From: a virus | Virus record (IMG/VR): IMGVR_UViG_3300032240_000148 | Location: 1-46,055 of that record | Strand: one strand, 5' to 3' | Length of the DNA stretch: 46,055 nucleotides | Shown: one piece after another, positions 1-46,055 of the stretch | How the letters are laid out: every line of letters starts with the position of its first letter | Position numbering within the stretch: position 1 is the stretch's first letter | Position numbers and translations under genes: made by a program | Notes under the pieces: generated by a model | What the model was told of the DNA's origin: nothing | Seen by the model: the letters and a program-made list of their open reading frames with translations, nothing else | Database searches by the model: none

Positions 1-123
1 TATAACGATCACCCTTACCGAGGACTTGCCAACAACAGTGTGGCCTACACCGAAAGACCCGATTCTGAAACTTTCATGGAAGAATGGCTCGCTTTGGTTA
101 AGTCCAAATCAGGTGAACGAGGA
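1..123. repeat. Terminal direct repeat (left copy), circular-assembly overlap
   Basis: The first 123 bases are identical to the last 123 (45933-46055). Both copies lie inside the ribonucleotide reductase gene, and joining them keeps that gene in frame. A circular or circularly permuted genome assembled with one overlap explains this best. A T7-like fixed terminal repeat would normally lie between genes, so that reading is less likely. Unique length would be 45,932 bases. Confidence 0.93.
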
Positions 124-1110
124 ATTTTTAATCGTGTTGCTTCTCAGGCTCAAGCAGGAAAATGGGGGAGACGAGATCCGCTTCTCAGCTATGGCACCAA
201 TCCATGCTCAGAAATTATCCTCCGTGATAAACAGTTCTGTAATCTTACGGAAGTGGTTGTACGGGGGAACGATACCGAATCTACCTTGGCTAATAAGGTG
301 TCCCTCGCTACAATACTCGGTACAATTCAGTCCACTCTCACCAGCTTCCAATTTCTAAGTGAAGAATGGAAAAAGAATACTGAAGAAGAAAGACTTCTTG
401 GTGTGTCATTAACTGGTATCATGGATTGTAAACTAACAAACAAACCTGATCCCGCAATGTTAGAAAGGTTAAGAGATGTCGCGAGACAAACAAATGAACA
501 ACTTTCTGAGGTCCTTGGTGTTCCTCCTAGTGCTTCTATCACTTGTGTTAAACCTTCAGGTACAGTCAGTCAGTTGGTGGATAGTGCTAGCGGCATTCAT
601 GCTAGACATAACACTTACTACATTAGAAGGGTTCGCATTGATAAGAAGGACCCTGTATACTCGTTCCTTAAGGAAAAAGGGTTCCCAGTGGAAGACGAAG
701 TGTTCCGCCCTGATTCGACAGCTGTATTCTCGTTTCCTGTAAAAGCCCCTAAGGGTGCTGTTACTAGAAATGATATGACTGCACTAGAACAGTTAAACTT
801 ATGGTTAGTATACCAAAGACATTGGTGTGAACATAAACCTTCAGTTACTATTACAGTAACTGATAATGAGTGGCCTGAAGTTGGTGCATGGGTATGGAAA
901 CACTTTGATGAAGTGTCAGGAATTTCATTCCTTCCTCATTCAAACCATACTTATCAACAAGCACCTTATGAAGATATAACAGAAGAGCAGTACAAAGAGT
1001 TAGCATCTAAAATGCCAGATCATGTCAATTGGAGTGAGTTGGTAGAGAAAGATGATAATACAGAAGGAAGCCAAACCCTAGCTTGTGTTGGCGGAACGTG
1101 TGAAATATAA
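1..1110 (+). CDS. nrdJ: Class II (adenosylcobalamin-dependent) ribonucleotide reductase, C-terminal part
   Basis: This is the 3' part of the reductase that begins at 45150; the two halves join across the circular overlap into 630 residues. It reduces ribonucleotides to deoxyribonucleotides for phage DNA synthesis using B12. Codons 67-72 of this part read NPCSEI: this Cys (residue 330 of the whole protein) matches the thiyl-radical cysteine of Lactobacillus RTPR, and Glu332 is the partner acid. A second Cys at 341, eleven residues on (FCNL), matches the disulfide partner. The C-terminus ends in a CX4C pair (623 and 628), the swinging re-reducing cysteines of monomeric class II enzymes. It is the penultimate functional block of the rightward operon, and its stop codon overlaps the next ATG. 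Confidence 0.95.
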   Translation, partial: YNDHPYRGLANNSVAYTERPDSETFMEEWLALVKSKSGERGIFNRVASQAQAGKWGRRDPLLSYGTNPCSEIILRDKQFCNLTEVVVRGNDTESTLANKVSLATILGTIQSTLTSFQFLSEEWKKNTEEERLLGVSLTGIMDCKLTNKPDPAMLERLRDVARQTNEQLSEVLGVPPSASITCVKPSGTVSQLVDSASGIHARHNTYYIRRVRIDKKDPVYSFLKEKGFPVEDEVFRPDSTAVFSFPVKAPKGAVTRNDMTALEQLNLWLVYQRHWCEHKPSVTITVTDNEWPEVGAWVWKHFDEVSGISFLPHSNHTYQQAPYEDITEEQYKELASKMPDHVNWSELVEKDDNTEGSQTLACVGGTCEI

Positions 1111-1253
1111 TGCACATTTCAATCAAACCAATTATGGGAATGGCAGTAGGATTTGAGATAGTTGAAGCTAAGTATATTCCTGAACTAGACGATGATGGTG
1201 TATACTTGGTCTTTGAACTTCTCTTATTTAGAGTAGTACTTGAGATAAATTAA
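1110..1253 (+). CDS. Small hypothetical protein (47 aa)
   Basis: A short frame begins at an ATG that shares its A with the TAA of the reductase (TAATG), so translation is probably coupled to it. The product starts MHISIKPIMGMAVGFEIVEA and ends in a hydrophobic, beta-type stretch (YLVFELLLFRVVLEIN). No family is recognised. The tight coupling and lack of other frames support a real gene. A role linked to nucleotide metabolism is possible only by position. Confidence 0.6.
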   Translation: MHISIKPIMGMAVGFEIVEAKYIPELDDDGVYLVFELLLFRVVLEIN

Positions 1254-1267
1254 CAAAGGAGAAAGAT

Positions 1268-1414
1268 ATGAACTTCAATTCAGTTGTAATTAATAAAGTA
1301 GACAATGGTTATGTAGTTAACATTCAAAAGAGTGCCTTTGGTCAGGAACGACCAGAGCAAACTATTAATGTGTTTACTTCTTTTGATGATGTTCTAGCAT
1401 TCATCAAAGGGTAA
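1268..1414 (+). CDS. Small hypothetical protein (48 aa), last gene of rightward operon
   Basis: A 48-residue frame preceded by a strong ribosome binding site (AAAGGAG, about six bases before the ATG). It starts MNFNSVVINKVDNGYVVNI and ends VFTSFDDVLAFIKG. The alternating beta-like N-terminus and short C-terminal helix resemble small phage proteins that read like a single alpha/beta unit, but I do not recognise the family. It is the last gene before the terminator at 1416-1474. Confidence 0.72.
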   Translation: MNFNSVVINKVDNGYVVNIQKSAFGQERPEQTINVFTSFDDVLAFIKG

Positions 1415-1415
1415 T

Positions 1416-1474
1416 TCGTAATAGCCCGCCAGCAATTACGATGTCAACAAGGGGGTGCAATGCCCCCTTTTTTT
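1416..1474 (+). terminator. Tandem hairpins ending in a rho-independent terminator between converging operons
   Basis: A first hairpin has arms TCGTAAT/ATTACGA (1416-1422 and 1435-1441). A second has GGGGG (1451-1455) paired with CCCCC (1463-1467), followed by seven T, the classic intrinsic terminator for the rightward operon. Read on the other strand the second stem is followed by TTGTTG, so it may weakly stop the leftward operon too. The leftward operon ends at 1473, inside the T tract. Confidence 0.85.
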
Positions 1475-1874
1475 ATTCTATCTTATAGATAGTTAATGTA
1501 GCACCTTTAGCAGCTTTAAGCTTCTCAAAGAGAGGATCAAAAGCAAACTTAGAATTACCTACAAAGTCTTTACCAGCCCATGTAGTTCCTACTAGTATAC
1601 AACCTTCAGTATCAGCATCAGTGTTACCTGTGTGAATACGTATACCCTCAAACCCTGGTACATTTAAGACGTGAGGTAAGTCCCTATTAAACCTAGTACT
1701 ATGATCAATAACGACAGGATAAGTGCCATAAGGAATAGCTGTTTGTCCATCTACTTTCACTCCTGGTTCTCTTACTTTATCTTCTAATGTAAAACAAAAG
1801 TATACATCGTCTACATATAGTTTACCTATAGTATAGTTAGTGCCAAATTCAAATCGTCTTAGTTTTAAGTCCAT
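1473..1874 (-). CDS. DUF5675 family protein, putative lysin-like
   Basis: The 133-residue product matches the DUF5675 pattern: a basic start (MDLKLRRFEFGTNYTIGKLY), a central PYGTYPVVI, and the hallmark IRIHTGNTDADTEGCILVG. The His followed by a Gly-Cys about ten residues later resembles the catalytic HxnGC of YkuD L,D-transpeptidases. A role on peptidoglycan is therefore often suspected for the family but not shown. It is the last gene of the leftward operon, overlapping the upstream start by one base, and no signal peptide is visible. Confidence 0.75.
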   Translation of the reverse strand: MDLKLRRFEFGTNYTIGKLYVDDVYFCFTLEDKVREPGVKVDGQTAIPYGTYPVVIDHSTRFNRDLPHVLNVPGFEGIRIHTGNTDADTEGCILVGTTWAGKDFVGNSKFAFDPLFEKLKAAKGATLTIYKIE

Positions 1875-2137
1875 TATACGTTATAGTAAGGTAGTTTATA
1901 AACAGTGCCATTAATAGTTATATTAACATAACCCGCTGGGTTAGCAGGTAAAGCTTGTCCATTACCTGTATTAGATGAGTTACTAACAGTGTTACTTACA
2001 GGACTAGTTGTAGTCTGTATATTTGTAACAGAAGTGCTAACAGTATTAACAGTATTAAATATGTTAAAGAACCAGTCACGCCATTCGTGTACATCTCCAA
2101 CTGGTAGGTTGGGTATTGGTGGTAAGATATTAGCCAT
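1874..2137 (-). CDS. Hypothetical protein with Ser/Thr/Asn-rich linker
   Basis: 87 residues. The N-terminus is Pro-rich with an aromatic WRDWFFNIFN stretch, the middle is a low-complexity Thr/Ser/Asn region, and the end reads GYVNITINGTVYKLPYYNV. Such a beta-type tail (GY-NI-ING-T-K-PYY) recurs in small podovirus virion-region proteins, from memory. It shares one-base start/stop overlaps with both neighbours, so it is translated as part of the operon. Function is unknown; a minor virion protein is possible. Confidence 0.7.
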   Translation of the reverse strand: MANILPPIPNLPVGDVHEWRDWFFNIFNTVNTVSTSVTNIQTTTSPVSNTVSNSSNTGNGQALPANPAGYVNITINGTVYKLPYYNV

Positions 2138-3450
2138 TATTCGTATTTAAACTCCTTACAATAACCTAGCTTTTGAAGCTTAGGTAGTTCATCTTCAAGT
2201 CTCTCGCCTATGTCGTCACGTACAATCATTGCACTAGGTACTTCAATCTTTTTAACTATTTCCATAGACTTCTTACATGCCTCTTTAACAGTAGATCCTG
2301 TACCAGAAGTTACTAAGATGTAGTCGCCCGCAGATACCATCATCTCTTCTTCTTTAAATTTGCCATCTTCAAATACAGGACCTTTGCCCATCATAACTTC
2401 ACAGAAGTGAACGTCATCACCACACTTTTCTAAACCATAGATAGGGAACCCTGCTGGGTCTCTACCTGTAGACTTAGTAAATGGAAAGTCAGGTATAGCT
2501 ATAACATGACCAGCAGCTATGTCTTTAGACGCTTTAAGAGTGTCTTTACCTTCTAATAGATCACACATCCAACTTAATGAGTCACCTTTATGTAGTGCTG
2601 ATTGGATGTTAAATAGTGGCCAGCCTGGACGTGTAGTCCATTCTAAGGGTCTTGGAGAACCTTTCTCATCAATAATGAATGCAAGGTCTACATAACCAAT
2701 GTAGTTTTGGAATCGTAAGTATTCTTCTAGTTTACCTAGTGTCTCATCAAATAGTGTAGAGTTTTCTGTATACTTTAATACAGTACCCATCTCACCAGTG
2801 TTAACACCAAAGTTACTAGGCATTAGTTTTTTAAACTCAAAGTTCTCACAACGTAGTTTACTGAAACCATTCTTGCCCATCCAGGCACCTACTGCAACTT
2901 CTATACCAGGTACAAACTCTTGCATGATAAATGGCATCTTAGTTTTACCTTTAGATTTCCATCTCTCTAGCATATAGAGCATATCAGCAGGAGATTTAGA
3001 TACATAGCTCAAAGCTTTGTCTGCATCACCAGAAGGTTTAGATACATAACGTTTAGGATTAGCCTTTAAATAAGCTATAGCATCATTGTAGTTAGTAAAC
3101 TCTTGACCTTCAATAATGTCTAGACCTGCTTTCTTAAGTACATCTTGACCCTCACCTCTACGAAGTTCTAGGTAAGATGTATCAAGACTTGCACCAATAA
3201 TAGGGAATCCTTTTTGATGATACTTCTCTAAGAATTGCATTTGATATGCATTATCAGAAAGTATAATAACATCAGCCCATTTCATAAAGGCTTCCCAATT
3301 CAATACACGAGTAACAATACCTTTACCAATAATAGATTGTTCACCTGTTAAAGACTTCTTTTGCCATTGTTTAACTTCATGACCTTCTAGCATTAAACGA
3401 CAAGCAAAGTCCGTAAAGGCTCCTGCCGGATCTAATAGTAGGACTTTCAT
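2137..3450 (-). CDS. ATP-grasp enzyme related to PurD (phosphoribosylamine-glycine ligase)
   Basis: 437 residues, close to the length of bacterial PurD. It has a nucleotide-binding-like N-terminus (MKVLLLDPAGAFTDFA) and the ATP-grasp lysine at K138 (YVSKPSG). It also has PGIEVAVGAW at 181-190 and FGVNTGEMG at 214-222, very like the PurD signature GPNTGGMG. The metal-binding strand reads LEWTTRPGWP (269-278) where PurD has E-N-R-F-G, so Glu270 and Arg274 are kept but the usual Asn is Thr272. An ATP-dependent carboxylate-amine ligase is very likely. Whether it makes glycinamide ribonucleotide or another amide is open. It sits among late virion genes, with no other purine-pathway genes nearby. 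Confidence 0.85.
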   Translation of the reverse strand: MKVLLLDPAGAFTDFACRLMLEGHEVKQWQKKSLTGEQSIIGKGIVTRVLNWEAFMKWADVIILSDNAYQMQFLEKYHQKGFPIIGASLDTSYLELRRGEGQDVLKKAGLDIIEGQEFTNYNDAIAYLKANPKRYVSKPSGDADKALSYVSKSPADMLYMLERWKSKGKTKMPFIMQEFVPGIEVAVGAWMGKNGFSKLRCENFEFKKLMPSNFGVNTGEMGTVLKYTENSTLFDETLGKLEEYLRFQNYIGYVDLAFIIDEKGSPRPLEWTTRPGWPLFNIQSALHKGDSLSWMCDLLEGKDTLKASKDIAAGHVIAIPDFPFTKSTGRDPAGFPIYGLEKCGDDVHFCEVMMGKGPVFEDGKFKEEEMMVSAGDYILVTSGTGSTVKEACKKSMEIVKKIEVPSAMIVRDDIGERLEDELPKLQKLGYCKEFKYE

Positions 3451-6400
3451 AGTATATCTTCTTCTCGTTTAATGTCGTGTTTAAGGGCTCGTTTACGTAG
3501 TTTTCTAATCATTCTATCAATCTTAGATTGTTGAATAGAAGTCTTAGATTCAATATCAAGTTGTCTAGCTCCAAAGACTTGAGCTCCTTCTCCAGAGTCA
3601 TCCTTAGTAGCTTGAAACACTTGACTAGCTTGTGGTACTTGTTGTGTAAAGTAACGAAGTATGTCTTTAGTAATAACACTAGGTTCACTCATTAAGTTAT
3701 AAATTTGTTGACCAGTGTAAATGTTTCTATCTATACCAAATTGTACCATACCTTGTAAAGCAGGATTAAATGTAAAGAATGCACTTAGCACAGCTTGAGG
3801 ATCTTTAGTACCATCAGCAACCTCACCTATAGCATCCATTAAATGGAATGGTCCTGCTCTACGTTGTCTAGCATTTTCATTACCAGTCATACGTTGAGCT
3901 AACATATCCATTAAAGGATAGAAACAAGCCATAATAACAGCCATAGCTGCAACTCTATCAATACCTTCTCTAAATTCTTTATTACCTTCAGCACCTTTTA
4001 AACCTGATCCTACTTCTTTAACTGTGTTAATCATAGATTTAAGATAGCCATAGTGATAAGGACTAAATACAGTTATGTTAGGGTTCTTCATTACACTAGC
4101 AATGCCACGGCTTAAAGAAGATCCTAAAACCTTTTCACCAATACGTGAAGGTACTCTATAGTTAGGCATATGTTTTTCTACATACTCAATAGCTTCAGGA
4201 TGACTTAAACCTTTAGTAGCCATAACTTCTCTTAGCCATTGAAGATACATAATGTTACGACTCATCCACATAGCTCTACCAGAAGCTTCTGATAATACAT
4301 CATACATATTTAAAAGAGTTCTACCAGTGTCCTTAGCTAAGTCTTTAAAGTCTTGAGTTTTAGAAAACTCTCTAAGACCTTTATTATAGATAGCATCACC
4401 AAACGTACTATTTCTAGTACTCTCACCTAAAATTGAACCACCATATTTAATAGTATCAGTATAGAAAGAACTCATACCAAGTACATCGTCAATAGCTTGT
4501 TTACCATACTTAACAAATCTATAGATACCTGCAGGAGTAACCCAACCTGATAAACCTCTACCTACACCTAAGTGCATACCTTCGTTATACATGTGACCTA
4601 AAGGGTTTAACATCATGTTCTTAACAATTAAACTAGCCATGTTAGTTAAGAAAGTAGGATCTTTAACCTTTGCAAAGTCTGTAATAACTTCAGATAGTTT
4701 GTTAGGGAAAGCCCAGCCTCTTAGAGCTGGAAGTCTATCTAATCCATCAGGTATAGAATAACCATCAGGTAATTCATCTTTAGGACCTGCTGGTCTAGCT
4801 AAACTTTTAAACAAGTCAGACTCTGTTAAGTTTTTAATACCTTGATAATATCTAGCTTGAGCTTTTAATTCATTCACTGAATTAAGTAATACAGATAGTG
4901 AATCCTTTTTATATCTAAAAGGTGAATGGAATTCAATCTCTGGAACCGTACCTTCAACTACAGTACCATTTAAAAGCTTATCGCCTACATCTAGAGCTCC
5001 TGTTAGAGTTGCTCTAGAGCCATCTGTAGGACTTACTAAACGAGTTAACAATGATGGTTCTTTTTCACCATTAACATTTTCCCATTTAATAACATTACCA
5101 CCTGGTTTAACTTCAATAACACTACGTTTACCATCGGCAGCTTCTAATACAAATACAGAACGGTCTTTAGCAGCACCTCTTTGTTTTTGTAGGTCAAAGT
5201 TAAAACCACCTTTATCACCTCCACCAAGCTCACCTATAAAGTTCTTAACATTACTATACAGTTTACGTAGTCCTGTTGGTTCAGGATCTTTTAAACCTTT
5301 AGCTATTAATTTATCTTCATAAGCTTTAATCTCATCTTTAGACATAGGTTCTCTTTGACGAGGGAAGTTATTCTCAGAAAGTGTTTTGTTTTTCATTACA
5401 CCTTCTCTCATTAAAAACTTAGTTATGTCAACACGAGTTTCAAGAAGTGGTTTATATATTCTATCAAAGATGTCTTGTTCTTCAGGAGTTAAAGTAGTAC
5501 CTTGGTTTGCTAATGCACGTAAGTCAGCAGCATCTTTTTCAAGTTGCTTCATTGCTTCTAAACGTTCAGCAACTGTTTTCTGCCAAGTTCTTGATGTCTC
5601 CCAGAAGTCTTTATTGTCATTAAAGTATTTATTCTCTTCATCAGTGACAGTATCTTTAACTTTAGGATTATCAGACTCCATTCTATTATAGATGTCTTTA
5701 AGTTTATTATACTTCTCTCTATTTGTAGTACCGGATTGAAACTCTCTTTCAAAGTATTCAGCACCAATACCTTTGCCCATTTGTTTAATTTCATTATCAA
5801 TGTTATTAGCTTTAGTATGTAGCTCTACATGGTCTCTATGAAGACCTTCTACAAAGTGTTGAAGGGCTGCACTTTGTTCAGGAGTTAAATCAACTTGATC
5901 ACGAATAGACTTGGCAATTACCTCATCATACATATCAATGTTTTGAAGGTTAAACAACCAGTCCGCCATACCATCTTCATTCTCAGGTAATGGAGGTATA
6001 TTAAGAACATCCATATTAAAGAAAGGGTTAGCTTGGGCAGCATCTATAGCTTGTTTATTAAGCTCACTTTCATATTGTTTCCAAGCATCTGTATTGTATC
6101 CAAACTTCTGTGTAATAGAACCTCTACCCCAAGCTTTAGGATCATTACCATTAACCATGTCATGAGTTAAGTCCATGAGTTTATCAAAAGCAGTTACTTC
6201 ATCTTTATTAGATATACCCATTAAATCTTTTAGAATGTTCTTAAACTCATCCCAAGCTTTTGCTAGTTTGTTTTGAGGACCATCTCTTTTTACAACAATG
6301 TTTTGTAATATTCTTCTAAAGTCGTCACTAGTATACCCTTCACTTATAAACTCTGCTATATTTTTAGTACCATAGATTCCTGATCCAACTGTTTTACCAT

Positions 6401-8807
6401 TCTCATCTTTCCATTCTTTCCAATGCTCTTCTTCAGGAATAACATCTTTAATATCATTAAGAAGGTTTTCTAATTCTTCTACATACTTAGCATTAGCAGG
6501 ATCATCAAGAGCTTTTATAGTTCCTGCATGGAATATTTCATGAGCAAAGGTTGGTAAGTCTGCACCATTAAATAAACGTACAGCATGAGTGTTAGGATCA
6601 TACTCAGCAGGTACATTAGGACCATCAGGATGTAATGTATCAAATAGATTTAGTTCAGCACTTGAAAGCCATTTACCTTTTTGTAATAGCTTAAAGATTT
6701 CTTGTTCAACTTTACCACCAAACTTACCAGCTACAATTCTATCAATAGCTTCACCAATGTTCTTAGAACCTACAATAATACCTTTAAGTTCATCTGGAGT
6801 AATATGTTCAGCGTAATCAACATATTGTTGTGGAGGACCTTGTTTTATTAACTCATCGTATCTTAGTAGGTCAGCATCAGATGCTTCTCCTAGAATAGCT
6901 TTAGTTTTAATATCATTAAGTTCTGTGTAGAAAGACTTACGAGAGTCATAAGTAAGGCTAGAGTTAACAGAAGGGTTAGCTTTATACCAATCTTCAAAAG
7001 GCATTTCTTCTTTAATGCTAGCTCTGTTAAGAAGGAAGTCTGTATAAGCTTGAGGAGTTTTAAAGTAGTTCTTTGGAAGGTTATATAAGAATTCCCATCT
7101 CTTATCTTTAAAGTGTTCCATGATGGCTTTTTTATCTACTTCTAAATGCTTAGAACCATCAGCTACAGATGTAACAGGTCTTACAGGATCTTCATATTGA
7201 CTTTGATTAGCTCTATGTTTTTGTACAGTATCAGGATCAACTTTCTTAGCTTTTTTTTGTTCTTTGGCTAATCTATTAACTAATTCAAGTTGTTTAGGAT
7301 TAAATTCAGATGTATATCTATATCTATACTTACCCTCTATAACTTCATATAAATGCTTTCCATTTCTATCAATACCTAAATAAGAGGCTCCTTCAGGAAC
7401 TGGTGGGCTTTCTGGAGCAGTGTGTACATAGTTCTTTGAATCTAAAAAAGTAAAATTACCTTCTGTATCCCTACCGTCATACTTAGCATCTTGAGGTATA
7501 TTATGTTTCTTTTTATATGCATCTAAATCTGATTCTTCTTCTTTACCATTTAACCCATGACGTTTAGCATAATCTTCTATAGACTCTTTATCAAGGTCTA
7601 CAACGTTATAGTCATTAAAAGTTTTAGGAGTGTACAGATCCTTTTTAAGGATATCATCAATATTTTGTTTAGGTTTAACACTTCTTAAAGGTTCAAGAGT
7701 TGCCAACCTACCTAGTTTAGTTGGTTTATCTCCAAGGAAAGGGAATGTAACAGCATTGATAAGAAGAGCTGTAGGATCATATTCACCACTCATCCATTGT
7801 TGGAAGCCTTCAATACCTACACCAATACTACCTGCAAAGGCAGCTTGTTTAAGAGTTTCAGGAACAGCTACACCACCAACGGCAGCAAAGCCTAGTATAT
7901 CACCTGCTTGTGCAGCATATTTATTTTGTTGTTCACCAACTTCAAGGTGATGGTTAATAGACTCTGGTAATAAGTTACGTTCTATTTTATTAGTTGCGTA
8001 GTATCCTACACCAGAACCTACAAGGTTAGTTATAATTGGAAATGCTACTTTTAATACACGACCTTCAGGAGTAGCACCTAGAGCTGCTGTAGCAACACTA
8101 GTAAGACCTTTAGCACCAGCAAAACCACCCATAGCAGGTAATATTCCTGCAGCACCATGAGATAAAAAGGTATCTACAAAGTTTTGTTTCTCTTCTTGAT
8201 ACTCAGCTTTAGCAGCACCTAATACACTAGGGCTACTTATAATTTTATCTTTAGCAAATGGATCTGTTTCATCTTGAGAAGGAGTTACTATCTTATCCTT
8301 AGCAAAAGGATCTTCATTTGCTTTAGAAACTATTTTATCATTAGCAAATGGGTCATCTTTAGTAGCAAGACTACCTACTCTTTTATAAGCATCACTTACC
8401 TTAGTACTATAGTTAGGATCTTCAGCATAGCCTGTAAGGCCTGCTGTAAACTTATCTACATCTGAACCAGCACCCACTGCGTTTGGATATTTAGATCTAA
8501 TAAGCTTAGTATAATCTTGACCAAACTCTTCAGGGCTTGAATACTTTTTATAACGATCTTTAGACTTAGTTACATTGTCAGTAGCTTGGACACCACCTCC
8601 AGAAAAGTCTTTAATGTTACCAAGGTTATAAGTATCAGGTATAACATTCTTACCCCACCCTGTTTCATTACCCCATTTACCTAATAGGATACCAGGATCT
8701 ACATTAAGCTCTTTACCTACAGAGTCTGCTACAGGTTTATAAGTATCAACAAAAGATTGAACAGCAGGGTTGGCATTAGATACTATTTGATCATTTTCAA
8801 AAGCCAT
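3447..8807 (-). CDS. Giant internal virion/ejection protein with glucosaminidase and HEXXH metallopeptidase domains
   Basis: 1786 residues, the largest gene here. The N-terminus (about 15-145) is a FlgJ-type glucosaminidase/lysozyme-like domain with Glu48 in GNETGWGKN and YNLGNIK behind it. Three copies of a DPFA(K/N)DKI motif follow (152-160, 166-174, 182-190), with a degenerate copy at residues 2-9. Hydrophobic Gly/Ala segments lie near 215-270. At 756-760 is HEIFH, a zinc peptidase motif, with candidate third ligands Glu819 or Glu823 (AEFISEGY). The rest is mostly charged helices. By position and size it is the counterpart of T7 gp16: carried in the head, ejected with DNA, cutting peptidoglycan on entry. 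The stop overlaps the next ORF by four bases. Confidence 0.85.
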   Translation of the reverse strand: MAFENDQIVSNANPAVQSFVDTYKPVADSVGKELNVDPGILLGKWGNETGWGKNVIPDTYNLGNIKDFSGGGVQATDNVTKSKDRYKKYSSPEEFGQDYTKLIRSKYPNAVGAGSDVDKFTAGLTGYAEDPNYSTKVSDAYKRVGSLATKDDPFANDKIVSKANEDPFAKDKIVTPSQDETDPFAKDKIISSPSVLGAAKAEYQEEKQNFVDTFLSHGAAGILPAMGGFAGAKGLTSVATAALGATPEGRVLKVAFPIITNLVGSGVGYYATNKIERNLLPESINHHLEVGEQQNKYAAQAGDILGFAAVGGVAVPETLKQAAFAGSIGVGIEGFQQWMSGEYDPTALLINAVTFPFLGDKPTKLGRLATLEPLRSVKPKQNIDDILKKDLYTPKTFNDYNVVDLDKESIEDYAKRHGLNGKEEESDLDAYKKKHNIPQDAKYDGRDTEGNFTFLDSKNYVHTAPESPPVPEGASYLGIDRNGKHLYEVIEGKYRYRYTSEFNPKQLELVNRLAKEQKKAKKVDPDTVQKHRANQSQYEDPVRPVTSVADGSKHLEVDKKAIMEHFKDKRWEFLYNLPKNYFKTPQAYTDFLLNRASIKEEMPFEDWYKANPSVNSSLTYDSRKSFYTELNDIKTKAILGEASDADLLRYDELIKQGPPQQYVDYAEHITPDELKGIIVGSKNIGEAIDRIVAGKFGGKVEQEIFKLLQKGKWLSSAELNLFDTLHPDGPNVPAEYDPNTHAVRLFNGADLPTFAHEIFHAGTIKALDDPANAKYVEELENLLNDIKDVIPEEEHWKEWKDENGKTVGSGIYGTKNIAEFISEGYTSDDFRRILQNIVVKRDGPQNKLAKAWDEFKNILKDLMGISNKDEVTAFDKLMDLTHDMVNGNDPKAWGRGSITQKFGYNTDAWKQYESELNKQAIDAAQANPFFNMDVLNIPPLPENEDGMADWLFNLQNIDMYDEVIAKSIRDQVDLTPEQSAALQHFVEGLHRDHVELHTKANNIDNEIKQMGKGIGAEYFEREFQSGTTNREKYNKLKDIYNRMESDNPKVKDTVTDEENKYFNDNKDFWETSRTWQKTVAERLEAMKQLEKDAADLRALANQGTTLTPEEQDIFDRIYKPLLETRVDITKFLMREGVMKNKTLSENNFPRQREPMSKDEIKAYEDKLIAKGLKDPEPTGLRKLYSNVKNFIGELGGGDKGGFNFDLQKQRGAAKDRSVFVLEAADGKRSVIEVKPGGNVIKWENVNGEKEPSLLTRLVSPTDGSRATLTGALDVGDKLLNGTVVEGTVPEIEFHSPFRYKKDSLSVLLNSVNELKAQARYYQGIKNLTESDLFKSLARPAGPKDELPDGYSIPDGLDRLPALRGWAFPNKLSEVITDFAKVKDPTFLTNMASLIVKNMMLNPLGHMYNEGMHLGVGRGLSGWVTPAGIYRFVKYGKQAIDDVLGMSSFYTDTIKYGGSILGESTRNSTFGDAIYNKGLREFSKTQDFKDLAKDTGRTLLNMYDVLSEASGRAMWMSRNIMYLQWLREVMATKGLSHPEAIEYVEKHMPNYRVPSRIGEKVLGSSLSRGIASVMKNPNITVFSPYHYGYLKSMINTVKEVGSGLKGAEGNKEFREGIDRVAAMAVIMACFYPLMDMLAQRMTGNENARQRRAGPFHLMDAIGEVADGTKDPQAVLSAFFTFNPALQGMVQFGIDRNIYTGQQIYNLMSEPSVITKDILRYFTQQVPQASQVFQATKDDSGEGAQVFGARQLDIESKTSIQQSKIDRMIRKLRKRALKHDIKREEDIL

Positions 8808-8815
8808 TATTTAAA

Positions 8816-10162
8816 TTAGCCTTTTACTCTAACGTTACCATTAGGATCAATAAACTTAGCACCCTTTTCAAGTTTAGTATAAGCAGGATCATCTGGACCT
8901 GAAACTTTTACAGGAGCTTTAGTATCTTCAACTTTAGCTTGTTGAGGTTTAGCAGGAGCTGCCTTAGGAGCTTCTTTTGGTAGTTCAACTTTACCTTTAG
9001 TTTGTTTAGCCAAGGCTGCAGTATCTTCTTTAATCTTTTGTTGCATTTCTAAGAAAGTAGCATAAGCACTTTGTCTAATTTCTTTAGTAGTGCCATTCTC
9101 AGATAGGTCTTTATATTGTTTAGCAGTATCAATTTCTTCTTTAAGAAGAGCAGTGTTAGCTTTAACATCACCAGACTTTTCTCTAAACGCTTGACGACGA
9201 TCATCTAAATTAGCTTTACGAACTCCTAATTCAATCTTTAGATTGTCCATACGTTCTTTTTCAGCAGCTTTAGTAGCTTCAATTTGAAGTTTAGTACGTT
9301 CTTTACCAGATGTTGTACTTGCATAAATTTGTTTAGCATTAGCAATGTTCTCTCTAGGATCATTACTAAATTTAAGTTGGCCATCGTAACCTATATTATG
9401 AAGTTGTATTTGAGCAATTGCTCTTGCTTTTTGTTCTTCAGCAGGACCACCTTCAGCACGTTTAATGTAACCATCTACAATACCACCAACACCATCTAAA
9501 ACTTTGTCTTGAAGTTCAAGAGACTTAAGATTAGCTTCCACTGCCTTACCTTGTAAGTCAAACATTTCACTTTGTATTTTGTTAGCTTGCTCAGGTAAAC
9601 CTCTTCTACGGTACTCTTCAGCTAAACCACGTTTGTAGTTGATAGCTTGATTCATATCATTAGCAGCAGTATGAGCTTCAAAGTGTTGAGTCATAATAGG
9701 TTTAGTTTCTTGAGGTGCAGTAGGAGCAGAGGAAGGTCTAGGACTTTCTGCTTGTTTAACTACGTCTGTAAGAGGTTTAGGTGCTTCAGCATCCATAGGA
9801 GTGCCTGTAGCCATAGACTTTCTTTCAGTATCAGTAGGAGCTTGTCCTTTAAAACCAAACAATGAGTCAGCGGGACTTGCCATACCTTTCTCATCATAAG
9901 TACCAAATGGAGATGTTTTCTCTATTGTAGTTTTATCTTCAGGAACCTGTGTAGTAGGATATGTTTCACCACTAACATCAGTAGGCTTTGCTTGCTGAGA
10001 AGTTGTTGTATCAGGAGTAGCTCCTACAGGACCTTCTGTGCCATATTGTTTAGCATACTGAGCTTCAATATCCTTAATCTTGTTCTGTTCCATTTTATCT
10101 TTAACTGCAGAGCCAAACTGATAGCCCTTCATTAAATCACCAAAATAATCATAGTAAGCCAT
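8816..10162 (-). CDS. Internal virion protein, coiled-coil rich
   Basis: 448 residues. It begins MAYYDYFGDLMKGYQFGSAV, then has a Pro/Thr/Gln-rich, probably disordered stretch (about 45-155). A long charged helical region (about 160-385) is consistent with coiled coil, and the C-terminus is Lys/Ala/Pro-rich, ending in a short beta-type tail (KFIDPNGNVRVKG). It lies between the giant ejection protein and a DNA-transfer-like protein, the place of T7 gp15 or P22 ejection proteins. No catalytic motif is visible. The internal virion role is from context and composition. Confidence 0.65.
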   Translation of the reverse strand: MAYYDYFGDLMKGYQFGSAVKDKMEQNKIKDIEAQYAKQYGTEGPVGATPDTTTSQQAKPTDVSGETYPTTQVPEDKTTIEKTSPFGTYDEKGMASPADSLFGFKGQAPTDTERKSMATGTPMDAEAPKPLTDVVKQAESPRPSSAPTAPQETKPIMTQHFEAHTAANDMNQAINYKRGLAEEYRRRGLPEQANKIQSEMFDLQGKAVEANLKSLELQDKVLDGVGGIVDGYIKRAEGGPAEEQKARAIAQIQLHNIGYDGQLKFSNDPRENIANAKQIYASTTSGKERTKLQIEATKAAEKERMDNLKIELGVRKANLDDRRQAFREKSGDVKANTALLKEEIDTAKQYKDLSENGTTKEIRQSAYATFLEMQQKIKEDTAALAKQTKGKVELPKEAPKAAPAKPQQAKVEDTKAPVKVSGPDDPAYTKLEKGAKFIDPNGNVRVKG

Positions 10163-10180
10163 AATGTTATCCTAAATATC

Positions 10181-10924
10181 TTATAAAAAGAGTGCATCAA
10201 AAAGGCCAGCACCTGCAGCTGTACCACCACTTGCTGCAGCTCCAGAACCTAACCAGAATGCAGTTGTACCAGGAGCGGCTGCTGTCATTGCACCACTACC
10301 AAATATACTAGAGACACCAGGGAACCCAGCACCAGCATAAGCACCAAGAGCTTGAGCACCAAAGCTAGATTGTTGTTGAGGAGGAGTTACAATACCACCT
10401 TGACCTGCACCAGAAGGTGCCATAAGGTTTTGAATAAGTTGTTGGTATTGAGTTTGAGCATATTGGTTACCATAGTTTTGTAATGCTATAGATTGATTAC
10501 CACTATTACCAAAACCTGATGCTGCAAAACTTCTTTCTACAGCTTCTTGTCCTTGAGTCATACCAAATTGATACCCAGGAGTTTGTTTAATATAATCACC
10601 AATAGACATACCAGGAGTACCAGGAACATAAGCACCTTGATTACCAGCACCCCTACTATTAGGAACCCATACTCTATTTGGTAGACCAAAACCATTATTT
10701 TTAGTTTCCCAATGACCACCACTAGAATCACCACTAGTAGTAGTAGTAGTTGTGCCTCCACCAATGGTACCACCACCTAAAAGTAGTTCTGATAGTAAAG
10801 CAGCGTAAGGAGCACGATCACCTTTACCAAAGAAGTCAGTAGCTGTAGTTTGAGAACCACCTCCACCACCTTTACCATTATATCCTGGGTGTTTTAATAC
10901 ACCTATACCAAATCTGTTAAACAT
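10181..10924 (-). CDS. DNA-transfer/ejection protein-like, Gly-rich
   Basis: 247 residues. The key segment, about residues 110-165, reads TPGYQFGMTQGQEAVERSFA then SGNQSIALQNYGNQYA. This matches the conserved helix pair of the widespread phage DNA-transfer (P22 ejection-like) proteins: GYQF, then A/GLxSG, then a YGQ-A helix. Flanks are very rich in Gly, Ser and Thr, and the C-terminus (about 200-247) is a hydrophobic Ala/Gly stretch that could insert in a membrane. Its neighbours are other ejection proteins. Confidence 0.72.
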   Translation of the reverse strand: MFNRFGIGVLKHPGYNGKGGGGGSQTTATDFFGKGDRAPYAALLSELLLGGGTIGGGTTTTTTSGDSSGGHWETKNNGFGLPNRVWVPNSRGAGNQGAYVPGTPGMSIGDYIKQTPGYQFGMTQGQEAVERSFAASGFGNSGNQSIALQNYGNQYAQTQYQQLIQNLMAPSGAGQGGIVTPPQQQSSFGAQALGAYAGAGFPGVSSIFGSGAMTAAAPGTTAFWLGSGAAASGGTAAGAGLFDALFL

Positions 10925-10926
10925 TA

Positions 10927-11343
10927 TTAATTCTCCACGGGTAATTCATAAAAAGTAAATTGTTCTTTATATCCATCATTCTGAAACACTTTAGCCCATC
11001 CTCTACGACCATAAGACTCTATAATAGTACATTTATGTTCTTTACTAAAGTCTCTTAACTCTTTTAACATTGCATCTTTCCATCTAGGTAATTTTTTACC
11101 TGCTGTAAAGTGCATTACTAAAGCTGTTAATTGAGGGTAGCTATATATCTCAGTTACTACAAATCCATATACTTCTTGACCATCAAAAGCAACCCATAGT
11201 TGCTGTGGTTTAACTAGTAAACCTCGTTTGATGTCTTCTGCTTTAAACCTACCAAAAGTATACTCTGCAGCACTTTCTAAGTAGGGTTGTATTTTATTAA
11301 ATACGTCTGAATATAGTTCTTTAGGAACTAAAGTTACAATCAC
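10927..11343 (-). CDS. GNAT-like acyltransferase-fold protein in the virion module
   Basis: 138 residues with the pattern of a small GNAT fold. A helical N-terminal region is followed by beta strands (QLWVAFDGQEVYGFVVTEIY) and a strand with a basic turn (HFTAGKKLPRWKDAML). The C-terminus, GRRGWAKVFQNDGYKEQFTF, resembles the last GNAT motif. Comparable proteins occur in the same slot of other podoviruses, where T7 has gp13, from memory. An acetyl-CoA-binding loop (Q/RxxGxG/A) is not clear, so it may be structural and not an active transferase. It overlaps the upstream gene by four bases. Confidence 0.65.
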   Translation of the reverse strand: MIVTLVPKELYSDVFNKIQPYLESAAEYTFGRFKAEDIKRGLLVKPQQLWVAFDGQEVYGFVVTEIYSYPQLTALVMHFTAGKKLPRWKDAMLKELRDFSKEHKCTIIESYGRRGWAKVFQNDGYKEQFTFYELPVEN

Positions 11344-13424
11344 TCTTGAGGTCCTATATCTATACCACTAAGATCAAACTCTACTCGTTGAAGTCTTAAA
11401 GGATTATTTCCTGTGTATAGATATTCATAAGCTCTACGTCTAAATCTACCAAGATTATATAAACATGGTTTTTGTAAGCTTAAATCAATATTACGATAAG
11501 CAGACCAAGTGTTATAATCATCTTCAGTGTGTCTTACTTGCATAACATCATTAATGTTATCACCAAAGAGAGTTAAGCAACTTCCTGTTTTATTATCATA
11601 AGTTCCAAAGTCTTGTCTATTAGTTACAATACGCATTCTAACAGGACCGAAAGGGTCATGGTAGTTAGTAGGGTCTAGTGTAAAAATTAAACCATTAACA
11701 GCATCTAATACATAGTATGGACCACTGTTGAAAGGGTGTTGTTGTACAAAAGAACATTCAAAGTAGTTCTCACTACCACCTATGTAGTCTTTACTTGTAG
11801 TCCAAATATGCCAATCTTTTTCATCAACATCATAAACAAGAGTTACATTTTGGTCTGTTAGTACTAAACCATAAAAAGTATGCCCAGCTATTTTATAAAC
11901 CCAAGAGTTTACACCTACTAATGAACTTGCATTTAAGAAGTTCTCAATAGCTTTAGTAGATACTTTATAAGGGTTTAATCCATTAAGCATCATAATAGAT
12001 CTAGACCCCTCTACTACATTAGACATCCATATTAAAGATTGTTCTACGTTTTGAACAGAATCACCTGATGCACAACCTACTTCCATATGGGCAGATTGGT
12101 TTATGGCTAATACAGATCCTGTAGCATTACCAGCATCATAGAAAAAGTCAGTAGTCCATTCTTTAAATGCTACAATGTAATTAAGGTGTCTAGCAATTGC
12201 TTTACCTTTGTCAGCTTCTGATTTAGCTGATGTATAATTTAAAGCACCCCATGAATTAGGGGCTTCATTATCAGATTGCCAAATAGTACCTTGTTGATCC
12301 ATAACAAATACATAACCATCTAAATAAACAATACCAGGTACTGGGTTAGATGGAAAACTATTTAAATTAGCACTAGCTGTTGCAGGTGTAGTTACTGAAG
12401 CTGTAATAGTTGTACTAACTACTGTTTGTGAAGCACTAACTGTATAAGTACCTACATCACCTTGAGTATAAAAATTATAAGTACCAGCTGCTTGAGCTGT
12501 TAAAGAGTTACTTAATGTTATAGTATTGGTTGTTGTATTAATACTAGTGATAGTAGTTGCCGACGGTACACCAGTACCAGATACAAGTTGATTTACTACT
12601 AAATTTGTTGTTGAAGCAACAATCATTGTATTAGCATATTTAGCACCACCACTAACATAAGTAGTGGTTGCAGCTGCAGTACCAGTTGCTGTTAATTGGT
12701 TAACAATATAAGTTCCTGATGTAACACCTGTACCTGATATTGTCATACCAGTATTTAAAGGACCTGTTGTAACTGCTGTAACTGTTAATGTAGTTGTAGC
12801 AATACTACCTGTCACTGATGCACTAGTATTACTAAAATTAACTGTTAAGGTACCAGTATAACTATTACCAGGGCTAGTTAATGTTAAATTAACAATAGAT
12901 CCATTATATGTAGTATATGTACCTCCTGCTGCAGATCCTGTTCCTGAATCAGTTATAGTAAAGGTACCACCATCCGCAGGGTAACCTGAACCACCATTAG
13001 TTAATACTACTAAGTTAACTTGAGAAGGTATAGTATAAAAATAACCAGTAGCATCTAAATAGTAACCTTTAGTTTGGTCATGGAACACCATGTAAGGGTG
13101 TGGACTACTTGTAGCTAAAGTATTAACAAAACTAATATTCTTTGTAGTACTTAAACCTGAAAATATAGCTGTAGAAGTATTATTTGATATTTTATATAAG
13201 GTACCACCTGATACTGCATATAAATTATTATTATAACTCCATAAACCTTGTCCAGGTGCAGATAACGCAGGTGTTACTGTATAAGTAGCCTTACCAGGTC
13301 TTTTAACTGCGTATACTCTTTGACCAACTGTTTCTTTATAACAGTTAACCATCTTAGAATCTTTAGATGTATCGTTAGTTCTAAAACCAAGGTCTGTAGT
13401 TAACGGTAGGTTTGCCTTAGGCAT
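11340..13424 (-). CDS. Tail stabilization protein, P22 gp10-like, with beta-rich insertion
   Basis: 694 residues. The start (LPLTTDLGFRTNDTSKDSKM, then a CY and a PGKATY) and the later GTIWQSDNEAPNSWG, IVAFKEWTTDFFYDAGN and WMSNVVEGSRSIMMLNG are typical of the P22 gp10 packaged-DNA stabilization family, a propeller-like tail hub protein. Between about residues 140 and 345 sits a Thr/Ser/Gly/Val-rich insertion of repeated beta-type units (SGTGV-S-TI) that the core family does not need. It probably forms Ig-like or beta-prism surface domains. The downstream partner is the gp4-like adaptor at 13424-14179, overlapping by one base. Confidence 0.8.
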   Translation of the reverse strand: MPKANLPLTTDLGFRTNDTSKDSKMVNCYKETVGQRVYAVKRPGKATYTVTPALSAPGQGLWSYNNNLYAVSGGTLYKISNNTSTAIFSGLSTTKNISFVNTLATSSPHPYMVFHDQTKGYYLDATGYFYTIPSQVNLVVLTNGGSGYPADGGTFTITDSGTGSAAGGTYTTYNGSIVNLTLTSPGNSYTGTLTVNFSNTSASVTGSIATTTLTVTAVTTGPLNTGMTISGTGVTSGTYIVNQLTATGTAAATTTYVSGGAKYANTMIVASTTNLVVNQLVSGTGVPSATTITSINTTTNTITLSNSLTAQAAGTYNFYTQGDVGTYTVSASQTVVSTTITASVTTPATASANLNSFPSNPVPGIVYLDGYVFVMDQQGTIWQSDNEAPNSWGALNYTSAKSEADKGKAIARHLNYIVAFKEWTTDFFYDAGNATGSVLAINQSAHMEVGCASGDSVQNVEQSLIWMSNVVEGSRSIMMLNGLNPYKVSTKAIENFLNASSLVGVNSWVYKIAGHTFYGLVLTDQNVTLVYDVDEKDWHIWTTSKDYIGGSENYFECSFVQQHPFNSGPYYVLDAVNGLIFTLDPTNYHDPFGPVRMRIVTNRQDFGTYDNKTGSCLTLFGDNINDVMQVRHTEDDYNTWSAYRNIDLSLQKPCLYNLGRFRRRAYEYLYTGNNPLRLQRVEFDLSGIDIGPQE

Positions 13425-14179
13425 TAGCTAAACTTCCTATTAAATCCTGTTCTAACATCTGGTTGGAAGAATGTAGAAGAGTATTCAATGTCCCAATCTT
13501 CTACTTCTTTTTGTAACATCATAGCTTTAGTATCATAATAAGCTTTATCTTGTAATGTTTTATCATAATCAGAAGATAGCTCTGCCATTAAAGCCCATTT
13601 AAGAGCTAAGAACCATTCTGATGGGAAATCAAAGTTATCGTTAGGATTATTAACAATATAAATAGGTCTTTGTACTGTTAAGTGTAGTTGATAATTAGTA
13701 GCTGTATTTGTATCAGGTGTTAAGAATACTTTTAAAGTACCATAAGTTGCAAATGGTTGGTAGTATACACTGTTTGTAGTTCCTGTAGAGAACTTACTAC
13801 CCAACAAATTATACTCTTGTTGAGAGATAATAGTCATAGGAATATCAACATCAGGATTTACACTTGTATTTCTTAAAAAGCTTTGTATAAGTCTTAAAGG
13901 TCTATCTGTGTTTAAATCTAATGGTGTGACAGTACCAGTAGGTCCTATGTTATAGGATGTTTGTCCTGACACTAATGGTAATGTAAGTTCTGTAATAGTC
14001 CAGAGTTTAATACCACTAGACTGCCATTTTTTCATAATAAGATTAAGAGCAAATCCAGCATTCTCTAATGCTGTTGCAGAAGGTTGTGCACCCTCTTCAA
14101 GTACTGATAGACCTCTTAAGGCTGCCTCAATGACTTGATTACGTGTAACTACAAAGTTTGATATACCTGTAACTGCCAT
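13424..14179 (-). CDS. P22 gp4-like tail accessory/head-completion protein
   Basis: 251 residues. The N-terminal helices (VTRNQVIEAALRGLSVLEEG, then ALNLIMKKWQSSGIKLWT) match the gp4 tail-accessory factor family, which binds under the portal after packaging and starts the tail. The beta-type middle (LPLVSGQTSYNIGP) and a basic C-terminus are also typical. The gp4-gp10 pair side by side is strong context for a short-tailed phage. Confidence 0.8.
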   Translation of the reverse strand: MAVTGISNFVVTRNQVIEAALRGLSVLEEGAQPSATALENAGFALNLIMKKWQSSGIKLWTITELTLPLVSGQTSYNIGPTGTVTPLDLNTDRPLRLIQSFLRNTSVNPDVDIPMTIISQQEYNLLGSKFSTGTTNSVYYQPFATYGTLKVFLTPDTNTATNYQLHLTVQRPIYIVNNPNDNFDFPSEWFLALKWALMAELSSDYDKTLQDKAYYDTKAMMLQKEVEDWDIEYSSTFFQPDVRTGFNRKFS

Positions 14180-14181
14180 GA

Positions 14182-14376
14182 TTAGTCCTGTGATGTAGTT
14201 GTTGGTCTTTTAGTTTTAGAAAAGAATCTATCGTATATACGAACAAAAGTCCAGAATATAGTAAGTAATGCTGCTATAGGTGGTAGTAAAGTAGTTATAG
14301 TTCCTAGAGCTGTTACAGCTGCTACAGTATCTACTACATGTTTTACTGGTTCGGTTAGTTGTGAATGATCTACCAT
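14182..14376 (-). CDS. Small membrane protein, possible holin or lysis accessory
   Basis: 64 residues if started at the ATG one base beyond the upstream stop (MVDHSQLTEP); an in-frame ATG at 14403 would add nine residues and overlap the SprT-like gene. One hydrophobic helix, possibly two (about 17-45, with a PP turn), is followed by a basic RFFSKTKRP tail, so the C-terminus probably faces the cytoplasm. It lies next to the 3TM holin, which suggests a second holin, antiholin or membrane anchor. Confidence 0.62.
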   Translation of the reverse strand: MVDHSQLTEPVKHVVDTVAAVTALGTITTLLPPIAALLTIFWTFVRIYDRFFSKTKRPTTTSQD

Positions 14377-14377
14377 G

Positions 14378-14716
14378 TTAAAGTTCTTTCGGGTCCCAGC
14401 CATACAAAGTGGCTATCTTGTTAGTAAAATTAAAGAAGTTTTTGTTGTGTAACTCATATCTCTTGCCTTGCAGATATAAGATCATATGAACCATCTCATG
14501 AACTAACGTTCGTTGGATTGTATCTAAATGACCACACCTTGCAGTGCTTATTGTTATTGCATGAGGTTCTGGTTGATATTGTCCATACATATCAGGATCA
14601 TTGACAATTAACCATTCTATCTGGGACGCATGTGGCAGTGTATATTTATCGAAGGGAGGTAAGTTACAAAACATCTTGTACATTGCCTTCAATGTATTCA
14701 CTGTCACTAGGGTCAT
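14378..14716 (-). CDS. SprT-like zinc metallopeptidase-fold protein
   Basis: 112 residues with HEMVH (about 87-91 region), preceded by a helix (DTIQRTLVHEMVHMILYLQG) and followed by HNKNFFNFTNKI. The third ligand would be this later His, as in SprT. Host SprT-like domains cut DNA-bound or ribosome-linked proteins. Phage versions near lysis or tail genes have no settled role. It overlaps the holin gene by four bases, so it belongs to the late transcript. Confidence 0.75.
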   Translation of the reverse strand: MTLVTVNTLKAMYKMFCNLPPFDKYTLPHASQIEWLIVNDPDMYGQYQPEPHAITISTARCGHLDTIQRTLVHEMVHMILYLQGKRYELHNKNFFNFTNKIATLYGWDPKEL

Positions 14717-15102
14717 TTTTTAATACTCAAATACATTCTCTCACCGATGACAAAAGACATACATGCACCGGACATATCTAAAAAGGTTGCTATTACTGAT
14801 GCTCCTACTATTGTAGGGTAGAATACGATAATACCAGTAAACAACAATATAGCACTAATAATAATATATCTAAAGGAAGCTCTTAAATCTACAATCCATT
14901 GTGCTGGTTGACCTGTTACAGTGCCATCTAACGCAGACATAGCTTGAAGCTTGGCTGCTTCTGCTTCCATTAGTTTAACTCGTTCTTCTACGTTCTGAGG
15001 TTGCCCACCGGCACCTCCAGTAATACGAGCAAACACACCACGTGCTCCATCTGTAAAGACAGGGACTAGTGCTGGTAATATAAGTGAGAGTATGCTACCC
15101 AT
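14713..15102 (-). CDS. Holin, 3TM (gene-transfer-release type) family
   Basis: 129 residues. A hydrophobic N-terminal segment with basic flank (SLILPALVPVF, ARITGG) leads to a charged helix (VEERVKLMEAEAAKLQAM). Then comes WIVDLRASFRYIIISAILLF and two further hydrophobic helices, and the end is RMYLSIKK. This arrangement fits the 3TM holin family found in gene transfer agents and many marine phages. It would make membrane lesions so that lysin reaches the wall. A one-base overlap joins it to the gene before. Confidence 0.78.
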   Translation of the reverse strand: MGSILSLILPALVPVFTDGARGVFARITGGAGGQPQNVEERVKLMEAEAAKLQAMSALDGTVTGQPAQWIVDLRASFRYIIISAILLFTGIIVFYPTIVGASVIATFLDMSGACMSFVIGERMYLSIKK

Positions 15103-15290
15103 TAGTCTTCTGAATGAATAACAGCTTCTGTTTCACCAGTAATTGCTGTTTCCCAAGCAATATCATTTTTAAGAATATTAGCTGGGAAAGGTTTTGTAAT
15201 TGGATCTTGAATTACTTGAGTTTCTACTGTAGCTTCTGCTGTAGTTGCTTTAGGTGATAAAGCGTCTACAATATCTTTTAAGATTGCCAT
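15102..15290 (-). CDS. Small hypothetical acidic protein (62 aa)
   Basis: 62 residues starting MAILKDIVDALSPKATTAEA and ending in an acidic GETEAVIHSED. There is no membrane helix and no known family. It is stop/start coupled on both sides (shared bases with the 50-residue gene upstream and the holin downstream), so it is part of the lysis transcript. It could be a holin regulator, but nothing in the sequence proves that. Confidence 0.6.
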   Translation of the reverse strand: MAILKDIVDALSPKATTAEATVETQVIQDPITKPFPANILKNDIAWETAITGETEAVIHSED

Positions 15291-15442
15291 TATGCTGATT
15301 CCTTAGTTAGTAATATATCTAATGCTGTTAGTACAATAATAGTTTCTTCTGTTAATACTTTGATGCCTCTTAAAACTACTTTAAAGGCCCATAGAGCCAC
15401 TTTCTTTAAAAGGTCAAGGGTTTGTATTAATTTAGCTTTCAT
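15290..15442 (-). CDS. Small amphipathic/hydrophobic protein (50 aa)
   Basis: A 50-residue frame with a clear ribosome binding site (AAGGAG, seven bases before the ATG). It starts MKAKLIQTLDLLKKVALWAF and continues with KVVLRGIKVL and TIIVLTALDILL. It is a run of short helices, cationic and hydrophobic, without a full-length membrane segment that stands alone. The stop overlaps the next ATG. It leads the lysis group, so a membrane-active accessory role is plausible. Confidence 0.65.
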   Translation of the reverse strand: MKAKLIQTLDLLKKVALWAFKVVLRGIKVLTEETIIVLTALDILLTKESA

Positions 15443-15456
15443 TTAGTTCTCCTTAG

Positions 15457-15681
15457 TTAAACTACTTGTCCTGTTGCATTATCAATAGTAACAGGTTGTG
15501 GAATAGGTTTAATAGTGTCATCACTTGGATCATACCAAAATGAATCTGCTATTACATCATCTGCACATGGTGTCCAGAATAATGGAGCACCTATTTCAAA
15601 TGTAGAGCCATCAGGCTCAATTTGAGCCACACGATAACCTGTTTCTCTAGGCTCGGTAGGGCTTATTAAAGCTTGTTTCAT
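15457..15681 (-). CDS. Small conserved-type phage protein (74 aa), tail-fibre region
   Basis: 74 residues: MKQALISPTEPRETGYRVAQ, then an aromatic APLFWTPCADDVIADSFWYD, and a short C-terminal DNATGQVV. Proteins of this size and pattern (a fibre-associated I-P-D-GQ-V) follow fibre genes in many podoviruses, from memory. No enzymatic motif is seen. A chaperone or minor tip component of the preceding fibre is a guess from position. Confidence 0.6.
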   Translation of the reverse strand: MKQALISPTEPRETGYRVAQIEPDGSTFEIGAPLFWTPCADDVIADSFWYDPSDDTIKPIPQPVTIDNATGQVV

Positions 15682-15695
15682 TAATTTATCCTTTC

Positions 15696-16955
15696 TTAAT
15701 ATTCTACGATGACTACACCGACAGCTCCAGCACCTGATGATGTTCCATTTGGACCACCAGAACCTCCACCTCCATAGTTTTGACCAGCTACACCAGTACC
15801 ACCACTACTACTAACACCATTACCACCACCTCCTAGATAAGATGATCCACCAGAACCTGTTATAGCTGCAGGTGCTACGGTTGTAGCTTTACTTAAACCA
15901 ACTCCCCCGCCAAATTGTAAAGTCCCTGCACTTCCAAGACCTCCTAATACTGCTGTACTACCAGCGGTACCACCAGATCCACCACTACCACTTGAACCAC
16001 CTGTGGCAGAAGCTAATGTGCTAAAGGAAGATGTTCCTCCAGTATTACCAATTGAATTACCAGATACTGTTGCTCCACCTGATCCAACTGTTACTGCATA
16101 AGGTGTTGAAACTGTAACTGGACCTACATATATAGCTCCGCCACCACCACCACCTCCTCCTCCGCCATTTGGTGATGCACCACCACTACCACCACCACCC
16201 ACCACAGTTACTTTAATCTTAGTAGTACTTGAAGGAGTAGTAAATGTTCCAGGTGAAGTGAACACTTGCATGTTAGTGAAACCACTAGATGCTGCTGTTT
16301 GGAATGAAGGGAGTACACCAGGACCATTAGATGTTAATATTTGACCTGAAGTACCAGTACCAATATTTTGTAAAGCACCAGTGGTAGTTGTACCACCAGC
16401 TAATACACCATAAGCTGTAGTTGATGTAAGCCCTGTACCACCATTAGCTACTCCAACAGTACCTGTTACGTTAGTAGCATTAGTTGCATTAGTAACAGCT
16501 GTAGAACCAATAACTGATACTACTTGAGCTGCTGTTGCAGCAGTTAATGCACTAGAAGCATTACCATACAATAAACCAGTGAGTGGTGTAATAATAGGAG
16601 CAGCACTAAATGTTTGAGCAGAAGCCCATGTATTAGTAGAATCAAGTTGACCAAAGTTATTTAAATCAGCTGCTGTAAGACGTAACTGAACATAGTCACC
16701 AGTAACAAATGATAATGCTGTTGTACCATCTTGTGCTCTTACAATAGTAAATGTATCTGTAGATCTAGCAGTTACTTTAACAATTTCTACAGCATTTGTA
16801 GATACTTGTTGTAGTGTACAATAGAAGTATGCTGAACCTGTAAGGGTTGGGAATAAAGCACCACTACCTGTTGATACAGTGAGTGATGTTACAGAAGTAT
16901 TTATACCACTAGCTAGTGTGGTTCCTGCATTATTGGTAAACTGATTAAGTGCCAT
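15696..16955 (-). CDS. Tail fibre/adhesin with polyglycine C-terminal domain
   Basis: 419 residues. The N-terminal part (1-110) is beta-rich and Thr/Ser-rich, ending YVQLRLTAADLNNFGQLDS, a common fibre base module. After a middle repeat region comes the sequence QVFTSPGTFTTPSSTTKIKV and then a glycine-rich domain (about 250-419) with runs of up to ten Gly and repeated GGSG motifs. This type is known to fold as packed polyglycine-II helices in phage adhesin tips such as S16 gp38, and to bind receptors through its loops. It is likely the receptor-binding protein. Confidence 0.75.
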   Translation of the reverse strand: MALNQFTNNAGTTLASGINTSVTSLTVSTGSGALFPTLTGSAYFYCTLQQVSTNAVEIVKVTARSTDTFTIVRAQDGTTALSFVTGDYVQLRLTAADLNNFGQLDSTNTWASAQTFSAAPIITPLTGLLYGNASSALTAATAAQVVSVIGSTAVTNATNATNVTGTVGVANGGTGLTSTTAYGVLAGGTTTTGALQNIGTGTSGQILTSNGPGVLPSFQTAASSGFTNMQVFTSPGTFTTPSSTTKIKVTVVGGGGSGGASPNGGGGGGGGGGAIYVGPVTVSTPYAVTVGSGGATVSGNSIGNTGGTSSFSTLASATGGSSGSGGSGGTAGSTAVLGGLGSAGTLQFGGGVGLSKATTVAPAAITGSGGSSYLGGGGNGVSSSGGTGVAGQNYGGGGSGGPNGTSSGAGAVGVVIVEY

Positions 16956-16958
16956 AAA

Positions 16959-17324
16959 TTATCCTATAGTTACTGTGTTAATTTGGAAGTTGTTAATTAC
17001 TTTAGGGTGTGTTACATCTCGTCTAATTACACCTGTTGTTAATGATGCTTTTACCTGTGATAGGTAGTTTGTTGGTCCAAACGCTATCAATGAATTATAT
17101 GTTATTGGTAAGAAGTTATCACTAGGCTCTGGACGTGTCCAAGGAGCTATTTGAGTATCTGCTACACCTCTAACAAAGTCTTGTGGTTGTCTTATTTCCC
17201 AATCTTGATGACAACACATTAAGCCATCCCAACGTTGTTTTAGTTGAGAAGCTTTATACTCTCTACCACAAATGTCACATAAGGCTTTCCATTCACCTTT
17301 ATCGTATCTAGGAACGTAAGCCAT
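16959..17324 (-). CDS. Hypothetical virion-region protein with zinc-binding cysteines
   Basis: 121 residues. The N-terminal half has CDICGREYKASQLKQRWDGL followed by MCCHQDW, a CxxC plus CC arrangement that would hold one zinc ion. Next is a conserved-looking IRQPQDFVRG and then PWTRPEPSDNF. The C-terminus is beta-type. This pattern recurs in tail-region proteins of many phages, but function is not known. Its place between two fibre-like genes suggests a virion component. Confidence 0.68.
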   Translation of the reverse strand: MAYVPRYDKGEWKALCDICGREYKASQLKQRWDGLMCCHQDWEIRQPQDFVRGVADTQIAPWTRPEPSDNFLPITYNSLIAFGPTNYLSQVKASLTTGVIRRDVTHPKVINNFQINTVTIG

Positions 17325-17326
17325 AA

Positions 17327-17638
17327 TTAGACGTTAATTGGTGCTAATACTGGTAAATCACCTACTACAGTATAAATGTTACTAAGTGATGTAGTTGCAG
17401 TCATTTGAATACTATAGGTAACTCCATCTATACCACCAGATATTCTTTGAGATACTTTAAAACCACTAATAGAAGGGCTACCTACTAAGATAGCACTAGG
17501 GTTACTATCTGTTCCTTCTTTAACTACTGCTGTGCATGTAACTGAACTAATAGTCTCACTTGATCCCATTACTGGTGTATAATCAAATGTAAACTGTTCG
17601 CTGTCGTTGGTTATTTTGTATGAGAATGAATTACTCAT
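17327..17638 (-). CDS. Small fibre-like protein, beta sandwich
   Basis: 103 residues with regular strands and polar turns (FTFDYTPVMGSSETISSVTC and later KVSQRISGGIDGVTYSIQMT), ending in a hydrophobic PVLAPINV. It resembles the small beta-sandwich fibre-associated proteins of siphoviruses and podoviruses that have a T-Y-x-I-x-(A/V)-T motif. It overlaps the repeat protein by four bases at the upstream end. Confidence 0.65.
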   Translation of the reverse strand: MSNSFSYKITNDSEQFTFDYTPVMGSSETISSVTCTAVVKEGTDSNPSAILVGSPSISGFKVSQRISGGIDGVTYSIQMTATTSLSNIYTVVGDLPVLAPINV

Positions 17639-18582
17639 ATATTTAAATCCTTGTCAATAAATAGGGTTCTAAACTTAACTGTAGTGGCAGTTCTAACCTT
17701 TTTTAAGGTTCCTACCATGGTGATAAATCGGGTTGCTGCTAGTGATCTTAACTTAGGTACAGCGTATATAACCTTATTAGCTGCATAATTGACAAACGAT
17801 ACAACATTAGTAATTAAACTAATGCTTGCATTTGATATAATATTAAAGTATTTATTGATACTCTTAACTAATATTATAACAGAATTTACTGTAATTGTCA
17901 AGGTTTTTACATAACTATTTCTTATAGTAGCTGTAACATTACTTACTATACTTAGAGTCTTAAAGTAAAACTGAGCATACACTAAGGTAGTAGTATTACT
18001 TAAAGATGCGTTTAAACGCTTTCCAATAGCCTTTATGAGGCTAATTATACTACTTACACTAGTAGATAATGTTCTAGTAATACTTTTAACTAGTGTACTA
18101 GTTGTAACAGAGCTCACTATGAGCACTCTTAAATAGTTAGCTTTCTCTAGTAAAGTAGCTGTCTCACTCTCTACAAGAGACATTATTTTACCTATTAACT
18201 TAACTATAGTAACTGTGTTTGATGAACTTGTTGTTATAGTTTTAGTTAATGCTTTAATAATAGAAACTACATTGGTTGTTGCTATTGTTAAAGTCTTTAA
18301 CCAAGCTCTACCTATAGTTACACTATTTGTAACTGATGTAGATAAAGTCCTTGTTAATGCTTTAACTATTGATACAGTATTAGAAGATGCTATAGACAGC
18401 ACCTTACTAATACCTCTTATCAAACTAATTGTTGAAGTGCTAGTAACACTTTTTATTGCTTGTAAGCCTCTTAGAAAAGAAGCAGTTGAGGTTATAACGC
18501 TAGCAGTGAGGCTCTTTGTTAGAGACTGCCCTGGTTGACCATTAATAACTTCAACATTAATTGCTGCTTGATTAAGAGCCAT
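17635..18582 (-). CDS. Virion-region protein with about twelve tandem 18-residue repeats
   Basis: 315 residues. After a short start (MALNQAAINVEVINGQPGQS), residues from about 20 to 250 are tandem repeats of 18 residues with the pattern K-x-L-s-x-x-x-S-x-T-V-S-I-v-K-a-l-T. Examples are KVLSIASSNTVSIVKALT, RTLSTSVTNSVTIGRAWL and KTLTIATTNVVSIIKALT. About twelve copies are visible, two with one- or two-residue additions. Alternating hydrophobic residues suggest a beta-solenoid or stacked strands with a basic edge. The C-terminus (about 255-315) is unrelated and basic. Position among fibre genes suggests an elongated fibre shaft. Confidence 0.75.
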   Translation of the reverse strand: MALNQAAINVEVINGQPGQSLTKSLTASVITSTASFLRGLQAIKSVTSTSTISLIRGISKVLSIASSNTVSIVKALTRTLSTSVTNSVTIGRAWLKTLTIATTNVVSIIKALTKTITTSSSNTVTIVKLIGKIMSLVESETATLLEKANYLRVLIVSSVTTSTLVKSITRTLSTSVSSIISLIKAIGKRLNASLSNTTTLVYAQFYFKTLSIVSNVTATIRNSYVKTLTITVNSVIILVKSINKYFNIISNASISLITNVVSFVNYAANKVIYAVPKLRSLAATRFITMVGTLKKVRTATTVKFRTLFIDKDLNI

Positions 18583-18589
18583 CTAGTCA

Positions 18590-18955
18590 TTAACTAAATT
18601 GAACTTTAAATGTAAACTGAATGCTATCACCAGTGTTTAATGCTAAACCAGTGAAGTCACCTTTTACAAATAAATTACCAGATGTAGATGCATCAAATAC
18701 ACCAGCATTAGTAATAGTTAAACTAGAACCAGCTGTCATTGTACCTACAACTTGGTATGTATCATTTGTAGTTGAAGTTGTTTGTTGTGATGTTGTACCT
18801 GATGTTCTTGTACCAGTTTCAGTGAATAGTGTAGTATCCCCTGCAGCTGTTGTACCAGCACCTGTACCCCATGCAACATACTGAGGAGTAGTACCACCAC
18901 CACCGATACGGTTAGTGACGATAGCTTTACCTGTTGTTACTAAGAGTGTAGCCAT
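18590..18955 (-). CDS. Structural protein, tail-tip/fibre associated
   Basis: 121 residues of strand-rich sequence: VAWGTGAGTTAAGDTTLF, then TSTTNDTYQVVGTMTAG, and a closing NAGVFDASTSGNLFVKGDF. This NAGVFDA...GNLFVKGDF signature occurs in small structural proteins of many phages, often beside fibres. The exact role is not known. Its ATG lies inside the last codons of the upstream 52-residue gene (16-base overlap). Confidence 0.72.
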   Translation of the reverse strand: MATLLVTTGKAIVTNRIGGGGTTPQYVAWGTGAGTTAAGDTTLFTETGTRTSGTTSQQTTSTTNDTYQVVGTMTAGSSLTITNAGVFDASTSGNLFVKGDFTGLALNTGDSIQFTFKVQFS

Positions 18956-19098
18956 GTTTTAATTCTCCATAAGATTCTTTTAATAGGATTTCTATGCCAG
19001 TAGCTGACAGTACCGAGTTGTTCTACGGTACCATCTGCTCTGGTAATAATCGCTGTTACTTCTATAGCTTTAGCTTGATTATTTATTAAACTATCCAT
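18940..19098 (-). CDS. Small hypothetical protein (52 aa)
   Basis: I place the start at the ATG at 19098, which overlaps the stop of the upstream gene (TAATG); an earlier in-frame ATG at 19158 would lie deep inside that gene. The product starts MDSLINNQAKAIEVTAIITR and ends in a basic-aromatic WHRNPIKRILWRIKTWLHS. There is no membrane helix. It is unassigned. Confidence 0.62.
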   Translation of the reverse strand: MDSLINNQAKAIEVTAIITRADGTVEQLGTVSYWHRNPIKRILWRIKTWLHS

Positions 19099-19538
19099 TA
19101 GTATTGTTTTGTTAAATAAATAATAACTGAGAAAGATAAAATAGCACCAATTGACCATCCTTGTGTTGAATAGTAGATCTTACCTGTAGCTCCTGCTGGA
19201 GCTGTGTTAGCAGTACCAGTAGAACCTTTAAGTTGTAAACCACCAAAGTCTCTATAGTCTGCTTTACCTCGACCAGTGAGTTCTTCAATACGAACTGGAC
19301 TAGTAGCATCCCAAAAGAGATTAAATGATAAACCATCTTCAACGTTATGTATTATTTTACCAATACGATATGAAGATGCTTTAAGGTAATTAGATCCAGT
19401 AGGATCAACTGAAGCTTGTGCGGCAGGATCAACTAAAAGAGTAGAAGATACATCAGACGTATCTAACACACCTTCTACTTTAAGAACTGTTCTGGCAGCG
19501 CCATCTTCCAGTATTTGTATACTCGTTGAATTAGCCAT
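19098..19538 (-). CDS. Structural protein (146 aa), capsid/tail region
   Basis: 146 residues: MANSTSIQILEDGAARTVLK, later HNVEDGLSFNLFWDATSPVR and GRGKADYRDFGGLQ, ending in one hydrophobic segment (ILSFSVIIYLTKQY). The ISIxxLEDGxRN-xVxK start and the A-TP-xI--L-G-G-DF-F-GL core recur in phage structural genes that follow the capsid. The function is probably fibre or head decoration. Confidence 0.7.
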   Translation of the reverse strand: MANSTSIQILEDGAARTVLKVEGVLDTSDVSSTLLVDPAAQASVDPTGSNYLKASSYRIGKIIHNVEDGLSFNLFWDATSPVRIEELTGRGKADYRDFGGLQLKGSTGTANTAPAGATGKIYYSTQGWSIGAILSFSVIIYLTKQY

Positions 19539-19552
19539 TTATATTTCTCCTA

Positions 19553-20266
19553 TTATCGTGAGAGTTCTTGAGCAACTAATACGAAGTCAGTTGTTAAAGT
19601 ATCCGTAGCTGTTGGAGTAATTTGGAACACTGGTCCCATTAATACGCTTGATAATGTTGTACCTGATGTACCAATTGTAGGTGATGCAACACGAGCTACT
19701 AAAGCATTATTAGCATATACTAATAAATCAGTACCATCATAGTACCAACCTAAAATAACCCATGTAGCTGCCGCAGCTGTTGCTACACCAGTTACTAATG
19801 TAGTAGCTGTAGAGCCTACAGTTGATACTAGGTTAATAGATGTTGATGAAGCTGGTTTAGCAAACCATAAGCCATCAGTAACACCTGAACCATTACGAAT
19901 ACCTGCATAGAAAGATACTGAACCTGCTACTGCAGATGCTTGGATTCTTGTTGTATACCATGCTCTATTACCTGCTTGGAATTGATGGAATGTACCATTC
20001 TTGTAAGCAGCTGAGGCTGTAGTAGTACCACCTGGTGTTAATACACCTGCACCACCAACTACTGCATTAGATAAAGCAAATGTTGATGATGTACCGGATA
20101 CTGTATAGTCAGTACCGATTAATGTGTTAAAGTCGTTAGCATAAACTGAGCTACCTAAAGTAGAATTACTTGCAGTATGAAACGGATCTGGAAATGGAAA
20201 TGAGTAAAGTGTTTCGCCTGAATAAGCTGTTGACACTCCACTTGTAAATCTTGTTGGGTTTGACAT
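19553..20266 (-). CDS. Structural/fibre-like protein (237 aa)
   Basis: I start it at the ATG at 20266, which has AAGGAG eight bases upstream, and not at an ATG 30 bases earlier. The product (MSNPTRFTSGVSTAYSGETL...) is Ser/Thr/Ala-rich. It has a jelly-roll-like pattern similar to lectin-type concanavalin folds (FHQFQAGNRAWYTTRIQASA, then VILGWYYDGTDLLVYANNAL). Such a protein downstream of the capsid gene is often a virion surface or carbohydrate-binding protein. Confidence 0.7.
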   Translation of the reverse strand: MSNPTRFTSGVSTAYSGETLYSFPFPDPFHTASNSTLGSSVYANDFNTLIGTDYTVSGTSSTFALSNAVVGGAGVLTPGGTTTASAAYKNGTFHQFQAGNRAWYTTRIQASAVAGSVSFYAGIRNGSGVTDGLWFAKPASSTSINLVSTVGSTATTLVTGVATAAAATWVILGWYYDGTDLLVYANNALVARVASPTIGTSGTTLSSVLMGPVFQITPTATDTLTTDFVLVAQELSR

Positions 20267-20334
20267 TGTTAAATCTCCTTTGACGTTGCTTAGCAACGCT
20301 TAATTAAAAGCGTCATTAGAGCGTTAATAAAATA

Positions 20335-20409
20335 TTACTTCTTAAAACCTTCTTTAGGTACTGTCGTATCAGGACGTTTATCTTTTAACTTCTCTTGTTC
20401 GTATGACAT
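20335..20409 (-). CDS. 24-residue microprotein just downstream of the capsid gene
   Basis: A tiny frame with a strong ribosome binding site (AGGAG, six bases before ATG). The peptide begins MSYEQEKLKDKRPDTT, is followed by VPKEGFKK, and is highly charged. It lies after the capsid terminator-like hairpin (20430-20452) and before the next structural gene, where the spacing would otherwise be empty. Codon choice matches the neighbours. Function is unknown. Confidence 0.55.
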   Translation of the reverse strand: MSYEQEKLKDKRPDTTVPKEGFKK

Positions 20410-20429
20410 TTGAGTCTCCTATAAAGAGC

Positions 20430-20452
20430 TGGGGAGGGACTTTATCCCCTCC
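20430..20452 (-). terminator. Hairpin after the major capsid gene, weak terminator or processing site
   Basis: On the minus strand the sequence GGGAGGGG-ATAAAGT-CCCTCCCC can form a 7-bp GC stem about 20 bases past the capsid stop, followed by a weak U-rich stretch (CTCTTTAT). It matches the position of the partial terminator after gene 10 of T7. It would reduce expression downstream of the abundant capsid message. Confidence 0.6.
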
Positions 20453-20473
20453 CACCACTCAGTGACGTCCCGA

Positions 20474-21394
20474 TTAAGGACCGTTAACACCCCAGATTGC
20501 TCTAGGATCTGACCAGCCGAAGCTGTAACGTTCGTAACCTTTTGCCTTAGCATTCATAGTATCGAAGTCATTGTCTTGGTCAAATTGCATACCAACACGT
20601 TCATAGTACTTCATACCTGTTTTGCCAGGAATTGTGTTACGGATAAACCAAGCATTTGGTGCTGTTAAGTAATGATTAACTTTGAAACCACCAGGCATAT
20701 AGTTACCTGATTTGATCACGTTAATATCATTGTTAGCATTACCAGTTTGGTATGATGAATGTAAAATGCGTTGAGCATTGAACACTTGTTGACGTGGAAT
20801 AATCAATGTTTTAGGCATGATATTGATTAAGAGACCACGATCGTTTTGTAGACCCATGATCGCAATGATAGCATCTTCTAGAGCTGCTTCAGAGAGGTCA
20901 ACATCAACTGTTGGACGGTTAGCCCATGTACCACCTGATGTATTTGGGTGTGCTGTATTAGCTAATGATACTGCATCGCCACCAGCGTATGTATTGCTGA
21001 ATGCTCTGTTGTATACGTTAGCTGCAACGTTTTCTTTAGTTTGTCTGAAAGACATAGCTAAAGCTGCCGCACGTTTACGTGATACTGATTCATACAAGTT
21101 GTCATCTAACTCTTCTTTAGTTACAATGTAACCAAGAGCATATGCAACGTGTGTGTATCGTGTTGTGAAGCCTTGTACTTCTGAATCGTACTGAACACCA
21201 GCACCTTCAGATTTAACTGGAGCTAAACCAAAACCAGTTAATTGTACATCTTCTTCATAGTTTTGAGATGAAGTTTCTGAATCGAAAAGATCTGTATATT
21301 CTACAGCATGCTCATCATAAACTTGACCCCACCATTGTTTAATCCCAGGCCAGAGGGCCTTAGGATGACTTGCTGTGGTAATTAAACCCGCCAT
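20474..21394 (-). CDS. Major capsid protein (HK97-type fold)
   Basis: 306 residues. The opening MAGLITTASHPKALWPGIKQ, the early RYTHVAYALGYIVTKEELDD, a helix with SVSRKRAAALAMSFRQTKE and the closing YERYSFGWSDPRAIWG match a family of HK97-fold capsid proteins close to Mu gpT. It is flanked by scaffold-side genes and by a structural protein, and has a good ribosome binding site. No cleaved prohead domain is obvious. Confidence 0.85.
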   Translation of the reverse strand: MAGLITTASHPKALWPGIKQWWGQVYDEHAVEYTDLFDSETSSQNYEEDVQLTGFGLAPVKSEGAGVQYDSEVQGFTTRYTHVAYALGYIVTKEELDDNLYESVSRKRAAALAMSFRQTKENVAANVYNRAFSNTYAGGDAVSLANTAHPNTSGGTWANRPTVDVDLSEAALEDAIIAIMGLQNDRGLLINIMPKTLIIPRQQVFNAQRILHSSYQTGNANNDINVIKSGNYMPGGFKVNHYLTAPNAWFIRNTIPGKTGMKYYERVGMQFDQDNDFDTMNAKAKGYERYSFGWSDPRAIWGVNGP

Positions 21395-21412
21395 TTTATT
21401 TCTCCTTAGTTA

Positions 21413-22036
21413 TTAAACGCCAGTACGGCCAGTTGCTTGACCGATGTAAGCATGAACGTTCCAACGAACTACTAATTCACAATAAGCACCTAACGCATTG
21501 TCAGGACGTTGATTGATACCAACGATCTGTAATGGTAAGCTGTTTGTTGTAGCTGGGCTAGTTGCAACTGTATTAGAATATGGAGCACCATTTCCTAATG
21601 TAGTTTGGTTAGCTGTGATAGTTACGTTAACGTTGTTGTTTAAGTTAGATGCAGCCCAAGCTGTTGAATCACCTTGAATAGTGAAATAAGCCATTGGATC
21701 TGTAGCTACATAAACATAGTGTAAACCAGCACTTAAAGGAAGGTATGTTTTCTCTAAAGCTAGAGAGTTACCAACTAATGAAGCACTTGGGTCTGCTACA
21801 CGAATACCTACAATAACACCAACTGGTAAACTGTTAGCTGCTACTGTACCTGACCATTTAGTTACGTAAGGTGTTCCTAAAGAATCACCACCTGCTGCTG
21901 CCATAACGATGTCACCAATTGCGTAGGTGTTTGAAGCATCACTCGCAACCGCGAATAATGTAGCACCTGCTGACCATGGTGAACCGTCAGTGTTTTGTAC
22001 TGGGCTTAGGCCCTTAGGACGATTGATGTTCGCCAT
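21413..22036 (-). CDS. Head-associated structural protein (capsid decoration/fibre)
   Basis: 207 residues: MANINRPKGLSPVQNTDGSP, a beta-rich middle (GDIVMAAAGGDSLGTPYVTK, LPVGVIVGIRV), and end ALGAYCELVVRWNVHAYIGQ. It sits directly upstream of the capsid gene on the same transcript. Proteins of this pattern (start with N-x-P-x-G, decorate the head) are common next to Mu-like capsids. A decoration role is inferred. Confidence 0.72.
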   Translation of the reverse strand: MANINRPKGLSPVQNTDGSPWSAGATLFAVASDASNTYAIGDIVMAAAGGDSLGTPYVTKWSGTVAANSLPVGVIVGIRVADPSASLVGNSLALEKTYLPLSAGLHYVYVATDPMAYFTIQGDSTAWAASNLNNNVNVTITANQTTLGNGAPYSNTVATSPATTNSLPLQIVGINQRPDNALGAYCELVVRWNVHAYIGQATGRTGV

Positions 22037-22059
22037 TTAAAACTCCTTTGGTTGTTAAT

Positions 22060-22560
22060 TTAAGTTTTATAACTGATGCCATCACGAGGTGCATAGAAGC
22101 CCTCTGCTGAAGTGCCTTCCTTAGTATTTCTACCTTTACGAATAGCTTCATCAATTAAATTGTTTTTAGCATGTAGTACTGCTTGATCTTCATCATACCA
22201 CTCTTGCTTAATCTTCATCAAGTAGCAATATAAAGGACCACCATCGGCAGTTCTTCCTACTAGCCATCTTACCTTATCTCCTAGATCAGTGTTACGAGAC
22301 ACTACGTTCTCTTTAACACCACCTACTTCCTCGGGAGTAACAAACTCATAACCACCATCTAAAGCATCTGCAATTCTACCATTTTCGTCATTAAAACCGT
22401 GTAGGTGATAACCATCAATAGTATGACTTACAGTTAACTTTCCTTGTGTTCCATTGAACACGTTTCTTTTACGTTCCTGTGAAGGACGTTCAGAACTGTT
22501 ACGAACTTGTTTCTCTAATGCCTTTTCTCTTTTGTTTTCTGGTGTATCTGCTACTGCCAT
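22060..22560 (-). CDS. Hypothetical head-module protein
   Basis: 166 residues. The N-terminus is charged and helical (MAVADTPENKREKALEKQVR), and the middle has the motif HTIDGYHLHGFNDENGRIAD. An aromatic-charged end follows (CYLMKIKQEWYDEDQAVLHA). It lies between scaffold and head decoration. It is not a protease by any visible motif. Likely a head assembly factor of unknown type. Confidence 0.6.
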   Translation of the reverse strand: MAVADTPENKREKALEKQVRNSSERPSQERKRNVFNGTQGKLTVSHTIDGYHLHGFNDENGRIADALDGGYEFVTPEEVGGVKENVVSRNTDLGDKVRWLVGRTADGGPLYCYLMKIKQEWYDEDQAVLHAKNNLIDEAIRKGRNTKEGTSAEGFYAPRDGISYKT

Positions 22561-22572
22561 AATTTTCTCCTT

Positions 22573-23409
22573 TTAATTCCAGTCGTATAAGTCTACATAC
22601 TCTTGTTTAGATTTGAATAAGCCTTGCTTAACAAATTTATCACAAGCAGCTTTAGCTTCAGGTGGTAATGCATCATAAGTCTTTTTACCGCTTCCACCAC
22701 TTCTAACATTTCCTGTTGAATCAACAGCACTGCCTCTTTGTTTTCTACCTAGAGATGTTTTCTCTGGGAAGTAATTAGCAATACGTTCATCCAACCTATC
22801 TAGGAACTCACGACCAGATAAGTTAGGAAACTGTCTTCTTAAAGAAGCCCCTAGTGCATTTGACACTTCTGTCATTTCAGAATCTTGACCAAACCATTGG
22901 TTACGGCCTAGCCAATCTGAAATATCAGGATCAGTAGCTACAGTTTGTTGTGGAGGTGGGGGAGGAGCCTTAGCTTCTTCCTTAGCCTCTTTCTGTGCTT
23001 CTTTTAATGAATCAATTTGATCATCAATGTCTACAACTAGTTCACCATTGCCTTCAGCAATAGCAGTCTTTTTCTGAGCTTTAAGTTCTACAATTTGGGC
23101 TTGTAATTCCATTTGTTTACGTTCAAAAGATTCCTTCTGGAACTTCTTGAACTCTTCAACTGATGCTTTAATCTCATCAATCTCTTTCGCTTTATCATCC
23201 AATTTCTTCATAAGAAGTTCATTGTTCTTACGAAGGATAGGATTGATTTCTTTTCCACGCTTAACGAAAGCTTCAGCGTCTACCCAATCTGCTTCGGACC
23301 CCCTAAACTCTTCTTTAGGAACCCATCCAAAAAGCCTTGCTTCTTTTTCAACAGTTTCATTACCCGCAGGTTCTGATACTTGTTGATCTTGTACTTGATC
23401 ATCTGCCAT
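22573..23409 (-). CDS. Putative scaffolding protein
   Basis: 278 residues, acidic and helical. After an acidic N-terminus comes LFGWVPKEEFRGSEADWVDA, then a long coiled coil (about 55-150: LLMKKLDDKAKEIDEIKASV and onward). A PPPPP linker follows, and then a C-terminal region with YDALPPEAKAACDKFVKQGL. This design (acidic start, coiled coil, C-terminal helix-loop-helix with basic residues) is that of phage scaffold proteins, and its place just before capsid genes agrees. Confidence 0.75.
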   Translation of the reverse strand: MADDQVQDQQVSEPAGNETVEKEARLFGWVPKEEFRGSEADWVDAEAFVKRGKEINPILRKNNELLMKKLDDKAKEIDEIKASVEEFKKFQKESFERKQMELQAQIVELKAQKKTAIAEGNGELVVDIDDQIDSLKEAQKEAKEEAKAPPPPPQQTVATDPDISDWLGRNQWFGQDSEMTEVSNALGASLRRQFPNLSGREFLDRLDERIANYFPEKTSLGRKQRGSAVDSTGNVRSGGSGKKTYDALPPEAKAACDKFVKQGLFKSKQEYVDLYDWN

Positions 23410-23411
23410 AT

Positions 23412-23738
23412 CTATTCTTTCTCGTGTGTTGCCACAACGTCTAAATCGTTAATCACTCTATACTCTTTACCATCTTTGGTCTCTTCACCTTTATAGATGA
23501 GGCCAGAGTATTTACCAAAAGTAATGAAGTCTCCAATCTTACACCAAGGATCTTTTTGATCGGCATAAGCAGTTGTACCCATCGCTACCACTGTACCACG
23601 GATTTGGGCTAACTGCTCCCTATCCTTTTGTTGACCTACAGATATGATAATACCACTCTCGGATACTTCTTCTACTTCCTCAGGTAATACTAACAATCTA
23701 TGACCAACGGGATTTATCCCACTAGTATTTATTGTCAT
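23412..23738 (-). CDS. groES: Co-chaperonin GroES
   Basis: 108 residues. INPVGHRLLVLPEEVEEVSE, the mobile-loop hydrophobic triplet SGIII, the RGTVVAMG strand, KIGDFITFGKYSG and EYRVINDLDVVA are all GroES features. It would cap host GroEL, possibly to fold the capsid protein as T4 gp31 does. Its loop (SESGIIISV) lacks the usual double Gly and the protein is about ten residues longer than host GroES, both signs of a phage-adapted form. It sits in the head module and overlaps its upstream neighbour by 17 bases. Confidence 0.9.
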   Translation of the reverse strand: MTINTSGINPVGHRLLVLPEEVEEVSESGIIISVGQQKDREQLAQIRGTVVAMGTTAYADQKDPWCKIGDFITFGKYSGLIYKGEETKDGKEYRVINDLDVVATHEKE

Positions 23739-23946
23739 CTCTTGCTCCGTTAACTAAGTCTTCATATGTTAAATCTAACAAATGAATTATTGCATTACAT
23801 CTACCTTTTGCTTCTTCTACATTCTCCACGTTACCGCGGACAATCATTTCTTTCATGTACTCTCTATCTTGGCGTAATGCCTTGAAGAGTGTCTTGGTTA
23901 CTAGGTTGTCCTTCCATTCCTGGAATTCCTCCGGTGTTAATACCAT
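23722..23946 (-). CDS. Small hypothetical head-module protein (74 aa)
   Basis: 74 residues: MVLTPEEFQEWKDNLVTKTL, a helical middle, and IIHLLDLTYEDLVNGARDD at the end. The motif of LT-EEF-W--d-VT--lF is widespread in phages beside portal genes. It begins 83 bases inside the 3' end of the portal gene in another frame, an unusually long overlap for this compact genome. A later start (MKEMIVRG) would remove the overlap but drop the conserved N-terminus. Confidence 0.68.
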   Translation of the reverse strand: MVLTPEEFQEWKDNLVTKTLFKALRQDREYMKEMIVRGNVENVEEAKGRCNAIIHLLDLTYEDLVNGARDDNKY

Positions 23947-25930
23947 CTTTACTATCTCCTGTTATATCTTTAAGTATCTTAATAGATTCAAGTAAACCCT
24001 GTTGATGGAGTTTAGCTGCTCCTATTTGTGCTTCAATCAGAGCAATCTGATGTCCATCTTTTACACCATCAGCTTGTTCTGCAGCAAGTAATGCTTCAGC
24101 TTCAAGTTTAAGAATCTTAGCTTCATTAAGCTGAGCATCCTGCATAAGTTTAGCTGCACCAAGTTTAGCTTTAGTTTGAGTGTCTTGCATCTTGGTTTGA
24201 GCTTTAATTTGTTCCACTTGTACCTTAGGATTAGGAGGTGGTTGTACTGCATTAGGACCTTGTGGGTCTGGGTATATCTCATCAATATTAGTAATCTTAA
24301 TAGCTTCTAAATATCTCTTATTAACTGCATATAGGTTGAAACCAGGTGTAGTCATAGAAGCTTCTTTGAGAGCTTGTGCTTGCATGAGTTTCTGAGTCTC
24401 AGTTACTACATGTGGATCAGCAGAAGGTCTTAACATATCTGGAGCATTCTGATAGTCAGATGCTAATGCCACTCCTAAACTATATCTATGTTCAGTAGGT
24501 AAGTACAATTGGTTAAGTCTATAAAGCTTACGGAACTCTTCTTTAAGAGATCTATAAATACGTTTAAAGATGCCTTTGAATACTGTGTTACCTTGATCAG
24601 CCATCATCTGTGCTGTTTGAGCTGGAGTGTTTTGACCTACGTTCTCCCCAACCATAATATCTGTAGCACCAATAATACGTTCACCATAGTTAACTAGTGT
24701 CGTAAGAAGTGTGTATAACACTTGTGATGGTTCTCTTACAGGAAGTGGTACAATACCTTTTGCAAGATCTTCCCCAGTGCTATCAACATGCTTCCACTCA
24801 AGAGGAGCAAAATTATAGTTACCACCACGAACCTTAATCCCTCTAGATAGGAACCCTCCGGCCGTAGTAGCCATAGTTCCAGCATCGATAAGCTGATTAA
24901 TAATAGTATCAATAGACTCATTTAAAGGTCCTAATAAAATACCAAATCCAATATCATAGAAGCCACCATCTGGAGATGGAATGAATGAATACTTAGTAAA
25001 ATAGGTTTCTGGTTTAATTGAAATGATTTCATCTTTCTCATTTCGTTTAATAGACGTATTAAAATAGTTTGCAACTATACGAACTACTTTACCAGTCTCT
25101 CTATGTACTGTAATGATGTATGGTTCTTTATAACCATCACCATCTAAGTCTTCCCAACGATGTTGTTCTAGAAATTCAAATGGTGTACCAGTGTCCTCTG
25201 TATTTACATAGACACCTTGAGCTCTATCTTGTGTAAGAGTTAAGTTATCTTGAGGTTGTAGGGTTGGACGAGACAGGTCACACTCTAACCATAAACCCCT
25301 TCTCTGTCTACTGAGTACGTCATTGCTGCTTAAGTATAACATGTGTGTCATACGTGTGCAGTCTGTTAAGTTCTTAGTCCAATAAGAAACTACAAAATCT
25401 TTAGCTAATATGTTTTCTGATACAGGATGTTCTTCATCAAAATCCCAATAAGTCTTTTTAAATGCACATCCAACAATAGGAACTGTGATTAACACTTTGT
25501 CCATCTCAGCTTCCCAAGATTGATCTTCTTCTAATACTTGGTAAGACATGTGTTGTTCAACACGTTTAGCTGCTTCAAGTACTTCAGGGTTTGCTAACTT
25601 ACCTGAAGCTGTTTCCATTCTAACTAAGTTACCTGATGGTATTAAAGCAGGGTATGCTCTACTATGGAACTGTAAGGCTGCTATTGTAATAAGTGGAAAC
25701 TTAACATTAGAAGCACCGGACCATGGAAATGATTTAGCTTCTGCTACTTGTAGTGCAAGCTTCATAGCTTCCTCTACACGTTTTTCCCATTGACTTCTAG
25801 AGTTTTTATCTAAATCAAACTCATTAACTACTCTATGTCCAATAGTGTTAAGAGTAGATTCATCTAACATCTCAGCAATGTTAGGTGACGCCATTAGTCT
25901 TTCAATTTTAATTGCTACATCTAAGTCCAT
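23864..25930 (-). CDS. Portal protein
   Basis: 688 residues. The N-terminal region has RVEEAMKLALQVAEAKSFPW and SGASNVKFPLI, typical of podovirus portals with a LNxxxxxWkYSGA-like entry. Strands and helices follow around YFTKYSFIPSPDGGFYDIGF and GPLNESIDTIINQLID. The Ala/Gln/Lys-rich C-terminal helix (about 560-670) fits the barrel of P22-like portals. It lies directly after the large terminase (3-base gap). It forms the dodecameric DNA channel at the head vertex. Confidence 0.85.
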   Translation of the reverse strand: MDLDVAIKIERLMASPNIAEMLDESTLNTIGHRVVNEFDLDKNSRSQWEKRVEEAMKLALQVAEAKSFPWSGASNVKFPLITIAALQFHSRAYPALIPSGNLVRMETASGKLANPEVLEAAKRVEQHMSYQVLEEDQSWEAEMDKVLITVPIVGCAFKKTYWDFDEEHPVSENILAKDFVVSYWTKNLTDCTRMTHMLYLSSNDVLSRQRRGLWLECDLSRPTLQPQDNLTLTQDRAQGVYVNTEDTGTPFEFLEQHRWEDLDGDGYKEPYIITVHRETGKVVRIVANYFNTSIKRNEKDEIISIKPETYFTKYSFIPSPDGGFYDIGFGILLGPLNESIDTIINQLIDAGTMATTAGGFLSRGIKVRGGNYNFAPLEWKHVDSTGEDLAKGIVPLPVREPSQVLYTLLTTLVNYGERIIGATDIMVGENVGQNTPAQTAQMMADQGNTVFKGIFKRIYRSLKEEFRKLYRLNQLYLPTEHRYSLGVALASDYQNAPDMLRPSADPHVVTETQKLMQAQALKEASMTTPGFNLYAVNKRYLEAIKITNIDEIYPDPQGPNAVQPPPNPKVQVEQIKAQTKMQDTQTKAKLGAAKLMQDAQLNEAKILKLEAEALLAAEQADGVKDGHQIALIEAQIGAAKLHQQGLLESIKILKDITGDSKDGINTGGIPGMEGQPSNQDTLQGITPR

Positions 25931-25933
25931 AGT

Positions 25934-27445
25934 TTAGTATCCTGTTACGCGAGAGCGTCCATCGTTTTGTAATGATTTAAGAGTTTGTTGGTATTCATAT
26001 TCATCTTCTTCTTCAGGAGTGTCAGCTGATTGTACTTGGTCAACAACCAAGCCTAACCAACTTAATGCATCCACTTGGTCATCATGTCTTGCTTTAGGGA
26101 AGCGTACCATCTCTTCTTCTAAATCAGGATACCAAGGTGCATTCTTATCAAACTTAACACCACCTGCTTTAAACCTTGCTTGAAAACTTCTTGCTCTTGC
26201 TTGTTTATCTTTTGTAGGAGTCATTGGGTAAAGATTCATATACAATTGACGATTAACTTGTTCTCGTCTTAATATGGCACCAATAGCCTTTTCAATTGCA
26301 CCTTTCTCAGTTACAAAGTACTGAGGGTCATACTTCTTCTGTACTGCAAACATTTCATCGACAATCTCTAGAGCATCCCAACGACCTCTACGAATGTCAA
26401 CAATGTTCATGATACCATCAGAGTCAATTCCACCGATAGCAATAACAGTGTAGTCGCTACGATCTCTTGTAGAGATAGCAAAGTCAACTGCAGCGTAATA
26501 AGTAAGTTTCTTTTCTTTGTGTCTGATTGCATCTAATGTATGTTTCGGTATTTCAATAAAATCGTTACGTTTAAAATAAGAAGTAGACTCATCGATAGGA
26601 TAGTTTAAAAACTCCTGAGCATACACTTCTGGAATACCTTGCTTAGTGTAGTCTTCTTTCTTATTTCTAAAATAGTCTGCATCGTATCTATCTGTCCATA
26701 AGATAGATAAATAATCTTCAGAGTGTGCTCTATATCTTACACTTCTCCACTCTACACGTTTACGTGTTGAATAAGTCTTTAATGGCTCTTTGTGAATATA
26801 ATCGCCATCATAATCGGGAGGCATAAGACGATTGAGTAAGGAATCGAGATGTAACACAGTTCCCACAATACGTACAATACCATGCTGAGACCTACAAGGA
26901 AGAAGTGCCGCGTAGAACCACCTTCTGAACTTCTCACGTCTGTCTTTGCTTTGTACTTGTTCATCGCCTTCCAAATCATCACATATAATTAAATCAGGTC
27001 GACGTTGATCCCATTTCAATCCTCGAACTCTTTGCTCTGCACCACGAACTAAAACTCTAAACTGTTCACCATCTTGAAACTCTACAATGATGTCTGTCTG
27101 TGAATCTTTAACTAGCTCTTTAATCTGAAACAAGTTAATAAGATCTTCGTTGTTTACTAGTTCATCTTTTAAGTCACTCAAAAAGTTAATTGCTTGACTT
27201 TCTGTATCTGAAACTATTAGTGCAAACTTTCTATCTCTAAATAAAAGGGCAGCGAGCAAGTAAGCATGAGTTATTGCAGTGGATTTCCCGTGGGCTCGGG
27301 GAGCTGCAATTGCTACTAATGGGTCGTCGCTGCAACAGAGATCCCACCACTCAAGATGGCATTGCGGAGTGGGGGTAGTTCCATCGTATCGTTTTGCTAA
27401 ACATGCCCCGGTGAAACCGTGGATCATGTCTGGTGTTAATTTCAT
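25934..27445 (-). CDS. terL: Terminase large subunit
   Basis: 503 residues. The ATPase has Walker A APRAHGKST (48-56) and Walker B LIICDD followed by Glu159. The C-terminal RNase H-type nuclease has Asp321 (AAVDFAIST), Glu380 and the HDDQVDAL motif (454-461, with Asp456 and Asp459). The ATPase motor drives DNA into the head and the nuclease cuts concatemers. The start overlaps the HNH-like gene by four bases. Confidence 0.95.
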   Translation of the reverse strand: MKLTPDMIHGFTGACLAKRYDGTTPTPQCHLEWWDLCCSDDPLVAIAAPRAHGKSTAITHAYLLAALLFRDRKFALIVSDTESQAINFLSDLKDELVNNEDLINLFQIKELVKDSQTDIIVEFQDGEQFRVLVRGAEQRVRGLKWDQRRPDLIICDDLEGDEQVQSKDRREKFRRWFYAALLPCRSQHGIVRIVGTVLHLDSLLNRLMPPDYDGDYIHKEPLKTYSTRKRVEWRSVRYRAHSEDYLSILWTDRYDADYFRNKKEDYTKQGIPEVYAQEFLNYPIDESTSYFKRNDFIEIPKHTLDAIRHKEKKLTYYAAVDFAISTRDRSDYTVIAIGGIDSDGIMNIVDIRRGRWDALEIVDEMFAVQKKYDPQYFVTEKGAIEKAIGAILRREQVNRQLYMNLYPMTPTKDKQARARSFQARFKAGGVKFDKNAPWYPDLEEEMVRFPKARHDDQVDALSWLGLVVDQVQSADTPEEEDEYEYQQTLKSLQNDGRSRVTGY

Positions 27446-27699
27446 TTACGCTTTTGCTTCTCACCAGGTTTGTGACCGTTGTCACTCCTGTTGGCACTTC
27501 TACTACGTACACGAGTATTGCTAAGAGCTTTTGAACCACCAGCACGTAGAGGTGTTTTATGATCTACGTCTTTACCAGGCTGTCCTTTGGTACGTGCTGC
27601 TTTATTTCGAGCCGCTCTGTCCTTTTTAGCTTCTGGAGAAGAGTGGTGGTTCTTATACTCGGATTTGTAATCTCGTTTATAATTAGCAGAGCTAGGCAT
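27442..27699 (-). CDS. HNH-type nuclease-like small basic protein
   Basis: 85 residues, very basic. DVDHKTPLRAGGSKALSNTR followed by RSANRS is the core of the HNH nuclease fold seen in small phage proteins next to terminase: the DH pair, a G-loop, and an N--RV---NRS helix. No Cys pairs are present. HNH proteins beside terminases help cutting during packaging in some phages. Here the missing zinc ribbon makes its activity uncertain. Confidence 0.68.
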   Translation of the reverse strand: MPSSANYKRDYKSEYKNHHSSPEAKKDRAARNKAARTKGQPGKDVDHKTPLRAGGSKALSNTRVRSRSANRSDNGHKPGEKQKRK

Positions 27700-27938
27700 T
27701 ATTTACAGCCCCATCTTTGACGAGCTGCTTTACCTCTCTCACCTGTCCAACTTTTACTTCTAGCACAAAATGATTTGTGCCTAGGGTTAGAACTATCTTT
27801 AGTAGGAGCTTTTAAATTAGAGCCAGTAGCTTTGTTATACTTAGCTCTACCTTTAGCAGTAAGACCACCACCTGCCTTAACAGATTGTTTCTCACCACGT
27901 CCTACAGATAGATTAGGTCCTTTTTTACGTTCAGCCAT
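27699..27938 (-). CDS. Small basic conserved phage protein (DUF6321-like)
   Basis: 79 residues: GGGLTAKGRAKYNKATGSNL, later HKSFCARSKSWTGERGKAAR, ending in QRWGCK. The motif GGLT-KGR-KYN--TGS-L-AP and SFCAR fits a small protein family found near terminases in many marine and freshwater phages. The strongly basic charge and conserved Cys suggest nucleic-acid or zinc binding. Its role is unknown. Confidence 0.72.
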   Translation of the reverse strand: MAERKKGPNLSVGRGEKQSVKAGGGLTAKGRAKYNKATGSNLKAPTKDSSNPRHKSFCARSKSWTGERGKAARQRWGCK

Positions 27939-27940
27939 GA

Positions 27941-28093
27941 TTAATCCTTTTTCGCTGTCTTAGCACTCTGTTTAAACGCTTTTGTTGTAGGAGCACCTTT
28001 CGCTCCCACCTTACGCATCTTCTCACCCGAACCAGCCTTAATCCTAGCACGCTTTGCATGAATGTTGGCATATAATCCTGGTTTAGTAGCCAT
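27941..28093 (-). CDS. Small basic conserved phage protein (50 aa)
   Basis: A 50-residue frame starting MATKPGLYANIHAKRARIKA, continuing GSGEKMRKVGAKGAPT and ending in KDas a Lys-rich tail. This GLYANIHAKR-RI--GSGEKMRKPG-KGAPT pattern is one I know as a very common tiny gene beside terminases in environmental phages. It starts three bases before the upstream gene's stop region and is spaced two bases from the next. Function is unknown. Confidence 0.78.
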   Translation of the reverse strand: MATKPGLYANIHAKRARIKAGSGEKMRKVGAKGAPTTKAFKQSAKTAKKD

Positions 28094-28096
28094 TGA

Positions 28097-28306
28097 TTAG
28101 CACTTAGCCTTTGCTTTAGTTTCTTTTCTAGCTTGTTGTTTGGCTTTAGCTTTTTCCATCATAGCTTTTTTAGTTTTAGATACAGATTCACCATCTGATT
28201 CATAAGGCATACGACCACCTTTTGGTCCTTTACCCATTGGTTGCTTACGTGCCTTAACAGTATCGTCTACCATCTTAGCTGTGATTTTCTTTGCTGGTTG
28301 TGCCAT
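28097..28306 (-). CDS. Small Lys-rich protein (69 aa)
   Basis: 69 residues, about a third Lys/Arg: MAQPAKKITAKMVDDTVKAR, then KGPKGGRMPYESDGE, and a Lys/Ala-rich helix ending in KCas the last residues. No known family. The end resembles a nucleic-acid-binding tail. It shares one base with the upstream gene and is part of the terminase-linked cluster of tiny basic proteins. Confidence 0.65.
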   Translation of the reverse strand: MAQPAKKITAKMVDDTVKARKQPMGKGPKGGRMPYESDGESVSKTKKAMMEKAKAKQQARKETKAKAKC

Positions 28307-28557
28307 TACTTTTTCTCCTTGTAGTTTTTTAATTCTGTAGAGTGTAAACTCTTTGTCTTATTCTTAGTCTGTTTAGCTTTGGTTGCAATCTTTGCACCCT
28401 CAGTACGACTTACAAACTTACCCTTTGAATCTATAAAGCCATGTTTAGATTTAGCTGCACTACCTTTTGGTTTAACATCTGCATGACGTTTACCTAGTGC
28501 TGCTGTTTTAATAGTGCCATCTTTTTTCTTTAAGGCAACCTTTTCAATCTTGTTCAT
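28306..28557 (-). CDS. Small basic conserved phage protein (83 aa)
   Basis: 83 residues: basic N-terminus, then KHGFIDSKGKFVSRTEGAKI and KSLHSTELKNYKEKK. The motif H-GFI-S-G-FV-R-EA--IA followed by LHS-DL is shared with small phage proteins of unknown function near terminase genes, from memory. It begins inside the stop of the 30-residue gene (ATGA overlap). Confidence 0.72.
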   Translation of the reverse strand: MNKIEKVALKKKDGTIKTAALGKRHADVKPKGSAAKSKHGFIDSKGKFVSRTEGAKIATKAKQTKNKTKSLHSTELKNYKEKK

Positions 28558-28646
28558 TTAATCTTTTTAGGTTTCTTAGGTTTTGCAACAATCTTAGCCT
28601 TCTTAACGTAAGACTGTTTCTTTTCCTTTTTAGGTTTAGTACCCAT
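28554..28646 (-). CDS. 30-residue Lys-rich peptide
   Basis: A frame of 31 codons between the small terminase and the next tiny gene. It starts MGTKPKKEKKQSYVKKAK and about half its residues are Lys or Arg. It overlaps the upstream gene by eleven bases and the downstream ATG by four, so translation is probably coupled. No clear ribosome binding site is visible. A DNA-charge-neutralising role is a guess. Confidence 0.5.
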   Translation of the reverse strand: MGTKPKKEKKQSYVKKAKIVAKPKKPKKIK

Positions 28647-29289
28647 TAAACTCTGGGGGTTCGTTGCTGTTGATATTGCCATCGTTAATGTCCTCTTGTT
28701 GAATTGTAGAAGCTACAGCTTCCACTTCTTTAGCACTAGCAAACTTCTCAAATTGAGAAGCTAGTAACTTAAGTCTGTCGTCTACTGCAACTTTGTTTGT
28801 GATACTCGTTGGTTCACCCCTGACTAGTTGTCTACGGTTCACCAAGTTGTTAAATAGGTTTGAGAGTACTTTAGTGTCAATTGGTTTACGAACCAAGACA
28901 CTCTTACGTACATCCCAAAGATAGTCTCCGTTCTGGAGACGTTCTTCAATCTCTGTTAAACTCTTATCGAGTACACTACTGATTCTAGAACCGAGCTTCT
29001 CGTTCTGCTCGACGTACACTTTCTTTTGAATTTCAACCCACCAGGGTTCTTCTTTCCATTCCCGTATGTACTTGACAGGAACGTTTGTAAGTTTAGATAC
29101 TTCGTCTAAGTCACCATAGACACAGTAAAGAGTGCAAGCATCAATCTTAGTTTGCTGAGGAAACCATTCCGGAGCATGATGTTTAGCTTTGAGGGGTCTT
29201 CCACGACGTGGAGTAGTTGATATTTCTTGACCATCTAAAAAATATCCACTTGACACTTCTTCATTCTTCTGATCTAAATCTTCACTCAT
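28636..29289 (-). CDS. terS: Terminase small subunit (putative)
   Basis: 217 residues. After a polar N-terminus comes RRGRPLKAKHHAPEWFP and a helix-turn-helix (KIDACTLYCVYGDLDEVSKL then TNVPVKYIREWKEEPWW), as in DNA-recognising small terminases. A long helical oligomerisation region follows (KLGSRISSVLDKSLTEIEER). The first genes of the operon are this and, eleven bases overlapped, the Lys-rich peptide. No ribosome binding site precedes the ATG; the promoter at 29296-29324 places the start of transcription on it. Confidence 0.8.
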   Translation of the reverse strand: MSEDLDQKNEEVSSGYFLDGQEISTTPRRGRPLKAKHHAPEWFPQQTKIDACTLYCVYGDLDEVSKLTNVPVKYIREWKEEPWWVEIQKKVYVEQNEKLGSRISSVLDKSLTEIEERLQNGDYLWDVRKSVLVRKPIDTKVLSNLFNNLVNRRQLVRGEPTSITNKVAVDDRLKLLASQFEKFASAKEVEAVASTIQQEDINDGNINSNEPPEFNGY

Positions 29290-29295
29290 GATAAT

Positions 29296-29324
29296 ATTAT
29301 AACATAAGAATTTAAAAATGTCAA
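29296..29324 (-). promoter_or_regulatory. Consensus sigma-70 promoter for the packaging/virion operon
   Basis: On the minus strand TTGACA (29324-29319), 17 bases, then TATAAT (29301-29296): both hexamers are perfect and the spacing is ideal. Only six bases lie between the -10 box and the ATG of the small terminase, so the expected start site (about 7 bases on) is the A of that ATG. Confidence 0.88.
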
Positions 29325-29344
29325 GTAGTATTTGAGTATGCTAG

Positions 29345-29416
29345 TTACTTGTTCATAACATACATAGTTACTTCAAAACCGAAACGTAGTTCGGTTGCAG
29401 CTGGAGTAGTCCACAT
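29345..29416 (-). CDS. pqqA: PqqA, peptide precursor of the cofactor PQQ
   Basis: A 23-residue peptide, the same length as Klebsiella PqqA, beginning MWTTPAATELRF and followed by GFEVTMYVMNK. Glu15 and Tyr19 in the EVTMY core are the two residues that host PqqE (radical SAM) cross-links to build PQQ, with Trp2, Pro5, Arg11 and Gly13 also matching the family pattern. A strong ribosome binding site (AAAGGA, seven bases before ATG) supports translation. No pqqB, C, D or E is in this window, so the host must supply them. It is the first leftward gene, upstream of the terminase promoter. A minor worry is that 23 codons can arise by chance, but this length, motif and site together make chance unlikely. 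Confidence 0.88.
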   Translation of the reverse strand: MWTTPAATELRFGFEVTMYVMNK

Positions 29417-29469
29417 AGCAGTATCCTTTCGTATATTAAAATATATAAGCTCTTTAAGCTTACCATAAT

Positions 29470-29498
29470 ATTATACTCCCCTTTTAAAAATATAACAT
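29470..29498 (-). promoter_or_regulatory. Possible promoter for pqqA
   Basis: On the minus strand a perfect TATAAT (29475-29470) lies 17 bases after ATGTTA (29498-29493), a poor -35. The start site would be about 29463, giving a leader of about 47 bases that includes a small hairpin (AAGCT/AGCTT) before the pqqA ribosome binding site. Bacterial pqqA genes are often strongly transcribed, but this promoter is weak by consensus. Confidence 0.45.
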
Positions 29499-29541
29499 GC
29501 GTATTTTCATGAAAAATATATAAAACAGGAATATAATATAT

Positions 29542-29558
29542 TTATCTTGACAAGATAA
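29542..29558. promoter_or_regulatory. 17-bp palindrome over the -35 box, possible operator
   Basis: TTATCTTG-A-CAAGATAA is a perfect inverted repeat with 8-base arms. Its centre overlaps the -35 (TTGACA, 29547-29552) of the rightward promoter, so a dimeric regulator bound here would block that promoter. No phage repressor gene is visible; a host regulator is an alternative. Confidence 0.45.
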
Positions 29559-29575
29559 TATATTTATGTTAGAAT
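29547..29575 (+). promoter_or_regulatory. Rightward sigma-70 promoter 1
   Basis: TTGACA (29547-29552), 17 bases, TAGAAT (29570-29575): perfect -35 and a 5/6 -10. Transcription would start about 29582, 0.9 kb upstream of the first early gene, so the message would carry the whole structured leader. Confidence 0.75.
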
Positions 29576-29664
29576 TAATAATTATTAATTATATTTATAG
29601 TTATATAATAATAATACTAATATATTAATATACTAATTAACTAATTAATTAATAGTAATCTATC
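29576..29664. other. Strongly AT-rich stretch, possible unwinding element
   Basis: Between rightward promoter 1 and the first GC-containing bases this stretch is almost only A and T, with repeated TAATTAAT runs. It is flanked by promoters and by the short repeats at 29733-29779. Together these resemble a DNA-unwinding element of an origin, but this is inference with no initiator protein to name. Confidence 0.4.
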
Positions 29665-29732
29665 CCCGACGTAATCCACCCTCCGAGGACGTAAGTCCGA
29701 GGTCTAATCCTAATCGTAGTTACCGAGGACCA

Positions 29733-29779
29733 CTTAATAAGATCCCTTAATCAGGTGTTCTTAATCAACTAGGCTTAAT
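29733..29779. repeat. Four CTTAAT direct repeats at 13-14 bp spacing
   Basis: CTTAAT occurs at 29733, 29746, 29760 and 29774, always the same way round. Regular spacing of just over one DNA helix turn is typical of iterons bound by a replication protein, but six bases is short for an AT-rich genome. It may also be chance. Confidence 0.35.
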
Positions 29780-29810
29780 AGTAAAATTTATATAAAATCT
29801 AGTAAAGCCC

Positions 29811-29885
29811 TATACACACAAAACAATCCATTAGAGATTGCCTCCCCCGGCCCCCTAAAGGGGTCCTGAATGACCATTGTGTATA
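29811..29885. other. Nested inverted repeats around a C/G hairpin
   Basis: TATACACA (29811-29818) pairs with TGTGTATA (29878-29885), and within lies CCCC-TAAA-GGGG (29852-29863), extended by a G-G/C-C pair. The structure could form in RNA from promoter 1 or as a cruciform. It lacks a U tract, so it is not a normal terminator. Confidence 0.45.
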
Positions 29886-29909
29886 TTACTAATCATAGAG
29901 CCAAGGGGA

Positions 29910-29938
29910 TTGATAAGTGTGCTATGCACCAGTATAAT
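29910..29938 (+). promoter_or_regulatory. Rightward sigma-70 promoter 2
   Basis: TTGATA (29910-29915), 17 bases, then a perfect TATAAT (29933-29938). Its start, about 29945, is upstream of the hairpin string and the early genes, which it could express as one transcript. Confidence 0.72.
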
Positions 29939-30051
29939 AAATCAAACACTTACACAATAATAATTATTCATTTAATTCTACCTAGACATACCTCTACAAC
30001 GCACACAATCAATCCATAACGCACAATTATATTCTCATCGATATGTTGAGT

Positions 30052-30400
30052 CATGCCTTCAGCATGCCTCGTTATTATACTTCTTTAACACCGTCCCGTT
30101 TCGCCGGGACATCACGACCAACCTGCCGTTGGATGGCATCAAGTTCCCAAACCTTTCAGCGGACAATCCTGTCCGTAACCCTAAAGTGCTGAATGTCGCC
30201 GTTACGACATTCTTATTACGAATAAGCGCAAGTAGCGCGTTATTCGTTTTTAAAGGTGTACTTGTCCCGTCAAGTACCAAGACGGCCCCGTGATAACGGA
30301 TTGTATCATACAAATCAAATCAACGATAAACCTGTTGATTCCTACTCTAACGTTCCGGCCGGGCTTTAAACGCAAACCACATGCCACCACTTTAGCCCGG
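30052..30400 (+). ncRNA. String of about ten hairpins, possible structured RNA or origin element
   Basis: Ten simple stem-loops follow one another in about 350 bases, richer in G+C than the flanks. They include GTCCCG/CGGGAC (30093-30110), CCAAC/GTTGG (30118-30132), CGGACA/TGTCCG (30160-30175) and an 8-bp GAATGTCG/CGACATTC (30191-30212). A 12-bp stem with one bulge (30218-30247) is followed by five T, which could end a transcript. Others are GTACTTG/CAAGTAC (30258-30277), AATCAAC/GTTGATT (30318-30340) and CCGGGCT/AGCCCGG (30359-30400). Promoter 2 lies upstream, so an RNA is plausible. No known RNA class is recognised, and a single-strand origin is an alternative. Confidence 0.5.
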
Positions 30401-30476
30401 TGACTTTGTATGAATGAGAAAGTGCACACGGGGAAAACCTGTTGTGTTTATTTTAAAAACTTTATAAAGGCTTATT

Positions 30477-30623
30477 ATGATATATTATCAATCTATGATG
30501 CGTCATTCTATATTTCCAGCTATGACTCGTCAATCTAAACAATCTAAAAAGTATCGTGGCATTAAACAACTTATTAACCGACCACTCTACGGTCCTAACT
30601 TTTATTTATTATTAACAAACTAA
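30477..30623 (+). CDS. Small basic early protein (48 aa)
   Basis: 48 residues: MIYYQSMMRHSIFPAMTRQS, then KQSKKYRGIKQLINRPLYGP and NFYLLLTN. A weak ribosome binding site (AAAGG, eight bases before ATG) is present. It is basic and has no known family. It is the first gene of the rightward operon, a place where phages keep host-takeover genes. Confidence 0.6.
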   Translation: MIYYQSMMRHSIFPAMTRQSKQSKKYRGIKQLINRPLYGPNFYLLLTN

Positions 30624-30633
30624 GGAGACTGTC

Positions 30634-30813
30634 ATGCAAGACCCAAAACAACTTTATCTCTTCAATGATATGAACTATGATGATATGGAATCAGATGACT
30701 ACGAAGAAGCGTATTTCAATTATCTTCTTGACCATCTTGATGAAACAGAATCAGACCGCGATGATGCATTTGAATCATCAATGTATGATGACGGAAAACC
30801 CCTCACTCGCTAG
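30634..30813 (+). CDS. Very acidic early protein (59 aa), possible DNA mimic
   Basis: 59 residues with 19 Asp/Glu against four Lys/Arg (net charge about -15). It starts MQDPKQLYLFNDMNYDDMES and has a helix-like DDYEEAYFNYLLDHLDETES. A good ribosome binding site (AAGGAG, about seven bases) precedes the ATG. Such small acidic proteins, expressed first, include DNA mimics like T7 Ocr, but there is no sequence match and the role is inference from charge and position. Confidence 0.75.
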   Translation: MQDPKQLYLFNDMNYDDMESDDYEEAYFNYLLDHLDETESDRDDAFESSMYDDGKPLTR

Positions 30814-30821
30814 TGAAGGGG
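30799..30821 (+). terminator. Hairpin at the end of the acidic-protein gene
   Basis: CCCCT-CACT-CGCT-AGTG-A-AGGGG forms a 9-bp stem with one bulged A, spanning the stop codon, followed by TATTTCC and a loose T-rich stretch. It is a weak terminator or an mRNA stabiliser between the first early genes. Confidence 0.55.
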
Positions 30822-30874
30822 TATTTCCTTTGTATTATTTATTAACTTTTATATATTTTTAAGGAGTCACAATT

Positions 30875-31255
30875 ATGGCAGCAATCGATTACAATGAAAT
30901 TAATACATTCTTAAAAGAAAAGAATTTATCAGCATCTCAAAAACTAGCTATCGGTCGTTCGTTAATTCGCAGTGCAAGTTCAACCTTTGGTGCATACAAT
31001 AGCCCATTAGCTCAAAATATGTTCAAACTCAGAGATGACTTAGAGTTACTAGCCCTTGCCAATAAGTTCTACATGGCTAACCGTAATACCAAAACACACA
31101 GTGTTGAAGAGTTACTTGAAGGTGGTCGTGAGTTAGCTCGTCAAGCTGCTCAAGCTTCAATGAACAAAGAACAAACAGAAGCTAATCGTGGTAGACCTGA
31201 GTTAACATACCCTAATCAAACAAACAGTGCTGACTGGGGTAAAGTTTCACAATAG
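30875..31255 (+). CDS. Hypothetical early protein (126 aa)
   Basis: 126 residues, mainly helical: MAAIDYNEINTFLKEKNLSA, later FGAYNSPLAQNMFKLRDDLE and ELLEGGRELARQAAQASM, with a polar tail ending in SADWGKVSQ. A strong ribosome binding site (AAGGAG, eight bases before ATG) is present. It is followed by a strong terminator, so it is probably expressed at a high level early. No family is recognised. Confidence 0.72.
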   Translation: MAAIDYNEINTFLKEKNLSASQKLAIGRSLIRSASSTFGAYNSPLAQNMFKLRDDLELLALANKFYMANRNTKTHSVEELLEGGRELARQAAQASMNKEQTEANRGRPELTYPNQTNSADWGKVSQ

Positions 31256-31263
31256 TGTAATAT

Positions 31264-31291
31264 GGCAGGGTTTCGGCCCTGCCTTTTTTTT
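31264..31291 (+). terminator. Strong rho-independent terminator
   Basis: GGCAGGG (31264-31270), loop TTTCGG, CCCTGCC (31277-31283), then eight T. This is a textbook intrinsic terminator, six bases past the stop of the 126-residue gene. It separates the first early genes from those behind, unless it is partly read through. Confidence 0.9.
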
Positions 31292-31302
31292 AGGAGACTT
31301 TC

Positions 31303-31476
31303 ATGTGGTATAAACTTCGCAACAAAGATACTAATGCAACTATTTTCTATGATGAACTTTCAGATTATCTTTTCTATCGTGGCTGGCGTATTGAGCGTGA
31401 AGCTAAAGCATCAGAAGTTGATGTCTTCGATTTAATGGCAGTTGAACACGACTTAATGGAGACTGTCTACGACTAG
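31303..31476 (+). CDS. Small early protein (57 aa)
   Basis: 57 residues with a ribosome binding site (AGGAG, seven bases before ATG). It starts MWYKLRNKDTNATIFYDELS and has an aromatic middle (DYLFYRGWRIEREA) and an acidic C-terminus (HDLMETVYD). It sits right after the strong terminator and before a UUCG hairpin. No family known. Confidence 0.68.
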   Translation: MWYKLRNKDTNATIFYDELSDYLFYRGWRIEREAKASEVDVFDLMAVEHDLMETVYD

Positions 31477-31482
31477 TCTTCG

Positions 31483-31496
31483 TGGGCTTCGGCCCA
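31483..31496 (+). other. Hairpin with UUCG tetraloop
   Basis: TGGGC-TTCG-GCCCA, a 5-bp stem with the very stable UUCG loop, seven bases past the stop of the 57-residue gene. No T tract follows. It could protect the 3' end of a processed message or pause polymerase. Confidence 0.55.
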
Positions 31497-31551
31497 AATG
31501 CCACGCCAGTTGTGATGCACAAAATTGGGCACAAATTAATTAAGGATTGTT

Positions 31552-31932
31552 ATGAACATAAATAATTTGGACATTCAGATTACTTGTATGGCTACTGCTA
31601 TCTATGCTGAAGCTAATACACAATCTAATGAAGCTAAGTATGGTGTAGGTTATATTATACTTAATCGCGTCAAGAATGGTAATTTTGGTAAAGACATTTG
31701 TGAAGTTGTATATAAAAATGGACAGTTTGAAGGTGTGCATGCTATAGTAACAAATAGACATTCCTATCCTACAAAATTGGACATGATTAATACAAAGTTG
31801 TTAGCGTTAAAAGTGTATACTCATAAAGTTATTAATCCAGTAGGTAAAAGTTTATACTTTCATGACGATTCAATATCGTCAATGCCTTGGGGTAAACAAA
31901 CTACTAAGATTGATAACTTAATTTTCTATTAA
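31552..31932 (+). CDS. SleB-type cell wall hydrolase
   Basis: 126 residues matching the SleB/CwlJ hydrolase family (Hydrolase_2): CMATAIYAEANTQSNEAKYG, then GYIILNRVKNGNFGKDICEV and the VVYKNGQFEG motif. The Glu of YAEA is the probable catalytic residue. It cuts peptidoglycan. No signal peptide or membrane helix is visible. Ribosome binding site AAGGA, five bases before ATG. It is odd that this lysin lies among early genes, far from the holin. Confidence 0.8.
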   Translation: MNINNLDIQITCMATAIYAEANTQSNEAKYGVGYIILNRVKNGNFGKDICEVVYKNGQFEGVHAIVTNRHSYPTKLDMINTKLLALKVYTHKVINPVGKSLYFHDDSISSMPWGKQTTKIDNLIFY

Positions 31933-31949
31933 TAATCAAGGAGATAATT

Positions 31950-32138
31950 ATGGCGGATGATTTTGATAATCATTATGATATCAGTGATAATGATGGATAT
32001 CATGATCAAGAAGAAGCTCACTTCTATTTTACCATTGCAGAGTTTGAATGGTTAATTAAAGAGCATGGCTGTGCGTTTGTATTAAGTAAATTGGATACTG
32101 AAATCTATAAACAAATTAAGGAGAAAATAAATGTGTAA
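31950..32138 (+). CDS. Small acidic early protein (62 aa)
   Basis: 62 residues with a good ribosome binding site (AAGGAG, seven bases). Its start MADDFDNHYDISDNDGYHDQ is Asp-rich, followed by a helix (FYFTIAEFEWLIKEHGCAFV) and a basic end (KQIKEKINV). It overlaps the next gene by eight bases. No family known. Confidence 0.68.
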   Translation: MADDFDNHYDISDNDGYHDQEEAHFYFTIAEFEWLIKEHGCAFVLSKLDTEIYKQIKEKINV

Positions 32139-32286
32139 TTGTGAAAATGACTTAAACTGTGTTCCAAAGTATAAAACAAAACTTACTTTAGTTGAAAAGA
32201 TAATTGAATATAGTGTTGCTGTCATTTTAATATTGGCAGTTATTACTATAACCATTGCACTAATAAACCCTCATTACTTTGGATAA
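32131..32286 (+). CDS. Small membrane protein (51 aa)
   Basis: 51 residues: MCNCENDLNCVPKYKTKLTL, then one hydrophobic segment (about 27-45: EYSVAVILILAVITITIALI) and a short NPHYFG tail. The Cys-rich N-terminus (C2, C4, C10) has no signal-cleavage context. A ribosome binding site (AAGGAG, about nine bases) lies in the gene before. It could be a superinfection-exclusion or membrane-effect protein, but that is a guess. Confidence 0.62.
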   Translation: MCNCENDLNCVPKYKTKLTLVEKIIEYSVAVILILAVITITIALINPHYFG

Positions 32287-32288
32287 GT

Positions 32289-32327
32289 CCCTACGACTGC
32301 AGCATTTGCTATGCCTGCAGTCTAGGG
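32289..32327 (+). other. Long bulged hairpin before the amide-ligase cassette
   Basis: CCCTA / TAGGG, then GACTGCAG / CTGCAGTC, then CAT / ATG close around loop TTGCT; two single C bulges interrupt 16 pairs. It lies in the 71-base gap before the amidoligase gene. No T tract follows, so an RNase III site, a mRNA stabiliser or a pause site fits better than a terminator. Confidence 0.62.
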
Positions 32328-32357
32328 TAAATGTAATCATTTTAAAAAGGAAATCAT

Positions 32358-33905
32358 ATGAAGCCATATAGTTTTATTGAGTTTAATAAACGGTTTAATA
32401 TGTTTAACTGGTCTCATCCAGATATAAGACAAACATATTGGACTAAAGAACAAAATGAATATGATTACGAACAACAAGCTACAGTTCGTAAGACATTCAC
32501 ATTGTCTACTCTTTGGTATAAAGATGAAAGAGTTTTACAGTTTTATACCAATGATGAAGGTAATGGTAGCAGACGATTAAGTATTTATAATATGTATCGT
32601 GAACTAGCATTTGGTCAAGGACTTGTTACTAGTCCAAGTTATAGAATCAATGCTAATACTTTAATTGATACTTTGTATTACAAAGTAAATGCACCAAGTT
32701 ATTACAATAAAAATGGTACACTAAAGAAAGGCTTTTGGGGTGCATTAGCTAGACGCTTACGCTCACAAGCGTTGCGTGTTAGTTGGGTAACTCAACACAT
32801 GTTACGAGAAGCTGCTAGTATAGCTTCTAATAGTACTTCAACAGTTAGTCAAGTATTTGATACTCATAATATTCCTTCTTGGTCTTATTATGTTGACTCA
32901 TTAACTAATGAATGGTTTGTTGAAGGTTCTAATAGACGAGTAAGACTTGGTAGTACTGAGTGGGTATATGTTCATCGTGCTACTGATCCTGCAACACATG
33001 GATATACATTCAATGAGCGTAATGACATCTGGCTTAGACCTGATCAGTTCTATCACAGTGGTAATGTATACAATCGTTCTGAAGTAAACATTGTAGAATG
33101 TAGACAATGTGGTACTGAAGTTGTAGATGAATTATGTGTTGATGGTGTATGTCATCAGTGTCTTGATGCATCATTTAAAATACATAACTATTCTACTCGT
33201 GTTGAGAGTATGCTTAAGTTTAAAGCTACACGCGTTAGACCTAACACAGTGTATCTAGGTTGTGAGCTTGAATACGAAACAAAGAATCGTAATCGTGCAC
33301 AGATTGGTGTTGGTAAGTTGTTACATGGTCATGCTCTTATGAAGTCTGACGGTTCTATTCGTAATGGCTTCGAGATAGTTACATGTCCTGCTACATTGGA
33401 CATTCATCTTGAAATGTTTAAGAAGTTTTATGATAACATTCCACCTGACTTAAAGGTAGAAAAGAATGTTGGTATGCATGTACATATCAGTCGCAAACCG
33501 TTGTCGCAGTTGACAATCGGTAAGTTAACTGAGTTTCTTAATCGTGATGATAACAAACAATTCATACATCATATTGCTGGTCGTATAGACAACAACTATG
33601 CTCGTATGGAAAGTGATCGTACGGTTACATTCCCATGGCGTCATCGCAATGGTGGTGGTAGATACAATGCATTAAATCTTAATAACGAGAATACAATCGA
33701 GGTTCGATTGTTTGCTACACCAATGAACTACAAAGAGTTTGCTATGCGATTACAGTTTGTTCAAGCGTTAGTTGACTATTGTAGTCCAGCTCAAAGTAGT
33801 TTAGCATTAAAGAAACAAACTCATTACGAAGCATTCATGGGTTGGTTGTCAAACAAGAAAAGAATGTTTCCTGAACTTAGTTATCATTTGAAGGAGTATG
33901 TATAA
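32358..33905 (+). CDS. Amidoligase (glutamine synthetase-like COOH-NH2 ligase)
   Basis: 515 residues. The first 245 have no known family. A five-Cys zinc ribbon (C248, C251, C260, C265, C268) follows. The C-terminal part is an amidoligase domain: LGCELEYE (Glu303, Glu305), a KSDGSI (Asp331) with GFEIVT (Glu339), GMHVHIS (His374, His376) and TIEVRLFATP (Glu448, Arg450). These acidic and His residues hold metal and ATP in the GS-like ligases. It probably joins a carboxylate to an amine. It is the first gene of a three-gene cassette with an amidotransferase and an ATP-grasp; the start of the next gene touches its stop. Ribosome binding site AAAGGA. Confidence 0.85.
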   Translation: MKPYSFIEFNKRFNMFNWSHPDIRQTYWTKEQNEYDYEQQATVRKTFTLSTLWYKDERVLQFYTNDEGNGSRRLSIYNMYRELAFGQGLVTSPSYRINANTLIDTLYYKVNAPSYYNKNGTLKKGFWGALARRLRSQALRVSWVTQHMLREAASIASNSTSTVSQVFDTHNIPSWSYYVDSLTNEWFVEGSNRRVRLGSTEWVYVHRATDPATHGYTFNERNDIWLRPDQFYHSGNVYNRSEVNIVECRQCGTEVVDELCVDGVCHQCLDASFKIHNYSTRVESMLKFKATRVRPNTVYLGCELEYETKNRNRAQIGVGKLLHGHALMKSDGSIRNGFEIVTCPATLDIHLEMFKKFYDNIPPDLKVEKNVGMHVHISRKPLSQLTIGKLTEFLNRDDNKQFIHHIAGRIDNNYARMESDRTVTFPWRHRNGGGRYNALNLNNENTIEVRLFATPMNYKEFAMRLQFVQALVDYCSPAQSSLALKKQTHYEAFMGWLSNKKRMFPELSYHLKEYV

Positions 33906-34816
33906 TGTGTATTGCAATCTATAAACCAGAAGGTAAAGTTATTCCGTATGCAACATTGAAAGAGTGTTATGATTCTAATCCAGATGGTGCAGGCTTTATG
34001 TATGCAGAAGATAAAGTGTTACATATACAAAAGGGTTTCTTTAGTTTGAAAAGCTTTTACAAAGCGTATAAAGAACACGAACATAAACAAACAGTATTAC
34101 ATTTTAGGATTAAAACTCATGGTAAAATTGATGCAACAAATTGTCATCCCTTTGCAGTTAATAATGCAATTGGCTTTGTCCATAACGGTGTTATTAGTGG
34201 GTTCGGTGATGCTGATCATAGCGACACGATTGGGTTTAACAATGGAGTATTGCAACCATTGGTTAACAAATGGGGTAACTTATCTTTATTCCAAGATCCA
34301 ATTAAAGACTTGATTGAGTCTCGTATTGGTTATAGTAAACTAATCTTCCTTGATCGTCATGGAAATCATCACATCTTCGGTGAAAAGAAAGGCCAATGGG
34401 ATGATGGCATTTGGTATTCAAATACAAGCTATCAACCTTATGTAGCACCTGTAACTACTACATGGTCTAGTGAAGCATGGCGTAAAGATTATAAATATCC
34501 AATAGCTAGTAAGACTGTTGTAGCACCTATCAAACGTAAGTATGGTGTTATGGTTGGTGACTTAGTTGAGTTGCTTGAAGAAGTTAAAGATGATTCTAGT
34601 AACAAAGTATACGAAACTGGTGAGCTATTTGAAATCGTTGCAGTCAATAAAGATTTCACTGCTGACTTAATGTATGAAACTGAGAAAGGTGATGTTGAGT
34701 TTATATACAATGTTCCTTATCACTCTCTTAACTTTGTAGATGACTTTGAAGAAGATCCTGTAGGAGCACCTGCATATCATAGCTTCTCATCACCTTCATT
34801 ATTAAAAGGATACTAA
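33905..34816 (+). CDS. Class II glutamine amidotransferase (Ntn hydrolase fold)
   Basis: 303 residues. Cys2 (MCIAIY) is the nucleophile exposed after removal of Met1. LHFRIKTHGKIDATNCHPFA (R68, H72, then H81-P82) and FVHNGVI (Asn94, Gly95) form the glutamine site, and SDT (106-108) holds an Asp like the GlmS one. It frees ammonia from glutamine, or as a relative cuts an amide. Residues about 175-303 are an extra beta-type domain (GVMVGDLVELLEEV). A strong ribosome binding site (AAGGAG) precedes the ATG, which overlaps the stop of the amidoligase by one base. It likely gives nitrogen to that enzyme. Confidence 0.87.
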   Translation: MCIAIYKPEGKVIPYATLKECYDSNPDGAGFMYAEDKVLHIQKGFFSLKSFYKAYKEHEHKQTVLHFRIKTHGKIDATNCHPFAVNNAIGFVHNGVISGFGDADHSDTIGFNNGVLQPLVNKWGNLSLFQDPIKDLIESRIGYSKLIFLDRHGNHHIFGEKKGQWDDGIWYSNTSYQPYVAPVTTTWSSEAWRKDYKYPIASKTVVAPIKRKYGVMVGDLVELLEEVKDDSSNKVYETGELFEIVAVNKDFTADLMYETEKGDVEFIYNVPYHSLNFVDDFEEDPVGAPAYHSFSSPSLLKGY

Positions 34817-34817
34817 T

Positions 34818-35570
34818 ATGTCTCTTAAACTATTTCCTTATAAACAACAAAGTCTGTCCGCCAAGAAATTGGCGAGACGACTTAGTATACTAAGAGTAAG
34901 ACATACTTACGATGCTAAGCGTCGTGATGTAATTGTTAACTGGGGTGCTTCGCAACCACCTCAGTTTAAGTCTATGCCTCATGATCTAAACAAACATGAA
35001 GCTATAGCAATAGCATGTGATAAACTTAAAACCTTTAAAACTCTTGCACTGCAAGGGTTTGAACAGTTACCTAAGTTTAGTACTAAAATAGAAGACGCTA
35101 AAGATTGGATAGACAAAGGTGAAACAATCTATTGTCGAACTAAATTAAACAGTCACAGCGGTCGTGGTATAGTTATATGCAATGATGTAAATGATTTACC
35201 TATTGCACCATTGTATACTGTCAAAGCTAATCATAAATTAGAGTATCGTGTTCATGTCTTTAAAGGAGATATATTGTATGTACAACAAAAGAAAAAGAAA
35301 CTTGGGGTTTCCTCATCCACTAGCGGTATTCGCAATCATGGTAACGGCTGGGTTTACTGCACGCCAACTGATACACCTAGTGAGCTACTACTATCATCAT
35401 GCGTTCGTGCAGTCAAATTACTTGGTCTCGATTTTGGTGCAGTTGACATTGGTCATCGTGTTCGTGATAATCGTTTCTTCGTGTTTGAAATCAATACTGC
35501 ACCAGGATTAGTTGGTACAACGCTTGACAAATATGCGAAAGCAATTTACAATTACTATAGGAGTCTATAA
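34818..35570 (+). CDS. RimK-like ATP-grasp ligase
   Basis: 250 residues of one ATP-grasp domain. TIYCRTKLNSHSGRGIVI (103-120) is the glycine-rich ATP loop, and LYTVKANHKLEYRVHVFKGD (132-151) holds a Lys, Glu142 and Arg144. VDIGHR (Asp210) and FEINTAPGL (Glu224, Asn226) bind Mg. It is closest to the RimK and peptide-ligase class, which adds an amino acid to a carboxylate via an acyl phosphate. It is one base after the amidotransferase stop. The trio makes an amide-forming pathway likely. The substrate is unknown. Confidence 0.85.
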   Translation: MSLKLFPYKQQSLSAKKLARRLSILRVRHTYDAKRRDVIVNWGASQPPQFKSMPHDLNKHEAIAIACDKLKTFKTLALQGFEQLPKFSTKIEDAKDWIDKGETIYCRTKLNSHSGRGIVICNDVNDLPIAPLYTVKANHKLEYRVHVFKGDILYVQQKKKKLGVSSSTSGIRNHGNGWVYCTPTDTPSELLLSSCVRAVKLLGLDFGAVDIGHRVRDNRFFVFEINTAPGLVGTTLDKYAKAIYNYYRSL

Positions 35571-35572
35571 TT

Positions 35573-35887
35573 ATGTTTAAAGTAGGTGATAAAGTAAGTT
35601 TTCATAGTCTTACTGAAAACTTTGATTGGGTTCATGATGTAGAAAGATATCTTGATGATGTTACTGAGTATGAGATTGTAGAAATACCATATGAAACTAA
35701 TGATATAATTAAAGTTCGTAGTAAAGATGGTTCTAACCTTATACCCGTTGACATTGATGAATATCAAATTCATACTCAAGAATCTTTAAGACAATTATTA
35801 AAATCTAATAAACATCAATACGCAGCTATTTGTAACAAGATTAGACAACTGTATCGCAAACAAGAGTTTCAATTTAAGGGAGTGTAA
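35573..35887 (+). CDS. Small SH3-like protein after the amide-ligase cassette
   Basis: 104 residues. The N-terminal half (FKVGDKVSFHSLTENFDWVH, YEIVEIPYETNDIIKVRSKD) has the alternating pattern of a small beta-barrel. The VGD-V...EIV-V start resembles the C-terminal domain of the amidotransferase. The C-terminus is a basic helix. A ribosome binding site (AGGAG) precedes the ATG two bases past the ATP-grasp stop, so it is probably the fourth gene of the cassette. Confidence 0.65.
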   Translation: MFKVGDKVSFHSLTENFDWVHDVERYLDDVTEYEIVEIPYETNDIIKVRSKDGSNLIPVDIDEYQIHTQESLRQLLKSNKHQYAAICNKIRQLYRKQEFQFKGV

Positions 35888-36010
35888 ATGACTACCACAT
35901 TTTGGATTAATAATCAAGAGTTTGAATTAACTATTGACAATAGTTCTAAAACATGGATACTATTCAACTACACTCTACAAACTATTATAAAGAAGGGTTG
36001 TATAACATGA
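35888..36010 (+). CDS. Small hypothetical protein (40 aa)
   Basis: A frame with a strong ribosome binding site (AAGGGAG, six bases before ATG), starting right after the stop of the SH3-like gene. The product is MTTTFWINNQEFELTIDNSS and more, ending KKGCIT, with a beta pattern. It overlaps the zinc-finger gene by ATGA. A promoter-like sequence lies inside it, so its coding status is only fair. Confidence 0.55.
   Translation: MTTTFWINNQEFELTIDNSSKTWILFNYTLQTIIKKGCIT
35934..35963 (+). promoter_or_regulatory. Possible internal promoter before the replication genes
   Basis: TTGACA (35934-35939) with an 18-base spacer and TACTAT (35958-35963): perfect -35 and a 4/6 -10. It would serve the zinc-finger, primase and helicase genes. 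It lies within a small coding frame, so chance is possible. Confidence 0.4.
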
Positions 36011-36228
36011 GATGTGTAGCTTGTAACAAAGCATTAAATGATTTCGAGGCTACTCGAAAATCAGTAATTACTGGCGAGTATCTGGACTTATGTAATCATT
36101 GTTTCCACGATGTGGAAACCGATGTTCAATCATTAGTTCGGGAAGACTTGCGTAATGAAGAATCATTTGATGAAGACTTAGAACTTGATGACTTACAAGG
36201 AGATCTATTCGATGGCATCCAAGAATAA
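36007..36228 (+). CDS. Small zinc-finger protein (73 aa)
   Basis: I start it at the ATG of 36007 and not 54 bases upstream, since MRCVACNKALNDFEATRKSV is the family's usual opening, and it overlaps the preceding stop by ATGA. Two CxxC pairs (C3, C6 and later LCNHC) would bind one zinc. The C-terminal half is acidic. The MRCxACxxxLxDxExTRK pattern recurs in phage replication regions; the role is probably DNA or protein binding. Confidence 0.75.
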   Translation: MRCVACNKALNDFEATRKSVITGEYLDLCNHCFHDVETDVQSLVREDLRNEESFDEDLELDDLQGDLFDGIQE

Positions 36229-36367
36229 TATCACAGGTGATCGTTTAATTAATAAAAGACTTTCTAAAGAAGGTGAAGACAATTGGGATAAAATCTTTGG
36301 TAAAAAGATTAAAGAACAAAAGTTAACTGAAGAAGACTTTAAAGATAAAGACAAACCTAATGACTAA
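36212..36367 (+). CDS. Small hypothetical protein upstream of primase (51 aa)
   Basis: 51 residues from the ATG at 36212, which has AAGGAG nine bases upstream. MASKNNITGDRLINKRLSKE, then DNWDKIFGKK and an acidic-basic tail. The pattern of TGDxLxxKxx...-WDxIFGKK occurs in many T7-like phages between early and replication genes, from memory. It overlaps both neighbours by a few bases. Function unknown. Confidence 0.7.
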   Translation: MASKNNITGDRLINKRLSKEGEDNWDKIFGKKIKEQKLTEEDFKDKDKPND

Positions 36368-37058
36368 CTTTATTAAACACATGCCTTGTACTAACTGTGG
36401 TAGTAAAGATAACTTAGCAGAGTATGAAGATCATTACTATTGTTTTGGTTGTAGTTATTGGAAAGGTAAGAATGATTTAAATTCTATACGAAGTAGATTG
36501 TCAGCACCCGGGCACGGGAGTCTGCAATCTAATGAGTTAAATATAACTACTACAACTAACATATCTTCTAAAGCTATGCAATGGCTATTACAATACGAGC
36601 TTACAACTCATGATTGTAAAACCTATGGCATAACATGGTGTGCTGATAAAGAACTATTGGTGCTGATTAACACACCAACTTATTATCAAGGTAGAAACTT
36701 TGGTGATGGTCCTAAATATTTATCTAAAGGAGATAAGCCCTTGTTATTTTATGGAAATAGTGATACACTAATATGTGTAGAAGATGTTTTATCTGCTATA
36801 AGAGTTTATAAAGCAGATAACAATTACACTACTACACCTCTACTAGGTTCAAGTATGCCTCTAAAACTTACAGAAACTATCCTAAAACGCTTTAAAAAGG
36901 TTCGGATATGGTTGGATAGGGATAAAGCAACTGAGGCTGTTAAAATGGTTAGGAATTTAAAACAGAAAGGTATTGATGCTGATGTTATAATTTCTGCTAA
37001 TGATCCTAAAGAGTATGATGCTAATGATATTAGAACTATTATAAAGGATAGACTATGA
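36360..37058 (+). CDS. DNA primase (T7 gp4 primase-like)
   Basis: 232 residues. The N-terminal zinc ribbon has CTNCGSKDNLAEYEDHYYCF and GC (four Cys). The Toprim domain has ICVEDVLSAIRVYK (Glu of the VED), then IWLDRDKA (Asp-x-Asp). It makes RNA primers on the lagging strand. In T7 the primase and helicase are one protein; here the helicase is the gene at 37297, so the two are split. Spacing is tight with genes on both sides. Confidence 0.85.
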   Translation: MTNFIKHMPCTNCGSKDNLAEYEDHYYCFGCSYWKGKNDLNSIRSRLSAPGHGSLQSNELNITTTTNISSKAMQWLLQYELTTHDCKTYGITWCADKELLVLINTPTYYQGRNFGDGPKYLSKGDKPLLFYGNSDTLICVEDVLSAIRVYKADNNYTTTPLLGSSMPLKLTETILKRFKKVRIWLDRDKATEAVKMVRNLKQKGIDADVIISANDPKEYDANDIRTIIKDRL

Positions 37059-37285
37059 AAATGCCAGACGCTTGGTTGTATGAAGAGTACGATAGCAATG
37101 ATACATTAAGAGCTAAGTACATCTGGTTCTTTCTACCAGCAGATCTTACTCATGTAACTAGATTGAAAGACGTGCATCACTTTGATTTGACACCACTTTA
37201 TCTAGACATAAAAGAGAAGAAACGCTATAGTAAAGAACAGAAGTTTAATAGTAAAAAGTTAGTGGAAGCATTCTGCGGACACTAG
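37055..37285 (+). CDS. Hypothetical protein between primase and helicase (76 aa)
   Basis: 76 residues: MKMPDAWLYEEYDSNDTLRA, then YIWFFLPADLTHVTRLKDVH and a basic end KEKKRYSKEQKFNSKK. Aromatic and charged with no motif. It overlaps the primase by four bases and sits 11 bases before the helicase. It may be a replication accessory protein. Confidence 0.65.
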   Translation: MKMPDAWLYEEYDSNDTLRAKYIWFFLPADLTHVTRLKDVHHFDLTPLYLDIKEKKRYSKEQKFNSKKLVEAFCGH

Positions 37286-37296
37286 AAAGGAGTTAA

Positions 37297-38538
37297 ATGG
37301 TAGAAAAACAAATACTAAAGTTGTTTTGTGAAGACAAAGAACTCTTTACAAAGTATTATAAGTATGTTAACATTAATTATATTAAGATTAATTATAATAA
37401 TATTTATAAATTATTTAATATAGTTTCACTATATTATGATAAGTATACTAATAAAACTAATATTAATATTAATGAATTAGATATATTTTATAATAGTAAT
37501 TATCTATTACAAGATAATGAACGTAAAGAGTTGATTAGTTTATTACAAGATATCTTTAATCAAGATACAACTGACAAAGATTTACTTATTGGTCTACTAG
37601 AAGAACATAGAAGACGTTCTCTAGCTGGACAAGTAGCTATGACAGCTCTCGATGTAGAGAGCGGTAAGAAACAAACTAGTGAACTCTTAACATTGTTTAA
37701 TGAGTTTGAACATCAAGAAGTAGAGGCTGACGAAGTTAAGCCTGTTGATATGGACTTGGAGAATCTTTATGATACACAAATTGCTACACCGGGTTTACGC
37801 TGGCGTCTTGATTGGCTTAATAAATCTCTTGGGTCTTTGCGTAAAGGTGACTTTGGTTTTATCTTCGCTCGTCCCGAAACAGGTAAGACTACATTCCTTG
37901 CTTCTGAAATTACGCATATGGTGGGCCAAACTGACGGTGATGTATTATGGTTCAATAACGAGGAACAAGGAAAGAAAGTTGGCATACGAGTCTATCAAGC
38001 AGCACTAGGTATGACTGTAAAAGAATTGTTTAGTGACAAGGCTAATAACAAACAACGATACCTTAACACTACAGGTAATCGTATTCAGATATTAGACTTT
38101 GAAGACTCAAGTAACAAAGCTCGTATTGAATCTGTACTTAAACAATATAACCCTGCTCTTATTATCTTTGACCAGATAGATAAGATTCGTGGTTTTAAAG
38201 GAGAACGTAATGATCTTGAACTTAAACAGATCTATCAATGGGCTAGAGAGATTGCTAAAACATACGCACCAGTCATTGCCGTGTCTCAGGCATCCGGTGA
38301 AGCTGAAGGTAAACTCTTCCTCACGATGGACATGGTTGACGGCTCCAAAACGGCTAAGCAAGGCGAAGCCGATTGGATCCTAGGTATAGGTAAAGAAACA
38401 GATAACACTAGTCGTATACGTTACTTTAACATTAGTAAGAACAAGTTGATTGGTGACGAAGATACACTGCCTGACTTAAGGCATGGGTCATCACAAGTTA
38501 TTCTTAAGGCAGATGTTGCAAGGTATGTTGATGTCTAA
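37297..38538 (+). CDS. Replicative DNA helicase (DnaB/T7 gp4 type)
   Basis: 413 residues. The core has Walker A FARPETGKTTF (about 190), Walker B ALIIFDQIDKI, and the helicase tail with SQASGEAEG and DGSKTAKQGEADWILGI. It unwinds the fork ahead of polymerase. The N-terminal region (about 20-75) is rich in Asn, Ile and Tyr and coded by nearly pure A+T DNA (about 37360-37510), unlike the remainder. A ribosome binding site (AAAGGAG) precedes the ATG. Confidence 0.87.
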   Translation: MVEKQILKLFCEDKELFTKYYKYVNINYIKINYNNIYKLFNIVSLYYDKYTNKTNININELDIFYNSNYLLQDNERKELISLLQDIFNQDTTDKDLLIGLLEEHRRRSLAGQVAMTALDVESGKKQTSELLTLFNEFEHQEVEADEVKPVDMDLENLYDTQIATPGLRWRLDWLNKSLGSLRKGDFGFIFARPETGKTTFLASEITHMVGQTDGDVLWFNNEEQGKKVGIRVYQAALGMTVKELFSDKANNKQRYLNTTGNRIQILDFEDSSNKARIESVLKQYNPALIIFDQIDKIRGFKGERNDLELKQIYQWAREIAKTYAPVIAVSQASGEAEGKLFLTMDMVDGSKTAKQGEADWILGIGKETDNTSRIRYFNISKNKLIGDEDTLPDLRHGSSQVILKADVARYVDV

Positions 38539-38668
38539 GTGGGATAGATGGATGCTATTAGACTGGGATGGAACTGTCATACGATGGTTTGATTACCCAG
38601 CTACTGGTACAGTTAAATATAAAGAACCTAAGATTAACTTAAATCAATTTGAGGAGTGTTTATTTTGA
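38531..38668 (+). CDS. Small hypothetical protein (45 aa)
   Basis: 45 residues from the ATG at 38531, inside the last codons of the helicase. MSKWDRWMLLDWDGTVIRWF, then DYPATGTVKYKEPK and a NLNQFEECLF end. Trp-rich at the start. No family known. It is followed at its TGA by a TTG-started frame. An alternative upstream ATG at 38483 would lie deep in the helicase. Confidence 0.58.
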   Translation: MSKWDRWMLLDWDGTVIRWFDYPATGTVKYKEPKINLNQFEECLF

Positions 38669-38820
38669 ATGAGTTTGAAGAAGTACTTAAAGCTAGACCT
38701 GATTTGACCCGTGAAGATTTGTATGATATAATAGATATAATGGACTTCAATGAAACATTACTTGAGGCAGCCAATAAATTCTATCCACTTAATAAAGGAA
38801 CCGGAGATTGCGCAGCTTAA
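38665..38820 (+). CDS. Small acidic protein with TTG start (51 aa)
   Basis: Starts at TTG (38665), eight bases after GAGGAG, and reads NEFEEVLKARPDLTREDLYD onward, ending with TGDCAA. Charged helices with no motif. The TTG shares bases with the upstream TGA, as in coupled genes. The end overlaps the TTG start of the polymerase gene by 13 bases. Confidence 0.6.
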   Translation: MNEFEEVLKARPDLTREDLYDIIDIMDFNETLLEAANKFYPLNKGTGDCAA

Positions 38821-39980
38821 TCTTAGATGTAGAAACAACTATAAGCAACAAAGGCAATCCATTTGATGAAAGGAATAAACTCTGTTATGTTGGTCTCTAT
38901 AGCGATAGTCAGCATTACCTTTTTGATATTGATTATAGCGGAAGTCCTAACCGACAACGACTTGACGATATACAAAGATACATTGACAGCCACGATACTA
39001 TTGTTGGCTTTAACATCAAGTTTGACTTGCATTGGATAAGACGATATGGAATTAATATTGTGGGCAAACGTGTTTGGGACTGTCAGTTGGTACATTATAT
39101 ACTTACACAACAACAAAATCCCTATCCAAGTCTTAATGGTGTCGCTGAGTATTATGGTTTGGGTAACAAGCTTGATGTTGTTGCTAGTGAATATTGGGGC
39201 AACAATATCGATACCACGGAAATCCCTAGAGATGTTCTTGAGGAATATCTTATAGGTGATTTGCATTTAACGCAAAAGGTGTATGAGAAACAACTAGAAG
39301 AATTTGCGTCTCTCGCAAAGTCTACACAGCGGTTAATTAGTTTACATAACCAAGACCTACTGGTCTTACAGGAGATGGAATACAATGGCATACTCTTTGA
39401 TGAAGAGCAATGTAATAAACTTGGTAATGAACTTGAAGAACAAATTAAAAAGATTGATGAACTACTTTATGATTACCATAACCTTCCTGAGTTTAATCCT
39501 TCTAGCACTGAACATATCTCTTCTTTACTATATGGCGGTAGCTTTACTATCCGTAGAAGAGAAACTGTGGGAGTGTTCAAGACTGGTACTAGAGCGGGCC
39601 AACCTAAAGATAGATGGTTCGAACATAAGATTACTTATGAAAGAATGGTTACACCAATTAAAGGATCTGAACTAGAGAAAGAAGGATTCTATTCTGTAGA
39701 TGATCAAACGTTAAAGAGTTTGAAGTTTAGAACTAATAAAGCACGTGAGCTTGTGGAGCTCATCTTAGCAAGAGCAACACTAATGAAACGACTCACTGCT
39801 TATTACCAAGGACTACCAGACTTAAGAACTAAAATGAATTGGCCTGTAGGTAAACTACATGGTGTATTGAATCAATGTGTTGCTAAGACAGGAAGACTAT
39901 CGTCTACTAAACCTAACTTACAAAACTTTGATGGAGAAATTAAACAACTATTTGGGAGTAGGTATGCTATTACAAGCTGA
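38808..39980 (+). CDS. DNA polymerase I family, N-terminal part: 3'-5' exonuclease and start of polymerase
   Basis: 390 residues from a TTG (38808) with AAAGGA nine bases before it. The proofreading exonuclease has Asp7, Glu9 (LDVETT), Asp73 (NIKFDLH) and Tyr147-Asp151 (EYLIGDLH), a DEDDy set. Then thumb-like helices and the strand TGRLSSTKPNLQN (361-373), which precedes motif A in family A polymerases. The frame then ends at a TGA. The rest of the polymerase follows in another frame (39964-40683), overlapping by 17 bases. It looks like a split or frame-shifted polymerase. Confidence 0.88.
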   Translation: MRSLILDVETTISNKGNPFDERNKLCYVGLYSDSQHYLFDIDYSGSPNRQRLDDIQRYIDSHDTIVGFNIKFDLHWIRRYGINIVGKRVWDCQLVHYILTQQQNPYPSLNGVAEYYGLGNKLDVVASEYWGNNIDTTEIPRDVLEEYLIGDLHLTQKVYEKQLEEFASLAKSTQRLISLHNQDLLVLQEMEYNGILFDEEQCNKLGNELEEQIKKIDELLYDYHNLPEFNPSSTEHISSLLYGGSFTIRRRETVGVFKTGTRAGQPKDRWFEHKITYERMVTPIKGSELEKEGFYSVDDQTLKSLKFRTNKARELVELILARATLMKRLTAYYQGLPDLRTKMNWPVGKLHGVLNQCVAKTGRLSSTKPNLQNFDGEIKQLFGSRYAITS

Positions 39981-40683
39981 CGCAAAAGCTTTAGAGTGGG
40001 TCTGTGCTACATACCTTTCTCAAGATGAAACTGCTATAAAGGAGATATGGGATGGAACTGATCAGCATAGCGATAATCAACTTAGGTTTGGGCTTCCTTC
40101 TAGGCTCATTGCTAAGACATTTGTTTTCAGACTCATCTACGGAGGTAGTGCTTACAGTTATGCTCATGACGTTAATTTTACTGGTGTATCTACATCTGAA
40201 TCTTTCTGGCAAAATGTTATAGATGAGTTCTATAAAAAGTATAATGGGTTAGCAAAGTGGCATAAGTTAATTGTCGATCAAGCCATTCGGGATCGCCAAC
40301 TAACTATGCCTACGGGTAGAGTTTATAAGTATGAACCAGAAGTAAAGTATGGTAAAGTCAAATGGCCTCGCACGAAAATCTTAAACTATCCAGTACAAGG
40401 ATTAGGTGCAGACCTGATGGCAATAGCAAGAGTGTCTTTAGCCAATAGGCTTAAAGATGTAGCAGGAGTTAAACTTATTAATACTGTTCATGATTCGATA
40501 ATACTTGACTATGATGAGAAAGTATGCGATAATAATAGTATAGTAAGTTTAGTTGATAAGTGTTTTACGGATATTCCAACTAACTTTAAGAAGTTGTTTG
40601 GAGTAGATTTTAACCTTCCTATGCGGGTCGAATGTCAAGTTGGACCTAACTGGGGTAACATGGAGATAGTTAATGTTAATTAA
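39964..40683 (+). CDS. DNA polymerase I family, C-terminal part: palm and fingers
   Basis: 239 residues if started at the ATG 39964, which has GGGAG five bases before it. Motif A is LLQADAKALEW (Asp6), motif B KTFVFRLIYGG (Lys51, Phe55, Tyr59), motif C NTVHDS (His176, Asp177). These are the catalytic residues for DNA synthesis and belong to the protein started at 38808. Phe55 is at the place of E. coli Pol I Phe762. Motif A begins exactly at this ATG, so translation of the second half separately or a shift of frame would each give a useful enzyme. Confidence 0.87.
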   Translation: MLLQADAKALEWVCATYLSQDETAIKEIWDGTDQHSDNQLRFGLPSRLIAKTFVFRLIYGGSAYSYAHDVNFTGVSTSESFWQNVIDEFYKKYNGLAKWHKLIVDQAIRDRQLTMPTGRVYKYEPEVKYGKVKWPRTKILNYPVQGLGADLMAIARVSLANRLKDVAGVKLINTVHDSIILDYDEKVCDNNSIVSLVDKCFTDIPTNFKKLFGVDFNLPMRVECQVGPNWGNMEIVNVN

Positions 40684-41197
40684 TATTGTAGATATTGGTA
40701 AACCAAATAGCAAGACAACTAAGAACGGTAGATCTTATCAAGAGATTGAAGTTACTTATAAAAACGAACAAGGTCAAGTAGGTAACAAAAAGCTTATCTC
40801 ATTTAGTAATCCTAGTGTGTTTAATCACATTAAAGATTTAACTAAAGGTGATCAGATCAATGTTACAACAACTAAAGATGCTGCAGGTTATTGGCAGTGG
40901 ACTGGTATTGGTGGTGAGTCTTCAGAAGCTCCTGCTGTTGTACAATCTAAACCAGCACAAGCTGGTGGTCGTGTAACTGGTAGTAACTATGAAACTAAAG
41001 AAGAACGTGCCGCCAGGCAAGTCTATATCATTCGTCAGAGCAGTCTTTCCACTGCGGTTGAACTCTTAGGTCAAGGTAAATCTGTTGAAGAAGTTATTGC
41101 AACTGCTAAACAGTTTGAAGCATATGTGTTTGCTACAGATCCTAATCCAACAAAGGAAGTTAACTTTGATGACTTAGAGGATGACATTCCAGTATAA
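40673..41197 (+). CDS. ssb: Single-stranded DNA-binding protein
   Basis: 174 residues. The start MLINIVDIGKPNSKTTKNGR and YQEIEVTYKN with strands in an OB-like pattern, a flexible Gln/Ala-rich middle, and the acidic C-terminal tail DDLEDDIPV, like the partner-recruiting tail of bacterial SSB. It covers single-stranded DNA during replication. It starts inside the last codons of polymerase with GGAG about eight bases before its ATG. Confidence 0.8.
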   Translation: MLINIVDIGKPNSKTTKNGRSYQEIEVTYKNEQGQVGNKKLISFSNPSVFNHIKDLTKGDQINVTTTKDAAGYWQWTGIGGESSEAPAVVQSKPAQAGGRVTGSNYETKEERAARQVYIIRQSSLSTAVELLGQGKSVEEVIATAKQFEAYVFATDPNPTKEVNFDDLEDDIPV

Positions 41198-41871
41198 TGA
41201 AAGCACTTATTGATGCTGATATTGTGGCGTATAGGGTTGCCTGTACGCTACAGGATGATGATGACAAAGCCTTTGCATACGCTAGGACAGAAGATCTAGT
41301 AGATCAAATCTTAGTGAATACAGAGGCTGAGTCTTATCGTCTATTCCTAACTGGCAAGGATAACTTTAGATATACAATATACCCTGAATACAAAGCTCAT
41401 AGACCTAAAGAGAAACCTTTCTGGTTAGAATCTATCAGACAATATTTAATAGCTACATTCAATGCAGAAGTAATTGATGGTATGGAAGCTGATGATGCTA
41501 TGGGTATGAACCAACAAGATGGGACAGTTATTTGTTCTATTGATAAAGACTTACTAATGATACCAGGTAAGCACTTTAACTTTGTTAAGAATGAGTTCTA
41601 TGATGTCACTGAGTTTGAAGGCTTAAAGCATTTCTACAAGCAGTGTCTTATGGGAGATCGTTCTGATAATATTAAAGGGATAGAGAAAATTGGCCCTAAG
41701 AAAGCTGACAAGCTTTTAGAAGGTTGTACTACTGAGCAAGAACTATTCAACGCTGTCAGAGATGCCTACAGCAACGATGACGAGTTTAAAATGAATGCAA
41801 GAGTTCTTTGGATAAGACAAACTAATAGAGAGGATTGGCTAGATGATTATAAGAGACTGTGTGCAGAATGA
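41197..41871 (+). CDS. 5'-3' exonuclease (FEN/T7 gp6 type)
   Basis: 224 residues. MKALIDADIVAYRVA is the first acidic metal strand, EADDAMG and SIDKDLLMI the next, and GDRSDNIKGIEKIGPKKADK is the helix-3-turn-helix motif of flap endonucleases. It removes RNA primers and degrades host DNA ends. Its ATG overlaps the SSB stop (TAATG). Confidence 0.9.
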   Translation: MKALIDADIVAYRVACTLQDDDDKAFAYARTEDLVDQILVNTEAESYRLFLTGKDNFRYTIYPEYKAHRPKEKPFWLESIRQYLIATFNAEVIDGMEADDAMGMNQQDGTVICSIDKDLLMIPGKHFNFVKNEFYDVTEFEGLKHFYKQCLMGDRSDNIKGIEKIGPKKADKLLEGCTTEQELFNAVRDAYSNDDEFKMNARVLWIRQTNREDWLDDYKRLCAE

Positions 41872-42037
41872 TGATGGGTCCTTGGACTTTGACTTTCATG
41901 TAGACCCTAAAGAAGCAGCATTCTTAATGGACTATGCAATCAAAGAACTAGTTCGTAGGGGTGTCTTTACTGTAGCAACAGAAGTTGCGGAACAAGAGTT
42001 AGATTTATTTAAACAAGAAGGCGGTCAGGTCAATTGA
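41843..42037 (+). CDS. Small conserved-type phage protein (64 aa)
   Basis: 64 residues: MIIRDCVQNDDGSLDFDFHV, then DPKEAAFLMDYAIKELVRRG and an acidic tail. Starts 29 bases inside the exonuclease gene in another frame. The pattern E-A-FL-EYAI--L--RG is typical of small proteins beside replication genes in marine podoviruses, from memory. Unknown function. Confidence 0.68.
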   Translation: MIIRDCVQNDDGSLDFDFHVDPKEAAFLMDYAIKELVRRGVFTVATEVAEQELDLFKQEGGQVN

Positions 42038-42123
42038 TATTGGTCATGATCACTATAGCAATACTTGTCCACTTTATTAAGCTGGATTAGTGTTAACTAC
42101 TATCATAATTTCGGGGGCGATCA

Positions 42124-42489
42124 ATGATCAATAATTGGGTTGTAAAAGCATTTCTAGGATTAGTAATTATTATTAATCTGTTTTGGATTGGACTAATCAT
42201 TGATAAGTTGGTCGCTCAAGATTGGCGATACTTACACTACAAATACAACGAGAATGCCATTGTCACTATCTCTAATGTTGATTGCTTTCTTCCGGAACTT
42301 CAAGGTCCTTATCCTTGGGCAGCGGTAGCAACAAGAATTGATGGTGAAAGGTTGTTAGGATGTTACAATCACGAAGGTGATAACATTGTCATTCAATGGT
42401 GGAAGGGTGATAAAAGTGTGTTTAATGCAGACCTCTTTAAACTTGATCCTAACTTAGATAAACTTTATAAAACTAAACCCACAGTATAA
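42124..42489 (+). CDS. Membrane-anchored hypothetical protein (121 aa)
   Basis: 121 residues with one N-terminal hydrophobic helix (about 7-28: VKAFLGLVIIINLFWIGLII), then a polar, aromatic region (WRYLHYKYNENAIVTISNVD). The helix without cleavage site suggests a membrane-anchored, periplasm-facing protein (N-in by charge is uncertain). An unusual G-rich ribosome binding site (CGGGGGCGA, four bases before ATG) is present. It overlaps the HNH gene by one base. Confidence 0.66.
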   Translation: MINNWVVKAFLGLVIIINLFWIGLIIDKLVAQDWRYLHYKYNENAIVTISNVDCFLPELQGPYPWAAVATRIDGERLLGCYNHEGDNIVIQWWKGDKSVFNADLFKLDPNLDKLYKTKPTV

Positions 42490-42848
42490 TGGCTGAGTGG
42501 ACCGAAGGTAGACGTAAGTCTTTTATTACTAGTGTATTAAGAAGTGGCTATCGTAGATGGCCTCCTAAGTATGAAACACTTAAAGAAGCACAAACAGGAA
42601 AGAAAATCAATGAGAAAACTAAAAGACTCGCAATGCACTACAAGTGTAAGAAATGCAAAGAAGACTTTCCTGCTACACAAATTCAAGTCGATCATATTAA
42701 ACCTGTGGTTGATAGTAAACAGGGATTTAAGACCTGGGATGTTTTCATCGACAGGCTCTATTGCGAGAAAAAGAACTTACAAGTCTTATGCAAAACATGT
42801 CACTCTGAGAAAACCTTAAAAGAAACAAAACAAAGGACTAAGAAATGA
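42489..42848 (+). CDS. HNH endonuclease
   Basis: 119 residues. Zinc ribbon CKKCKED with CKTCHS, and the catalytic core IQVDHIKPVVD, then NLQVLCKTCHSEKT, the classic HNH with zinc. It cuts DNA. In this place, between exonuclease and oxygenase, it may act as a recombination/resolving nuclease like T7 gp3, but it could also be a free-standing homing endonuclease. It is not inserted in a gene. Confidence 0.85.
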   Translation: MAEWTEGRRKSFITSVLRSGYRRWPPKYETLKEAQTGKKINEKTKRLAMHYKCKKCKEDFPATQIQVDHIKPVVDSKQGFKTWDVFIDRLYCEKKNLQVLCKTCHSEKTLKETKQRTKK

Positions 42849-43987
42849 ATACAGTAGAGTTATTTAAAGATAATGGTTATGTCCATTTAAAGGACTTTCT
42901 ACCTTTACATACTTGTGAAGAACTAACTACAGAACTTAAAAGACTAGTAGCAGAGAATAAAACAGTTAATGATCCTCAATGTCCTTTATCTGAAGCAGTA
43001 CATGGTGCAGAGGCTTTTGATAGACTACTTGAATATCTAACACCTTACTTTGAAAAAGCTAGTGGACTTAAATTATTCCCTACCTATTCCTATGCTAGGT
43101 TATATGACACTAATGGTGAGGAATTAAAACTACATCGTGATCGTCCTGCTTGTGAAATTAGTGCTACTATTACACTAGGGTTTGAAGGAGAAGTATGGCC
43201 TATCTATATGGGTGATGCTGAAGATAAGTCAGGTTCATCTGAAATTAAAATGGAAGTAGGTGATGCTGTAATGTATCGTGGTATGGATAAGTATCACTGG
43301 CGTGAACCCTATACTAAAGGTAAATGGCAAGCACAAGTGTTTGTACACTATGTAGACCAAGATGGTCCTCATGCTGAGTGGAAGTATGACAAACGTGAGT
43401 CTCTAGGTATAAGTAAAACAGAACCTATAAACCAACAATTTGATGTGGCTTATGTAATAAAGAAAGCAGTATCAGAGTCTTTTTGTAATAATCTTATTAA
43501 AGAGTATTCTAAAGATGAAGTAGAAAAAGAACAACCTTTTATAGGTGAAGGTAGAGATCCTAATGTAAACATTAATCTTGACATTAGAAATGTATTAAGA
43601 CTTCCTCTACCTCAAAACCAGGGTATAGGTGCTACTCTTACTTCAAGTGCTTTGAACATTAATCATCAGATTTGGAAGTATGATATAACACACTCTAATC
43701 AAACAGAGTTTCTTATGTATGATGTTAACGGTAAGTATGAAGCACATGTTGATACCTTCCATCAACTTAGTGATGAAACTCGTAAACTAACAGCATTAGT
43801 TTTTCTTAATGATGACTTTGAAGGTGGTAAGTTTTATATTATAAATAGCCATGAAAAGATTTATCCACAACAAGAAAAAGGTGACATACTTGTATTCCCT
43901 TCTTTTATGGTGCATGGTGTAGAGCCAGTAACAAAAGGTAAACGTTATACAGTAGTAACATGGATGGTCGGTCCATACTTTAAATAG
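42845..43987 (+). CDS. Tandem 2OG-Fe(II) oxygenase (two domains)
   Basis: 380 residues. Domain 1 (about 1-175) has LHRDRPA (His97, Asp99) and YHWREP (His151), and GDAVMYRG. Domain 2 (about 195-380) has YEAHVDTFH (His301, Asp303), GGKFYII, GDILVFPSFMVHGVEPVTKG (His357) and RYTVVTW (Arg367), a complete prolyl-hydroxylase-like set. The first domain lacks a clear C-terminal Arg for 2-oxoglutarate. It hydroxylates an unknown target, perhaps a protein, nucleotide or cell-wall component. ATG overlaps the HNH stop by four bases. Confidence 0.82.
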   Translation: MNTVELFKDNGYVHLKDFLPLHTCEELTTELKRLVAENKTVNDPQCPLSEAVHGAEAFDRLLEYLTPYFEKASGLKLFPTYSYARLYDTNGEELKLHRDRPACEISATITLGFEGEVWPIYMGDAEDKSGSSEIKMEVGDAVMYRGMDKYHWREPYTKGKWQAQVFVHYVDQDGPHAEWKYDKRESLGISKTEPINQQFDVAYVIKKAVSESFCNNLIKEYSKDEVEKEQPFIGEGRDPNVNINLDIRNVLRLPLPQNQGIGATLTSSALNINHQIWKYDITHSNQTEFLMYDVNGKYEAHVDTFHQLSDETRKLTALVFLNDDFEGGKFYIINSHEKIYPQQEKGDILVFPSFMVHGVEPVTKGKRYTVVTWMVGPYFK

Positions 43988-43995
43988 GAGATAGA

Positions 43996-44742
43996 ATGAG
44001 TAAAATATTACTATTAGATATTGAAATGGCACCAAACGTAGCACACGTGTGGGGTATTTGGGATCAGAACATTGGCATCAATCAGTTACAAGAGTCATCT
44101 TATGTTATGTGTTATGCAGCTAAATGGCTAGGTGATAAGAAGATGATGTTTGACTCTGTTAAGAAGTCTGGTGATAAGAAGATGTTAGCTGGTATACATA
44201 AGCTTCTAGACGAAGCTGATGCAGTAATACACTACAATGGTAAACGCTTTGACATACCAAGTCTTAATAAAGAGTTTCTATTACATAATATGTTTCCTCC
44301 AGCACCGTTTAAAGAGATTGACTTACTGACAGTAGCTAAAGGTAGATTTAGATTTGTATCTAACAAATTAGACTACGTAGCACAGTCATTAGGTTTAGGT
44401 AAGAAGACTGAACATAGTGGTCATGAGTTATGGGTACAATGTATGGCAGGTATTCCTAAAGCTTGGAAGCTAATGGAAGAGTATAACAAGAACGATGTTA
44501 TCCTTCTAGAAAAGGTTTATGAACGTTTTAAACCTTGGATTAAGAATCACCTTAATCGTAACCTAGTTGAAGGTACTGACCTATGTTGCCCTACTTGTGC
44601 TTCTAAGAACTTCCAACGTCGTGGCTTTAATATGACAGCGGCAGGTAAATATCAACGATATCAATGTAGAGCTTGTGGTAACTGGTTTAGAGATAATAAG
44701 AATCTTAAGCCTAAAGGCTCAACAAAACTTGTAAATGTTTAA
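43996..44742 (+). CDS. RNase H-like DEDD exonuclease with C-terminal zinc ribbon
   Basis: 248 residues. LLLDIEMAP (Asp8, Glu10), IHYNGKRFDIPSLN (Asp86) and YNKNDVILLEKVYE (Asp166) are the DEDD residues of a 3'-5' exonuclease (RNase_H_2/PolB-like). Residues about 195-235 are a zinc ribbon (CCPTCASKNFQRRGF, then CRACGNWFR), the type seen in transposases and phage nucleases. Ribosome binding site AGGAG. It may process DNA or repair ends in replication. Confidence 0.85.
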   Translation: MSKILLLDIEMAPNVAHVWGIWDQNIGINQLQESSYVMCYAAKWLGDKKMMFDSVKKSGDKKMLAGIHKLLDEADAVIHYNGKRFDIPSLNKEFLLHNMFPPAPFKEIDLLTVAKGRFRFVSNKLDYVAQSLGLGKKTEHSGHELWVQCMAGIPKAWKLMEEYNKNDVILLEKVYERFKPWIKNHLNRNLVEGTDLCCPTCASKNFQRRGFNMTAAGKYQRYQCRACGNWFRDNKNLKPKGSTKLVNV

Positions 44743-44757
44743 AAAGGATGGTATAAT
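44729..44757 (+). promoter_or_regulatory. Extended -10 promoter before the DUF3310-reductase genes
   Basis: TTGTAA (44729-44734), 17 bases, then TGG plus TATAAT (44752-44757), an extended -10. Six bases separate TATAAT from the ATG, so the start site is predicted on the ATG. Confidence 0.75.
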
Positions 44758-44763
44758 AATAGT

Positions 44764-44994
44764 ATGATTAAAGCACAATTTCCAGAACTAAAAAAAGCTA
44801 TAGAAAAACAAATAGCAGGTACACATTACAAGAAGTATGTAATACAACCTGTTGAGTTTATAACTAAAAATAATATCCCTTATATTGAAGGTAATATTAT
44901 TAAATACATTTGTAGATGGCAAGACAAAGGTGGTGTGGAGGATCTTAATAAGGTTATCCATTATGTTGAACTATTGAAAGAATTGAAGACATAA
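44764..44994 (+). CDS. DUF3310 family protein
   Basis: 76 residues with QIAGTHYKKYVIQPVEFITK, later EGNIIKYICRWQDKGGVEDL and KVIHYVELLKEL. These fit the DUF3310 family (phage proteins often named nucleotide kinase without proof). The HYK, Y-C-R and G-ED-L positions are all kept. It has no ribosome binding site next to the ATG: AAGGA lies 15 bases upstream. See the promoter at 44729-44757. Confidence 0.82.
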   Translation: MIKAQFPELKKAIEKQIAGTHYKKYVIQPVEFITKNNIPYIEGNIIKYICRWQDKGGVEDLNKVIHYVELLKELKT

Positions 44995-44995
44995 C

Positions 44996-45157
44996 ATGCC
45001 ATTAACGTTAGAAGAACTAAAAGAGAAGTTAGCAGAGCAGATTGATGAGATTACTCTTTTAGATATACTGGGGATTACCTCTTATGACCTTGTTGAAAGG
45101 TTTGAAGATCTAATCGAAGATAAATTCGAGAAACTAGAGAAAGAAGTAGATGACTGA
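44996..45157 (+). CDS. Small acidic helical protein (53 aa)
   Basis: 53 residues one base after the DUF3310 stop: MPLTLEELKEKLAEQIDEIT, then LLDILGITSYDLVERFEDLI and an acidic-basic end. The pattern EELKEKL-E--DE-TLLE-LGI-S-DLV-RF-D-IE---E-L is common next to phage replication genes. It overlaps the reductase ATG by eight bases. Function unknown; perhaps a dimeric helper. Confidence 0.7.
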   Translation: MPLTLEELKEKLAEQIDEITLLDILGITSYDLVERFEDLIEDKFEKLEKEVDD

Positions 45158-46055
45158 TAAACTCAGTGATTATGGACGCTTTATCCATAAAAGTAGATAT
45201 GCTCGGTACTTAGAGTCTGAGCAACGTAGAGAGTCATGGGAAGAGACTGTAGCAAGGCTAATGGTCTATGTACAATCTAAAGTACCTGAATTAACTACAG
45301 ATCCTGTTTATAAGGATAAGTTAATTGAGTTACATAATGCTATTCTTAATTTAGAAGTTATGCCTAGTATGCGTCTTTTAATGACCGCAGGTGAAGCATG
45401 CGAAAGAGATAACATCGCTGCTTACAATTGCTCTTACCTTGCTATTAATAATAAACGAGCTTTCTCTGAAGCTCTTTACATACTAATGAACGGTACTGGT
45501 GTAGGATTCTCATGTGAAAGACAAGAGATTAACAAACTACCTACACTACCTGAACGATTTAAGGAGGTCGATGATGTCATTGTGGTTGGAGACTCTAAAC
45601 TCGGATGGGCCAAAGCGTTTAAGAAGTTATTGTCATCATTGTGGGAAGGAGACATCCCTAAGGTTGACTACAGTAAAGTCAGACCCGCTGGATCAAGACT
45701 TAAAACATTCGGAGGACGAGCCAGTGGTCCTGATCCATTGCGTAAGCTGTTCCAATTTACAATCGATACATGTAAAGGATCTGCTGGGAGAAAGTTAAAT
45801 AGTTTAGAAGTACACGACATCATGTGTATGATTGGTGAGATTGTTGTAGTAGGTGGTGTAAGACGATCTGCTCTAATCTCTTTAAGTAACTTAACAGATA
45901 AAAGGATGCGAGATGCAAAATCAGGAGCCTGGTATAACGATCACCCTTACCGAGGACTTGCCAACAACAGTGTGGCCTACACCGAAAGACCCGATTCTGA
46001 AACTTTCATGGAAGAATGGCTCGCTTTGGTTAAGTCCAAATCAGGTGAACGAGGA
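45150..46055 (+). CDS. nrdJ: Class II ribonucleotide reductase, N-terminal part (continues at window start)
   Basis: Starts at ATG 45150 inside the preceding gene and reads MTDKLSDYGRFIHKSRYARY onward through the window end. The remainder is at 1-1110 (see that entry). Cys94 in AAYNCSYLAI matches RTPR Cys119, the partner of the cysteine pair. ALYILMNGTGVGFSCERQEI and VVVGGVRRSALISL are class II reductase motifs. No clear ribosome binding site precedes it; translation is probably coupled. The whole enzyme is 630 residues, shorter than the Lactobacillus enzyme (739). Confidence 0.95.
   Translation, partial: MTDKLSDYGRFIHKSRYARYLESEQRRESWEETVARLMVYVQSKVPELTTDPVYKDKLIELHNAILNLEVMPSMRLLMTAGEACERDNIAAYNCSYLAINNKRAFSEALYILMNGTGVGFSCERQEINKLPTLPERFKEVDDVIVVGDSKLGWAKAFKKLLSSLWEGDIPKVDYSKVRPAGSRLKTFGGRASGPDPLRKLFQFTIDTCKGSAGRKLNSLEVHDIMCMIGEIVVVGGVRRSALISLSNLTDKRMRDAKSGAWYNDHPYRGLANNSVAYTERPDSETFMEEWLALVKSKSGERG
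45933..46055. repeat. Terminal direct repeat (right copy), circular-assembly overlap
   Basis: Identical to bases 1-123. It is in the reductase gene in the same frame. Removing one copy restores a continuous gene of 1893 bases. Confidence 0.93.

Follow-up and report, generated by a model that had tools for sequence, protein, structure and literature searches.

A pqqA reading frame upstream of the late operon

The window, meaning the whole virus record of 46,055 bases that was analysed, contains leftward genes that include those for the terminase large subunit, the portal and the major head protein, and rightward genes that include those for a DnaB-like helicase, a DNA polymerase and an exonuclease. 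Upstream of the leftward late operon lies a short frame, confirmed here to encode a clear PqqA and not to be a chance frame (Table 1). The initial annotation had described a frame of 24 codons including the stop, with an AAAGGA site seven bases 5′ of the ATG, without giving its strand. Frame and site were both recovered, on the minus strand; the plus-strand translation of the same bases contains an internal stop, and the minus strand is open for all 24 codons. The frame is located in phage DNA, being surrounded by terminase, portal, capsid, helicase and polymerase genes, and it also occurs in complete genomes of phage isolates. A consensus sigma-70 promoter separates pqqA from the late operon; it would serve the downstream late genes and not pqqA.

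Table 1. Coordinates of pqqA, its leader elements and the neighbouring late genes in the window.
Feature	Position	Strand	Remarks
Terminase large subunit	25934..27445	minus	anchor for finding the lineage independently of pqqA
217-aa ORF	28636..29289	minus	opens the late operon; likened to a small terminase on position alone, no family match
Consensus sigma-70 promoter, TTGACA-17-TATAAT	29296..29324	minus	between pqqA and the late operon
pqqA	29345..29416	minus	encodes the 23-residue PQQ precursor MWTTPAATELRFGFEVTMYVMNK, then a stop; Glu15 and Tyr19 are the residues for cross-linking
Shine-Dalgarno sequence, AAAGGA	29424..29429	minus	7 nt upstream of the pqqA ATG
Leader hairpin, GTAAGCTT-AAA-GAGCTTAT	29445..29463	minus	begins 6 nt after the -10 box
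Probable -10 box of pqqA's own promoter, TATAAT	29470..29475	minus	weak -35

By sequence the frame meets what is expected of a PqqA, namely a profile score above cut-off, a Glu and a Tyr four residues apart, and a length of ∼22–24 codons with its own translation signals. The Pfam PqqA profile (PF08042) matched the peptide with 41.4 bits against a cut-off of 21.1 (E 1.3e-10, all 19 positions covered), and the NCBI equivalog TIGR02107 scored 38.1 bits against a cut-off of 20. These profile searches bear out the earlier proposal that the product is PqqA, and Trp2, Pro5, Arg11, Gly13, Glu15 and Tyr19 are all placed as had been described. The pqqA frame gave the only PF08042 match in the whole record, and the same profile found no match in 14 control genomes. 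Consistently, a degenerate PqqA pattern matched the window once and none of 100 dinucleotide shuffles. Searches for the peptide identified no matching family in PHROGs and no match among solved structures, and Rfam contained no known RNA within the window.

Distribution of pqqA in phage isolates and viral contigs

A tblastn search of the peptide against 50,697 phage records returned 12 matches, nine of which had been isolated on Methylophilales (P19250A, MEP301, Venkman, MEP401, MEP402 and four Melnitz strains). The gene is therefore present in every Methylophilales phage isolate turned up by the searches; these nine belong to at least three unlike phage groups. The remaining three matches were one spring-water metagenomic phage and two contigs named Acinetobacter phage. 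One of the latter (H11; Acinetobacter phage MD-2021a, L245, CAKLQF020000010.1) was rejected as a phage pqqA, as it holds the whole, intact pqqABCDE operon beside polyphosphate kinase and is apparently chromosomal DNA; the other (H12) has the same name, and the chromosomal reading rests on H11 alone.

In the six records inspected, pqqA was not annotated on its own strand. Its absence from annotated isolate records agrees with the view, put forward in the initial annotation, that gene callers overlook a gene of this size. In Melnitz and the spring-water phage (L243, L244; MW202481), the call that lies under pqqA is an opposite-strand hypothetical protein, which is probably a false call.

Relatives of the peptide were sought through degenerate DNA patterns, and the lineage of the window through terminase anchors. 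The pattern scan of IMG/VR matched at least 120 viral contigs, and every match listed has a frame with its own start, an upstream ribosome-binding sequence and a nearby stop. Conservation of Trp2, Pro5, Arg11, Gly13, Glu15, Thr17 and Tyr19 in this set is not independent evidence because the pattern fixes these residues. With the terminase anchor, relatives were found without the peptide and the whole records were then searched for PqqA. In this way pqqA was detected in 10 of 10 records of the window's lineage of at least 33 kb (nine terminase relatives and the window); shorter records say little on presence because they are fragments. One relative of 50.8 kb (G037; L323, L324) carries two pqqA copies at different places and with different peptide sequences.

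Among P19250A-like records of at least 32 kb, pqqA was present in five of nine, and among MEP401-like records of at least 30 kb in two of six. No pqqA was detectable in the near-complete relatives G206, G208, G209, G212, G215, G223, MW202796 and MW202697, the last two being relatives of the spring-water phage. The gene is also absent from related or comparable phages of other hosts (Vibrio ICP2, Lentibacter ICBM2, roseophage CRP-4, Celeribacter P12053L, Alcaligenes QDWS535, Marinobacter AS1 and pelagiphage HTVC008M). Universality among related phages was dropped on the P19250A-like and MEP401-like counts; pqqA in these phages is frequent, not universal.

Selection on pqqA and its positions within one lineage

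Sixteen distinct pqqA sequences of the window's lineage gave a pS of 0.604 and a pN of 0.051 (pN/pS 0.084). Synonymous sites are near saturated and the protein is almost fixed, and the gene is under strong purifying selection at the protein level. Among the isolate copies, pN/pS was 0.185. Nearly identical and diverged relatives alike carry the same pqqA with synonymous changes. Glu15, Tyr19 and the Arg11-Gly13 motif are kept in all isolate and lineage copies inspected, and the AGGA(G) ribosome-binding sequence is kept across all syntenic relatives. Loss of the frame from related phages, with substitutions at the Glu and Tyr, would have refuted the initial annotation; the frame is retained and both residues are intact.

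Within this single lineage pqqA occupies three genomic positions. The first, upstream of the late operon, is that of the window and of terminase relatives such as L246, L265 and L272. The second is the end of the late genes, adjoining ribonucleotide reductase (six pqqA copies). In the remaining arrangement, seen in three copies, the gene lies on the opposite strand, inside the replication module.

A -10 box and a leader hairpin accompany pqqA

A TATAAT sequence 44–59 nt before the ATG was found in 16 of 16 lineage pqqA copies, at each of the three positions, against a shuffled mean of 1.9. A hairpin starts within ∼7 bases of this box in the lineage leaders and is retained among relatives although the stem sequences differ. 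Because the multiple alignment of the leaders is too gappy for a formal covariation count, an arm-swap test was chosen as a simple stand-in, which is not formal covariation. The own arms averaged -6.9 kcal/mol, whereas arms swapped between phages averaged -1.5 kcal/mol. Host pqqA leaders, in contrast to the strong box and hairpin of the phage lineage, show no clear TATAAT excess or hairpin. None of six isolates has TATAAT at that spacing, which restricts the cassette in this form to the lineage of the window and perhaps to a few further contigs. From the sequence elements alone, pqqA is inferred to be a self-contained minigene, and the leader hairpin is inferred to protect its transcript.

Upstream of pqqA in L265, L319 and L325, the -10 box lies between the arms of an inverted repeat, GTTTTCATTC...GAGTGAAAAC; this repeat occurs in several lineage members and is possibly an operator rather than just the leader hairpin.

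Host PqqA copies and the absence of other PQQ genes from phages

Methylophilales, including OM43 and Ca. Methylopumilus, are abundant aquatic methanol oxidisers. PQQ is a cofactor of methanol-oxidising enzymes, and each PQQ consumes one PqqA peptide. All 120 Methylophilaceae genomes drawn by search carry PqqA, with 1–12 matches each, even at genome sizes of 1.2–1.3 Mb. These counts agree with the 3–12 pqqA copies and single set of other PQQ genes reported by Beck et al. (2014), in whose comparison XoxF and the genes for PQQ biosynthesis belong to the core of the Methylophilaceae (PMC4109929). The OM43-type genome LSUCC0665 has a pqqBCDE operon without a neighbouring pqqA and three pqqA copies elsewhere, away from the operon as the phage gene stands alone; only one PQQ alcohol dehydrogenase was found above cut-off in it. 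PqqD- and PqqE-type genes are present in the hosts. The many pqqA copies against one pqqBCDE set, together with the expenditure of one peptide per PQQ, suggest that peptide supply is important to hosts. Work cited in PMC9851590, as summarised there, indicates that cell extract turns added PqqA peptide into PQQ. Overexpression of pqqAB in Acetobacter raised PQQ by only 29%, and of pqqABCDE eightfold (PMC7936290), so that PqqA need not be the main bottleneck.

The length and signature residues of Methylophilaceae PqqA (Methylotenera, Ca. Methylopumilus and OM43) are the same as those of the window peptide. The window peptide is identical at 22 of 23 residues to the commonest Methylophilaceae PqqA found here, MWTTPAATEMRFGFEVTMYVMNK, from which it differs by M10L, and four exact peptide sequences are common to phages and hosts. 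This identity and the replication genes resembling those of OM43 phage MEP401 support the methylotroph host suggested in the initial annotation, although the host of the window phage itself remains an inference. At the DNA level, 8 of 69 bases distinguish the window pqqA from its nearest sampled host counterpart, too many differences for it to have been copied recently or to act as an attachment site; the latter possibility was ruled out on this ground.

PqqE was found above cut-off in none of 37 viral records (the window not among them), the only positives being two host genomes. A search of 35 phage or viral records, the window among them, gave no PqqC. No methanol dehydrogenase is present in the window record. 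Because PqqE and PqqC are absent from the phage records tested, the phage appears to supply the substrate only and to rely on host enzymes. A full-length methanol dehydrogenase in an IMG/VR record filed as viral (G065; L327) was rejected as viral, as its neighbours are formate dehydrogenase and further genes of cellular appearance; the record looks largely cellular.

Proposed role of phage pqqA and alternatives

The reading we favour, and consider likely, is that the window encodes a functional phage pqqA, a stand-alone 24-codon auxiliary metabolic gene (AMG) whose peptide feeds host PQQ synthesis so that methanol dehydrogenases stay loaded. The gene has the attributes of an AMG in that it lies in phage DNA, has a close host relative and is selected at the protein level; its effect on host metabolism is inferred. 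The infecting phage would produce the PqqA peptide in large amounts, host PqqD and PqqE would cross-link Glu15 to Tyr19, and the remaining host enzymes (PqqB, PqqC and a protease) would complete PQQ. Because each PQQ uses up one peptide, continuous PqqA production would be required and a shortage would arise once host transcription falls. The added PQQ is predicted to load host XoxF/MxaF methanol dehydrogenases, and methanol oxidation, energy and carbon flow may be sustained while virions are built. In the absence of expression, proteomic and biochemical data, the expression of the gene, the cross-linking, the rise in PQQ and its support of methanol oxidation during infection, as well as the benefit to the phage, are inferred. 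An effect of extra PQQ is consistent with hosts holding many pqqA copies and one pqqBCDE set. Because the hosts already hold several copies, the benefit of an additional one hinges on dosage and timing.

PQQ serves other quinoproteins too, and the biochemistry that follows PqqA is not bound to one enzyme. The peptide could thus be a real PqqA whose PQQ is destined for another quinoprotein or for redox protection of the infected cell. However, the isolate hosts are Methylophilales methylotrophs, XoxF and PQQ biosynthesis are core in the family (PMC4109929), and LSUCC0665 has a single PQQ alcohol dehydrogenase; a destination other than methanol oxidation is accordingly judged unlikely.

A phage equipped with the substrate but with neither PqqE nor PqqC is also what would be expected of a PqqA mimic or decoy that occupies PqqD/PqqE and slows host PQQ synthesis or a quinoprotein-linked defence. 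Such a decoy should lose or alter its reactive residues, whereas the inspected isolate and lineage copies all keep Glu15, Tyr19 and Arg11-Gly13, and the exact peptides common to phages and hosts argue in the same direction. We give this possibility very little weight. Equally improbable is that pqqA is a passenger acquired from abundant host copies, with no selected role, or a mere homology patch for recombination. The multiple host copies, the several phage positions and the phages that lack the gene would fit a passenger, but neither the strong protein-level purifying selection at near-saturated synonymous sites, nor the divergence from the nearest sampled host copy, nor the retention of the gene's own -10 box and hairpin at every location in the window's lineage would. 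Finally, a chance frame or contaminating bacterial DNA, to which the 23 codons and the operon-bearing 'Acinetobacter phage' contig might point, is already refuted by a profile score far above cut-off, the lack of any match in shuffles and the occurrence of pqqA in complete isolate genomes, syntenic beside terminase genes.

The hosts of pqqA phages are, as known or inferred, Methylophilales methylotrophs. It is an even call whether the functional pqqA proposed for the window extends to a general rule, namely that a pqqA minigene independent of genomic position is common among aquatic Methylophilales phages (with its own -10 box and protective leader hairpin in the window's lineage) and overproduces the precursor peptide of a cofactor during infection. 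It would be a substrate-only AMG, feeding a ribosomal-peptide pathway where other phages would supply an enzyme. If this is true, peptide supply, not enzyme level, would limit the methanol oxidation of infected cells.

Relation to known methylotroph phages

There is a precedent for pqqA in a methylotroph phage: Coutinho et al. (2020) reported it in the T4-like Lake Baikal virus population VP_266, which is predicted to infect Methylophilaceae, and likewise read it as an AMG. VP_266 encodes a methanol dehydrogenase, and the population with which it was paired carries radical SAM proteins (PMC7678222). In contrast, the 46 kb window phage belongs to a different lineage and has pqqA alone, with no PqqC or methanol dehydrogenase, and its close relatives lack PqqE. 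Apart from PMC7678222, no account of a methylotroph phage with pqqA was found in the open-access literature, of which PMC13188868, which mentions pqqA and AMGs, was not covered. There is no mention of pqqA in the papers describing MEP301, MEP401/402, Venkman and Melnitz (that on P19250A was not covered). What is new is the wide distribution, the stand-alone cassette and the absence from annotation.

MEP401 has pqqA in common with the window, together with a helicase (63% identity), a polymerase (55–67%), ribonucleotide reductase (74%) and an amidoligase-type ORF (36%), but its terminase is only 26% identical. P19250A, MEP301 and Melnitz carry pqqA as the window does, but are other phage types. 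Because cultivated phage–host pairs already carry the gene (Venkman and Melnitz on H5P1, MEP301 on FZCC2181 and P19250A on IMCC19250), the hypothesis is testable now. If phages do supply the PQQ precursor, methanol turnover is under direct viral influence. At this size pqqA is among the smallest metabolic genes known and is overlooked by annotation pipelines; subject to a contamination check, it can flag contigs as phages of PQQ-making methylotrophs.

Other features of the window

The DNA polymerase is encoded on the plus strand in two overlapping frames (38808-39980 and 39877-40683), representing either a split polymerase or a frameshift site; the two-part arrangement also occurs in relatives L321 and L322, and in MEP401 as separate genes. 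Three ORFs are grouped at 32358-35570 (plus strand): one is amidoligase-like, one has a weak phage match of aminotransferase type, and the third encodes 250 aa. The first two have relatives in MEP401, for which an amidoligase and a glutamine amidotransferase have been reported (PMC10580990). Amid the late genes, positions 2137-3450 (minus strand) encode an ATP-grasp protein similar to phosphoribosylglycinamide synthetase (PurD). Stretches at the two ends of the window (40-1110 and 45479-45940) match one and the same ribonucleotide reductase gene of MEP401, and the record therefore looks like a genome that is circularly permuted, with the cut falling within this gene.

Follow-up and report, generated by a model that had tools for sequence, protein, structure and literature searches.

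What three adjacent genes with the marks of amide-forming enzymes do for a phage, and whether they represent a system not described before, are the questions raised by one locus in IMG/VR record IMGVR_UViG_3300032240_000148. We analyzed the whole stretch of 46,055 nucleotides (the window), which very likely represents an entire phage genome; the phage carrying the cassette is of a freshwater or marine type. An earlier note, made from the letters alone, had placed an amidoligase, a class II glutamine amidotransferase, and an ATP-grasp ligase in close coupling on one strand, and our coordinates agree with it exactly (Table 1). The first two reading frames overlap by one base, gaps of one and two bases separate the remaining genes, and inspection of the sequence found a Shine-Dalgarno-like stretch before each of the four starts. 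A primase/helicase lies immediately 3' of the cassette. Compared with relatives, the three enzymes have dN values of 0.095-0.18 and dS values of 0.44-0.86, the changes being mostly synonymous.

Table 1. Features of the amide-ligase cassette, in window coordinates.
Feature	Position	Strand	Assignment or basis
Amidoligase, 515 aa	32358..33905	+	COOH-NH2 ligase; glutamine synthetase/YbdK-like catalytic domain at about 290-515 and a fused N-terminal part
Amidoligase N-terminal part, about 245 residues	32358..33092	+	Fold without PDB match
Zinc-ribbon-like motif, Cys248/Cys251/Cys265/Cys268	33099..33161	+	Between the N-terminal and catalytic parts of the amidoligase
Class II (Ntn, Cys2) glutamine amidotransferase, 303 aa	33905..34816	+	GlmS-type match, invariant residues, adjacency to amidoligase
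RimK-like ATP-grasp ligase, 250 aa	34818..35570	+	phrog_2599, PDB profile matches, invariant catalytic residues
Small companion protein, 104 aa	35573..35887	+	HMM built from neighbours

The amidoligase barely exceeds the cut-off of the Pfam family Amidoligase_2 (PF12224; 23.7 bits, cut-off 22), reaches 28.5 bits in a genome search (amidoligase with its neighbours in frame), and matches phrog_16683 (1.8e-17). Among 44 sequences GxExE (301-305), D331-G-S, GxHxH (372-376), R409, N440, and ExR (448-450) are invariant, as are C251, C265, and C268 of the zinc ribbon, while C248 is at least 90% conserved. The AlphaFold2 model of the full protein (mean pLDDT 91.3) could be aligned structurally with YbdK over residues 296-515 (Z 11.8, rmsd 3.7, 208 aligned), and many glutamine synthetase (GS) chains align to residues 290-515 at Z 10-11.6. 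Residues 290-515 are thus predicted to have the glutamine synthetase/YbdK fold, and this GS-like fold with its ExE, HxH, and ExR, together with the profile score, places the protein among the Amidoligase_2 or COOH-NH2 ligases. Residues 1-276 were modelled separately with AlphaFold2 (pLDDT 91.2, pTM 0.81), and no similar solved fold was found for them with Foldseek (best E 0.36) or VIA-align (best Z 4.2); the missing PDB match is no proof that the fold is new. That the N-terminal part is homologous to other cassette proteins was considered and rejected (hhalign probabilities <2%). The conserved '..CA' ends of the amidoligases, directly before the stop codon, were also rejected as a motif; judging from the coordinates, they would result from reading the overlapping start of the amidotransferase, ATG-TGC-AT, in the +1 frame.

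The matches of the amidotransferase to GATase_4 (0.001) and to a GlmS-type model (9.7e-8) are both weak and below the cut-offs; a profile search also matches it to GlmS (3.4e-6), and there is a weak match to EgtC. C2, R68, T71, H93-N94-G95, and D107-T108 are invariant (in 11 sequences for C2, H93-N94-G95, R68, and D107). The putative enzyme thus has a Cys after Met1, an HNG oxyanion loop, and a glutamine-binding Arg and Asp, the residues by which class II amidotransferases are recognized. Going by these residues, we predict a glutaminase that passes ammonia to its partner, although a class II Ntn hydrolase can also be a gamma-glutamyl hydrolase, as in EgtC. With the Cys2 enzyme freeing ammonia from glutamine, and the amidoligase converting a carboxylate to an acyl phosphate on its glutamine synthetase-like site for subsequent amidation, the pair would be a split glutamine-dependent amide synthetase, with ammonia presumably transferred between the two.

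The ATP-grasp protein matches phrog_2599, 'S6 glutaminyl transferase' (1.7e-69), and a PDB profile search returned alpha-L-glutamate ligases and RimK (7qyr, 5zct, 4iwx). K69, R107, E142, R144, D210, E224, and N226 are invariant (in 13 sequences for all but E142). The NCBIfam model rimK_fam (TIGR00768) gives only 32.9 bits and its cut-off of 143.4 is not reached. Judged by its sequence, the enzyme is a RimK relative that lies outside rimK_fam, sharing the ATP-grasp family and the catalytic residues with the ribosomal protein S6-L-glutamate ligase. Homologues occur in 314 phage records, among them phages that infect E. coli and Pseudomonas aeruginosa. The key residues claimed for all three enzyme classes are therefore present and invariant in relatives, and the loss of catalytic residues in homologues, which the earlier note had named as counter-evidence, was not seen.

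The other counter-evidence named there, a lack of co-occurrence of the three genes in related phages, was not seen either, except that the pair and the trio differ. Among related viral contigs, picked by the amidoligase alone, the amidotransferase is directly downstream of the amidoligase in every contig with room for it (74/74), whereas the ATP-grasp comes next in 39 of 58 loci and is dispensable in some lineages. The pair is also adjacent in mycobacteriophage Marvin, the Methylophilales phages MEP401/402, ctgrD200, and Acinetobacter phage vB_AciJM_313. The complete MEP401/402 and Marvin genomes contain no member of this ATP-grasp family anywhere, and we therefore consider the ATP-grasp an add-on to a two-gene core. 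The strict pairing bears on the idea that the cassette only mobilizes glutamine ammonia, or shuttles glutamate and glutamine for nucleotide synthesis during infection. The phage does encode a ribonucleotide reductase and a PurD-like ATP-grasp, but the latter gene is distant and on the opposite strand, and an amidotransferase tied to a dedicated amidoligase that brings a zinc ribbon and an N-terminal part of its own is unlike a generic glutaminase; we consider this explanation very unlikely. Bacterial chromosomal homologues with telling neighbours were limited to three contigs: one that looks like a mislabelled phage contig, a Flavobacteriaceae MAG contig with the trio in changed gene order, and a Virgisporangium contig in which the neighbours are proteins of unknown function.

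An HMM of the companion family detected a member in 27 of the 39 loci with the ATP-grasp and in none of the 19 without it. The family is confined to the ATP-grasp neighbourhood, and other phages have one to several paralogues, sometimes in tandem. The 'SH3-like' label given earlier to the fourth gene has little behind it, as the copy in the window has no meaningful Pfam match and a paralogue matches KOW below the cut-off (0.017). RimK with S6 and LysX with LysW are models for C-terminal protein tagging by ATP-grasp enzymes. By analogy, the phage enzyme could extend the C-terminus of a protein, either a host ribosomal or translation protein or the companion, with the amidoligase and amidotransferase capping or editing the tag. 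The RimK-type alpha-L-glutamate ligases as nearest solved relatives, the restriction of the companion to ATP-grasp loci, and its tandem paralogues all point this way, but 12 of the 39 ATP-grasp loci have no recognizable companion, and the conserved C-terminal tail of the companion largely reflects overlap with the ribosome-binding site and start codon of the next gene. We consider protein tagging unlikely on balance. A related reading, in which the companion serves the ATP-grasp as a dedicated substrate protein or carrier, similar to LysW or Pup, on which the amidoligase and amidotransferase then build or cap a peptide, seems to us very unlikely; if true, it would amount to a phage-encoded, carrier-based amide-modification system. 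The tail itself ('RKEQGYAF' before the stop codon) was rejected as a modification tag; the 'KEQGYAF' reading was dropped because these codons mostly make up the Shine-Dalgarno sequence (AAGGAG) and the start codon (ATG) of the gene that follows. The two L191 companion copies, however, have no such overlapping start after them.

The suggestion that the locus is a candidate new system did not hold, since the same kind of cassette has been published (PMC3890496, PMC5498523). In RIO-1-like podoviruses (PSA-HP1, RIO-1, CW02, phiEco32, LUZ24, PaP3; PMC5498523, PMC3890496) a larger form was named the 'peptidoglycan modification cassette', with superinfection exclusion as its hypothesized role and the peptidoglycan target itself a hypothesis (PMC5498523). 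In LUZ24-like phages, the genes annotated beside the primase/helicase include an amidoligase, a class II amidotransferase, and an ATP-grasp of the phrog_2599 type (PMC3890496), and a hypothesis for the amidoligase and GATase has likewise been published elsewhere (PMC10580990). The window has this same combination, an Amidoligase_2-fold ligase, a class II amidotransferase, and a PHROG 2599 ATP-grasp in the slot before the primase/helicase, a position common to Zobellviridae, phiEco32-like, and M6-like phages. Its core has three genes rather than about seven, and among the ORFs scanned none next to it encodes a second COOH-NH2 ligase, a protein of the phrog_11055 type, a class I amidotransferase, or a cyclotransferase. 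Neither the second COOH-NH2 ligase nor the gamma-glutamyl cyclotransferase had a Pfam or PHROG match in the cassette and scanned neighbours, and HMMs for the two found neither in the loci of close relatives; the cassette is therefore a variant and not a full member. Its amidoligase and amidotransferase belong to PHROGs 16683 and 25883, compared with 7469 and 18128 in the RIO-1-like cassette, and the fused N-terminal part and zinc ribbon are further differences. The two-gene core is the same as that of MEP401/402 (PMC10580990), with 36% identity for the amidoligase and 46-48% for the amidotransferase, and that of Marvin, in which the amidoligase match starts at the zinc ribbon; unlike the window, these genomes have no ATP-grasp of this kind, and MEP401/402 have no companion gene there. 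The cassette is thus a reduced, rearranged hybrid variant of the known one. What is new is that an amidoligase and an amidotransferase from a subfamily of their own are joined to the ATP-grasp of the known cassette, and the small companion family found only beside that ATP-grasp.

None of the four proteins matched the PADLOC anti-phage defence models. Ligation followed by gamma-glutamyl removal is the logic of EgtA/EgtC and BtrJ/BtrG. If the Ntn enzyme were such a gamma-glutamyl hydrolase, the cassette could attach a gamma-glutamyl group or an amino acid to a nucleotide or metabolite, perhaps giving resistance to restriction. Its weak EgtC match is consistent with this, as are the gamma-glutamyl cyclotransferase and Peptidase_C26-type enzyme of full cassettes. 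Gordonclarkvirinae, in which a larger cassette occurs (ECBP2), have no known modification genes and yet are described as 'remarkably resistant' to restriction-modification; the same study, however, points to a dCTP deaminase and nucleotidyltransferase (PMC11990801). Among the window proteins scanned, which cover part of the small ORFs, no base-hydroxylating or DNA-glycosylating gene was seen, and the 2OG-Fe(II) oxygenase of the window fits the PKHD/2OG-FeII_Oxy_3 models. Restriction digests of DNA from cassette phages were not found in the papers checked, and we regard DNA hypermodification or a small-molecule pathway as an unlikely explanation.

The amide- or amino-acid-linked modification predicted in the earlier note is supported by the residues, the fold, and the conserved neighbourhood. 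We tentatively favour, at somewhat less than an even chance, an early-region cassette for ATP-dependent formation of amide bonds, most likely on a peptide-like molecule of the host and in the first place on a cell-wall precursor in the cytoplasm, to the benefit of the phage. Besides amidation by the pair, the RimK-like ATP-grasp, probably assisted by the companion, would join an amino acid that is probably glutamate-like to a carboxylate on the acceptor that the pair amidates or on a related one. Following the published hypothesis, that acceptor may well be a cell-wall precursor, altered during infection in the phage's favour, for example against superinfection; the cell-wall target is a guess taken from the literature. 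MurT/GatD, which amidates lipid II, also combines a carboxylate-activating ligase with a glutamine amidotransferase, but both folds differ (Mur ligase-like and class I-like amidotransferase), and the resemblance is an analogy only (PMC3267633). More than 300 sequenced phages have homologues of the ATP-grasp, and in the literature found neither the target of the cassette has been demonstrated nor a substrate or product reported for any phage version. The problem is now reduced to a two-enzyme core of amidoligase and amidotransferase, with ATP-grasp and companion optional, and this small, expressible protein set permits a substrate search in which the superinfection, protein-tagging, and DNA-protection ideas can be compared with each other. 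Directed evolution of Bruynoghevirus FJK yielded missense changes in both the amidoligase gp22 and the GFAT-like amidotransferase gp23 (PMC11450229), which hints at a role of the pair in infection.

The four cassette genes occupy exactly the positions, on the plus strand, that the earlier note had assigned to them. They are coupled, in gene order, by a one-base overlap, a one-base gap and a two-base gap, and directly 3' of them lie genes for a zinc-finger-like protein, a primase (Toprim) and a DnaB-type helicase. The window is a single IMG/VR virus record (46,055 bases) whose starting 100 bases are repeated at the opposite end, which makes it very probable that the phage genome is complete.

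Coordinates of the cassette genes, other window genes and companion arrays
Feature	Position	Strand	Description
Amidoligase	32358-33905	+	Open reading frame
Class II amidotransferase	33905-34816	+	Open reading frame
RimK-like ATP-grasp	34818-35570	+	Open reading frame
Small companion (fourth gene)	35573-35887	+	Open reading frame
SleB/Hydrolase_2 cell-wall hydrolase	31552-31932	+	Some 430 bases 5' of the cassette, same strand
PurD-like protein	2137-3450	-	Second ATP-grasp protein, within late/structural module
Two-part protein	42845-43987	+	Match to a ferrochelatase-labelled PHROG in the N-terminal part; PKHD-type 2OG-Fe(II) oxygenase in the C-terminal part
Companion arrays	L079:2937-4154, L071:2739-3712, L074:7296-7875		2-4 diverged genes between amidotransferase and ATP-grasp

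For the window cassette, the analysis establishes the classes of the enzymes, the integrity of their active sites, the coupling of the genes and the conserved pairing. The first protein, read previously as a GS-like COOH-NH2 ligase, scored 23.7 bits against Amidoligase_2, narrowly above the 22-bit cut-off, and matched phrog_16683 (1.8e-17). In an AlphaFold2 model built from 44 sequences, the window protein and its relatives (mean pLDDT 91.3), residues 290-515 align with YbdK (Z 11.8, 3.7 A, 208 residues) and with many glutamine synthetases (Z 10-11.6); PafA, Dop and GmaS were also among the Foldseek matches. The motifs G301-x-E303-x-E305, D331-G-S, G372-x-H374-x-H376 and E448-x-R450 are invariant in 44/44 sequences, and a zinc ribbon (C248, C251, C265, C268) is retained even at about 30% overall identity. 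The N-terminal 245 residues, for which the earlier note had proposed structure prediction, are confidently folded in the model (pLDDT 91.2 for residues 1-276), but a search of solved structures with them found no relative.

Next comes a Cys2 class II (Ntn) amidotransferase with invariant GlmS-like glutamine-site residues, and then a RimK-like ATP-grasp, whose PHROG (1.7e-69) carries the label "ribosomal protein S6 glutaminyl transferase". The catalytic residues of the ATP-grasp are likewise invariant, so that the loss of such residues in homologues, which would have counted against the trio, was seen in none of the three enzymes. Substitutions relative to the nearest relatives are mostly synonymous, and the enzyme genes are therefore under purifying selection.

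With the amidoligase as sole query, a set of loci was gathered from IMG/VR. Among these related, hence not independent, contigs, the amidotransferase is the next gene in all 74 loci with at least 250 bases downstream of the amidoligase, and the ATP-grasp is present in 39 of the 58 with at least 3.8 kb. The pairing extends to the distant phages Marvin, MEP401/402, ctgrD200 and vB_AciJM_313; it is absent from Microcoleus and Clostridioides phages, which have a distant amidoligase only. An ATP-grasp of the cassette family occurs nowhere in the records of MEP401/402, Marvin and other distant pair-carrying phages. The expected co-occurrence thus holds for the pair and only in part for the trio, which marks the pair as the core and the ATP-grasp as an optional extra. 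All three enzymes occur in a Flavobacteriaceae MAG contig, in the order amidotransferase, amidoligase, ATP-grasp. In three ATP-grasp-negative loci (L085, L081, L087) the place downstream of the amidotransferase that the ATP-grasp holds in other phages gives a weak match, at 21-24 bits, of gamma-glutamyl cyclotransferase-like type.

A small gene does follow the trio, although its description as SH3-like is tentative. It matches at 3.3e-22 a profile made from small genes adjoining the ATP-grasp, itself among the seeds. Members of this companion family were found in 87 loci, several of which are fetches that overlap on one contig. In the amidoligase-selected set the companion occurs, in one to several copies, in 27/39 ATP-grasp-positive and 0/19 ATP-grasp-negative loci; it therefore goes with the ATP-grasp and not with the pair. 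We dropped the idea that the conserved C-terminal "KEQGYAF" of companions is a ligase-modified tag, because the DNA there is largely taken up by the ribosome-binding site and start codon of the next gene; in the arrays of overlapping companion genes, similar codons hold those of the following gene. One contig of 7.3 kb that is assigned to a Thaumarchaeota MAG (L191, JAGWGB010000033.1) carries the phage amidoligase, the amidotransferase and two companion genes, and looks like a wrongly binned phage contig.

The cassette had been put forward as a candidate new system, a claim that comparable published cassettes overturn. LUZ24-like phages carry a COOH-NH2 ligase, Amidoligase_2, glutamine amidotransferase, ATP-grasp and cyclotransferase-like gene before primase/helicase (PMC3890496). 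A seven-gene version in RIO-1-like phages was named the "peptidoglycan modification cassette", with superinfection prevention as its hypothesised role, and was listed in phiEco32, Salmonella 7-11, PA11, tf, MR299-2, LUZ24, PaP3 and CW02 (PMC5498523). The pair itself was discussed for Methylophilales phages (PMC10580990). We confirmed the larger cassette arrangement in annotated regions of CW02, O4, ECBP2, phiM6, APT65 and vibriophages. The window ATP-grasp belongs to the same family as that of the peptidoglycan modification cassette (34-42% identity; 314 phage records), whereas the window amidoligase is homologous (hhalign 97%) yet distant and in a different PHROG; together with the amidotransferase, it falls into one group with the MEP401/Marvin pair. 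Two published arrangements thus seem to be joined in the window cassette as a compact hybrid. The cassette is real and conserved and looks functional, as a variant of a known phage cassette. Its main worth is that it narrows the problem to a minimal, testable group of proteins.

The amidotransferase would supply ammonia to the amidoligase, so that the two would act as a split glutamine-dependent amide synthetase. An amino acid may be attached to the same acceptor, or a related one, by the ATP-grasp. A cell-wall precursor, the published guess, is our first choice of acceptor; protein tagging is a rival role. A nucleotide or DNA route is also possible, because the Gordonclarkvirinae, within which a larger cassette occurs (ECBP2), withstand restriction while lacking known genes for modification (PMC11990801). 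Directed evolution of a Bruynoghevirus gave missense changes in both the amidoligase and the adjoining GFAT-like amidotransferase (PMC11450229), which suggests that the pair is important in infection, in a manner that these changes do not indicate.

The SleB/Hydrolase_2 protein is probably the endolysin; its gene keeps its position upstream of the cassette in 6/9 close relatives and is possibly tied to the cell-wall theme. The ferrochelatase label on the oxygenase-containing protein looks doubtful. The PurD-like protein matches TIGR00877 (8.1e-19, far under the cut-off) and Pfam GARS_A and GARS_C, and has relatives in only 8 phage records, the best, from an uncultured Manatee Spring phage, being 46% identical.

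Follow-up and report, generated by a model that had tools for sequence, protein, structure and literature searches.

What does a DNA polymerase gene encode when its reading frame changes immediately ahead of catalytic motif A: one protein made by recoding, no functional protein, or two proteins? The question is raised by the window, by which we mean the whole 46,055-nt stretch of viral DNA analyzed here (IMG/VR record IMGVR_UViG_3300032240_000148). An N frame of 390 amino acids runs from a TTG to a TGA at 39978-39980, and a C frame, +1 relative to it and overlapping it by 17 nt, encodes 239 amino acids counted from its ATG and ends at a stop codon at 40681-40683 (Table 1). The C-part begins MLLQADAKALEW, and a GGGAG precedes its ATG by 5 nt. 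A sequence-only reading of this DNA had pointed to the two frames, the TGA, the separate ATG and the GGGAG, and all of these are where it had placed them. In profile searches, N residues 276-374 matched positions 43-132 of the Pfam DNA_pol_A profile and the C-frame ORF matched positions 153-380, while the N-part also matched the exonuclease family PF01612. Distributed over two chains, the locus has what identifies a family A DNA polymerase: PF00476, motifs A (D..E), B (R...K) and C (HD), and a 3'-5' exonuclease. It is part of a replication module: primase- and helicase-like genes precede it and a 5'-3' exonuclease-like gene follows. Downstream of the polymerase, inspection by eye also picked out an HNH-like protein (42489-42848), a large product similar to a 2-oxoglutarate oxygenase (42845-43987), and a protein that looks like a 3'-5' exonuclease and ends in a zinc-finger-like tail (43996-44742).

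Table 1. Features of the split polymerase locus, in window coordinates.
Feature	Position	Strand	Remarks
Polymerase N subunit	38808..39980	+	3'-5' exonuclease with thumb and first part of palm; begins at TTG, ends at TGA
Polymerase C subunit	39964..40683	+	fingers and remaining palm; motifs A, B, C; own ATG
17-nt gene overlap	39964..39980	+	from C ATG to N TGA; common to 48 distinct sequences including the window
Shine-Dalgarno-like GGGAG for C subunit	39954..39958	+	within N gene; strength compared with internal ATGs
Motif A codons DAKALEW	39979..39999	+	unbroken in window; broken at same site in 25/166 distinct relatives
Motif B region RLIAKTFVFRLIYGG	40102..40146	+	sequence motif
Motif C HDS	40489..40497	+	sequence motif

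We consider it likely, with a probability of roughly 85%, that the locus encodes a family A DNA polymerase truly divided into two genes and two subunits, in which the C-part is made from its own Shine-Dalgarno and ATG, probably coupled to termination of the N-part, and the two chains assemble. Ribosomes would end the N-part at TGA 39978 and initiate the C-part at ATG 39964 from the GGGAG, probably through termination-coupled re-initiation, and the chains would then come together around the active site, with the cut just ahead of the strand that bears the motif A aspartate. The case for two genes is made by the genes themselves, by their conservation and by the predicted fold of each half. The 48 distinct relatives with the same overlap (window included; 46 under a different de-duplication) all retain the TGA, the ATG and a strong Shine-Dalgarno, with a mean of -6.8 kcal/mol at the C start compared to -1.7 at 887 internal ATGs. 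The alanine codon whose last base forms part of the TGA is always GCT (48 of 48), compared to 318 of 523 other C-gene alanine codons, although these 48 relatives are not independent sequences. The strong Shine-Dalgarno at the C start, together with an N stop kept through the invariant GCT, fits independent initiation of the C-part, likely coupled to termination. Re-initiation giving two subunits had been proposed from the sequence, and the conserved start, Shine-Dalgarno and stop support it, as do relatives in which the genes are separated.

We surveyed those relatives in two stages, for which all counts are lower bounds, since several homologue lists comprised only the best 80 matches. Two viral-contig scans (with C- and N-part queries), together with phage records, yielded both parts at 101 distinct loci, a single one of which, HMO-2011, was unsplit. 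In the larger set of 180 distinct related C-part sequences, 159 polymerases were split, 16 lay on contigs that lack the N region and 5 were continuous and outgroup-like (HMO-2011, RHph_N37, HTVC033P, CRP-3 and L313), so that among the matches listed 159 of the 164 distinct sequences with both parts on the contig show the split. Cultured phages with the split are MEP401/402, ICP2, VP41s3 and Alcaligenes phage QDWS535. Looking for the same split in related phages had been suggested as a check, and it was amply found; a two-part polymerase had also been called unusual, which holds in general but not within this lineage, where it is the rule and is already published for MEP401/402.

The spacing of the two genes ranges from -17 nt to 3.6 kb: 46 of the 159 have the 17-nt overlap, 6 have other overlaps, 6 have gaps of 0-50 nt, 55 of 51-300 nt and 46 of more than 300 nt. 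The gaps may hold nothing, small acidic ORFs (which had no family match in family searches), an R67-DHFR-like ORF, HNH genes or, in the 3.6-kb case, a methyltransferase. Overlap and gap forms are interleaved on trees, and across relatives both frames are conserved and the catalytic residues are invariant. In close relatives of the window, the N-part ends just past ..LFGSRY.. and the C-part begins M(x)LLQADA or MSLIQADA. A further break site is seen in L233, L234, L254 and L276, whose N genes stop short at ..GRLSSSKP/SSSRP/SSNKP and leave about 1 kb to the C gene.

Structure prediction places the cut more precisely. The C-part alone was modeled by AlphaFold with high confidence (pLDDT 92, pTM 0.89), and its model aligned to Bst Pol I residues 648-876 with Z 23.1 and an rmsd of 2.0 over 215 aligned residues. 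The N-part alone (pLDDT 81, pTM 0.57) aligned to Bst Pol I from residue 314 to 643-652 with Z of about 16 and a high rmsd over its full length, and its exonuclease domain scored better against NrnC/RNase D chains. In these alignments of predicted models, the two halves jointly cover the Bst large fragment, and their end points place the cut just before the motif A strand (its aspartate is presumably Asp653 of Bst Pol I), as had been read from the sequence. The last ~37 residues of the N-part average below 60 in pLDDT; this tail would be completed by the C-part, or its low confidence may be a mere effect of alignment depth.

The split itself is not new. The polymerase of MEP401 and MEP402 (OM43 phages, Zobellviridae) has been described as split, with an intron guessed as the cause (PMC10580990). 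Like the window, these phages have one ORF with the exonuclease and the first PF00476 part and a second with the PF00476 remainder, cut at the same point before motif A, and their C-part is 66-67% identical to that of the window; they differ in having a 77-aa ORF between the halves, where the window has its overlap and no insert. Vibrio phage ICP2 also has a split family A polymerase (NC_015158 gives it as a joined CDS), but its cut lies about 15 residues earlier, after PNLQN(I)SN, and an HNH gene between the halves may be present or absent. A single origin of all split polymerases was rejected by the AU test (p-AU 0.001, on trees with long branches), which together with the earlier ICP2-type cut points to at least two splits. 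Searches with the C-parts of QDWS535 and ICP2 found no further loci related to either. Essential replication genes in two pieces, with an endonuclease nearby in some, are also known elsewhere: one paper describes split gp43A/gp43B of T4-related phages, which co-purify with polymerase activity, and an active split NrdA of Aeh1 (PMC2988022). Those products assemble; gp43 is however a family B polymerase and NrdA a reductase, whereas the window has a family A enzyme cut at motif A.

Among the alternatives to two subunits, the production of one polypeptide by programmed frameshifting in the overlap, for instance +1 at AGC TGA C, fares best, but we regard it as improbable. The frames are +1 apart, the TGA is followed by C, and recoding seems to occur a few codons downstream in relatives (see below). 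RF2-type +1 sites consist of CTT TGA with a Shine-Dalgarno close upstream; in the window the TGA is not preceded by CTT and lies ~20 nt from the Shine-Dalgarno, whereas relatives L252 and L256 do have CTT TGA G. The sequence-only reading had considered RF2-type frameshifting a poorer fit because a +1 jump at the TGA would leave the motif A strand one residue short, and we agree on both points (SRY-AITS-D compared to MLLQA-D). In addition, the ATG and Shine-Dalgarno are conserved in overlapping relatives, and relatives with genes between the halves could not make a single chain in this way.

An intron, as suggested for MEP401/402, or an intron remnant, is still less likely. Group I introns do occur at other sites in this polymerase gene, the C gene being broken outside motif A in 5 of 172 sequences (L180, L291, L306, L309 and L312). 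An insert in motif B of L180 (L180:5100-5770) is group I intron-like (RF00028, E 1e-6, below the Rfam gathering score), as is one at NYPV^QG in L291 (L291:3426-4200; Rfam E 1e-4, below gathering score); L306, L309 and L312 are broken at the site of L291 and are intron-like by similarity alone. Between the two polymerase genes, L151, MEP402 and L134 gave no group I intron match in narrow searches of this gap, and there was none in wider searches, which were insensitive (one missed the intron of L180). The -17 and -1 forms leave no room for an intron, which excludes one from the window. In ICP2_2013_A_Haiti, which lacks the HNH gene, N ends and C begins at the same places and the C start keeps a Shine-Dalgarno, which speaks against splicing in ICP2.

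That the gene has decayed, with replication by another polymerase, is about as doubtful as an intron: breaks do fall within an essential-looking gene, in the window and in relatives, but both frames are conserved, the catalytic residues are invariant and the C genes of relatives are under purifying selection. Least credible is an assembly or sequencing indel, which had been offered as an alternative. This is a metagenome-derived record in which a single-base change near 39960 would fuse the frames, but we reject an indel because the identical 17-nt junction recurs in 48 distinct sequences from many metagenomes, the split is present in cultured phages, and whole genes lie between the halves in other relatives.

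With two subunits as the preferred reading of the window, the relatives also bear on how such a split could arise. An HNH gene of the phrog_3322 type lies in the gap in 11 of 166 distinct window-type relatives, and 155 gave no match to the same HMM (among the matches listed); the window itself has no endonuclease between its halves. The motif A codons may have been a homing site for endonuclease genes, where insertion would have broken the polymerase gene and the downstream half would then have acquired its own start; in the lineage of the window no endonuclease would remain, leaving overlapping genes. For the window, such an origin is suggested by the sequences of its relatives. By reading, L067, L122, L152, L154, L155 and L157 carry part of the C start a second time, ahead of the HNH gene or what is left of it, which looks as though a cassette had taken the place of the gene's beginning. 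A near-consensus sigma70 promoter (TTGACA or TTAACA, 17 nt, TATAAT) was seen by eye directly before the HNH gene at L122:3204-3240 and L040:2510-2545, and L263 and L254, which have no phrog_3322-type match, carry other ORFs in the gap that read as HNH-like.

In 25 of the 166 distinct relatives (among the matches listed), the C gene is itself broken inside the motif A codons, between the aspartate and the tryptophan after its glutamate (D-x-x-x-L-E-W). The 166 were reached after leaving out L130 (short N), L069 (stop in the given range), and L143 with other rows that were unsplit, of another family or of ICP2 type; the unsplit L147, L148 and L314 were excluded from the interrupted set. Eight interruption sizes occur: -1 (L040, L067, L122), +1 (L004; L252 and L256), +2 (L152, L240, L265, L299, L304, L306), +4 (L153), +6 (L154, L157, L250, L259, L260, L283, L286, L312), +7 (L263), +8 (L155) and +10 (L254, L275). 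Seven of the 25 derive from one metagenome, 3300020045. The trait requires at least 18 changes on the tree; a 166-row protein tree was built without L306 and L312 (second break), from a row set that differs from that of the interruption count, and a second tree omitted L150 (branch length 10) and L004. Exact-pattern scans found at least 221 loci, of which at least 9 code for this polymerase interrupted at motif A, all in contigs already in the set. Interruptions are found in 10 of the 11 relatives with the phrog_3322-type HNH gene and 15 of the 155 without it (Fisher p 1e-8, ignoring kinship).

In the pairs tested, the interrupted genes are under purifying selection. In six same-allele pairs with unsaturated dS, the frame downstream of the interruption has dN/dS of 0.04-0.15, compared to a median of 0.18 for uninterrupted C-gene pairs; the same-allele-size pairs L254/L275, L154/L259, L240/L265 and L260/L283 are saturated. 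The Shine-Dalgarno of the start just upstream of the interruption averages -11.2 (n=25), compared to -4.8 in uninterrupted relatives (n=140). By reading, a stop codon immediately follows the last in-frame codon in 17 of the 25, often right after a leucine codon. Translation from a downstream start would be an alternative to recoding, but in 19 of the 25 the C frame contains no ATG, GTG or TTG from the preceding stop to the glutamate codon; products from the starts found in the other six (L122, L153, L155, L252, L254 and L256), or from later ones, would have no motif A aspartate, which disfavors this explanation. Reading of TAG as sense was not favored either: the N gene of L154 ends in TAG, and most N genes are open to their usual end.

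We lean, with more confidence than doubt, towards the motif A codons being an endonuclease landing hot spot at which the downstream half would survive by ribosomal recoding, a reading built on sequence comparison. Ribosomes would start, translate about ten codons and then slip or hop across the interruption, in forms that run from an RF2-like CTT TGA to hops over an in-frame stop, for example CTT TAG CTT in L260. Other junctions read CTT TAG CCC in L154 and A AAG in L040. No recoding stimulators were identified at the interrupted junctions, and five +6 alleles carry CCC where a matched leucine landing codon would be expected. The nearest known arrangement is T4 gene 39-mobA-gene 60, which unites an HNH gene with a split enzyme whose second half contains an untranslated stretch, the take-off codon being followed by a stop (PMC3014915; PMC5009743). 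The interrupted relatives resemble this layout, but their interruptions are of -1 to +10 nt and several alleles, with bypass only proposed, compared to a 50-nt gap and matched GGA codons in gene 60; the window, whose motif A is uninterrupted, does not. The interruptions may have made the site resistant to the endonuclease, with hopping or frameshifting as the possible means of decoding them.

The window thus belongs, as an ordinary member, to a split-polymerase lineage that has been published but not explained, and is an uninterrupted form within this series; most of the new matter lies in the interruptions of its relatives, of which we recognized no description for split polymerases in searches of the open-licence PMC literature. 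For the point left open in MEP401-type phages, the window argues for two genes and no intron, at least in the overlapping form, and for a family A polymerase that occurs naturally as two chains, with the cut at the strand of the active site. Bypassing was called apparently unique to T4 gene 60 in a 2010 review (PMC3014915), and a 2016 review stated that no natural in-frame stop hop was known (PMC5009743). If the recoding of the interrupted relatives is real, several independent sites of programmed bypass or frameshifting would be available in a single essential gene, together with close uninterrupted controls.
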